Assembly: GCA_030523555.1 (NCBI GenBank)
Contig: JAUNIH010000011.1
Span: forward strand, 1 to 36,395
Direction: 5' to 3'
Source of the DNA: Erysipelotrichaceae bacterium
Lineage (GTDB): Bacteria > Bacillota_I > Bacilli_A > Erysipelotrichales > Erysipelotrichaceae
DNA: 36,395 nt
Numbering within the stretch: position 1 is the first letter of the stretch; every line of letters begins with the position of its first letter. The position numbers and the translations under genes are program-made. The notes beneath the pieces were generated by a model. It worked only from the letters and a program-made list of their open reading frames with translations, did no database searches and had not been told where the DNA came from. This document shows, in pieces, positions 1 through 36,395 of this stretch.

Positions 1-2
1 TG

Positions 3-56
3 CCACATCTAATGACATTGGAATGCCACAGCCACACGAAATGTCAAAAAGCCTAA
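3..56 (+). CDS. Possible C-terminal tail of an upstream plus-strand gene
   Basis: This frame is open from the window edge and stops at 54-56, six bases before a strong hairpin terminator, which is where a gene end is expected. The visible 17 residues end in CHSHTKCQKA. Another plus frame stays open to 74-76, but its stop falls inside the terminator stem, so I prefer this one. Too little is present to name a product, and the region may simply be non-coding. Confidence 0.2.
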   Translation, partial: PHLMTLECHSHTKCQKA

Positions 57-61
57 AACAT

Positions 62-90
62 AAGGAAGAGGATTAAACCTCTTCCTTTTT
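62..90. terminator. Intrinsic terminator between convergent units
   Basis: A perfect 10-bp stem (AAGGAAGAGG / CCTCTTCCTT) closes a 6-nt loop and runs into five Ts on the plus strand. It ends whatever gene lies upstream. On the minus strand it sits just past the end of the rho operon, where the U tract is weaker, so it may act in both directions. Confidence 0.8.
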
Positions 91-93
91 CTG

Positions 94-357
94 TTATCTC
101 AATATATCCCAGTGACAGGTGGTGCCGCATCTGGATGTAGTGGCGACAAATTCATTGTCTTCTTCACTTCTGGCATCAAGTTTTCTTACAGGATAGAATT
201 CACAGAAGATATCTTTTTCTCTTAAATCACTGATCAGCTTCGACCATGGTCCGGCATGATCAAAACTGTCCGGTTTAAGGATGACTTCTTTTTCTTGTGT
301 ATCATATATCTTCTGAATAAGAGTTTCGATACTGTTTAAATTTCTGATTTCTATCAT
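94..357 (-). CDS. 87-residue protein of unknown function, downstream of rho
   Basis: I do not recognise this protein. It overlaps the rho stop by the 4-nt ATGA arrangement, so it is almost certainly translationally coupled to rho and the last gene of that operon before the terminator at 62-90. No membrane segment is visible. It looks like a small cytosolic alpha/beta protein, and the C-terminus carries a CGTTCHW stretch with two Cys and a His that could bind metal or be redox active. That is inference from composition only. The tight coupling to rho suggests a conserved neighbour, which could be tested by checking rho loci in related genomes. Confidence 0.75.
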   Translation of the reverse strand: MIEIRNLNSIETLIQKIYDTQEKEVILKPDSFDHAGPWSKLISDLREKDIFCEFYPVRKLDARSEEDNEFVATTSRCGTTCHWDILR

Positions 358-1628
358 ACGCTTTTAGAGGAAATAATGGTGTCAACCAGATCACTGTTGG
401 TTCTGGTTTTTATAAACATGGATATGAGATTATCAACGGAGACATCGGACGCTCTGGCGTTGAGTTCTCTTCTTATGGCGTTTACCGCTATCTGTTCCTT
501 ATTTGATAAAAGAAGGTCTTCTCTTCTGGTTCCGGATTTGACGATATCAATTGCCGGGAAGATTCTTCTTTCCTGCAGTTTTCTTGATAATATCAGTTCC
601 ATATTGCCGGTACCCTTGAATTCTTCATAGATGACATCGTCCATCTTGGATCCGGTATCAATCAGCGCTGTGGCAAGAATTGTAAGGGAACCTCTTTCCC
701 TGGTCTTTCTGGCAGCACCGAAGATTTTTTTAGGCATGTATAAGGCGTTTGGATCTAAACCTCCCGATAAGGTTTTACCGGAAGATGCCTCGGTAAGGTT
801 GTAGGCTCTTGATAATCTGGTGATTGAATCAAGAAGGATAAAGACGTCTTCACCGGCTTCCACAAGTCTTTTGGCGTGTTCAATAGTCAGTTCCGAAATA
901 TATTTATGACGGTTTGGCTGTTCATCAAATGTGGAATAGAAGATTCTCACATTTTCACCCCGAATTACTTCTTTGATATCCGTTACTTCTTCCGGTCTTT
1001 CATCTATCAGCAGTACCAGAAGATGAGCTTTGGGCTCAGATCTTAAGATTGAAATGGCTATATCTTTTAAGATAGTAGTTTTACCGGCTTTTGGAGGTGA
1101 TACGATAAGACCTCTTTGTCCCTTGCCGATAGGAGCTATCAGATCCATGACTCTCATAGCTAAAGATTCGCCTGGTCTTTCAAGTCTTACTCTTTCATCA
1201 GGAAAGACAGGTGTAAGATCTTCAAAGATGACTCTGTCTCTGATCATAGAGGTATCAAGGAAATTGATCTTATCAATATATATCAGTGAACAGAAATGTT
1301 CATTGTCTTTAGGCGCTCTTTTCTTGCCGATAATATAGTCACCGGTTCTTAAACGGAACTTTTTGATGAATGATGAAGATACGTAGATATTGTCATCACC
1401 GACATCAAAGTTGTCATTTCTAATGAAGCCGTAACCGTCTTCAAGAACGATAAGTATGCCTTCGCATCTTTCAGATGGGTCAGCTTTCTTTTCTTCTTTT
1501 ACGGGTTCCGGGTCTTTGAGAAGTTCGATGATTTCATCTTTTTTAAGATGAGTGATTTTTATTTCTTTTTCTTTGGCTAAAGCTTTCAGTTCTGTAAGGG
1601 TTAATGCGGATAATTCTTCTCTGTTCAT
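354..1628 (-). CDS. rho: Transcription termination factor Rho
   Basis: Rho is the hexameric RNA-dependent ATPase/translocase that ends transcription at Rho-dependent sites. The 424 residues show the expected order: a SAP-like N-terminal helical module (residues 1-40), a cold-shock-type primary RNA-binding domain (about 52-120, with DGYGFIR), then a RecA-type motor. The Walker A is SPPKAGKTTILKD and the Walker B LLVLLIDERPEEV. The Q-loop/R-loop region (LSGGLDPNAL) and the arginine-rich GAARKTRERGS and KSGTRRED segments are present. Length is normal for Firmicutes, with no long N-terminal insertion. The start is supported by AAAGGAT about 8 nt upstream. It follows the membrane protein gene by 24 nt and overlaps the 87-residue gene. 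Confidence 0.98.
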   Translation of the reverse strand: MNREELSALTLTELKALAKEKEIKITHLKKDEIIELLKDPEPVKEEKKADPSERCEGILIVLEDGYGFIRNDNFDVGDDNIYVSSSFIKKFRLRTGDYIIGKKRAPKDNEHFCSLIYIDKINFLDTSMIRDRVIFEDLTPVFPDERVRLERPGESLAMRVMDLIAPIGKGQRGLIVSPPKAGKTTILKDIAISILRSEPKAHLLVLLIDERPEEVTDIKEVIRGENVRIFYSTFDEQPNRHKYISELTIEHAKRLVEAGEDVFILLDSITRLSRAYNLTEASSGKTLSGGLDPNALYMPKKIFGAARKTRERGSLTILATALIDTGSKMDDVIYEEFKGTGNMELILSRKLQERRIFPAIDIVKSGTRREDLLLSNKEQIAVNAIRRELNARASDVSVDNLISMFIKTRTNSDLVDTIISSKSV

Positions 1629-1652
1629 TATTTATATCCTTTCTCAAGCATA

Positions 1653-2279
1653 TTATTTTTCGTATCTGAGAATACGTCTGAAAATACCGTTTATCATTGA
1701 TGAGCTGACTATCAGATAAACACCGGCGGCGATGTCAATAAACATCAGAAACAGACCGACTAAAATCCATAGTTCAGAAATATTGAAGAAGGCAGGAATC
1801 ATCGCAAACAAAGGACTGAGAATACAAAGGGCAATACCGATTGCGCTTTTTCTGTTTAATTCAGGCCGGTTGTTCTCTTTGACTTCCTCTATATAATCTT
1901 TTATGCCTTCATTGATAAAGATGCGTTCAAGTTTTGAAAGATTGTGTTTGGATGCATCGCCATATTTTACACTCAGATAAACCCCCAGGGCAATAAAGCC
2001 GAATAAACCGCCAAAGGCGATGAACATAGATATACTGTCCGGTATGTAGTACGAAAGTCCTGCCCCGAGAATCATGATGCCGGGACTGACGATGAATGAG
2101 GCGATACCCAGAGATATTTTCTGGGAGTTGTTTCTTTCATCAAAAAGATAATCCAGAATTTTTCTGATATCTTTATCCGAAGCTTCTTCCACATAGTTTT
2201 TGAGCCTTATGGGCTTGTTTTCTATTTCGTTTTCTTCGGGAATATTGTGTTCTGTCTTTTCTTCCTGTTTAAGACTCAT
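1653..2279 (-). CDS. Four-helix integral membrane protein of unknown function
   Basis: Two hydrophobic hairpins follow an acidic, charged N-terminus of about 65 residues. The four predicted helices start near SLGIASFIVSP, MFIAFGGLFGF, AIGIALCILSP and LWILVGLFLMF. A charged cytoplasmic segment separates the pairs. The repeated 'GIA..I.SP' at the start of helices 1 and 3 suggests an internal duplication. I do not recognise a catalytic motif. The open frame extends to 2387, but that start overlaps pncB; the ATG at 2279 (MSLKQEEK) is more sensible and sits 6 nt after a perfect TATAAT, implying little or no leader. It is first in a minus-strand unit with rho. Confidence 0.7.
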   Translation of the reverse strand: MSLKQEEKTEHNIPEENEIENKPIRLKNYVEEASDKDIRKILDYLFDERNNSQKISLGIASFIVSPGIMILGAGLSYYIPDSISMFIAFGGLFGFIALGVYLSVKYGDASKHNLSKLERIFINEGIKDYIEEVKENNRPELNRKSAIGIALCILSPLFAMIPAFFNISELWILVGLFLMFIDIAAGVYLIVSSSMINGIFRRILRYEK

Positions 2280-2343
2280 ATTTATATTATATAGGATATA
2301 AAACCGCATATAGTTTAAAATATCTATAAAGGAAGTGTTGAAT
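2280..2343. promoter_or_regulatory. Divergent promoter region, membrane protein/rho versus pncB
   Basis: All signals for two divergent units fit in 64 bp. On the minus strand TATAAT (plus-strand ATTATA at 2286-2291) is followed by ATAAAT and then the start codon, with no Shine-Dalgarno, so the minus transcript would be leaderless or nearly so. On the plus strand AAAGGAAG (2328-2335) is a clear ribosome site for pncB at 2344. No good -35 is visible for either direction. Confidence 0.5.
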
Positions 2344-3543
2344 ATGGAACAGATTATCACAAGTTTACTGGAAACGGATTTATACAAATTTTCAATGGGA
2401 CAGGCTATCTATCATCAGTATTCTGACTATAAGACAACCTGGACTTTCAAGTGCCGTAATGATGATGTTTATTTTACGGATGAAATGATTGAAGAAATCA
2501 AGAGACAGATTTCTTTGTTCTGCAATCTGAGATTCAATGAGGATGAACTGGAATATCTGAATAATATAAGATGGCTGAAGGGTTCATATGTTGATTTCTT
2601 GAGATTATGGGAACCGAGATATGAGGATTTTGAAATAGGCAGAGGGGAAGATGAAAAACTGATTATTGAAGCCAAAGGCACATGGCTTAATACTTCAATG
2701 TATGAAGTGCCGGTACTGGCTATTGTCAATGAGGTTTATTTCCGTATGAATTATGACTATGATGAACTTCTTTCTTCTTTCAAGGAAAGACTTGAGAAAA
2801 AGATTGAAGATCTTAAGAGTGGTAAATATAATATCGGTTCTTTCTCTGAGTTCGGTTTAAGAAGAAGGCTTTCGGGTGAAGCTCAGGAGATTGAGGTAAA
2901 GGCCTTATGTACAAATACCTATCCGGGAAGTGTATGTATCGGTACATCCAATGTCTATCTTGCGAAAAAGTATGGTGTCAAACCTGTAGGTACGATGGCT
3001 CATGAATGGATTATGTGTGTGGGCCAGGGTAATCATAAACACAATTGTGCATACTCCAACCATTATTCTATGAGAAGCTGGGTAGATGAATACAGCGTTT
3101 TAAACGGTACAGCACTGACTGATACCATTACTACCGACTGTTTCTTAAAAGATTTCGATCTGACTTACGCTACCTTATTCTCAGGTGTAAGACATGATTC
3201 AGGTGATCCTTATGAATGGGCTGACAAGATGATTGCCCATTATGAGAAACTGGGTATTGATCCTAAGACCAAGACTTTCCTTTTCTCTGATTCACTCAAT
3301 CTTGAAAAGGCTGATGCGATAAATACGAAGTATAAGGATAAATTCAAAGTGGCCTTTGGTATAGGCACCTTCTTCTCTAACGATACATGTGTAAGACCTT
3401 TAAATATCGTTATGAAGGTTACACGCTGCAACGGTTCTGATGTTGCGAAGATTTCTGATGTCCAGGGTAAAGGTATGTGCAAATCTCAGGATTATGTAGA
3501 TTATCTCAACCGTTGTATCGACTGGAGAATGAATAATGACTGA
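2344..3543 (+). CDS. pncB: Nicotinate phosphoribosyltransferase
   Basis: It makes nicotinate mononucleotide from nicotinate and PRPP with ATP, the entry step of NAD salvage (Preiss-Handler route). The 399 residues match the enterobacterial PncB subfamily: LLETDLYKFSMGQAIY at the N-terminus, GTMAHEWIM holding the His that is phosphorylated in the family, then GVRHDSGDPYEWADK and FGIGTFFSND for PRPP and phosphate binding. A frame start exists at GTG 2335, but the ATG at 2344 has AAGGAAG at the right distance. It overlaps pncC by 8 nt and starts a three-gene NAD operon. Confidence 0.96.
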   Translation: MEQIITSLLETDLYKFSMGQAIYHQYSDYKTTWTFKCRNDDVYFTDEMIEEIKRQISLFCNLRFNEDELEYLNNIRWLKGSYVDFLRLWEPRYEDFEIGRGEDEKLIIEAKGTWLNTSMYEVPVLAIVNEVYFRMNYDYDELLSSFKERLEKKIEDLKSGKYNIGSFSEFGLRRRLSGEAQEIEVKALCTNTYPGSVCIGTSNVYLAKKYGVKPVGTMAHEWIMCVGQGNHKHNCAYSNHYSMRSWVDEYSVLNGTALTDTITTDCFLKDFDLTYATLFSGVRHDSGDPYEWADKMIAHYEKLGIDPKTKTFLFSDSLNLEKADAINTKYKDKFKVAFGIGTFFSNDTCVRPLNIVMKVTRCNGSDVAKISDVQGKGMCKSQDYVDYLNRCIDWRMNND

Positions 3544-4036
3544 TGAGATCATTCATCTCTATGAAAGACTGGTAAATATTTTAAAAGAAAGGGAACTTTA
3601 TATTTCCACCATGGAATCATGTACCGGGGGACAGGTAGCTTCATATATCACCGATATTGAAGGAAGTTCGGAAGTGATTAAGGGAGCCTATGTCACCTAC
3701 AGCAATATGGCGAAGGTATTAAATGGCGTCGATGAAGATATCATTAACAGATATGGAGTCTACAGTTACGAGTGTGCAAGATCCATGGCGAAAGCCTGCA
3801 GGGATAAATATAAGGCAGATATCGGTATAGGGATAACAGGCACTTTTTCCAATGTCGATGAAAACAATGAAGACAGTATTATCAATAATGTCTTTGTATC
3901 AATATCATTCAATGATGAATATCATGATCTGGGTATAAAGCTGAATGATGGATTAAAGCGCTATGAAGCCAAGGATGAGGTGGCTTTGAAAGTGGCGGAA
4001 AAAGTTCTGAAGATACTTGAAAAGAAAGGTAAATGA
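3536..4036 (+). CDS. pncC: Nicotinamide-nucleotide amidohydrolase, CinA C-terminal type
   Basis: This 166-residue protein is a stand-alone CinA C-terminal domain. Family members (PncC) deamidate nicotinamide mononucleotide to nicotinate mononucleotide, recycling NMN made by DNA ligase and other NAD consumers. The signature STMESCTGG near residues 20-28 corresponds to the family TAESCTGG with the catalytic Ser. GAYVTYSN and GIGITGTFS follow as expected. The N-terminal molybdopterin-binding half of full CinA is absent, as in E. coli YgaD. It overlaps pncB by 8 nt and is followed 3 nt later by nadD; both neighbours use or make the same nucleotide, which supports the assignment. Confidence 0.88.
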   Translation: MTDEIIHLYERLVNILKERELYISTMESCTGGQVASYITDIEGSSEVIKGAYVTYSNMAKVLNGVDEDIINRYGVYSYECARSMAKACRDKYKADIGIGITGTFSNVDENNEDSIINNVFVSISFNDEYHDLGIKLNDGLKRYEAKDEVALKVAEKVLKILEKKGK

Positions 4037-4039
4037 CAG

Positions 4040-4603
4040 ATGAGAACAGCAGTCTACTGTGGAAGTTTTGCCCCGGTACATCTTGGACATATCGGAATCG
4101 TAAAAGAGACATTAAAAGAAAAACTGGCTGATCGAGTCATAATAGTTGCGAGTTCTGATTACTGGAACAAGAAAGTCGCCATTGATCTTGATACCCGATT
4201 GAAGTGTCTTAAACTGTATGAAAGCGAAGATATCATTATCGATGATGATATCAAAGATAATGAAGCACCAAATACCTATACCTTATTTGAACAGCTAAAG
4301 ATTAAGTATCCGGAAGATGAACTGTGTCTTATGCTGGGGGCGGATAATCTTCCCCGTTTCGCAAACTGGGTAAATGCGCAGTATCTTTTGGACAATTATC
4401 CTTTCATTGTGATGAACAGAGATGATTATGATACTGTTGACCTGTTAAATAAGCTTTATAAGAAGGATTATTTTATTCTTAACTGCGATAATTTTGATAT
4501 CTCATCCAGCTATATCAGGGAACATCTTGATGATTATTGTCTGATTAAGGATATGATTGATGAGGAAGTTGTGGAAATCATCAGAACTTCAATTGTTCAG
4601 TAA
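4040..4603 (+). CDS. nadD: Nicotinate-nucleotide adenylyltransferase
   Basis: It joins NaMN and ATP to give deamido-NAD. The 187 residues begin with the nucleotidyltransferase motif GSFAPVHLGH (family GSFDPxHxGH, here with Ala for Asp) and end with the second motif SSSYIRE (family ISSTxIR). MLGADNLPRF in the middle is the NadD GxDxL region. It is the last gene of the pncB-pncC-nadD operon. NAD synthetase (nadE) is not in the window and must be elsewhere. No HD-domain (YqeK) gene follows, unlike many Firmicutes nadD loci. Confidence 0.92.
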   Translation: MRTAVYCGSFAPVHLGHIGIVKETLKEKLADRVIIVASSDYWNKKVAIDLDTRLKCLKLYESEDIIIDDDIKDNEAPNTYTLFEQLKIKYPEDELCLMLGADNLPRFANWVNAQYLLDNYPFIVMNRDDYDTVDLLNKLYKKDYFILNCDNFDISSSYIREHLDDYCLIKDMIDEEVVEIIRTSIVQ

Positions 4604-4629
4604 ATAAGGACTGATTTCAATATTGCAGA

Positions 4630-4697
4630 ATAAGTTTTCCACAATTGAAACTTATGGGTACTAAAAAATGGGAAAAAATGACAGAAACTGTTTTTCC
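4630..4697 (+). other. Two inverted repeats downstream of nadD
   Basis: The first is a perfect 8-bp pair (ATAAGTTT at 4630-4637, AAACTTAT at 4648-4655). The second pairs GGAAAA at 4671-4676 with TTTTCC at 4692-4697 around an inner ACAG/CTGT hairpin, with a T tract inside its 3' arm. Together they could terminate the NAD operon and separate it from the small gene at 4739. Neither has a classic trailing T run, so the role is uncertain. Confidence 0.4.
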
Positions 4698-4738
4698 TTA
4701 TGTGTGAGAATTAGATTGCGCACAAGGAGACAACAGAT

Positions 4739-4888
4739 ATGTCAAAGAAAGAAATGACTCCCGAAGAAGTTCAAGAGTACCTTAAAGAGGGTCTTGAATC
4801 AGGGAGAATCAGAAAGGGCGGTTTTATTGAGGAAGCCCTCAGTTTCCAGATTGATTACCTTAAAGAAAAAAAGAAGGAAAATCAGTAA
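4739..4888 (+). CDS. 49-residue small protein
   Basis: I do not recognise the family. The frame is well supported as a gene: AAGGAGA lies about 9 nt before the ATG, and the stop is followed at once by its own terminator. The product starts MSKKEMTPEEVQEYLKEGLE and is highly charged, mostly helical in appearance, with a Lys-rich tail (KEKKKENQ). No membrane segment or Cys is present. It sits alone between the NAD operon and the IS element. A small DNA- or RNA-binding protein or a regulator subunit would fit the composition, but that is only a guess. Confidence 0.65.
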   Translation: MSKKEMTPEEVQEYLKEGLESGRIRKGGFIEEALSFQIDYLKEKKKENQ

Positions 4889-4890
4889 GT

Positions 4891-4912
4891 GGAGTCTAAT
4901 GACTCCTTTATT
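4891..4912 (+). terminator. Terminator of the 49-residue gene
   Basis: GGAGTC (4891-4896) and GACTCC (4901-4906) pair around a TAAT loop and run into TTTATT. It begins 2 nt after the stop codon. The IS605-type element is inserted immediately downstream. Confidence 0.65.
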
Positions 4913-4921
4913 AATAATTGA

Positions 4922-5090
4922 TATGTCAACTACCCATCACCTGAAGGTAATGGGCTTGTAACTGCCCGGTTGTGCTAACGGATTAATCCTCCAACCTTTA
5001 ACCCCATTTAGTATTGCTACCAAAAGTGGCGTTACATCACAGGGTGATTGACTGCACCCTTTACAGAAGAGTTTACTCTGCTGTAACTGT
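4922..5090 (-). ncRNA. Probable omega RNA and right-end hairpins of the IS605-type element
   Basis: In TnpB systems the guide RNA is made from the 3' end of tnpB plus the right end. Here that interval is rich in pairing: ACAG-AGAG with CTCT-CTGT (5061-5084, over the tnpB stop), AGGGTG with CACCCT (5041-5060), and the terminal hairpin CCCAT-ACC / GGT-ATGGG (4933-4954). It is far more GC-rich and structured than nearby intergenic DNA. Extent and processing are inferred; the guide would be the host sequence beyond about 4917. Confidence 0.5.
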
Positions 5091-6212
5091 ATCAGGTACT
5101 TGACTGTTTTCCAGATAGTTTATTCCCATACGATACAGATTCATGGCTCCAACACGGTCATCATTGGAACTGTAGCCGCAGTTTCTGCAGGTAAAAAGAT
5201 GTATCTTTTTGTTCCGGTTGTTCTTTTCAATGTGTCCACAGAAAGGACAGCACTGACTTGTATACCTTGGATCCACCTTTATTACTGCAGACTGATTCTG
5301 TCTGGCCTTGTAGACAAGTTTCTGTTCAAGGTCATAAAAAGACCAGGATACAGATACATATCTGTCTTCTGTACGAACCCGTTCAGTGGCATTACGGATT
5401 CCAGTCAGATCTTCCAGAACAAAAAGCGTATTCTTTGGGTTAGATTCAACGAGTGCCTTTGATACCTGATGATTGACATCCTGCATCCAACGGTTTTCTC
5501 GCTGTCCGATAGCCTTGAGTCTTCGTCTGGAAGATGGAGTATGACGCATCTGCAGTTCCCTGCGTGTTTTGGAGTAGCTGGCTCTTTTCTGTTTGATGGC
5601 TTTACCGCTAACAAATCCTGTCTTGTGTCTGCTGTCATAGGTGGCAACGACAAAGTTGATCCCTCTGTCAACACCTACTACATTGCATACATCAGAAAGC
5701 TTCATCTCTTCAACATCAAAGGTAACCGGGATATGCAGAAAATATCTGCCACGCTTATTCACAAGTCTGGCAGTGCCAAAACTGTAAATTGAATGGTCAA
5801 AATATTTAGACATACCTTCAGCGAAATACGGCAGTTTGACACGACCAGAAAGCGTATTTACGGAAAAGCAGTTTTTTGTTAGAGAATAATCTCTGTTCCA
5901 TACAAGGTCATACTGCGGTTTCCTGAAAGAAGGCCGGATCCATTCCTTTTCATTTTCAAGAACAGTCCTGTATCTGGCGATGACGGTCTTGAATACGGAC
6001 TGCACCATCTGGGATTTTAAACCAAATCTTTCACGGAGGTCAGAATACAGAGTCTTGTTAAGTGAAAACTGCTTCAGGTCGTGTGTACGGAATACATAGT
6101 CTGAAACGTAATTGCAGGCATCACGATAAACAGACATGGTATTATCTAATAGAGATCTGTCTGTTTCAGATACGGATATCTGTATTTTTGCGGTAACTGT
6201 CATCTGTTCCAT
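5073..6212 (-). CDS. tnpB: TnpB, RNA-guided RuvC-type nuclease of IS605 family
   Basis: TnpB proteins are omega-RNA-guided DNA nucleases that help retain the IS at its donor site and are ancestral to Cas12. All catalytic elements are visible in the 379 residues: RuvC-I Asp182 in NVVGVDRGINF, RuvC-II Glu267 in FVLEDLTGI, a zinc ribbon with C322-C325 and C342-C345, and the RuvC-III Asp at 351/352 in SNDDRVGAMNLY. Length is typical and there is no frameshift, so the nuclease looks functional. AAGGAG precedes the ATG. It diverges from tnpA across a 77-bp gap. The 3' end overlaps the presumed omega RNA. Confidence 0.95.
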   Translation of the reverse strand: MEQMTVTAKIQISVSETDRSLLDNTMSVYRDACNYVSDYVFRTHDLKQFSLNKTLYSDLRERFGLKSQMVQSVFKTVIARYRTVLENEKEWIRPSFRKPQYDLVWNRDYSLTKNCFSVNTLSGRVKLPYFAEGMSKYFDHSIYSFGTARLVNKRGRYFLHIPVTFDVEEMKLSDVCNVVGVDRGINFVVATYDSRHKTGFVSGKAIKQKRASYSKTRRELQMRHTPSSRRRLKAIGQRENRWMQDVNHQVSKALVESNPKNTLFVLEDLTGIRNATERVRTEDRYVSVSWSFYDLEQKLVYKARQNQSAVIKVDPRYTSQCCPFCGHIEKNNRNKKIHLFTCRNCGYSSNDDRVGAMNLYRMGINYLENSQVPDTVTAE

Positions 6213-6234
6213 ATAAGTACTCCTTTCATCGATA

Positions 6235-6271
6235 TTTCACTAATATTATTATACAATAATTATTAGTGAAA
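6235..6271. promoter_or_regulatory. Perfect 11-bp inverted repeat in the tnpA/tnpB divergent promoter region
   Basis: TTTCACTAATA (6235-6245) and TATTAGTGAAA (6261-6271) pair perfectly, and TTATT/AATAA inside extends the stem with one bulge. It sits between the divergent transposase genes, where a dimeric repressor or an RNA structure limiting tnpA expression would act. TATTATAC inside is -10-like. Which strand uses it is not clear. Confidence 0.5.
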
Positions 6272-6289
6272 GTTAATAAAATACATTAA

Positions 6290-6694
6290 ATGGATAACAG
6301 ATACAAGCGGCATAATCGCAGAAAGTATAGTCTAAAAGTTCATATTGTTCTTGTAACAAAATATAGAAAACAGTTACTTAAGGGTACAATTGCCAATGAT
6401 GTTAAACAAAAGATTTTCGATATATGTAATCACAAAGGTTGGGAAATTATTGCCATGGAGACAGACAAAGACCACATACATTTTCCCGTAGGTTATGACA
6501 CAACGGATAAAGTTTGTGACATGGTTAAAACTATTAAACAGGAAACGACATATTATCTATGGCAAAAATACAATACATTTCTTTCTAAGCAATATTGGAA
6601 GAAACGGATTTTCTGGTCTGATGGATATTTCGCTTGCAGTATTGGTGAAGTATCATCAGCAACGATACAAAAATATATAGAATCACAAGGATAG
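6290..6694 (+). CDS. tnpA: TnpA, Y1 HUH transposase of IS200/IS605 family
   Basis: This is the 134-residue single-strand transposase. The HUH pair is H62-I-H64 in DKDHIHFPVG and the catalytic tyrosine is Y129 in IQKYIESQG. The sequence FWSDGYFACSIGEVSS is the usual segment before the tyrosine helix. The frame is full length. No convincing Shine-Dalgarno is visible before ATG 6290, consistent with the weak expression normal for this family. Codons are more AT-rich than in the metabolic neighbours, as expected of mobile DNA. It reads toward the nuclease gene at 6755. Confidence 0.93.
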   Translation: MDNRYKRHNRRKYSLKVHIVLVTKYRKQLLKGTIANDVKQKIFDICNHKGWEIIAMETDKDHIHFPVGYDTTDKVCDMVKTIKQETTYYLWQKYNTFLSKQYWKKRIFWSDGYFACSIGEVSSATIQKYIESQG

Positions 6695-6710
6695 GAGGTC
6701 GGTTGCTCCT

Positions 6711-6732
6711 CCCACCACCTAAAGGTAGTGGG
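6711..6732. repeat. Left-end subterminal hairpin of the IS605-type element
   Basis: CCCAC-ACC and GGT-GTGGG pair around a short CTAAA loop with one mismatch. It matches the right-end hairpin at 4933-4954 in plan and largely in sequence. TnpA recognises such hairpins. It lies 13 nt inside the presumed cleavage motif at 6746-6750. Confidence 0.75.
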
Positions 6733-6754
6733 TTTCCGCAACCTTATTGAATTT

Positions 6755-7570
6755 ATGAAAAAGTTTAAGAAGTGGTTCCGTAAGAATCTTAAATGGATGA
6801 TGCTGGGGCTGGTGATTATAGCCGTCATCTTTTCAATATACACTATAGAATTCCAGTATAAGGATCCGACCGTATATGACTACAGTGAAACCATAAACAA
6901 CTGCTGCACGATAAATTATGATGAAGAATCTCTTGAATATTCTTCTATGGAAGAACTTCTTGAGAATATTCCTGAAGATAGTGGCAGTAAATATATAATC
7001 ATCAATTACAATATACCTTTCTTTGACAATGAAGATAAGAAACTGAAAGAACCTTTTATTGAATTGAGTGAACTTGACGTTTTTAACAGAAGCGGGACAG
7101 CTTTTGGGTTATTAAACAGATCCCTGTTACCGGAAAATGAAAGAAGTGAAGATCTTTCAGTTATTAAGCCAAGCGGGTTTATGCAGGTCAATGTCAAAGA
7201 AAAATACAATGTCAGCTTTATGAATGAAGGTAAGGAATATTACTATCTTTATCAGCGCTGTCATCTTATTGCCTATTCTTTAGGGGGACCGGAAGTAGAT
7301 GAAAGGGATATCTTTACCGGAACATTTTCAACCAATATGAGTATGCAGACCTATGAAAAGGCAGTATCTTCTTTTCTTTACAGATATCCCAATGATAATG
7401 TCCTTTACAGGGTGACACCCGTCTACAAAAACAATAATCTTCTATGCAGCGGAGTGCTGATGGAAGGATATTCTAAAAATCATAATCTGAGTTTCTGCGT
7501 CTATATCTTCAATAATGAAGAAAACTTCAGACTTAATTATTCTAATGGAGCTTCATTCTATACAAAATAA
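6755..7570 (+). CDS. Membrane-anchored DNA/RNA non-specific endonuclease (EndA-like)
   Basis: A basic N-terminus (MKKFKKWFRKNLKW) and one hydrophobic helix (about residues 15-30) anchor the protein, leaving the nuclease domain outside the cell. The domain matches DNA-entry nuclease EndA: H170 in YLYQRCHLIAYSLGG is the general base, and N194 in FSTNMSMQTYE the metal-site Asn. The family DRGH is replaced by QRCH, keeping the essential His. VLYRVTPVYKNNNLLCSGVLMEGYS is also typical. Likely roles are nucleic-acid scavenging or DNA uptake. The ATG is only nine bases beyond the IS boundary and no ribosome site is visible. An in-frame GTG at 6728 lies inside the IS end. Confidence 0.85.
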   Translation: MKKFKKWFRKNLKWMMLGLVIIAVIFSIYTIEFQYKDPTVYDYSETINNCCTINYDEESLEYSSMEELLENIPEDSGSKYIIINYNIPFFDNEDKKLKEPFIELSELDVFNRSGTAFGLLNRSLLPENERSEDLSVIKPSGFMQVNVKEKYNVSFMNEGKEYYYLYQRCHLIAYSLGGPEVDERDIFTGTFSTNMSMQTYEKAVSSFLYRYPNDNVLYRVTPVYKNNNLLCSGVLMEGYSKNHNLSFCVYIFNNEENFRLNYSNGASFYTK

Positions 7571-7589
7571 AACTCAGCACTGCTGAGTT
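7564..7589 (-). terminator. Terminator of the Nudix gene, possibly two-way
   Basis: AACTCAGC (7571-7578) and GCTGAGTT (7582-7589) form a perfect 8-bp stem with a 3-nt loop. On the minus strand it is followed by TTTTATTTT, a good U tract, and the Nudix stop codon overlaps the stem. In the plus direction the nuclease gene ends just before it but no T run follows. Confidence 0.75.
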
Positions 7590-8142
7590 AAAGATTATTC
7601 ATAACCCATTGTTTAACGAGTTCAAAGCCGTCTAATGGTATACAGAATTCGGGATTTCGGGGATTGAGGTTTCTTTCTATATCTTTCATTTCAAACCATT
7701 TTACACTGTCAATTTCTTCTTTCTGAAGAACCAGACTATCTGCATCAGTATCTTTTAGATAGACATAGACAAAAGGTATTTCATCATCGTTGAAGGGTTT
7801 GTCTTTGAATGATGTATGGTTGATGATGTGATATGTTCCGATAAAAAGAAGATCTTCTTTCTGGGCTTTGATTCCCAGTTCTTCTTCAAGTTCTCTTAAG
7901 ACTGATTCAAGAGGTTCATCTCCCGCATGGATATGTCCGGCACTTGAAGTGTCATAACAGCCTGGAAAAGAATCCTTATCATATGATCTTTTCTGAAGCA
8001 GGAATTCATATTTATCTTTATTTTTACGGATAATCCAGATGTGGGCAGTACGGTGTCTTATGCCTTTTAAATGGGCGATACTTCTTTCGATAGTTTCGCC
8101 TGTTGGATTACCTTTTTCATCTGTAATGTCTAATATTTCCAT
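7588..8142 (-). CDS. Nudix hydrolase
   Basis: The 184-residue protein starting MEILDITDEKGNPTGE carries a Nudix box in GHIHAGDEPLESVLREL and EEELGI. The residue where the box normally has its first Glu is Asp here, a substitution I associate with the IPP-isomerase/YfcD-like subgroup (GHxxAGD). HRTAHIWIIR and FLLQKRS before the box are also typical of that group. Substrate cannot be read; a house-cleaning nucleotide or isoprenoid diphosphate are possibilities. The long open frame to 8481 runs over araD in antisense and is not used; ATG 8142 has a weak GCAGG upstream. Confidence 0.87.
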   Translation of the reverse strand: MEILDITDEKGNPTGETIERSIAHLKGIRHRTAHIWIIRKNKDKYEFLLQKRSYDKDSFPGCYDTSSAGHIHAGDEPLESVLRELEEELGIKAQKEDLLFIGTYHIINHTSFKDKPFNDDEIPFVYVYLKDTDADSLVLQKEEIDSVKWFEMKDIERNLNPRNPEFCIPLDGFELVKQWVMNNL

Positions 8143-8193
8143 ACCTGCAATATAGAATATGTTTATAATCAAGTCAAATGATAAAATAGAGAT

Positions 8194-8892
8194 ATGCTGG
8201 AAGAACTTAAAAAGAAAGTATATGAAGCCAATGAGATGCTGGTGGAATATGGATTGGTAACTTTTACCTGGGGTAATGTATCTGAGATTACACCTGATCG
8301 AAAATATATTGTAATAAAACCAAGCGGCGTTGATTATAAAACCATGAAACCGGAAGATATGGTGGTTACGGATATGGATGGAAATATCGTTGAAGGAGAT
8401 CTTAAACCAAGTTCTGATCTGCCTACTCATCTTGTGATATACCGTAACTTTAAAAATGCGGGTGGTGTTGTACATACTCATTCAACAATGGCTGTTGCCT
8501 ATGCTCAGGCAAGAAGGGATATCATTCCTCTGGGTACTACTCACGCAGATACCTTTTATGGAAATATTCCCTGTACACGTCTTATGACACCTGAAGAAAT
8601 CGGTGGACATTATGAAAAGGAAACGGGTAATGTCATCGTTGAAGAATTTGACAGAAGAGGAATTAATCCTGATGAGATACCTGGAGTTATAGTCGCAAAC
8701 CATGGTCCTTTTACCTGGGGTAAAGATGGAAAGGATGCGGTAGAACATTCAGTAATTCTTGAAGAAGTAGCGAAGATGAATTATTATGCGGAAACACTGA
8801 ACCAGAATATTGAACCGATGCAGAAGGAGCTTCTGGATAAACACTATCTCAGAAAACATGGGGCGAATGCCTATTACGGACAGAAAAAATGA
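8194..8892 (+). CDS. araD: L-ribulose-5-phosphate 4-epimerase family (class II aldolase)
   Basis: The 232 residues match AraD/UlaF/SgbE, which interconvert L-ribulose-5-P and D-xylulose-5-P using a divalent metal. Visible landmarks are TWGNVSEI and IKPSGVDY near the N-terminus, the metal-binding HTHS in GGVVHTHSTMAVAYAQ, GTTHADTFYGNIPCTR, and the third His in ANHGPFTWGK. No arabinose or ascorbate genes are next to it, so the pathway is open. It overlaps the deaminase gene by ATGA, suggesting coupled pentose and nucleoside catabolism. The start is preceded by GATAAAAT and only weak ribosome-site signal. Confidence 0.92.
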   Translation: MLEELKKKVYEANEMLVEYGLVTFTWGNVSEITPDRKYIVIKPSGVDYKTMKPEDMVVTDMDGNIVEGDLKPSSDLPTHLVIYRNFKNAGGVVHTHSTMAVAYAQARRDIIPLGTTHADTFYGNIPCTRLMTPEEIGGHYEKETGNVIVEEFDRRGINPDEIPGVIVANHGPFTWGKDGKDAVEHSVILEEVAKMNYYAETLNQNIEPMQKELLDKHYLRKHGANAYYGQKK

Positions 8893-9278
8893 GAAACTGG
8901 GATGAACTGTATGATGCCGCAAAGGCTGTACTTGCTTACCGTGAAATATCGGAATATTTAAGCTGTGGCGGTGTAGCAGCAGCAATCGAATCAGAAAGCG
9001 GAAAGATATATACCGGAATCTGTGTTGATACAGCATGTACACTAGGAATATGTGCTGAAAGAAATGCGATTTTCAATATGCTGACTAATGGTGAAAACAG
9101 AATAGTAAAAGTACTTGCCATATCTGAAAACGGAAAGGCATGTCCACCATGTGGAGCCTGCAGGGAACTGATGGTACAGCTGATGAAGGATGATTATCAG
9201 GATATTGAGATCATGCTGGATTATGAATCGGGCACTGTAAAGAAACTTAAGGAACTTACACCGGAATGGTGGATATAA
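8889..9278 (+). CDS. cdd: Cytidine deaminase family protein
   Basis: A 129-residue zinc deaminase with CAERNAIF (zinc ligand Cys and catalytic Glu) and CPPCGACREL (the other two zinc Cys). That is the cytidine/blasticidin-S deaminase layout. CAERNA, where classical Cdd has CAERTA, leaves room for a different nucleoside or base substrate. Length fits tetrameric Cdd. It overlaps araD by ATGA, and deamination plus ribose-phosphate handling would be a coherent nucleoside salvage pair. The gene ends before the RNA/DUF3800 locus with no clear terminator of its own. Confidence 0.87.
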   Translation: MRNWDELYDAAKAVLAYREISEYLSCGGVAAAIESESGKIYTGICVDTACTLGICAERNAIFNMLTNGENRIVKVLAISENGKACPPCGACRELMVQLMKDDYQDIEIMLDYESGTVKKLKELTPEWWI

Positions 9279-9320
9279 CTGATTCAAGAAGAATATCAGT
9301 AAATATAAATACTGGAAATA

Positions 9321-9329
9321 TGTTATAAT
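9321..9329 (+). promoter_or_regulatory. Extended -10 promoter for the structured RNA
   Basis: TGTTATAAT is a perfect TATAAT with the upstream TG of an extended -10. No good -35 lies 17 bp upstream, as is usual for extended -10 promoters. Initiation near 9336 would put the start about 20 nt before the structured segment that begins at 9357. Confidence 0.55.
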
Positions 9330-9336
9330 CTAATTG

Positions 9337-9423
9337 ACAAAAACAATATGTTTTATGAGGTGACAGTGGTCTTCAGACGGATGCGGACTGTACAGATTGA
9401 TGCAAGCTCTCACCCCTTTTTTT
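9337..9423 (+). ncRNA. Structured RNA upstream of DUF3800 gene (DUF3800-type RNA motif candidate)
   Basis: This is a GC-rich island in AT-rich DNA, with its own promoter and a terminal T run (9417-9423). An outer stem pairs GGTGA (9359-9363) with TCACC (9410-9414), extended by AG/CT across a C-C mismatch. Inside are ACAGT with ACTGT, and a GTCT-TC-AGAC hairpin (9369-9378). Conserved RNA motifs located just upstream of DUF3800 genes have been published as the DUF3800-I to -XI motifs. Position and size fit that class, but I cannot say which type, or prove membership by eye. The DUF3800 start codon lies 11 nt past the T run. Confidence 0.6.
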
Positions 9424-9433
9424 ATCCCTGTTT

Positions 9434-10013
9434 ATGAAATATTTGTATATAGATGAAAGTTTTGATAGTAGTATCTTTGTTGTTGGTGGCATACTGGTCA
9501 ATAATAAAGATACTATTTTTTTTATGTTACAGAAGTATCAGAAAAATATTGAATTCATATCCCTTATCTAGAAACGAAAAGACGAGAATATGCAGTGAAT
9601 TAAAGTCTTATATTATTGAAAACGGTTATCCTAATATAAAACGAAAGATACTGAATTGTATATATGAAGCGAAACTAGAAATTGTTGCTTCATTTTCTAA
9701 ATTAAATACAAAATTAAACGAGGATAAAAAACAGGAATTATATATAGAGTTATTTAATAAGATAGTTAACGGAATCGATGATGATGTAGAAATAATGTTT
9801 GACTCTTTCAGCAATAAGAATTATGAGGAAAAAATAATAAGAGAAATCTCTATAAATTCAAAAGTTAAAGATATTGATTGTGATTTTTCCTACAACAGCA
9901 AAGGATTGCAATTAGCGGATAATGTATGCGGAGTTATCCGTAAACATATTGAAGGCATAGATAAAAATAATTATTTTGAAACAATCAAAGATCACACAAA
10001 AATATATTTATAA
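9434..10013 (+). pseudogene. DUF3800 family protein, frameshifted near codon 30
   Basis: The first frame (ATG 9434) reads MKYLYIDESFDSSIFVVGG, the classic DUF3800 N-terminus, but stops after 45 codons. The rest of the family is in the +1 frame, with IMFDSF and a C-terminal GLQLADNVCGVIRKH. Deleting one T from the T8 run at about 9508-9515 joins them into a 192-residue protein. DUF3800 has an RNase-H-like fold, and the Asp of IDES, FDS and QLAD would be its acidic residues. The change may be a mutation, a phase-variable homopolymer, transcriptional slippage or a sequencing error. No ribosome site precedes the ATG. AT-rich codons set it apart from its neighbours. Confidence 0.75.
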
Positions 10014-10110
10014 ATTCAATTGAACTGATGATACGTTTATAGATTTTTCTGTCGTTTTCAAACCAGTAATTCAGATCATCCCATGCATCATCAGACCAGA
10101 TTTTCTTCAT
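9985..10110 (-). pseudogene. Truncated YoeB/Txe-family mRNA interferase toxin
   Basis: The first 32 residues align with YoeB: MKKIWSDDAWDDLNYWFEND then RKIYKRI, next to E. coli MKLIWSEESWDDYLYW. Homology stops at about 10015, two bases beyond the DUF3800 stop codon, and nine foreign codons lead to a stop. The catalytic Glu, Arg and C-terminal His of YoeB are all lost, so the toxin is dead. Its start overlaps the end of the antitoxin gene by about 20 nt, the normal TA layout. The missing C-terminal half is not found on the left side of the DUF3800 locus. Confidence 0.75.
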
Positions 10111-10357
10111 CCGGAAGTTCGTGCTCTACGCCCAGACCTTTTTCAAGCTGTTCGATAGATCTCAGAATCCTTTCTCTGTTTTCTTTCGAATAGAAAGGAT
10201 CTGCTGTAACTTCAAAAGGAATCCGCTGTTCACTGATAACTTTTGCCGCAAACATTGTAAAGGCTGAGGTCATAGTCAGACCCATTTTCTTACATGTTAG
10301 TTCCATTTTCTTTTTCATATCTCCATCCATTCTGAAGTTAACCATTACCTGTGACAT
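10091..10357 (-). CDS. RelB/DinJ-family antitoxin, now orphan
   Basis: The 88-residue protein starts MSQVMVNFRMDGDMKKKMEL, a ribbon-helix-helix DNA-binding N-terminus of the RelB/DinJ type. GLTMTSAFTMFAAKVISEQRIPFEV is the second conserved block, and an acidic tail (PDEENLV) would wrap the toxin. In intact modules this class pairs with RelE, YafQ or Txe/YoeB toxins. Here the partner is a truncated YoeB fragment, so the antitoxin is probably a remnant, or free to counter related toxins. AAGGAG lies 8 nt before the ATG, and the gene itself looks intact. Confidence 0.88.
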   Translation of the reverse strand: MSQVMVNFRMDGDMKKKMELTCKKMGLTMTSAFTMFAAKVISEQRIPFEVTADPFYSKENRERILRSIEQLEKGLGVEHELPDEENLV

Positions 10358-10389
10358 ACTCTGATCTCCTTATGCTTTAATTATAATAC

Positions 10390-10402
10390 ATTGTAAAACA
10401 AT
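10390..10402 (-). promoter_or_regulatory. Palindromic operator candidate for the antitoxin gene
   Basis: ATTGT-AAA-ACAAT is a perfect palindrome just upstream of TATAAT (minus strand, plus-strand ATTATA at 10380-10385). Antitoxins of this class repress their own promoters through such sites. Confidence 0.45.
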
Positions 10403-10490
10403 ATTCATCAAACGCTTTACAGGAATACGATAATGGTCCTTCATTACATTATTCGTAAAATATCCGGTTTTCCCTTAATATTTTATATAT

Positions 10491-10614
10491 TCAAGTATTA
10501 CTTGAGAAAAAATAATAAAGTTCAAGTATTATATGATTAATAGACATGCTTATATGTGCAAGAATAATAGTGTAACAGAGATGAATAAAATGATATTCAT
10601 CAGTAAATACTTGA
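10491..10614 (+). promoter_or_regulatory. TCAAGTA operator cluster upstream of the XRE-HD gene
   Basis: Four half-sites of TCAAGTA or its complement lie in 124 bp. Two form the palindrome TCAAGT-ATT-ACTTGA at 10491-10505; one is TTCAAGTATT at 10521-10530; the last is TACTTGA at 10608-10614, overlapping the AGGAGG ribosome site. TTGAGA (10503-10508) and TATTAT (10528-10533) could be the promoter. The layout suits autorepression by the gene's own XRE domain, with the last site also able to affect translation. Nothing else is evident between 10403 and 10490. Confidence 0.55.
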
Positions 10615-10626
10615 GGAGGTAACGCA

Positions 10627-11550
10627 ATGGATACACTTAAGATCGGAAATAGAATTCGTGAGGCTAGATTAAACTGCGGCATGAGCCAGCAGAATGTGGC
10701 GGATAAAATGGATGTTTCATACCAGTCGGTTTCATTATGGGAAAACGGTAATCTTCCGACATGTGATAAACTCATAAAACTGTCCGAGATTTTAGGTGTA
10801 TCTTTATCTTCTCTTGTTGAAGACAGAAATGAATCTTTGAACAAAACGGCAAAAATGTTTTTTAATCCTGATAATATGTTTACCTTTATCAAGGGAAAGG
10901 CAGAAGCATTAAATATGACAAATACCTTCAAGGCCCTACCTGTAGCGAGAAAAGCTCATGAACATCAGTTCCGTAAATCAACAACAAAATCTAATGATGA
11001 AAAAGTACCTTATATCTATCATCCGCTTTCACTTGCGTGCTGTCTTTTATCCATGGGAATTGTAGATGATGAGATCATTGCGGCAGCTGTACTTCATGAT
11101 GTGCTTGAAGATTGTGTAATGATTACTGAAGGTAAACATAAAGGGGAAATGGATTCAAGAAATTATGTCATTAAAAATAAATTCGAATACCGTGATTTAA
11201 TCGAAGAAGATTTAAAGGATGTGAATGAGAATGTGAGACATCTTGTATCTTTACTTACTCATGATAAGGAAGATGGTAAAAACCGTGATAAGGTAATGAA
11301 CGCATACTTTAAAGGTATTGCCAAGGAACCTAAGGCGGCTTTAATCAAATGTGCAGACCGTATCAATAATCTTGGTTCAACGTCATGGGGTTTATCAAGA
11401 GAAAGAATGTACCGTCAGATTGTCGAAACGGAAAAATACTTTCCACAGCTTCTTAAGGTTTTAAAGGGTGAACCAGAATACAATGATATCGCATGGCAGT
11501 TTACCTACCAGATGAAGACATTGCTGGATATATATAAACGATTAATGTAA
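10627..11550 (+). CDS. XRE helix-turn-helix protein fused to a RelA/SpoT-like HD hydrolase domain
   Basis: Residues 1-65 are an XRE/Cro-type DNA-binding domain (IREARLNCGMSQQNVADKM, SVSLWENG, ILGVSLSSLVE). Residues 95-305 resemble the HD hydrolase half of RelA/SpoT or MESH1: HEHQFRKS then YIYHPLSLACCLL, the HD pair in AAAVLHDVLED, and KCADRINNLGS. No synthetase or TGS domain is present. The protein could be a transcription factor whose second domain binds or hydrolyses (p)ppGpp or a related nucleotide; that is inference. AGGAGG precedes the ATG by 6 nt, and the gene stands alone between its operator cluster and a terminator. Confidence 0.85.
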   Translation: MDTLKIGNRIREARLNCGMSQQNVADKMDVSYQSVSLWENGNLPTCDKLIKLSEILGVSLSSLVEDRNESLNKTAKMFFNPDNMFTFIKGKAEALNMTNTFKALPVARKAHEHQFRKSTTKSNDEKVPYIYHPLSLACCLLSMGIVDDEIIAAAVLHDVLEDCVMITEGKHKGEMDSRNYVIKNKFEYRDLIEEDLKDVNENVRHLVSLLTHDKEDGKNRDKVMNAYFKGIAKEPKAALIKCADRINNLGSTSWGLSRERMYRQIVETEKYFPQLLKVLKGEPEYNDIAWQFTYQMKTLLDIYKRLM

Positions 11551-11551
11551 A

Positions 11552-11576
11552 AACAGCCCGTTAAGGGCTGTTTATT
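11552..11576. terminator. Two-way terminator between convergent genes
   Basis: AACAGCCC (11552-11559) and GGGCTGTT (11565-11572) form a perfect 8-bp stem. It is followed by TTATT on the plus strand and by TTTTTA on the minus strand. It ends both the XRE-HD gene and the M20 peptidase gene, whose stop is at 11575. Confidence 0.85.
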
Positions 11577-12717
11577 ATAAGAGCTGAAGCAGTATAAGAC
11601 TGAGCATTGTACGGGATTTAAGACTTGATATAAGAGTATGTTCATCCTTTGTGTGCATACCCAATGTATATGAACCTAAGGCATCTATTACAGGTATATC
11701 ACATTCACTAAAGATTGAGGCATCTCCTGATCCAAAGGCAGCTATTTCTTCAAGTTCAAGATTCATGAGCTTTCCGGCTTCTTTCACTTTTTCATAAAGA
11801 GCGATATTCTTTTCGTTTCTTTCCATCGGTTTATGAAGATCAAAGAAACTTATTTTAGAAGTCAGACCTTCAGCTTCAGGATCTATGCATTCTTCCATCT
11901 TTTTAAAGAATTCTTCAGCCTGTAAAGCTGTTTCTACGCGGCATGATATTTCCATTCTGGCGTAGTCGGAAACCTGATTGATAGGACCGCTGTTTTGAAT
12001 TTCTCCGATATTGATGTAGATGTTTCTTTCAGGATCGTGTGTTTTGTTGAGTTTCTGGATGATATTGCTTAAACCGATAACGGCATTTGCGCCCTTTGTG
12101 TATTCTGAAGAATGGGCAGCTTTGCCGTATACTTCAATAATGGCATTGGCACATGATCTTCTTGATGTGATGATACCGTTATTTCCTCTTGATGGTTCAT
12201 ATACCAGGGCATAATCCGCATCTGCAGCTTCTTTTACATATACAGGTCTTGAAGTTGGAGAACCGATCTCTTCATCGCAACCGTATATCAGGGTATATTC
12301 TCTGTCTTTGAGAAGATTGTTTCTAAAGGCTATAAGTAAAGAATAAAGCGATACTACAATACCACCCTTGCAGTCAGAAGAACCCAGACCATAGAGATAT
12401 TCATCTTTGATATATGAAGGATAGCTGATGACATCACCTTTTTTAAATACAGTATCCATATGGGCATTGAGAATTATCTTATGTCCTTTTCCTTTATTGA
12501 AACGGATAATCAGATTTTCTCCGTTATCAGTCTCTATCCTTTCAATATTGACAGGTATATCTTTGAAAAGGGATGCGATTGTATCAATAACCTTAATGAT
12601 ACCTTCTTTGTCTTTTGATCCGGAATCAATAGAACATAATTTAAGTAATGTTTCTATCTCTTCTTTATGATATTTATCTGTTTCTTTATCTATAAGTTCC
12701 AATAGTTCTTTTTCCAT
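11575..12717 (-). CDS. M20 family metallopeptidase (carboxypeptidase G2/ArgE/DapE type)
   Basis: A 380-residue two-zinc hydrolase that removes an acyl or amino acid group from small peptides or N-acyl amino acids. Metal ligands and base appear in order: His in LNAHMDTV, Asp in GLGSSDCKGG, Glu-Glu in YGCDEEIGS, acidic residue in VYEPSRG, and the last His in MHTKDEH. The dimerisation lid holds KAAHSSEYTKGANA. Overall it looks closest to carboxypeptidase G2-like enzymes; the true substrate cannot be read. GAGG lies upstream of the ATG, and TATAAT (12741-12736) marks a promoter 20 nt from the start. Confidence 0.9.
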   Translation of the reverse strand: MEKELLELIDKETDKYHKEEIETLLKLCSIDSGSKDKEGIIKVIDTIASLFKDIPVNIERIETDNGENLIIRFNKGKGHKIILNAHMDTVFKKGDVISYPSYIKDEYLYGLGSSDCKGGIVVSLYSLLIAFRNNLLKDREYTLIYGCDEEIGSPTSRPVYVKEAADADYALVYEPSRGNNGIITSRRSCANAIIEVYGKAAHSSEYTKGANAVIGLSNIIQKLNKTHDPERNIYINIGEIQNSGPINQVSDYARMEISCRVETALQAEEFFKKMEECIDPEAEGLTSKISFFDLHKPMERNEKNIALYEKVKEAGKLMNLELEEIAAFGSGDASIFSECDIPVIDALGSYTLGMHTKDEHTLISSLKSRTMLSLILLQLL

Positions 12718-12735
12718 ATGTAATTCCTCAAAAAA

Positions 12736-12741
12736 ATTATA
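12736..12741 (-). promoter_or_regulatory. -10 element for the M20 peptidase gene
   Basis: A perfect TATAAT on the minus strand lies 18 nt before the ATG at 12717, with GAGG between them as ribosome site. No strong -35 is seen. The remaining intergenic DNA to 12888 is AT-rich, with TACAAT and TATATA boxes that could promote the small gene at 12901. Confidence 0.5.
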
Positions 12742-12900
12742 AGTTTTTTTAGGGATAATAGGAAATTTTACGAATAATGTTATGAAGGATATTTATAGTT
12801 AATACAGTTTATACACAAAAGCGATACAATTTATATATAAAAGAACGATATAGATAAATATTACTGAGTTTCGTAAGAGAAATATAGCGGGGTGATACAG

Positions 12901-13056
12901 ATGAAAGATATAGAAGTAACAAACAGAGATGACATGTTATCTGAGACTAAAAGCCCTTCTTCTTTAAAAGAAGATGCTTTTAGTGCCCTGATGGGTTGCC
13001 TGGATTCTGAAGAAAATTATGAAGATATTCTGCTTAGAAAAGTAGATGAACTTTGA
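12901..13056 (+). CDS. 51-residue small acidic protein; frame continues after a CTT-TGA junction
   Basis: GGGGTGAT 6 nt before ATG 12901 is a strong ribosome site. The product starts MKDIEVTNRDDMLSE and ends ENYEDILLRKVDEL at CTT TGA. A +1 shift there, at the same CTT-TGA pair used by prfB, adds ENCLSGLTSKEFADNYPN and gives 69 residues ending just before the terminator. No prfB-like internal Shine-Dalgarno is visible, so mutation or a coupled second small ORF remain possible. The coding DNA also contains a long inverted repeat (12946-12984). I do not recognise the family. Confidence 0.55.
   Translation: MKDIEVTNRDDMLSETKSPSSLKEDAFSALMGCLDSEENYEDILLRKVDEL
12946..12984 (+). repeat. Long inverted repeat inside the small gene
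   Basis: ACTAAAAGC (12946-12954) pairs with GCTTTTAGT (12976-12984), and inside it TCTTCTTT (12958-12965) pairs with AAAGAAGA (12967-12974), with only a 3:1 internal mismatch. That makes about 17 bp of stem in an mRNA of roughly 200 nt. It encodes TKSPSSLKEDAFS, so the structure is carried by real codons. Confidence 0.7.
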
Positions 13057-13111
13057 GAATTGTTTGTCAGGACTAACATCAAAAGAATTTGCAGATAATT
13101 ATCCGAATTAA
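13046..13111 (+). other. Overlapping +1-frame ORF, 21 codons
   Basis: It could be the frameshifted C-terminus of the small gene at 12901 (from the codon GAG at 13055). It could also be a separate coupled peptide from ATG 13046, starting MNFENCLSGLTSKEF. It fills exactly the space between the first stop and the terminator, which is why I do not treat it as chance alone. Confidence 0.35.
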
Positions 13112-13112
13112 C

Positions 13113-13135
13113 AAAAGGGAATCTGATTCCCTTTT
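13113..13135. terminator. Two-way terminator between the small gene and the YnbB-like gene
   Basis: AAAAGGGAAT and ATTCCCTTTT form a perfect 10-bp stem with a CTG loop. The A/T ends supply a U tract in both directions. The stop of the minus-strand gene overlaps its edge. Confidence 0.8.
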
Positions 13136-14387
13136 ACTGTTTTCGGATATTGTTTAATGCCAGAAGTATTGAAAGTTTTCCATACTCCAGACTTAGACCT
13201 CCCTGCATGTACAGGGTGTATGGTTCAACGACCGGCGCGTCAGCACTTAATTCGATGGTGCTTCCCTGAGTGAATGATCCGGCTGCCATGACTTCATCAA
13301 ACGGATATCCCGGCATTGGTGCAGGCAGGACTCTCACAAATGAATCTATAGGTGAAGCGGACTGAATACCCTGAGTGAATCTTACAAGATCTTCCTTGTT
13401 TCCCAGTTCAACCGTCTGAATGATATCGGTACGGAAATCATTATATTTTGGAGATACATTTTTATATCCGAGTTTTTCTAACATATATGCCGCATAGACA
13501 GCAGTTTTCATAGCGGAAGCTACAGCTGATGGTGCCATGAAGATACCTTTAAAGAAAGAATTGTTCTGATTGAAGTTGGCGCCCTGATCTTTACCGATAC
13601 CTGGAGCCGTAAGCCTGTCAGCTACCATTTCAATAAGATTTGTATTACCGGCAATATAGCCTCCTGTTGAAGCGATACCGCCACCAAGATTTTTCATTAA
13701 GGAACCGACCACAATATCAGCTCCTACGTGTCCTGGCTCTTTATCTTCGACAAGTTCACCATAACAGTTGTCTACCATGATGATGACATCTTTATTTACT
13801 TTTCTTATTTCAGTTATCAGGTGTTCAATCTTTGAAATACTTAAGGACAGTCTTGAAGAGTAACCTCTTGATCTTTGTATCTCAACGAGTTTTACATCAT
13901 TTCTTTTTAATCTTTCTATTATTTTTTCTTCATCAAATTCATTATCTATAAGGTCTATCTGTTCATACTTTACGCCGTATTCTTTTAAGGACTGTGATGA
14001 ATCGCCACAAAGACCAATCATTTCCTGTAAGGAATCATATGGAGTACCAGTAAGGGAGATCATAGTATCACCATATTTTAATAAGGCAGAGAATGTCAGA
14101 TAAAGGGCATTGGTACCGGACATGATCTGTGGTCTTACCAGGGCATCTTCTGTACCCAAGACTGAAGAAAATATCTTTTCAAGTTTATCTCTTCCGGAGT
14201 CATAATTGCCATAGCCGTTGATATCGGCAAAGTCGGTATAGGAAACTTTGTTTTCAATAAAGGCACTTAAGATACGGTTTGAATTGATAAGGGATATATC
14301 ATCTATCTTTTTATAGATATCTTTAAGTATTTCATCTGAATCATCTGAGAGTTTCAGAAGATCTTTATCTATATTTTCTAAAATCAT
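13134..14387 (-). CDS. Aluminium-resistance/methionine gamma-lyase-like PLP enzyme (YnbB family)
   Basis: A fold-type I PLP enzyme of the family often annotated as aluminium resistance protein. Landmarks are NGYGNYDSGRDKLEKIFSSV, RPQIMSGTNALYLTF, IMVDNCYGELVE (Asp for the pyridine nitrogen), and the Schiff-base Lys in GSLMKNLGGGIASTGGYIAG. LTAPGIGKDQGAN and PVVEPYTLYMQGGLS are also typical. Its reaction in cells is poorly defined; a C-S lyase activity is usually supposed. The frame opens at 14411, but ATG 14387 (MILENIDKD) has AGAGGAAAAG in front and is the better start, giving 417 residues. It diverges from hypB. Confidence 0.9.
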   Translation of the reverse strand: MILENIDKDLLKLSDDSDEILKDIYKKIDDISLINSNRILSAFIENKVSYTDFADINGYGNYDSGRDKLEKIFSSVLGTEDALVRPQIMSGTNALYLTFSALLKYGDTMISLTGTPYDSLQEMIGLCGDSSQSLKEYGVKYEQIDLIDNEFDEEKIIERLKRNDVKLVEIQRSRGYSSRLSLSISKIEHLITEIRKVNKDVIIMVDNCYGELVEDKEPGHVGADIVVGSLMKNLGGGIASTGGYIAGNTNLIEMVADRLTAPGIGKDQGANFNQNNSFFKGIFMAPSAVASAMKTAVYAAYMLEKLGYKNVSPKYNDFRTDIIQTVELGNKEDLVRFTQGIQSASPIDSFVRVLPAPMPGYPFDEVMAAGSFTQGSTIELSADAPVVEPYTLYMQGGLSLEYGKLSILLALNNIRKQ

Positions 14388-14440
14388 TTTCTTTTCCTCT
14401 TTTACTATCATATTTTACAATATAAAAAGAGATATTTAAG

Positions 14441-15124
14441 ATGAACGAAGAAATTAAAATTATAGAACTGAAAGCTTCAATTCTTGAAGATAATGATGAA
14501 GATGCCAACAGACTAAGAGAAGAATTAAAGAATAAGAAGACCTGTCTTATCAATCTTATGTCTTCACCGGGTTCGGGAAAGACCAGTACTTTACTTGCGT
14601 TAAATGAATATTTTAAAGACGAACTTAAGTGGGCGGTGATGGAAGCGGATATTGACAGTGATACGGATGCGAAAACGATGATTGATAACGGTATTGAATC
14701 CATTCAGCTTCATACCGGAGGGATGTGTCATCTTGATGCGGATATGACAAGACAGGGATTAAAAGAACTGAAAGGTGTTTATGATCTCGTGGTTCTTGAA
14801 AATATCGGCAATCTTGTATGCCCTGCCGAATATGATACCGGAGCCAATATCAATATGACCATATTATCTGTACCCGAAGGTGATGATAAACCTGCCAAAT
14901 ATCCTTTAATGTATGAAGTGAGTGATATTCTTGTCATCAATAAGATTGATGTCATGAAGGTTTTTGGTTTTGATATGGATAAGGTAGAAAAAGATGTGAA
15001 ATCTCTTAATAAGGATATAAAGATATTCTATGTATCAGCTAAGACGGGTGAGGATATAAAGGAACTTGCTGAATATCTGATAGACAGGATTAAAGGTAAA
15101 CAATGGCTAAACTTAAAACGATAG
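14441..15124 (+). CDS. hypB: HypB-like nickel-insertion GTPase, copy 1
   Basis: HypB is the SIMIBI-class GTPase that hands nickel to [NiFe]-hydrogenase, and in some species to urease. The 227 residues have the P-loop MSSPGSGKTST (about 41-50), the metal-site Cys96-His97 in HTGGMCHLDAD, a further Cys127 in ENIGNLVCPAEYDTGA, and the G4 motif NKID (167-170). There is no His-rich N-terminal tail and no CxxCGC motif, so it has the core metal site only. It overlaps a second HypB by 22 nt. No hydrogenase, hypA or hypC-F gene is in the window, so the client protein is unknown. Confidence 0.88.
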   Translation: MNEEIKIIELKASILEDNDEDANRLREELKNKKTCLINLMSSPGSGKTSTLLALNEYFKDELKWAVMEADIDSDTDAKTMIDNGIESIQLHTGGMCHLDADMTRQGLKELKGVYDLVVLENIGNLVCPAEYDTGANINMTILSVPEGDDKPAKYPLMYEVSDILVINKIDVMKVFGFDMDKVEKDVKSLNKDIKIFYVSAKTGEDIKELAEYLIDRIKGKQWLNLKR

Positions 15125-15777
15125 AAGTACATGAGAATGTCTTTGCGGATAATATCAGGACAGCTGATAATCTCCGGAAGATGTTTAAGGATAACGGGAC
15201 TTTATTTCTGAATGTAATGTCAGCTCCAGGATCGGGAAAGACTACACTGCTTACAGCTTTGATCAATAAGCTTAAGGGTGAACTTCGAATCGGAGAGATG
15301 GATGTCGATATTAAATCTGATCTTGATGCCAGAAGAGTAGCTGAAGCTACAGGTATTGATTCCTTACAGATTCATAATGGTGGTTTATGTCATATTGATG
15401 CCGATATGGTGAGTAGAGCTATCAGGGAATATGATGTATCGGGATATGATTTACTGATACTTGAAAATATCGGTAATCTTGTATGTCCGGCAGAGTTTGA
15501 TACGGGAGCACATAAAAGGGTGATGCTGCTGTCGATACCGGAAGGCGATGATAAACCGCTTAAATATCCTCTGATGTTCAAGGTAAGTGATCTTGTACTG
15601 ATAAGTAAGATTGATACCATTGAATACTTTGATTTTGATATGGATAAAGCGATAGAAAGAATTAAACATCTGAATCCTGAATGTGAAATCATTAAAGTAA
15701 GTGCCAAAACAGGTGAAGGAATTGATGAAGTAATAAAGTGGATCAGGAAAGAATACGCCGAGATTAAAAAAGTTTAA
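15103..15777 (+). CDS. hypB: HypB-like nickel-insertion GTPase, copy 2
   Basis: This 224-residue paralogue follows copy 1 with a 22-nt overlap, so the pair is co-translated. It keeps the P-loop MSAPGSGKTTLL, Cys96-His97 in HNGGLCHIDAD and Cys128 in ENIGNLVCPAEFDTGA. The G4 motif is SKID instead of NKID, which may relax guanine specificity. The N-terminus (ENVFADNIRTADNLRKMF) is closer to canonical HypB than that of copy 1. HypB works as a dimer, so the two copies could form a heterodimer; that is inference. No clear terminator follows before the C11 gene. Confidence 0.88.
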   Translation: MAKLKTIEVHENVFADNIRTADNLRKMFKDNGTLFLNVMSAPGSGKTTLLTALINKLKGELRIGEMDVDIKSDLDARRVAEATGIDSLQIHNGGLCHIDADMVSRAIREYDVSGYDLLILENIGNLVCPAEFDTGAHKRVMLLSIPEGDDKPLKYPLMFKVSDLVLISKIDTIEYFDFDMDKAIERIKHLNPECEIIKVSAKTGEGIDEVIKWIRKEYAEIKKV

Positions 15778-15826
15778 AACATAACATAAAAGTCATAATA
15801 TGCGATAATTATATCTGTAGACTATA

Positions 15827-15842
15827 ACATTTATTTAAATGT
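15827..15842 (+). promoter_or_regulatory. Palindrome just upstream of the C11 protease ribosome site
   Basis: ACATTTA-TT-TAAATGT is a perfect 7-bp inverted repeat that ends immediately before AAAGGA at 15843. TATAAC (15823-15828) next to it may be a -10. It could be an operator for the protease gene or a chance AT-rich palindrome. Confidence 0.3.
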
Positions 15843-15856
15843 AAAGGATGGTGAAT

Positions 15857-18181
15857 ATGAGTAACAGACCTAAGGGAAGAGAAAAACATGTAACTGGTAC
15901 TGCCAGCGTTCATAAAAGAGGGGAAGGTTTAAATACCGGATCAGTAGGTAAGGGAAGACAGTCGGGAACTTCTTCTTCAGGAAGCGGTGTAACAAGGTCT
16001 ACCGGTTCAAGAAGTCTGCCTATAGCTCTGATACTGATGCTGCTGTTTGGTGGCGGAGGTGCGGCTTCAGGCCTTTTCGGCGGTAATGATACAGCAACTA
16101 CCACTCCATCATCGTCACAGACTACGACGCCATCATCTTCTTCGCAGACATCTCATACGATAAATGTACCGGTAGCCCAGGCTCAGCCTTCTGTTAACAC
16201 TTCAAGTTCTTCAATCAATACGACAAGTGTCAGTGGCGCAAGAGACAAATACACTACTGTTTTAGGTAACGGTAAAGATACAACTACCATCATGATCTAT
16301 ATGTGTGGTACGGACCTTGAATCAGGAAGCGGTATGGCTACAAGCGATCTGACTGAAATTGCCAAGGCTTCATCAAGTGATCAGGTCAATATCATTATCT
16401 ATACCGGTGGCTGTTCAAAATGGAAGATCAACGGTATTTCAACAACTGTCAATCAGATATATACCATTAAAGATGGAAACCTTTACCGTCTTGAAGACGA
16501 TATGGGTTCTAAATCCATGGTTGATTCTGCGACTTTAACGGAATTTATTCAGTACTGCAGTAAAAACTATCCTGCCAACCGAATGGATCTTATCATGTGG
16601 GACCATGGTGGAGGTTCTATCAGCGGTTACGGATATGATCAGAACTATAAGAACAAGGGTTCAATGACACTGACGATGATTGATAAGGCACTGAATGATG
16701 CGGGTGTGAAGTTTGACTTTATCGGTTTTGATGCCTGTCTTATGGCAACAACCGAAAATGCACTGATGCTGGCAGATCATGCGGATTATCTTTTCGCATC
16801 GGAAGAAACCGAACCGGGTATCGGCTGGTATTATACTGACTGGCTCAATGCCTATGTTTCAAATCCATCAATGTCTACAGTAGAACTTGGTAAGAATATC
16901 GTAGATACCTTTATCAGCGAATGTTCATACAAGACAAGCGGTCAGGCTGCTACCTTATCAGTAATTGATCTGGCGGAATTCTCTGCAGCTGTTCCAGCCA
17001 AACTGAAGGAATGGTCCAATGCGACAATTTCCATGATTCAGAACAATCAGTATCAGGAACTCGCAAGTGCCAGACAGAATTCCCGTGAATTCAATTCCAA
17101 TCAGATAGACCAGTGTGACTTTATCGATATGTTAAAGAAGATGAACACGACTGAGTCCAACGCTCTGGCTGATGCCTTACAGTCTGCCATCAAATACAAC
17201 AAAACCTCAAGACAGGTATCCAATGCCTATGGTGTATCTATCTATTTCCCTAACCGTTATTCAAAATATCTGAGTTCAGCTACGACGATCAATTCACAGA
17301 TTGGAATTGATGAAGACTACAACTCATGTATGAAGGAATACGCTTCATTACAGCTGGCTGGACAGAGCGTTGCCTACGGTAACGGAAACAGCGGAAACCC
17401 TTACGCATCATTGTTCGGTGATTATGGTGGATCTGTTACGACAAGTTCTGATGCGACATCACAGATTCTGGAAGAACTTTTCTATTATGGTCTCAATGCC
17501 ATGTTCTCAGGAAGATCAATGACTCCAGAACAGACTGCCGACTACATTACAGAAAATCAGTTTGATTCAAGTAAACTGTGCTGGGTTGATGTGAACGGTA
17601 CAAAGGCTATCTCCTTGAGTGAGGAACAGTGGGCTTTAGTTACTGATCTTGAAGAAAATATCTTCTATGATGATGGTGAAGGTTATATTGATCTGGGTTT
17701 GGATAATGTCTTTGATTTTGATGATTATGGTAATCTGTTGGCACCTTCAGAAAAGACCTGGATTGCGATAAACGGTCAGGTTGTTGCCTACTATCATACA
17801 TCTACAGTTGACTATGGCAATGAATACAGTATCAGCGGTTATGTACCTGCATATCTCAATGGTGAAAGAGTAAAACTGATACTGACATTCGATAATGAAA
17901 ATTCATACGGTTATATTGCCGGATATATTAAAGACTATGAAAACGGTGAAACCGAAACAAGTGCCAAGCTTGATCAGCTTGTAGTGGGTGATGTCTTAGA
18001 CTTTGTGTGTGATTACTATGACTATAACGGTAATTTCTCCAATACCTACTATCTTGGTGAACAGATGATCGTTACGGATAATATGGAAATTTCCGATGTC
18101 ATCCTTGATGGCAATTCCGTTATTATGTACAAGTTTACTGATATCTATCACCAGGAATACTGGAGTGAAACTTTAAAATAA
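15857..18181 (+). CDS. Clostripain-family (C11) cysteine peptidase, membrane-anchored or secreted
   Basis: A 774-residue C11 protease. A polar, basic N-terminus is followed by one hydrophobic segment (about residues 54-75, LPIALILMLLFGGGG) and a Ser/Thr-rich linker. The caspase-like domain begins near TTIMIYMCGTDLESGSG. The catalytic His is in IMWDHGGGSISGYG and the Cys in DFIGFDACLMATTENA. Family members cleave after basic residues. The C-terminal 230 residues hold a beta-rich region of unknown role. Start 15857 has AAAGGA 8 nt upstream; the earlier ATG 15848 overlaps that site. It ends in its own terminator. Confidence 0.93.
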   Translation: MSNRPKGREKHVTGTASVHKRGEGLNTGSVGKGRQSGTSSSGSGVTRSTGSRSLPIALILMLLFGGGGAASGLFGGNDTATTTPSSSQTTTPSSSSQTSHTINVPVAQAQPSVNTSSSSINTTSVSGARDKYTTVLGNGKDTTTIMIYMCGTDLESGSGMATSDLTEIAKASSSDQVNIIIYTGGCSKWKINGISTTVNQIYTIKDGNLYRLEDDMGSKSMVDSATLTEFIQYCSKNYPANRMDLIMWDHGGGSISGYGYDQNYKNKGSMTLTMIDKALNDAGVKFDFIGFDACLMATTENALMLADHADYLFASEETEPGIGWYYTDWLNAYVSNPSMSTVELGKNIVDTFISECSYKTSGQAATLSVIDLAEFSAAVPAKLKEWSNATISMIQNNQYQELASARQNSREFNSNQIDQCDFIDMLKKMNTTESNALADALQSAIKYNKTSRQVSNAYGVSIYFPNRYSKYLSSATTINSQIGIDEDYNSCMKEYASLQLAGQSVAYGNGNSGNPYASLFGDYGGSVTTSSDATSQILEELFYYGLNAMFSGRSMTPEQTADYITENQFDSSKLCWVDVNGTKAISLSEEQWALVTDLEENIFYDDGEGYIDLGLDNVFDFDDYGNLLAPSEKTWIAINGQVVAYYHTSTVDYGNEYSISGYVPAYLNGERVKLILTFDNENSYGYIAGYIKDYENGETETSAKLDQLVVGDVLDFVCDYYDYNGNFSNTYYLGEQMIVTDNMEISDVILDGNSVIMYKFTDIYHQEYWSETLK

Positions 18182-18188
18182 GATATGA

Positions 18189-18210
18189 GGGATCAGTATG
18201 ATCCCTTTTT
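18189..18210 (+). terminator. Terminator after the C11 protease gene
   Basis: GGGATCA and TGATCCC pair around GTA and run into TTTTT. An open frame crosses it (ATG 18185), but the hairpin shows this is untranslated spacer before the next gene. Readthrough into the hydrolase operon is possible because no separate promoter is obvious. Confidence 0.8.
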
Positions 18211-18226
18211 AAAAAGGTTTATGTTT

Positions 18227-19159
18227 ATGAAAAAAGAAGAATTTGTATTTGAATCACATGATGGTATCACCAATATCAGAGCGGTAAGATATATACCTGA
18301 AGAAACAAGGTGTATTCTGCAGATAGCTCATGGTATGGTGGAGTTTATTGACCGTTATGAAGGCTTTGCGAAATTTCTGTGTGACAGAGGATTTCTTGTT
18401 ACAGGGCATGATCATCTGGGACATGGCGGTTCAGTTATTGATGAGAGTAAATGGGGATATTTTGCCAAAGATGACGGCAATCGATGCCTCATTGAAGATA
18501 TGCACAGCCTCACATTAATTACCAAGGAAATGTATCCTGATATTCCTTATTTTCTGATGGGACATTCCATGGGGTCTTTCTATACAAGACAGTATCTGAT
18601 TGATTATTCAGATGAGCTTAACGGCTGTATCATCATGGGTACAGGAAGTCCGGGAAAGATAGCTGCGACCATGGGCATGAATATCTGTAAGGTAATGGCT
18701 TTATTCAAGGGCTGGGAATACCGCAGTGATATGGTAAACAATATCGTCATGGGTTCATACAACGCCCAGTTCAAACCAAACCGTACAAGCGTTGACTGGC
18801 TTACCAAAGATGAGGCAGTATGTGACTGGTATCTTAGTGAACCAAGATGTACCTTCGTCTTTACGCTCAATGCCTTCTGTAATATGTTTAAAGGTATCTC
18901 AAGACTATATGATAAAGAATTGCTGAAGAAGATGGAAAAACGTCTTCCGGTCTATTTTGTTTCAGGTGATAAGGATCCTGTGGGAAATAACGGTAAGGGC
19001 GTTAAGGAAGCTTACGATTCATTTATTGAAGCGGGTATGATTGATGCAGAAATGAAACTCTTTGAAAATGACCGTCATGAAATACTCAATGAAACAGATA
19101 AGGAAGATGTCTATGAGGATATCTTCAACTGGATTAGCGGTAAACTCAGATTAAGATGA
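18227..19159 (+). CDS. Alpha/beta hydrolase, monoacylglycerol lipase/S33 type
   Basis: The 310-residue protein has the fold's triad in order: Ser in FLMGHSMGSFYTRQ, Asp in VYFVSGDKDPVGNNG, and His in NDRHEILNE. The oxyanion region LQIAHGMVEFIDRYEGFA and the GHDHLGHGGSV strand are typical of the lysophospholipase/monoacylglycerol lipase (PldB) group. No signal peptide is visible, so it acts in the cytosol. Of the in-frame ATGs at 18185, 18221 and 18227, the last has AAAAGG at a good distance. It leads a three-gene unit with the kinase and HAD genes, joined by overlaps. Confidence 0.9.
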   Translation: MKKEEFVFESHDGITNIRAVRYIPEETRCILQIAHGMVEFIDRYEGFAKFLCDRGFLVTGHDHLGHGGSVIDESKWGYFAKDDGNRCLIEDMHSLTLITKEMYPDIPYFLMGHSMGSFYTRQYLIDYSDELNGCIIMGTGSPGKIAATMGMNICKVMALFKGWEYRSDMVNNIVMGSYNAQFKPNRTSVDWLTKDEAVCDWYLSEPRCTFVFTLNAFCNMFKGISRLYDKELLKKMEKRLPVYFVSGDKDPVGNNGKGVKEAYDSFIEAGMIDAEMKLFENDRHEILNETDKEDVYEDIFNWISGKLRLR

Positions 19160-19710
19160 TGAATATATATGAAACATTAAAAGATATCATTAAGGGACAC
19201 AGAATTATCCTTATAGATGGAAGATGCGGATCAGGGAAATCATCTTTAGGCAGAAAACTTAAAGAAGAATTTGATACCAGTCTCATCCATACTGATGATT
19301 TTTATCTGCCGTTCATCTTAAGAGATAAAGACTGGAAAGATAAACTGGCAGGTCACATGGATTTTAAACGTCTCAGGGAAGAAGTAATAAAACCGTATGA
19401 AGATAATAAGACCTTTACTCCTATGGGATATAATGCCCATGAAGACTGCAGTTTTGAACTTGATGAGATAGATCCTTTAAAACCTTTAATCATTGAAGGT
19501 TCATATTCAGGATATTTCAAAGATGATAACTATCTTATCTTTGTGACCTGTGATAAAAAAACACAGGAAGAAAGACTAAGAAAAAGAGAAGGAATCAGCT
19601 TTGATAACTTCAGAAATATCTGGATTAAAAAGGAAGAGGATTTCTTTGAATATTACCATATTGAAGAAAAAGCTGATATGAAGATTTATACAGGAGAAAA
19701 TAATGATTAA
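19156..19710 (+). CDS. Uridine kinase-like P-loop NTPase
   Basis: A 184-residue nucleoside or small-molecule kinase of the uridine kinase/PRK group. Walker A is IDGRCGSGKSSLGRKL, followed by HTDDFYLPF, where uridine kinases bind substrate, and LIIEGSYSGYF. A lid Arg pair occurs in EERLRKREG. It is shorter than Udk and differs in the substrate region, so the true substrate is unknown. It overlaps the hydrolase by 4 nt and the HAD gene by 8 nt, which points to coordinated expression. Confidence 0.82.
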   Translation: MMNIYETLKDIIKGHRIILIDGRCGSGKSSLGRKLKEEFDTSLIHTDDFYLPFILRDKDWKDKLAGHMDFKRLREEVIKPYEDNKTFTPMGYNAHEDCSFELDEIDPLKPLIIEGSYSGYFKDDNYLIFVTCDKKTQEERLRKREGISFDNFRNIWIKKEEDFFEYYHIEEKADMKIYTGENND

Positions 19711-20533
19711 ACTCTTTGCCTCAGATCTTGATGGAACTATCCTTTATGGTGTGGGTCCTGATGATTACTGTAAGGAAACAATACAGATGATATTAGATCA
19801 TAAACGTTATTTTGCGGTGACGACCGGAAGACCTTTATTCTACAATCAGGCTGAAGGTATCGGGTTTATGGATTATGATATTCTCTATATTGCGATGAAT
19901 GGGGCTGTCATCAGAGATTCATCTTTTAATATCATATACAGGAATATGGTTCCCAAGGATATTTTAAGAAGTCTTGCGGAAGAATACTATGATGCCTATC
20001 TGGAATTCTGCGGTCCAGATAATTTCTATATTATGCAGAGTAAAGATGAATATCTGAGATATCTTGAAAGTGGTGATAAAAAAGACAAACCAAGAGAAGA
20101 ATTCATAAAGTATTTTCTGGGAAGCGCGGTATTTGACGCTGATGTAAAAGATATTCTGAATGCTGATATCATCAAGGTCAACGGGCGTTTTATAAATAAA
20201 GAAAAGGAACATCTTCTGATTAAAGAATTCTGCAGAAAACACAGTGATGTTATATGTAATACGCCATTTCGACCTGACTGGTGTGAAATAACTTCTTTAG
20301 ATGCGACCAAGGGCAATTCAGTCAGAAAACTGGCGGCTCTGCTGGGAATAAAAGAAGATGAAGTGGCCGTCTTTGGAGATGAAGAAAATGATATCTCGAT
20401 GCTGAGTATGTTTGAAAATGCCTATGTACCGGAAAACGGATCTGATGAGGCAAAGAAATACGCCAAAGAGATAACTGATACCGTTACAAATCATGGCATA
20501 CTCAATAAAATGAGAGAATTGCTTGATAAATAA
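19703..20533 (+). CDS. Cof-type HAD-superfamily phosphatase
   Basis: The 276 residues carry the HAD motifs: I in FASDLDGTIL (nucleophile and acid/base Asp), II in FAVTTGRPL, III Lys in LDATKGNSVRKL, and IV in AVFGDEENDISML. A C2B-type cap sits between motifs II and III, as in Cof/YwpJ proteins that dephosphorylate sugar phosphates, FMN or PLP. The substrate cannot be told from sequence. It closes the three-gene unit and is followed by a strong terminator. Confidence 0.9.
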   Translation: MIKLFASDLDGTILYGVGPDDYCKETIQMILDHKRYFAVTTGRPLFYNQAEGIGFMDYDILYIAMNGAVIRDSSFNIIYRNMVPKDILRSLAEEYYDAYLEFCGPDNFYIMQSKDEYLRYLESGDKKDKPREEFIKYFLGSAVFDADVKDILNADIIKVNGRFINKEKEHLLIKEFCRKHSDVICNTPFRPDWCEITSLDATKGNSVRKLAALLGIKEDEVAVFGDEENDISMLSMFENAYVPENGSDEAKKYAKEITDTVTNHGILNKMRELLDK

Positions 20534-20534
20534 T

Positions 20535-20564
20535 AAATGTCTGAAAAATCAGACATTTTCTTTT
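20535..20564 (+). terminator. Terminator after the HAD gene
   Basis: AAATGTCTGA and TCAGACATTT make a perfect 10-bp stem with an AAAA loop, followed by TCTTTT. The convergent AlbA-type gene ends 27 nt further on. Confidence 0.85.
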
Positions 20565-20590
20565 AAATCAATAACAATACTGTCGTAGTA

Positions 20591-21838
20591 TCATAATAAA
20601 TAATATCTGGTAGAGCGGTTGTTTCCGCTTGTTTTGATATATTTTTTATCAATTAAAGAATTTAATAAACGTATGGCTTTATCTTTACTGAAAGAAAGAG
20701 ATTCAGCTATTTCTCTGCTGGAGAAGGGTCTTCCGCTTTTAAGAAGATCGATGATTTTCTGTTCATCATCTGTGCTCAGATAATTATCGGATAATACCGG
20801 CAGAACAACCTTTATTAAGTTTTCACTGACATAGAATTCCGGTTTTTTTGTAGAGGATGAATAGGCATTTCTGATTCTTTGAACACCGGTACCGAACTGT
20901 TCGATATATTTGAGACGGAAAAAGATATTACCGATAATCGGATTTCTTAGTACGGAAACATTGCCATTAAGATAATCTTCAGTTTTTACGCCATTAGGTA
21001 AGGATCCGGGAGATGTGATTTCTATTCTGTCTTCATACATCGCAATTCTGATGTGGGTGTTAAGATCCCAGGTACGATGAACCAGGGCATTGGCCAAAGC
21101 TTCTCTATATGCTTCTAAAGGAATCAGTTCTACAGTATTACGGGTAAAACCTTCTATTTTTTCATAACAGTAGTATTTTTCAAAAAGAGATACGGACCTG
21201 TCATACTGTTCAAGAATACTTACACCAGAGACAGTTTCTCTATCGAGAATAATATTGATGGATTCACCGAATCTTGCCATATCAATCCCATAGAATGAAT
21301 TATTATCCGCAAACAATGCTGCTGCGTTATTGTAGCTTAGATTATCATCAAAAAAACCAAGTGTTTTAAGGATATCATTATTGATTGAAGAAACGAACAG
21401 ATGTTTTCTGAATGTGTCTTCCATATATTTAAAAGTCAGATTCTGATTACTGTAAGGAAGTTCTTCAAAATTAAGGTTACTGCCTTCAAGAATAAGTCTC
21501 GTAAGTTCAATGTGATCAACTTCAATAGATGCAGTATCACTTCTTCTGTATGCTTTCCCATTATAGAAATATGGTTTGAATCTTCCTTCTTTGACCGTAA
21601 GTACAATTGTGCCGTTTTCCTGAGAGAAACTGAAATCCGGTTTAGGTGAAATGGAATCATTAATCATATTTTCAATTGCGAGCTGTGACTTATCAATATC
21701 ATGCAGACCGCAGATTTCACCTTTATCGTTTATACCGAATATGATTTTTCCACCTTCAAAATAGGAAAAGGCGCTGACGGTTTTTAAAAATTTTCTGGAG
21801 ATATCTTCTTTGAATTCCAAATGTCTGTTTTCTTTCAT
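20591..21838 (-). CDS. AlbA_2/Schlafen-type ATP-binding regulator
   Basis: The 415 residues show three parts. Residues 1-120 are an AlbA_2 (Schlafen-like) domain with HLEFKE, SAFSYFEGGKIIFGINDKGEI and a YRRSDTAS strand. Residues about 210-340 are a degenerate GHKL-type ATPase region (EALANALVHRTWD, RIEITSPGSLPNGV, FGTGVQRI). The last 60 residues form a winged helix (FSSREIAESLSFSKDKAIRLL). Proteins with this layout are annotated as transcriptional regulators with unknown signal. It is divergent from the ABC transporter operon with a repeated element between them, so transporter control or autoregulation is plausible. Confidence 0.87.
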   Translation of the reverse strand: MKENRHLEFKEDISRKFLKTVSAFSYFEGGKIIFGINDKGEICGLHDIDKSQLAIENMINDSISPKPDFSFSQENGTIVLTVKEGRFKPYFYNGKAYRRSDTASIEVDHIELTRLILEGSNLNFEELPYSNQNLTFKYMEDTFRKHLFVSSINNDILKTLGFFDDNLSYNNAAALFADNNSFYGIDMARFGESINIILDRETVSGVSILEQYDRSVSLFEKYYCYEKIEGFTRNTVELIPLEAYREALANALVHRTWDLNTHIRIAMYEDRIEITSPGSLPNGVKTEDYLNGNVSVLRNPIIGNIFFRLKYIEQFGTGVQRIRNAYSSSTKKPEFYVSENLIKVVLPVLSDNYLSTDDEQKIIDLLKSGRPFSSREIAESLSFSKDKAIRLLNSLIDKKYIKTSGNNRSTRYYLL

Positions 21839-21870
21839 ATGTCTATATTATAAGTTTTTTAACTTAATTA

Positions 21871-21905
21871 TGCAACGCAAAAATCTGCGTTGCATTTGCG
21901 TTGCA
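21871..21905. promoter_or_regulatory. Three TGCGTTGCA boxes between the AlbA regulator and the ABC operon
   Basis: TGCAACGCA (21871-21879) is the inverse of TGCGTTGCA at 21886-21894, and a second direct copy is at 21897-21905. The 9-bp element is exact in all three. They lie 33-67 bp before the regulator start and 25 bp upstream of the transporter's -35, well placed to control both directions. Confidence 0.65.
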
Positions 21906-21929
21906 AAAATCATACGCAGGGCAAACTGA

Positions 21930-21958
21930 TTGACACATTTGATAGAGGATATTATCAT
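21930..21958 (+). promoter_or_regulatory. Sigma-A promoter of the ABC transporter operon
   Basis: TTGACA (21930-21935), a 17-bp spacer and TATCAT (21953-21958) make a near-consensus promoter. AGAGGAAAATAG follows as ribosome site before ATG 21984. Confidence 0.75.
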
Positions 21959-21983
21959 ATGTTGCATATAGAGGAAAATAGAT

Positions 21984-22766
21984 ATGAAAAAAATTATTAC
22001 ATTATTAAGTATTCTTATGCTGACGATGTTATGCGGATGTTCAAATTCCAATACTGATTTACTTACTGAAATTCAGAACAGAGGCTATATGGTTGTAGCT
22101 TCAGAAGGTGAATGGATGCCTTGGACATATCATGATGAGACAACTGATGAACTGGTCGGTTTTGATGTAGAACTCTCTAAACTTGTTGCGGAAAAACTTG
22201 GTGTTGAGGCAAGATGTGAAGAAGCACAGTGGGATTCCTTACTTGCAGGAGCCAAGAGTGGAAGATATGATATGGTCTTTAACGGTGTAGACTATTCTGA
22301 TGAAAGAGCTGAAAGCTATAACTTTACAGATGGTTATGTCTTTACGACATCTGTACTTGTCGTAATGACTGATAATACGGATATTACTTCATTTGATGAT
22401 CTTAAGGGTAAGACAACGACTAACTCAATCGGTTCCATATATGAAACAATCGCTACTGATTATGGGGCAACAGTTGTGACTGGAGATACCTTTGCCGATA
22501 CGATTATGATTATGGGAAGAGGAGATGCGGATGCGACGATCAACTCTGCCGAAACAGTAGGTGCATATCTCAAGGAAGTACCTGATGCGCCAATCAAGAT
22601 TGTTGATCAGACGGAAGGTAATGCGATTTGCGGTATCACCAGAAAAGATGCGAGCACAGAATCGTTTGTGGATGCCGTAAATGAAGCGTTAAATGAATTA
22701 AGAGACAGTGGTGAACTCAGTGCCTTATCCATCAAATACTTCGGACTGGATATCACCAATAATTAA
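21984..22766 (+). CDS. Polar amino acid ABC transporter substrate-binding lipoprotein
   Basis: A 260-residue lipoprotein with a short signal peptide and lipobox LCGC (Cys19 is lipidated). The family 3 solute-binding fold is clear: VVASEGEWMPWTYHD, VGFDVELSKLVAEKLG, WDSLLAGAKSGRYDMVFNGV and LKGKTTTNSIGS. These resemble cystine- and glutamine-type binding proteins; the ligand is not certain. It heads an operon with a permease and an ATPase, separated from them by a terminator-like hairpin that would favour excess binding protein. Confidence 0.93.
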   Translation: MKKIITLLSILMLTMLCGCSNSNTDLLTEIQNRGYMVVASEGEWMPWTYHDETTDELVGFDVELSKLVAEKLGVEARCEEAQWDSLLAGAKSGRYDMVFNGVDYSDERAESYNFTDGYVFTTSVLVVMTDNTDITSFDDLKGKTTTNSIGSIYETIATDYGATVVTGDTFADTIMIMGRGDADATINSAETVGAYLKEVPDAPIKIVDQTEGNAICGITRKDASTESFVDAVNEALNELRDSGELSALSIKYFGLDITNN

Positions 22767-22782
22767 GTTATGAATTATAATA

Positions 22783-22809
22783 GATAAGGACTGAGGTCCT
22801 TATCTTTTT
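22783..22809 (+). terminator. Intra-operon terminator/attenuator after the binding-protein gene
   Basis: GATAAGGAC and GTCCTTATC form a perfect 9-bp stem with a TGAG loop, followed by TTTTT. The permease ATG is only 5 nt past the T run, so part of the transcript must read through. Confidence 0.8.
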
Positions 22810-22813
22810 ATCT

Positions 22814-23494
22814 ATGGAATTCTTTAATTCAAGAATATGGGGAATACTTGTCGATTCCTTCATGAAAATTCTGATACCAGGTATACAGGTTACTGTTCCT
22901 TTGACAGTGCTTTCTTTTGCGCTGGCTTTTGTGATATCGGTTGTAGCTGCAGTTATTCAGTATGCCGATATTAAGCCTTTAAAGAGTTTTATCAGATTCT
23001 ATATCTGGATTATCAGAGGTACACCTTTACTGGTACAGCTTTATATCTTTTTCTTTGGTCTACCAAGTATCGGTATCAAGATGGATGCCTTTCCCTGTGC
23101 GGTACTGGTATTCGGTATAAATGAGGGCGCTTATATGGCAGAATCGGTAAGAGCGGCTTTAGAATCTGTACCTAAAGGACAGCTTGAAGCCGGGTATTGT
23201 GTAGGGATGAACTATTATCAGATAATGATGCGAATCGTCTTACCGCAGGCTATGCGTACGGCTTTTCCATCCTTATCAAACTCATTCATATCTTTATTAA
23301 AGGGTACATCATTAGCGGCAACAATTACCGTTACTGATCTTTTCCGTGCTGCGCAGATTATAAACGGAAGAGTATATGAGCCTATGGCTTTGTATTGCGA
23401 AGCAGCACTGATATATCTCATTTTCTGTACGGTGCTTACGTGGCTGCAGGGAATTATTGAAAAGAAACTTAACAGCTATGGAGGTGTCAAATGA
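22814..23494 (+). CDS. Polar amino acid ABC transporter permease (HisM/GlnP type)
   Basis: A 226-residue permease with about five membrane helices, beginning near ILIPGIQVTVPLTVLSFALA. The cytoplasmic EAA loop that docks to the ATPase is AESVRAALESVPKGQLEAG followed by the G-x-x-x-x-x-x-LP element ending RIVLPQAMR. FIRFYIWIIRGTPLLVQLY is the usual signature of this family. No ribosome site is visible before ATG 22814, because the terminator hairpin occupies the place. An alternative start at M17 lacks one too. It overlaps the ATPase gene by ATGA. Confidence 0.92.
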   Translation: MEFFNSRIWGILVDSFMKILIPGIQVTVPLTVLSFALAFVISVVAAVIQYADIKPLKSFIRFYIWIIRGTPLLVQLYIFFFGLPSIGIKMDAFPCAVLVFGINEGAYMAESVRAALESVPKGQLEAGYCVGMNYYQIMMRIVLPQAMRTAFPSLSNSFISLLKGTSLAATITVTDLFRAAQIINGRVYEPMALYCEAALIYLIFCTVLTWLQGIIEKKLNSYGGVK

Positions 23495-24237
23495 TTAAGG
23501 TTTTAAACATTTCCAAGAGTTTTGAAAATAATGAGGTACTGAAGGATATCTCTTTTGAAGTTGAAAAGGGTGATGTGATAGCGGTACTGGGATCTTCAGG
23601 TTCAGGTAAGACGACACTGTTAAGATGTATCAATTTCTTAGAGAAGGCTGATGGGGGTATCCTGGAATTTGATGGTAAGGAATATGATCTGAAGAATATC
23701 TCAAATAAGGATATTGCGGATATCAGAAAAAAGACAGCTTTTGTCTTCCAGAATTTCAATCTTTTCTTGAATAAGACGGCTATTGAAAATGTTATGGAGG
23801 GTCTTATTATTGCCAGAAAGATGGATAAAAAAGCAGCTGAAAATAAAGCTTTAGAGTGTCTTGAAAAGGTGGGAATGATAGACCGTAAAGATTATTATCC
23901 TTCACAGCTGTCCGGTGGTCAGCAGCAGCGTGTTGCCATAGCGAGGGCACTTGCGACTGATCCGGAAATCATCTATTTTGATGAACCAACTTCAGCACTT
24001 GACCCGGAACTGATCAATGAAGTGCTGATGGTTATGAAGAAACTGGCGAATGAAGGAATGACAATGATTGTGGTAACTCATGAGATGAATTTTGCGAAGA
24101 ATGTATCAAATAAAGTCATACTTATTGAGAACGGAATTATCGTTGAAGAGAACAGTTCCAAGGAATTTTTTGGCAATCCAAAGGAAGAAAGAACCAAAGA
24201 ATTTATTTCTTCAGTATATAATCAGGGAAATGTGTAG
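23491..24237 (+). CDS. Polar amino acid ABC transporter ATP-binding protein (GlnQ type)
   Basis: The 248-residue ATPase has every ABC motif: Walker A GSSGSGKTTLL, Q-loop FVFQNFNLF, signature LSGGQQQRVAIARAL, Walker B IIYFDEPTSALD, and switch His in VVTHEMNFA. It belongs to the PAAT (His/Gln/cystine) group. It overlaps the permease by ATGA after a GGAGG ribosome site. The tRNA gene begins 27 nt after its stop, so the operon transcript may run into the tRNA. Confidence 0.95.
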   Translation: MIKVLNISKSFENNEVLKDISFEVEKGDVIAVLGSSGSGKTTLLRCINFLEKADGGILEFDGKEYDLKNISNKDIADIRKKTAFVFQNFNLFLNKTAIENVMEGLIIARKMDKKAAENKALECLEKVGMIDRKDYYPSQLSGGQQQRVAIARALATDPEIIYFDEPTSALDPELINEVLMVMKKLANEGMTMIVVTHEMNFAKNVSNKVILIENGIIVEENSSKEFFGNPKEERTKEFISSVYNQGNV

Positions 24238-24263
24238 TAGAATATATTAGTACATATGTATGT

Positions 24264-24348
24264 GCACCAGTGGCGGAATCGGTAGACGCGCACGTTTGAG
24301 GGGCGTGTGAGCACTCTCATGCAAGTTCAAGTCTTGTCTGGTGCACCA
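24264..24348 (+). tRNA. tRNA-Leu, anticodon GAG
   Basis: The acceptor stem is GCACCAG/CTGGTGC with encoded CCA at 24346-24348. The D-arm, a CACGT/GCGTG anticodon stem with loop TTGAGGG (anticodon GAG), a class II long variable arm (TGAGCACTCTCA) and the T-loop GTTCAAGTC are all present. It reads CUC/CUU leucine codons. A seven-T run directly after CCA may help termination. No separate promoter is obvious in the short gap after the ABC operon. Confidence 0.96.
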
Positions 24349-24357
24349 TTTTTTTAT

Positions 24358-24921
24358 TTATGAAAAGATATCAATCAGTATCTGTTCATCAGACAGTTCA
24401 GGGCTAAGCTCATGAACTGTTTTTCTTACTCCCAGTACAAAGGTATAGTCGCTGTATATGACATCTTCGTATTTACCGCTGTCACATTCAGCTCCGGAAT
24501 TGATATCGATAGATATAACCGTTTTATTGGAACTGTTTATTCTGTTAAAGAGTTCTTTGAATTCATCCCTTAATGGAAGATGAAAAGAGAAACCGAAGAT
24601 ACAGTCGATGATGACATCATAATCATTAAGATTATAGTTATTGTCTTTAATGATACTGCAGTGAAGATGATATCTTTCATAATTGATAGAGTCATGAAGA
24701 AAAACGACTGTCGTATCGTATTCATCCTGGATATTGGAGGCAATGGATAGACCATCCTGTCCGTTATTGCCTTTGTAGGAAAAGATGATGATCTTTTTAT
24801 CAGTAGGAATCAGTTCTCTTATTTTTTGAGCACACATTTTTCCGACAATATCTATCAGTTCTGTTTCACTTTTTCCGGTGCTTTTTTCTTTTTCTATCGT
24901 TTCTTTTCTCGAGAATATCAT
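24358..24921 (-). CDS. YjeF N-terminal domain protein (NAD(P)H-hydrate epimerase-like)
   Basis: About 187 residues from MIFSRKETIEKEKS. GNNGQDGLSIASNI corresponds to the NnrE GNNGGDG motif, IIDCIFGFSFHLPL to the D-A-x-F-G-x-G loop, and SIDINSG to the DIPSG strand with the catalytic Asp. It is a stand-alone epimerase-like domain without the ADP-dependent dehydratase half, which must be elsewhere if the repair pathway is complete. The open frame to 24960 crosses the divergent promoter region, so I use ATG 24921. No ribosome site is visible; TATAAA lies about 9 nt upstream, so it may be near-leaderless. Confidence 0.78.
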   Translation of the reverse strand: MIFSRKETIEKEKSTGKSETELIDIVGKMCAQKIRELIPTDKKIIIFSYKGNNGQDGLSIASNIQDEYDTTVVFLHDSINYERYHLHCSIIKDNNYNLNDYDVIIDCIFGFSFHLPLRDEFKELFNRINSSNKTVISIDINSGAECDSGKYEDVIYSDYTFVLGVRKTVHELSPELSDEQILIDIFS

Positions 24922-24961
24922 ATATATTATTTTATAATAATAAATATTAAGCGGTGGCATT

Positions 24962-27232
24962 ATGAAATTAAGAAGTGAAAAGACATATTTGATTAACGGT
25001 AAAGAGCTGATCAGTGAAAAAGATTATCAGTATAAGAAGGCTGATGATTATAAGGGCACAATGGCGTATCAGATTTTAAGTGCTCACAATAAATCAGAAA
25101 ATGATGAAAAACTCAACATCCGTTTTGATTCTCTGACATCTCACGATATCACCTATGTCGGTATAATCCAGACCGCAAGAGCGAGCGGTCTTACTTCTTT
25201 TCCAATGCCTTATGTATTGACCAACTGTCATAACTCTTTATGTGCCGTTGGTGGAACGATAAACGAAGATGATCATGTGTTTGGTCTGTCCGCTGCGAAA
25301 AAATACGGAGGAATATATGTTCCACCTCATCAGGCAGTCATTCATCAGTACGAAAGAGAAATGATGGCCAAATGCGGTGCGATGATTCTGGGTTCAGACT
25401 CCCATACAAGATATGGTGCCTTAGGTACGATGGCGATTGGCGAAGGCGGACCGGAACTTGTTAAACAGCTTCTGAATCAGACCTACGATATTGATTATCC
25501 GGAAGTTATCGGTATCTATATGACAGGGAAACCTCGTTTTGGGGTTGGTCCTCAGGATGTAGCCTTAAATATCATCAAAGAAGTATTCAAAAACGGTTTT
25601 GTGAAGAATAAGGTCATGGAATTTGTGGGACCTGGTATAGCCAACTTAAGTACTGATTTCCGTATCGGTATTGATGTCATGACGACGGAAACAACCTGTC
25701 TTTCATCAATCTGGAAAACCGATGAAGAAACCGAAAACTTCTTCAGGATTCATGGAAGAGAAGATGATTATAAGGAATTAAATCCTAAAGATGTAGCCTT
25801 ATATGATGGTATGATTGAACTTGATTTAAGTGAAATAAAACCTAGTATTGCCCTGCCTTTTCATCCAAGTAATGTCTATACCATTGATGAACTGAATGAA
25901 AATCTTGAAGATATTCTTTATGATGTTGAAGAAAAGGCGAAGATATCATTCGGGGATAAGATTGAATTCAATCTCAGAAATAAAATACATAATGGAAAAC
26001 TGCTGGTAGATCAGGCGGTTATTGCCGGTTGTGCCGGTGGCGGTTTTGAAAACATCTGTACGGCATCTGATATCCTGAGTAATTCAGAAACTGGAAATGA
26101 TGGATTTACTTTAAATGTTTATCCGGCAAGTATGCCAATCTATAAAGAGATCATAAGAAACGGTGCAGCCGAAAAACTTATTGAAGCTGGTGCGGTAATC
26201 AAGACGGCCTTCTGCGGTCCATGTTTTGGAGCTGGTGATACACCTAGTAATAATGCCTTATCAATAAGACATTCAACACGTAACTTCCCTAACAGAGAAG
26301 GTTCAAAAGTACAGAACGGACAGATCTCATCTGTAGCTTTAATGGATGCCAGAAGTATAGCGGCAACAAGCGCAAATCATGGATATCTTACAAGTGCGGA
26401 ATATCTGGATGTAGAACTTAATAAATATACTTATTTCTTTGATTCAAAGATCTATGAAAGAAGAGTCTTTGATTCTAAGGGTAAGGCTGATGAAAATGCG
26501 GATATCGTTTTAGGACCTAATATCAAAGACTGGCCCAAGATGTCTCCATTACCTTCAAATCTCATACTGAAGGTTGTATCCGAGATTCATGATCCGGTAA
26601 CGACTACCGATGAGCTTATCCCATCAGGTGAAACCTCATCCTACAGATCAAATCCTGAAGGCTTATCAGAGTTTACGCTTTCAAGAAAAGATCCTGAATA
26701 TGTAGGTCTTGCCAAGGAAATAAGAGAAGTTGAAAGAGCGAGAGTAAGAGGCGATCATCCTTGTGAATATGGCGAAAATATTCATGATGTCATGCATACA
26801 GTAAAGGATAACGGATTTGAAAATGCGAGTCCTGAAAATACCGGATTTGGTTCTTTGATCTATGCGGTTAAGCCAGGTGATGGATCAGCTCGAGAACAGG
26901 CAGCATCGTGTCAGAAGGTCTTAGGCGGATGGGCAAATATCGCAAGTGAATACGCTACAAAACGATACAGATCAAATCTGATCAACTGGGGTATGCTGCC
27001 GTTTATCTATAAGGATGAACTGTGTTTCCATAAGAATGATTATTTATTTGTTCCAGATATAGCCACGGCAATAAAAGAAGGCAGAAATGAATTTGATGCC
27101 TATGTGGTTAATTATAATGAACATACTTTAAGTCCATTCAGACTGAAGATGGATCCTCTTACAGACAGAGAAAAAGAAATAATATTATCTGGCTGTCTGA
27201 TCAACTATAACTCCAGGAAAGGAGGCCTTTAA
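24962..27232 (+). CDS. acnA: Aconitate hydratase
   Basis: The 756-residue [4Fe-4S] enzyme interconverts citrate and isocitrate. Cluster Cys residues are in [11 protein letters not shown] and the paired [33 protein letters not shown] is the family's substrate-binding block, and [14 protein letters not shown] is the C-terminal-half signature. The size and short linker point to the Firmicutes hydratase subgroup rather than E. coli AcnA, so the symbol is by function. It begins the aconitase-citrate synthase-isocitrate dehydrogenase operon, which turns oxaloacetate and acetyl-CoA into 2-oxoglutarate, presumably for glutamate synthesis. GGTGG lies before the ATG. Confidence 0.93.
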
Positions 27233-28569
27233 TGAACGACAAGATAAATGAACTGTTTAAAAATGCGGTAGAAGAAAACGTTATTGAAAATGAAGAATAC
27301 CGTAAATGGGGCGTCAAAAAAGGTCTTCGTAATGAGGATGGTACAGGTGTACTGATCGGACTTACAAGAATTGCGGATGTTGTAGGGTATAAGATGGTCG
27401 ATAATCAGAAGGTTGATGATTATGGAGAACTCTATTACCGCGGCTATGCCTTAAGTGAAATTGTTAAACATATTCATGAAAACGACAGAGTATCCGGTTT
27501 TGAAGAGATAGCTTTTCTGATTCTTTTCGGACATCTTCCTGATAAGGATGAACTTGAAATGTTCACAAAAGAACTGAAATCACACTACAATCTTCCTGCG
27601 GAATATCTTTCCATGAACATTCTTTCCAATCCGAGTATGAATGTCATGAATAAGATACAGAGATCGCTGCTGATGTTATATGAACTGGATGAAAATCCTG
27701 ATGACTGCGGTGCTGAGAATACCTTAAGACAGGGTATAGAAGTAATTGCCAAAATGCCGGCAATTATCTGTTATGCCTATCAGTCCAAACATCATCTCCT
27801 TGATGGAGGATCTTTAGTCATACATCACGTTGATGAAGAAAAATCCATTGCGGAAAATATATTACAGTTATTAAGGCCTGATCAGAAGTACACCAAGGAA
27901 GAGGCAGAACTGCTGGACCTGATGCTGGTGTTACATATAGATCATGGTGCAGGTAATAACTCGACTTTCTCCAATATTGTCGTATCTTCAACGGGTACGG
28001 ATTTATACTCATGTCTGGCAGCTTCGGTTGGTTCTTTAAAAGGGCCAAAACACGGTGGTGCCAATATTACGGCGATGAGGATGATGAATGCCGTTATTGA
28101 AGAAACAGGACTATATGTTACAGATGATGAGATTACAGGTATTGTAGAGCGTCTTCTTAATAAAGACTTCTTTGATAAATCAGGACTTGTCTATGGTATA
28201 GGCCATGCGGTTTATACTTTATCTGATCCTAGATGCGAAATCATCAAGAAGAAAGCCTATGAAATGGCCAAAGAAAAAGGCCTTGATAAGAAGTTTGATT
28301 TCTATCAGCGTTTTGAAAAGATTGCGGTCGATATGGTTTATAAAAAGAAGGGAAAGAGAGTATGTGCCAATGTCGATTTCTATTCCGGTCTGATCTATGA
28401 CATGTTAGGAATTCCGGAAGATCTTTTTACGCCGATGTTTGTGTGTGCACGAACGGTTGGATGGATTGCCCACAATATCGAAAACAAACTTTACTGTGAC
28501 AGGATTGTACGTCCGGCTGGTAAGTATGTGGGTGAAGTCAAAGAATTTATACCAATGGAGGAAAGATAA
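27232..28569 (+). CDS. gltA: Citrate synthase
   Basis: The 445-residue enzyme condenses oxaloacetate and acetyl-CoA. The first catalytic His is in LHIDHGAGNNST, the next region SLKGPKHGGANITAM, the second His in GIGHAVYTLSDPR, and the catalytic Asp in NVDFYSGLIYDMLGI. The GYKMVDNQKV and YRGYALSEIV segments near residues 50-80 are typical. Its ATG overlaps the aconitase stop by one base (TAATG) with AAAGGAGG inside the end of aconitase, so translation is coupled. It is two bases from icd. Confidence 0.95.
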   Translation: MNDKINELFKNAVEENVIENEEYRKWGVKKGLRNEDGTGVLIGLTRIADVVGYKMVDNQKVDDYGELYYRGYALSEIVKHIHENDRVSGFEEIAFLILFGHLPDKDELEMFTKELKSHYNLPAEYLSMNILSNPSMNVMNKIQRSLLMLYELDENPDDCGAENTLRQGIEVIAKMPAIICYAYQSKHHLLDGGSLVIHHVDEEKSIAENILQLLRPDQKYTKEEAELLDLMLVLHIDHGAGNNSTFSNIVVSSTGTDLYSCLAASVGSLKGPKHGGANITAMRMMNAVIEETGLYVTDDEITGIVERLLNKDFFDKSGLVYGIGHAVYTLSDPRCEIIKKKAYEMAKEKGLDKKFDFYQRFEKIAVDMVYKKKGKRVCANVDFYSGLIYDMLGIPEDLFTPMFVCARTVGWIAHNIENKLYCDRIVRPAGKYVGEVKEFIPMEER

Positions 28570-28571
28570 TT

Positions 28572-29567
28572 ATGAAAGTTACACTGTTTAAGGGTGATGG
28601 TATTGGACCGGAAATTACTGATGAAGTTGTAAGAATTATTGATTATCTAAAGCTTCCTATTGAATTTGAAGAATATGATATCGGACAGATCGCCTATGAA
28701 AAGTGCGGTGAACTGATACCACAGGATGCGCATGATTCTGTAAGACGAAACAGGGTTGCCTTGAAGGCTCCCGTCACTACACCTGTGGGTAAAGGCTTTC
28801 GAAGTGTCAATGTCGGTTTAAGACTGGCCTTTGATCTGTACGCCAATATCCGTCCTGCCAAGACCAATAAGGGTGTCAAGTGCCGATACGACAACGTTGA
28901 TCTTGTGGTTTTCAGAGAAAATACCGAAGATCTCTATATCGGTGAAGAAAAAGTTATCGCAGAAGATGAAGAAATTCATGCGATCAAAAAGATCACCAGA
29001 AAAGCTTCAGAAAGAATTATCCGTTCCGCTTTTGAATATGCCAAAGATAATGGAAGACATAAAGTAACCTGTGTTCATAAGGCCAATATTCTTAAACAGT
29101 CCGATGGTCTCTTCTTAAAAATATTCAATGAGATCAAGGAAGAATATAAGGATATTGAAGCTGATTCGCTGATAGTTGATGCGACTTGTATGAAACTTGT
29201 CATGAATCCGGAACAGTTTGATATCATGGTCATGCCTAATCTTTACGGAGATATCGTTTCCGATTTATGCAGTGGTTTAATCGGTGGGCTTGGATTACTT
29301 CCAAGCTGCAATAAAAATGATGGATATGCGATATTTGAAGCTGTTCATGGATCAGCTCCTGATATTGCGGGGCAGGGTATTGCCAATCCTACGGCATTAC
29401 TGTTCAGCGCGTGTATGATGCTGGAACACCTGGGATTTAATGAAGAATCCAAGAAAATAAGAGAAGCTGTAGATGATGTATTAAGTAATACGGATATACG
29501 TACTAAAGATCTTGGTGGAACAGCTACTACCAGAGAATATACAGATGCGATTATTGAAAGACTGTAA
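28572..29567 (+). CDS. icd: Isocitrate dehydrogenase (NAD-type IDH/IMDH family)
   Basis: The 331-residue protein catalyses oxidative decarboxylation of isocitrate to 2-oxoglutarate. LFKGDGIGPEITDEV opens the family fold. RSVNVGLRLAFDLYANIRP gives substrate Arg residues; FRENTEDLYIGEE, KANILKQSDG and the metal-binding Asp cluster in MPNLYGDIVSDLCSGLIGG follow. HGSAPDIAGQGIANPTALL is the cofactor loop, and short length with this loop suggests NAD more than NADP. No 2-oxoglutarate dehydrogenase or later TCA genes follow, so the branch likely ends in glutamate. Confidence 0.93.
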   Translation: MKVTLFKGDGIGPEITDEVVRIIDYLKLPIEFEEYDIGQIAYEKCGELIPQDAHDSVRRNRVALKAPVTTPVGKGFRSVNVGLRLAFDLYANIRPAKTNKGVKCRYDNVDLVVFRENTEDLYIGEEKVIAEDEEIHAIKKITRKASERIIRSAFEYAKDNGRHKVTCVHKANILKQSDGLFLKIFNEIKEEYKDIEADSLIVDATCMKLVMNPEQFDIMVMPNLYGDIVSDLCSGLIGGLGLLPSCNKNDGYAIFEAVHGSAPDIAGQGIANPTALLFSACMMLEHLGFNEESKKIREAVDDVLSNTDIRTKDLGGTATTREYTDAIIERL

Positions 29568-29603
29568 TAATGTCTTATACTAGTTAATGGGAAAGGACAG
29601 TTT

Positions 29604-31283
29604 ATGAGTTCGTTATATATAAAAGACAGACTGGCACTTATTGATTACACTTCCAAATATTTTAATAACTATGAAGAACTTCTTTCATCAGAAGAGTTTT
29701 TTCAGTTTATGAGTTCATTTCTTTTTGATCTGAGAAAGAAACACCATGACCTTTTTGTCTGGGCTTTAAAGAAAGATACTTTTGAAGAATCCATAAATTA
29801 TCTGATCAAGACAGCCAAGTTATTATCAGTATTTCCTTTAGAAGATGTAAGTCGTATCAAGGAAGATGACGTGCCTAAGTATCTCGAATTGGTTGAAGCG
29901 GCATACAGATACTGGCGAGATCTGCATCGTTTTTCAGTAACGTTCTCTGATAATCCTGAGGGTGTGCTCCTATCAGGTTTCATGAATTCGGAAGAAAGGT
30001 TCAATCAGCTGATTATCTCTTTATACCGTCTTATTCAGGAAAAACTTCAGGGTCATAAGAACAGTATCTACCGTCAGCTGCAGGCCGGTACCAATGGTGG
30101 TTTACTGTTGTGCAATAACGCTCTTAATCTTGAAGGTGTCTACTCGGTTTTAAATTCTGTACCTGTTGTAGAGAAGGTTATCATGAGAGCACCGATGATT
30201 ATTCATCTTGAACATAATAAACGTATCGGTAAATATGAACCAAGATATGATAATCCTTTATTGAAGGATATTGATTTGAAGGATTTCTTTGCCTATCCGT
30301 GTTTTGTAGGCGAAAGCTATACTTTAGTAATCTTCCATAAGAAATATACGCCGAGCGCAATCGGTCTTGCGAATCTCTTTGAATTTGCGGATTTCAGATA
30401 TATCAATGAAAAACCCAAATGTATCGTTTTATTCGGTGTAAATGATGGAAGTGATGAACTGACATACTATTACGATAAGGAAAATGATATCTATCTCGGA
30501 TATATATCAGATCGACCTATCATTGAATATTTCGGTTATTTCAAAAAGACGATGCTGACTCTGCATAATCTTTCGATGATATCAAAAGGCAGAGTTCCGA
30601 TTCACGGGGCTATGCTGAATGTCTATCTCAAGGATGGAAGAAAGAAAGGCGTATGTCTCATGGGTGATTCAGGATGCGGAAAGTCTGAATCAATTGAAGC
30701 GATGTCAAAACTTTCAGATGAGATAGAATATCAGGAAATCATCTTTGATGATATGGGTACGATGTATACAAACGATGATGGCGAAGTCGTGGCTGTCGGT
30801 ACAGAAATAGGAGCCTTTGTAAGACTGGATGATCTTGATAAGGGAAGTGCCTATAAGGATATGGACCGATCAGTATTCTTCAATCCGGAATTCAAAAACT
30901 CCCGCGTTGTCTCTCCTGCCACAACCTATAAGGCTATCAGCAGAGAAAACAAGGTGGATATCTTCTTATATGCCAATAACTATACAGATGAAAAGGGTGT
31001 CAAACTCACAGATGCGATAAGTGCCAAGAATTCCTATAAGGAAGGAAAGAGAATGGCTATCGGTACAACCAATGAAACAGGTTTAACCACAACCTATTTC
31101 GCCAATCCTTTCGGACCTATGCAGGAACAGGATAAGTGTGATCCTCTGATTGATGAACTGTTCGATAATCTTGAAAGAAGTGGTGTCAAACTCGGACAGT
31201 TATATACGCATCTTGGACTTCCTGATCGAGATGAAGGTATAGCTCTGGCGGCTGAAGAGCTTTTGAAGATTATCAAGGAATAA
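29604..31283 (+). CDS. PEP carboxykinase-like ATP-binding protein with HPr-kinase-type P-loop
   Basis: The 559 residues divide into a helical N-terminal half of about 320 residues and a C-terminal nucleotide-binding half. There, GRVPIHGAMLNVYLKDG precedes the P-loop CLMGDSGCGKSESIEAM and IIFDDMGTMY, the layout of PEP carboxykinases (MHxSANV, kinase-1a loop, DD). But GDSGxGKSE is the HPr kinase/phosphorylase form, not the GLSGTGKTT of ATP-PEPCK. The substrate is therefore open: a true carboxykinase is possible given the TCA operon just upstream, and a protein or small-molecule kinase equally so. GGGAAAGGACAG gives the start, and a terminator follows. Confidence 0.75.
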   Translation: MSSLYIKDRLALIDYTSKYFNNYEELLSSEEFFQFMSSFLFDLRKKHHDLFVWALKKDTFEESINYLIKTAKLLSVFPLEDVSRIKEDDVPKYLELVEAAYRYWRDLHRFSVTFSDNPEGVLLSGFMNSEERFNQLIISLYRLIQEKLQGHKNSIYRQLQAGTNGGLLLCNNALNLEGVYSVLNSVPVVEKVIMRAPMIIHLEHNKRIGKYEPRYDNPLLKDIDLKDFFAYPCFVGESYTLVIFHKKYTPSAIGLANLFEFADFRYINEKPKCIVLFGVNDGSDELTYYYDKENDIYLGYISDRPIIEYFGYFKKTMLTLHNLSMISKGRVPIHGAMLNVYLKDGRKKGVCLMGDSGCGKSESIEAMSKLSDEIEYQEIIFDDMGTMYTNDDGEVVAVGTEIGAFVRLDDLDKGSAYKDMDRSVFFNPEFKNSRVVSPATTYKAISRENKVDIFLYANNYTDEKGVKLTDAISAKNSYKEGKRMAIGTTNETGLTTTYFANPFGPMQEQDKCDPLIDELFDNLERSGVKLGQLYTHLGLPDRDEGIALAAEELLKIIKE

Positions 31284-31289
31284 TAATTA

Positions 31290-31315
31290 TGGAACTCATC
31301 TGAAGTTCCATTTTT
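31290..31315 (+). terminator. Terminator after the PEPCK-like gene
   Basis: TGGAACT and AGTTCCA pair around a 7-nt loop and run into TTTTT, ending the aconitase-to-PEPCK-like transcription unit. Confidence 0.8.
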
Positions 31316-31334
31316 ATAAGAAAGAAGAAATATT

Positions 31335-32390
31335 ATGAACAAGATTGAAAAACTCTGTGAACTGATGAAAAAAGACGGTATCGATTACTGTCTGATAAGT
31401 GATCCTTCTGTCATTGCCTACTATACAGGTGACAGATTTATGCCGGGCGAAAGATTCTTATGTCTTAGTGTATCTGAAGATGGAAAGCTGAGATATTATC
31501 TTAATCTGCTTTTTCAGTATAAGAAGAATGAGATTGAGACATACTGGTATTCTGATGCGTATTCACCCATTGATGAACTATCAAAGAATATCAGCGGCAA
31601 TGTTGCCCTGGATAAGAATATGGTATCTAAGTTTGTCCTGGAACTGATGAGTAAGAATAAGGAATGTCATTATCTTGAGGGGACAGTTATTGATGAAGTA
31701 AAGGCCATCAAGGATATAGATGAGATAAAAAAGATGATAGCTTCAAGTAAACTCAATGACAGGGTTATGGAAGAAGTTGCGAAACTTATCGAAGTCGGTA
31801 AGAGTGAAAAGAAACTCGCTGAAGAAATCATGGCGAAGTTTAAAGAATATGGAAGTGAAGCAGAATCATTTTCACCGATTGTAGCCTATCATGATCACGC
31901 TGCAGACCCGCATGCGGAACCATCTGAAAGAGTATTAAAGGAAGGGGAAGCAGTGGTAGTCGACATGGGATGCGTACTGGATGATTACTGTTCCGATATG
32001 ACAAGAACCTTCTTTGTGAACAAGAATACGGAAAAAGAAATATATGATATCGTTTTAAAGGCGAATATGACTGCCGAAAAGATGATTAAACCCGGTATCA
32101 GATTCAGGGATATTGATATGGCGGCAAGAAAAGTCATTGAAGATGCAGGATATGGAGAATACTTTATACATCGCTTAGGACACGGTATTGGCAGAAGTGT
32201 TCATGAACCTTTTGATGTATCTTCTACTGATGAAGTTATCGTAAAGGAAGGAATGTGTTTCTCTATTGAACCTGGTATCTATATTCCCGGAAGAATAGGT
32301 ATCCGTATCGAAGATCTGGTATATGTTACCAAGGATGGGGTAGAAATACTCAATCATTATCCTAAAGACCAGGAAGTATTAAAGAGATAA
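31335..32390 (+). CDS. M24 family Xaa-Pro aminopeptidase/dipeptidase
   Basis: A 351-residue pita-bread metallopeptidase. The five metal ligands are Asp in VVVDMGCVLDDY, Asp in CSDMTRTFF, His in RLGHGIGRSVHEP, Glu in SIEPGIYIPG and Glu in GIRIEDLVYV. The N-terminal creatinase domain (ISDPSVIAYYTGDRF) matches YqhT/PepQ-type Xaa-Pro peptidases. It cleaves the bond before proline in short peptides, in the cytosol. It is a single gene between two terminators or structured leaders, with AAAGAAG before the ATG. Confidence 0.92.
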   Translation: MNKIEKLCELMKKDGIDYCLISDPSVIAYYTGDRFMPGERFLCLSVSEDGKLRYYLNLLFQYKKNEIETYWYSDAYSPIDELSKNISGNVALDKNMVSKFVLELMSKNKECHYLEGTVIDEVKAIKDIDEIKKMIASSKLNDRVMEEVAKLIEVGKSEKKLAEEIMAKFKEYGSEAESFSPIVAYHDHAADPHAEPSERVLKEGEAVVVDMGCVLDDYCSDMTRTFFVNKNTEKEIYDIVLKANMTAEKMIKPGIRFRDIDMAARKVIEDAGYGEYFIHRLGHGIGRSVHEPFDVSSTDEVIVKEGMCFSIEPGIYIPGRIGIRIEDLVYVTKDGVEILNHYPKDQEVLKR

Positions 32391-32409
32391 ACATTTATTA
32401 AAATATATA

Positions 32410-32453
32410 CTCATTATTATCAGTTTGGATGATACTCTGGTAAACTGAATGAG
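32410..32453 (+). other. Structured leader between the M24 peptidase gene and uppP
   Basis: CTCATT (32410-32415) pairs with AATGAG (32448-32453), and CAGTTT (32421-32426) with AAACTG (32442-32447). The result is a 12-bp stem with a 5-nt bulge and a 15-nt loop. No T run follows, so it is not a plain terminator. It ends 23 nt before the uppP start and could affect its translation, or protect the upstream 3' end. Confidence 0.45.
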
Positions 32454-32475
32454 TTGAGATAAGAAGGAGATTAAT

Positions 32476-33312
32476 ATGTTGGAAATATTAAAAGCCATAT
32501 TGTTCGGTATTGTTGAAGGCATTACAGAATGGCTGCCTGTCAGTTCCACCGGTCATATGATTATTCTTAATGAATTTGTAACGATGAACTGTTCAGCTGA
32601 CTTCTGGGAATTCTTCCTGGTGGTTATACAGCTTGGTGCGATTATTGCGGTTATCATTCTTTTCTGGGATTCGATTTTCCCTTTCCAGTTTAAGGATAAG
32701 AATAAACCGGTAATAAAGATGGAAACGATCATGTTATGGGTAAAGGTTGTGGTAGCCTGTATCCCGGCAGCTGTTGTCGGTATTCTGTTTGATGATGTTT
32801 TTGAAGCTCTGTTCTATCACGCCATACCTGTAGCCATAGCTTTAATTGTCTTTGGTGTATTGTTTATTGTGGTAGAAGAACTCAACAGGAATAAAAAGCC
32901 CCGCATCAAATCTTTAGATGATATCGGATTTAAAGAAGCTATAATTATCGGTATCTTCCAGCTTATTGCAGCAGTCTTCCCAGGTACTTCAAGATCTGGT
33001 GCGACAATTGTCGGTGCCTTAATGATTGGGGTATCAAGAAGTATTGCTTCGGAGTTTACCTTCATCATGGCTATTCCGGTTATGTTTGGTGCGAGCTTAT
33101 TAAAGGTTATCAAACTGGGACTCGCATTTACCGCAAATGAATTTATTTTACTTGCGGTAGGCATGATTGTAGCCTTTGTCGTATCATTACTGGTTATTAA
33201 GGCTTTAATGAACTTTGTGAAGAAACATAGTTTTACCTTCTTTGGATTCTACCGTATTATCCTGGGTATGATTATCATCGTTTTAGAAATAATGGGTGTA
33301 ATTACCGTATAA
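32476..33312 (+). CDS. uppP: Undecaprenyl-diphosphatase UppP (BacA)
   Basis: This 278-residue membrane enzyme recycles undecaprenyl diphosphate to the monophosphate carrier for cell-wall synthesis, and excess confers bacitracin resistance. Both signature loops are intact: GIVEGITEWLPVSSTGHMII near the N-terminus and VFPGTSRSGATIVGALMIG in the middle. About eight hydrophobic segments are seen. AAGGAG precedes ATG 32476. It stands alone, with a structured leader before it and a terminator after it. Confidence 0.96.
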   Translation: MLEILKAILFGIVEGITEWLPVSSTGHMIILNEFVTMNCSADFWEFFLVVIQLGAIIAVIILFWDSIFPFQFKDKNKPVIKMETIMLWVKVVVACIPAAVVGILFDDVFEALFYHAIPVAIALIVFGVLFIVVEELNRNKKPRIKSLDDIGFKEAIIIGIFQLIAAVFPGTSRSGATIVGALMIGVSRSIASEFTFIMAIPVMFGASLLKVIKLGLAFTANEFILLAVGMIVAFVVSLLVIKALMNFVKKHSFTFFGFYRIILGMIIIVLEIMGVITV

Positions 33313-33331
33313 TCTGTAGTATTATATAAAC

Positions 33332-33395
33332 AGTTAATCTTAGTTAACCGCAGGAATGCGGTTTTCTAAAAAAGATAAGTTAACTATAGTTAACT
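33332..33395 (+). promoter_or_regulatory. Two pairs of AGTTAA repeats upstream of the methyltransferase gene
   Basis: AGTTAA occurs at 33332 and 33342, exactly 10 bp apart, and AGTTAACT (itself a palindrome) at 33378 and 33388, again 10 bp apart. Copies one helical turn apart place binding sites on the same face of DNA. The second pair ends 13 nt before the ATG and next to the GAGGAG ribosome site; the first overlaps the uppP terminator. Confidence 0.45.
33346..33366 (+). terminator. Terminator after uppP
   Basis: AACCGCA and TGCGGTT pair around a GGAA tetraloop and continue into TTTC. The T run is short, so termination may be partial. Confidence 0.65.
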
Positions 33396-33407
33396 AGAGG
33401 AGATGAT

Positions 33408-34049
33408 ATGAACGATAAGGAATACAAGGAATTATCTATTAAAGAGTTTACGAAGGCAGCGCAAAGGTATGAAGGTAATCATGCGGGTGTCTATGAGATC
33501 TGCAAGAAAGACTATCCTGATATTTTAAAAGAACTCGAAAAAGAAGAATTTAATGATCTTTTAGATGCGGGATGCGGTCCGGCACCGATGATAGAGCTGT
33601 TATCCGAGAAATATCCTGATAAACACTATACAGGTCTAGATCTGACGCCGGCGATGATCGAACAGGCTAAAAAGAAGAATATACCCAATGCGGTATTTGT
33701 GGTAGGAGACTGTGAGAATTTTCCGTTTGATGATGAAAGCTTTGATGCGATAATCTGTTCCATGAGTTTTCATCATTATCCAAATCCGCAGGATTTCTTT
33801 AACAGTGTAAAAAGATGTCTTAAGCCTGGCGGAAGACTTATATTGAGGGATATGACATCCGATAATAAGGTATTACAGTGGATTGTAGATAATATCGAAA
33901 TGCCTTTTGCGCATCTGATCGGTAAAGGCGATTATAAAATGGCTAAAAGGAGTACAGTCTATGAATGTGCTCAAAAAGCTGGCTTGAAGGTTGAATCATT
34001 TGAGATCAGAAAAGGTATGAGACTTCATAGTGTCATAAGAAAAGTTTAA
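33408..34049 (+). CDS. Class I SAM-dependent methyltransferase
   Basis: A 213-residue Rossmann-fold methyltransferase. Motif I is LLDAGCGPAPMIELL, the acidic residue ending beta-2 is in YTGLDLTPAMIEQA, motif II is VVGDCENFPFDDESFD, and SFHHYPNPQDFFNSVKRCLKPGGRLILRD is the UbiE/Methyltransf_11 style C-terminal block. The substrate is not evident. GAGGAGATG before the start is a good ribosome site. The gene sits between repeated elements on both sides. Confidence 0.9.
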   Translation: MNDKEYKELSIKEFTKAAQRYEGNHAGVYEICKKDYPDILKELEKEEFNDLLDAGCGPAPMIELLSEKYPDKHYTGLDLTPAMIEQAKKKNIPNAVFVVGDCENFPFDDESFDAIICSMSFHHYPNPQDFFNSVKRCLKPGGRLILRDMTSDNKVLQWIVDNIEMPFAHLIGKGDYKMAKRSTVYECAQKAGLKVESFEIRKGMRLHSVIRKV

Positions 34050-34052
34050 AAC

Positions 34053-34162
34053 GGAAAAAATCCCTGAAATGTATCTAAAAGATACGGAAAAAATCCCTAT
34101 TTATAGTAAAAGTATCGGAAAAAATCCCTATTTTTAATTGAAAATCATGGAAAAAATCCCTA
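34053..34162 (+). repeat. Four phased copies of GGAAAAAATCCCT upstream of the DUF4143 ATPase gene
   Basis: Exact 13-bp copies start near 34053, 34086, 34117 and 34150, spaced 31-33 bp apart, about three helical turns. The core GGA-AAAAA-TCC has palindromic ends. Spacers vary, so this is not a minisatellite of identical long units. The last copy lies between a TTGAAA -35 and a TATAAT -10, so a bound protein would block the promoter. Nothing else occupies the gap after the methyltransferase gene. Confidence 0.8.
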
Positions 34163-34167
34163 TAATT
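34138..34167 (+). promoter_or_regulatory. Promoter of the DUF4143 ATPase, apparently leaderless
   Basis: TTGAAA and a perfect TATAAT, about 18 bp apart, are followed by only six bases before the ATG, with no Shine-Dalgarno. Initiation 6-7 nt past the -10 would start the mRNA at or beside the start codon. Positions may be off by one base. Confidence 0.6.
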
Positions 34168-34172
34168 AAGTT

Positions 34173-35525
34173 ATGTTAAGAAGAAAGATATCATCAGAGC
34201 TTCAAAGATGGTTAAATACCGATCATAAACTGCTGTATATTGTGGGGGCAAGACAGGTAGGTAAAACCTATATTCTGAAAAAACTGATAAATGATAATTT
34301 TGAAAACCGTGTATATGTGAATATTCTTGGTGATGCGCGTACATACAATGTCTTAAGAAAATCACAGAGTGCTCAGGATTTTATTGAAAGAATCATTAAT
34401 CTTTATCCGGTACTGGAAAAAGAAAACAGCGCTATCTTTATTGATGAAATACAGGTATTTTATGATGAAGACAGTTCATTGAAAGATAATAATGATAAAA
34501 AGATTTTTGATATTCTTACCTTGAGTAAAGAGATAGTGATTAATACAGATATCAGGTTTATCTTTTCGGGATCACTTTTAGGGTCTATAAGTTCTTCTGT
34601 AAGATCATTTCCAGAAGGATACTGTCTGATGTATCAGATGTATCCATTGGATTTTGAAGAGTTTATGTGGGCAAACGATATAAGTGAAAAGACCATCAGT
34701 GACCTGAAGTATTCGTTTGATAATCTTGAACCGGTCAAGGATTATGTTCATGATGATCTGATCAGACTCTATAAGATATATCTGATGGTTGGCGGTATGC
34801 CGGAAGCTGTTGCGACATATGTCGATAAACATAATTTCAATGATGTAGAAGCGGTTCATAAATCAATAGAAGAGTTTATTCAGTTTGATATAAGTCAGTA
34901 CGCACCTAAAAAAGACAAGATTCATATCAAAAATATCTATAAACTTCTTCCAAGTGAACTGAATAAGGAAAACAAGAGGTTTATTCTTTCGGATATAGAA
35001 TCCAAATCCAAAAACAACAAACTCGAGACAGCTTTTGAATGGATTCATGGTGCAGGTGTAAGTCTTCCTGTATACAATACGAGTTCGCCTGAGCTTCCTT
35101 TAGAAATTAACAAAAAGTCTACCCTGGTAAAAGTATTTCATGAAGATGTGGGTATTCTTACTTATCTGCTGTTTAAAGCTTCAGCCAAACTTTCACTGAT
35201 AGATGGTGATATCAGTATCAACTACGGTTCCATCTATGAAAATGCGGTAGCACAGTCTTTAAACAGTCATGGATTCCCGCTTTATTACTATAATTCCAAG
35301 AAACAGGGTGAACTTGATTTTATTATTGAATATGATAATTCTGTTTTACCGATAGAGGTTAAATCAGGAAAGGATTATCAGAAACATTCAGCACTCGATA
35401 ATATTATGAAGATAAAAGATTACAGGATAGAAAAAAGTTTTGTATTGTGTAATCAGAATCTTTATGTGGATGAAAATATCATATATCTTCCGATATATAT
35501 GGTAGATTTTATACAGAAAAGATAA
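34173..35525 (+). CDS. AAA ATPase with C-terminal DUF4143 domain
   Basis: A 450-residue protein of the family found in many copies in gut bacteria and archaea. The N-terminal AAA_14 domain has Walker A VGARQVGKTYIL and Walker B AIFIDEIQVF, with sensor FIFSGSLLGS. The C-terminal DUF4143 domain contains QGELDFIIEYDNSVLPIEVKSG, which has the D-(x)n-ExK spacing of PD-(D/E)xK nucleases. Family function is not established; links to defence or mobile elements are often proposed. It lacks a ribosome site and sits behind four phased repeats, an arrangement suited to tight repression. Confidence 0.88.
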   Translation: MLRRKISSELQRWLNTDHKLLYIVGARQVGKTYILKKLINDNFENRVYVNILGDARTYNVLRKSQSAQDFIERIINLYPVLEKENSAIFIDEIQVFYDEDSSLKDNNDKKIFDILTLSKEIVINTDIRFIFSGSLLGSISSSVRSFPEGYCLMYQMYPLDFEEFMWANDISEKTISDLKYSFDNLEPVKDYVHDDLIRLYKIYLMVGGMPEAVATYVDKHNFNDVEAVHKSIEEFIQFDISQYAPKKDKIHIKNIYKLLPSELNKENKRFILSDIESKSKNNKLETAFEWIHGAGVSLPVYNTSSPELPLEINKKSTLVKVFHEDVGILTYLLFKASAKLSLIDGDISINYGSIYENAVAQSLNSHGFPLYYYNSKKQGELDFIIEYDNSVLPIEVKSGKDYQKHSALDNIMKIKDYRIEKSFVLCNQNLYVDENIIYLPIYMVDFIQKR

Positions 35526-35543
35526 TTAAAGTGAGGAAAGTTT

Positions 35544-36395
35544 ATGTCAAAATATCTCATTAAAAATGTAAATATTCTTGATGGTACATATCAGATGAAA
35601 TTAAAAGAAGGATATGACATTCTGATTGAAGATGGAAAGATTGTAAAGATTGATCAGAATATATCCTATGAAGGAAAAGTGCTTGACGGGAAAGGCCAGT
35701 ATGTCATACCTGGTTTAATCAATCTTCATGTACATCTTCCAGCTACCGGCAAAGTAGGCAAAAAGAAACTTGGGGATTTAAGAGGACTCGTGAAGTTCAT
35801 GAAGTCCAATCCGATATGCAGAGAAATAGGTATAGGAATTGGTGCCTCAAGTGCGAAGATGGAACTATTATCAGGTGTTACAACTTTAAGAGCTGTTGGT
35901 GGTGTAAGTAATTTTGATACAAAACTGGCAGATAGAATTAAGAAAGGCAAAACTGCTGGTCCCAGAATTCTGGCATCAAATGAAGCGATATGTACGCCAG
36001 GCGGACATATGGAAGGTACCGTATCGGTGGCAGTCAATTCCGTCGAGGAAGCTGAAGATCTTGTAGAAAAGACGGCAAAAGATGGAGCGGATCTTATAAA
36101 ACTGATGATTACCGGTGGAGTGCTTGACTGTAAGGTCAAGGGTCATCCGGGAGATCTCAAGATGGATGAAGAAATGGTTAAGGCGTGCTGTGACAGGGCT
36201 CATGAACTGGGCCTAAAAGTGGCAGCGCATGTCGAAGGACCGGAAGGCGTCGAAATTGCGTGCCGGGCAGGGGTAGATACTATTGAACATGGAGCACCCC
36301 CAAGTGATGAGGCGATAAGTATTCTTAAAGAAAGAAACGGAGCCCTGGTATGTACCTTATCTCCTGCCATACCTTTATATAAGATTGATCCTAGT
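35544..36395 (+). CDS. Amidohydrolase, imidazolonepropionase/Xaa-Pro dipeptidase-like (runs off the window)
   Basis: The first 284 codons are present. YLIKNVNILDG, DGKIVKID and VIPGLINLHVHLP (metal-binding HxH) form the amidohydrolase start. GVTTLRAVGG follows, then LIKLMITGGV with the likely bridging Lys, and the metal His residues in VAAHVEG and TIEHGAPP. This resembles the imidazolonepropionase-like group that hydrolyses Xaa-Pro or other cyclic or peptide amides. GAGGAAAG before ATG 35544 sets the start, 18 nt after the ATPase gene. The C-terminal third lies outside the window. Confidence 0.88.
   Translation, partial: MSKYLIKNVNILDGTYQMKLKEGYDILIEDGKIVKIDQNISYEGKVLDGKGQYVIPGLINLHVHLPATGKVGKKKLGDLRGLVKFMKSNPICREIGIGIGASSAKMELLSGVTTLRAVGGVSNFDTKLADRIKKGKTAGPRILASNEAICTPGGHMEGTVSVAVNSVEEAEDLVEKTAKDGADLIKLMITGGVLDCKVKGHPGDLKMDEEMVKACCDRAHELGLKVAAHVEGPEGVEIACRAGVDTIEHGAPPSDEAISILKERNGALVCTLSPAIPLYKIDPS

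Follow-up and report, generated by a model that had tools for sequence, protein, structure and literature searches.

A repeat array across the promoter of an ATPase gene

The window (the whole 36,395-nt stretch of Erysipelotrichaceae DNA that was analysed) poses the question of why four copies of a single word should be lined up immediately in front of an ATPase gene, and of what might read them. The features concerned are as follows.

34053-34065, forward strand: repeat copy 1, GGAAAAAATCCCT, exact, starting 3 bp past the stop codon of a methyltransferase gene upstream
34086-34098, forward strand: repeat copy 2, GGAAAAAATCCCT, exact, 33 bp after copy 1
34117-34129, forward strand: repeat copy 3, GGAAAAAATCCCT, exact, 31 bp after copy 2
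34138-34166, forward strand: sigma-70-like promoter, TTGAAA-17-TATAAT, 11/12 consensus positions, assigned by consensus match only
34149-34161, forward strand: repeat copy 4, GGAAAAAATCCCT, exact, 32 bp after copy 3, between the -35 and the -10
34173-35525, forward strand: gene for a 450-aa ATPase-nuclease, AAA_14 at residues 18-165 and DUF4143 at residues 239-399, PADLOC PDC-S01
34920-35177, forward strand: putative winged-helix DNA-recognition region (residues 250-335), showing the best covariation with the repeat word

The initial annotation had described four exact copies 31-33 bp apart, the last of them between the promoter hexamers and with the ATG 6 nt further on, and this description is borne out in each respect. 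The copies, separated by AT-rich spacers, follow one another at 33, 31 and 32 bp, while the 17-nt spacer between TTGAAA (34138-34143) and TATAAT (34161-34166) is filled by copy 4, which overlaps the -10 by one base; the ATG at 34173 lies 6 nt downstream of that hexamer. Homologues start at the same residue as the window ORF. As no Shine-Dalgarno-like sequence was found ahead of this ATG, a leaderless mRNA is plausible for the window gene. Leaderless transcription is not the family rule, and 161 of 212 homologues possess a Shine-Dalgarno-like sequence. Upstream of two other family genes (L101 and L112), a -10-like hexamer is likewise positioned just 6 nt from the ATG.

Allowing up to two mismatches, GGAAAAAATCCCT occurs six times in the window against an expectation of 1.66, a count reached by no shuffle. 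In the whole 1.79 Mb genome the exact word is confined to the four array copies (the backwards control gave 0). At up to two mismatches the genome contains 72 matches versus 52 for the control, which is background level, and no second cluster. No other three-copy array with a period of 31-34 bp occurs in the 36 kb window.

The gene product as a member of PDC-S01

The window protein matches AAA_14 (E value 3.3e-20) and DUF4143 (8e-27), and the PADLOC PDC-S01 profile matches it across residues 1-449 (1.3e-146), identifying it as a full-length member; the best models are PDLC04792, PDLC04786 and PDLC04788. PDC-S01 is classed by PADLOC as a single-gene phage defence candidate. According to a 2026 survey it joins an ATPase to a PD-(D/E)XK domain, the same build as that of the window protein, and ranks fourth among the commonest defences across prokaryotes; most PDCs are described there as awaiting experimental validation (PMC12988326).

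Across 211 homologues, the Walker A/B residues G25, R27, G30, K31, D91 and E92 are conserved at 99% or more, and the PD-(D/E)XK residues are E356 (99%), D382 (92%, with E in 7%), E395 (97%) and K397 (100%). Since these Walker and nuclease residues are 92-100% conserved, both activities are probably intact. Residues 250-335, which lie between the ATPase and the nuclease, form a probable winged helix, a fold that the sequence features typical of DUF4143 proteins lead us to expect at this position. AlphaFold models were of low confidence (pLDDT 42 for the whole protein and 57.5 for residues 242-340) and leave the winged helix unconfirmed. A Foldseek search with the low-confidence model of residues 242-340 returned nothing significant, and profile searches revealed no close solved structure, the matches being limited to AAA domains and, at a weak level, to 2fna and a UPF0102 protein.

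The arrangement recurs across a clade

Homologues were drawn from the genus, the family, the phylum, viral contigs and 50 unrelated genomes, covering several phyla and including plasmid copies from Bacteroides, Segatella, Prevotella, Collinsella, Agathobacter and Acinetobacter. A gene was scored as having an upstream repeat if a 14-bp stretch recurred with at least 13/14 matches at a lag of 31-34 or 63-67 bp within the 260 bp upstream. Such a repeat precedes 146 of 212 close homologues, compared to 2 of 212 dinucleotide shuffles, while the same search retrieved it from 1 of 90 downstream flanks and from none of 212 gene interiors. The lags peak at 32, 33, 64-66 and 99 bp, and a three-copy score of at least 36/48 is reached by 60.7% of genes, by 0% of shuffles and by at most 0.5% at other periods. 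The 128 clear arrays mostly comprise three copies (four in 27 and five in 5), and their paired spacings are mostly equal, with 84 instances of 33+33 and 28 of 32+32.

Searching all 1.44 Mb of fetched DNA yielded 147 arrays, 129 of which precede a scored family gene, and approximately 8 of the remaining 18 precede further intact or truncated family members; as this DNA was collected around family genes, the rate of arrays elsewhere is only roughly known. Three broken or truncated family genes (L047, L049 and L035) still have a recognisable array in front. Approximately 30% of the close homologues are without a clear array, and among distant DUF4143 relatives just 3 of 28 possess one. Given this difference from the 146 of 212 close homologues, the array is a mark of the clade around the three best PDC-S01 models named above, and not of the whole superfamily.

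The repeats overlap a promoter-like site in 85% of the 67 genes that have such a site, versus 83% expected merely from both sitting near the ATG. A fixed phasing of repeats to promoter was therefore rejected, the promoter phasing showing no sign of constraint. Conservation is seen in the interval between successive repeats, and not in that between repeat and promoter.

Repeat words are private and track the protein

By their words, the 128 clear arrays group into approximately 85 clusters, 69 of which are singletons, and a word is common to only 4 of 132 same-genome pairs; a paralogue in the window's own genome (L031), for instance, has its own word, AACGGGGATTTGCGT. Three-copy words are asymmetric, and the words display no excess of dyad symmetry over shuffles. 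We also considered GGAAAAAATCCCT as a general, conserved regulator site. A scan of 85,000 genomes for pairs of its 11-mer produced 82 matches, nearly all chance or coding repeats, and as a single one of these precedes a family member (L232, Muribaculaceae, period 33), this possibility was rejected. A common word, TTGAAAAAGTGT, gave three matches in viral contigs, with periods of 22 and 30 bp.

Sharing of words follows protein identity: 88% of pairs at 80% identity or above share their word, 43% at 60-80%, and 0.8% at 25-30%. The overall correlation between word and protein similarity is a rho of 0.15 (permutation sd 0.025). Once corrected for overall identity, the partial correlation with the word is +0.26 for residues 250-335, a value equalled by none of 2000 permutations, +0.16 for the nuclease region and -0.19 for the AAA core. 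Given the signal from the nuclease region, the word may be recognised by more of the protein than residues 250-335. Among the 247 pairs with ATPase parts of 50% identity or more and 250-330 parts lower by at least 20 points, only 2% share a word. Among 60 phylogenetically independent pairs, in which each gene was used once, rho is 0.74 for residues 250-335, 0.63 for the nuclease and 0.58 for the AAA core; the excess of residues 250-335 over whole-protein identity (rho 0.22, P 0.09), together with the contrast of winged helix minus AAA (P 0.04), is weaker in this set and only suggestive.

These data bear on several proposals of the initial annotation. That the array serves as an operator for the ATPase itself is strongly favoured, in that the arrangement recurs and the word changes with the protein, the binding being read from this covariation; the suggestion of a multi-copy, possibly defence-linked family is favoured by the PDC-S01 match. 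The word itself, which was to be sought before other DUF4143 genes, proved private and is not conserved there, whereas the arrangement is. A spacing of three helical turns holds approximately, the family value of 32-33 bp being slightly above it, while the distance from repeat to promoter varies.

Array and gene move together

Three family proteins (L059, L061 and L062) are 97-98% identical, with L061 sitting at a different place from the other two. Its homology to them stops at -116 to -120 upstream, just beyond the array, and at +43 downstream, and in other close groups (L095, L100, L101 and L112) upstream homology is also lost at the outer array edge. Since the homology of near-identical copies ends just outside the array, array and gene travel together as one unit. 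Closely similar words are retained by a plasmid copy (L148) and a viral-contig copy (L373) that are 76% identical. At the window locus no insertion boundary was found, relatives with the downstream gene lacking the same neighbours.

The L061 unit is flanked by direct repeats (approximately 1252-1400 and 2816-2962 on the reverse complement) of up to approximately 150 bp and 88-91% identity, with GATACCATTTTGCTACCATG as an att-like motif and the hairpin ACGTAAA..TTTACGT. The second copy of this direct repeat is missing from the near-identical L059 and L062, and the L061 flanks look like the attachment site of a site-specific cassette or ICE.

Proposed mechanism and alternatives

We consider it probable, with room for doubt, that the array is a private operator which the gene product binds cooperatively, repressing its own promoter. 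The ATPase, winged-helix-like domain and PD-(D/E)XK nuclease would together constitute a protein that uses residues ~250-335 to read the word of its own array and that occupies the three to five copies at 32-33 bp by cooperative assembly, with one subunit or dimer per repeat, about three helical turns apart. As the array spans the -35/-10 region, such an assembly would repress transcription of its own gene and hold down the level of the ATP-driven nuclease, which might sit parked on the array pending release by a signal such as phage infection or an ATP-bound state. Each family copy would have drifted to its own word, such that same-genome paralogues do not cross-regulate, and gene plus array would have spread as one cassette. 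The conservation of repeat-to-repeat rather than repeat-to-promoter distance favours an ordered ATPase assembly in which each repeat takes one unit and the promoter becomes occluded in consequence. The sequences directly show the array with its spacing and position, the covariation of word and protein, the intact active-site residues and the co-mobility; binding, repression, the oligomer, the release signal, nuclease activity and a defence role are what we infer.

The same conserved distance would also suit a protein that binds the array mainly as an assembly, parking or immunity site, a DNA sink beside the gene from which locus loss or invasion frees the nuclease, autorepression being a by-product; the conserved nuclease residues and the single mobile unit made of array and gene are likewise compatible with this. 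Yet the arrays lie across the core promoter and not elsewhere near the gene (1 of 90 downstream flanks), a position for which an operator needs no extra assumption, and we regard a sink as unlikely. Rather less likely still is a strong version of the operator proposal, according to which the array would be a DNA-encoded antidote: each nuclease, ordered as an oligomer along its private array, would be kept inactive there, and invader-induced events or loss of the locus would free it to attack DNA. If true, a single gene would make up an addiction and defence module in which a DNA element plays the antitoxin, and diversification of the words would prevent copies from neutralising one another.

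A separate host regulator might bind the array in place of the ATPase, as in the closest regulatory precedent, RptR, a separate small repressor acting through three direct repeats in a defence-island promoter, these being 9-mers with the palindrome TAGCTA at a site conserved across bacteria (PMC12255303). The two cases share direct repeats in the promoter of a defence gene (here a candidate one); however, repeats of the window family recur at 32-33 bp, with an asymmetric word that is private to its gene, and in place of TAGCTA in 9-bp direct repeats the window has GGAAAAAATCCCT at 31-33 bp. Moreover, the words vary among genes of the same genome and shift with the ATPase, chiefly with residues 250-335, no recurrent partner gene was seen beside the loci examined, and roughly as many regulator versions as words would be required, making a separate regulator very improbable. 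The arrays are also reminiscent of a site for segregation or movement of the unit, akin to a centromere (parC/tubC iterons) or a transposon end (TnsB-type arrays). Iteron arrays, known from plasmid origins and parC/tubC, are evenly spaced direct repeats that are cooperatively bound and often overlap the promoter of their binding protein, a geometry and promoter overlap that resemble those seen here; the unit also moves, its L061 copy being flanked by direct repeats with an att-like motif. The family gene is, in contrast, solitary, with a nuclease domain and many words per genome, most copies examined are on chromosomal contigs, and no replication or partition partner was seen. Transposon ends have sites at both ends of the unit, whereas here a single array lies on one side of the gene and the 31-34 bp repeat appears in that 1 of 90 downstream flanks, such that a segregation or movement site has very little probability. 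An origin of the repeats by chance, or as simple sequence in an AT-rich region, might be argued from the AT-rich spacers and the ease with which single words arise; it is refuted by the upstream repeat counts, by the placement of the arrays in the fetched DNA and by the three-copy threshold (61% of genes, 0% of shuffles), and has next to no probability.

The promoters of toxin-antitoxin systems and the controller (C) proteins of restriction-modification systems are likewise cases of self-contained autoregulation of a potentially harmful toxin or nuclease gene; the present family differs in that neither an antitoxin nor a controller gene is present, and the DNA-binding part appears to be carried by the effector. 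For PDC-S01, the upstream arrays are a new element, unmentioned in the papers found that name it. No description of them was found in the open-access literature outside preprints, which is weak evidence of novelty.

PDC-S01 ranks with the most abundant candidate defence genes, and the arrays offer a direct way into its mechanism: they name the probable DNA target of each copy, predict the domain that reads it, and provide natural specificity variants by the dozen, sufficient for deriving a recognition code. A further suggestion from the arrays is self-regulation of a large ATPase-nuclease family via operators specific to each gene, and the coexistence of up to tens of paralogues within a genome would then be accounted for.

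Other repeats and distant relatives

A small Nanoarchaeota genome (G593, that of L183; loci L313-L320) contains 28 distant DUF4143 ATPase matches, and the distant relatives fetched are mostly without a 32-33 bp array. Five loci (L098, L084, L083, L091 and L030) have two copies only upstream, of palindromic words such as CATTTTTCATATGAAAAATG and ATCTGCAAATTTGCAGAT. Finally, a viral contig without a family gene (L260) carries, from position 466, three exact copies of the 16-bp GCCATTGTCTAACCTG at 32 bp, possibly a CRISPR-like array.
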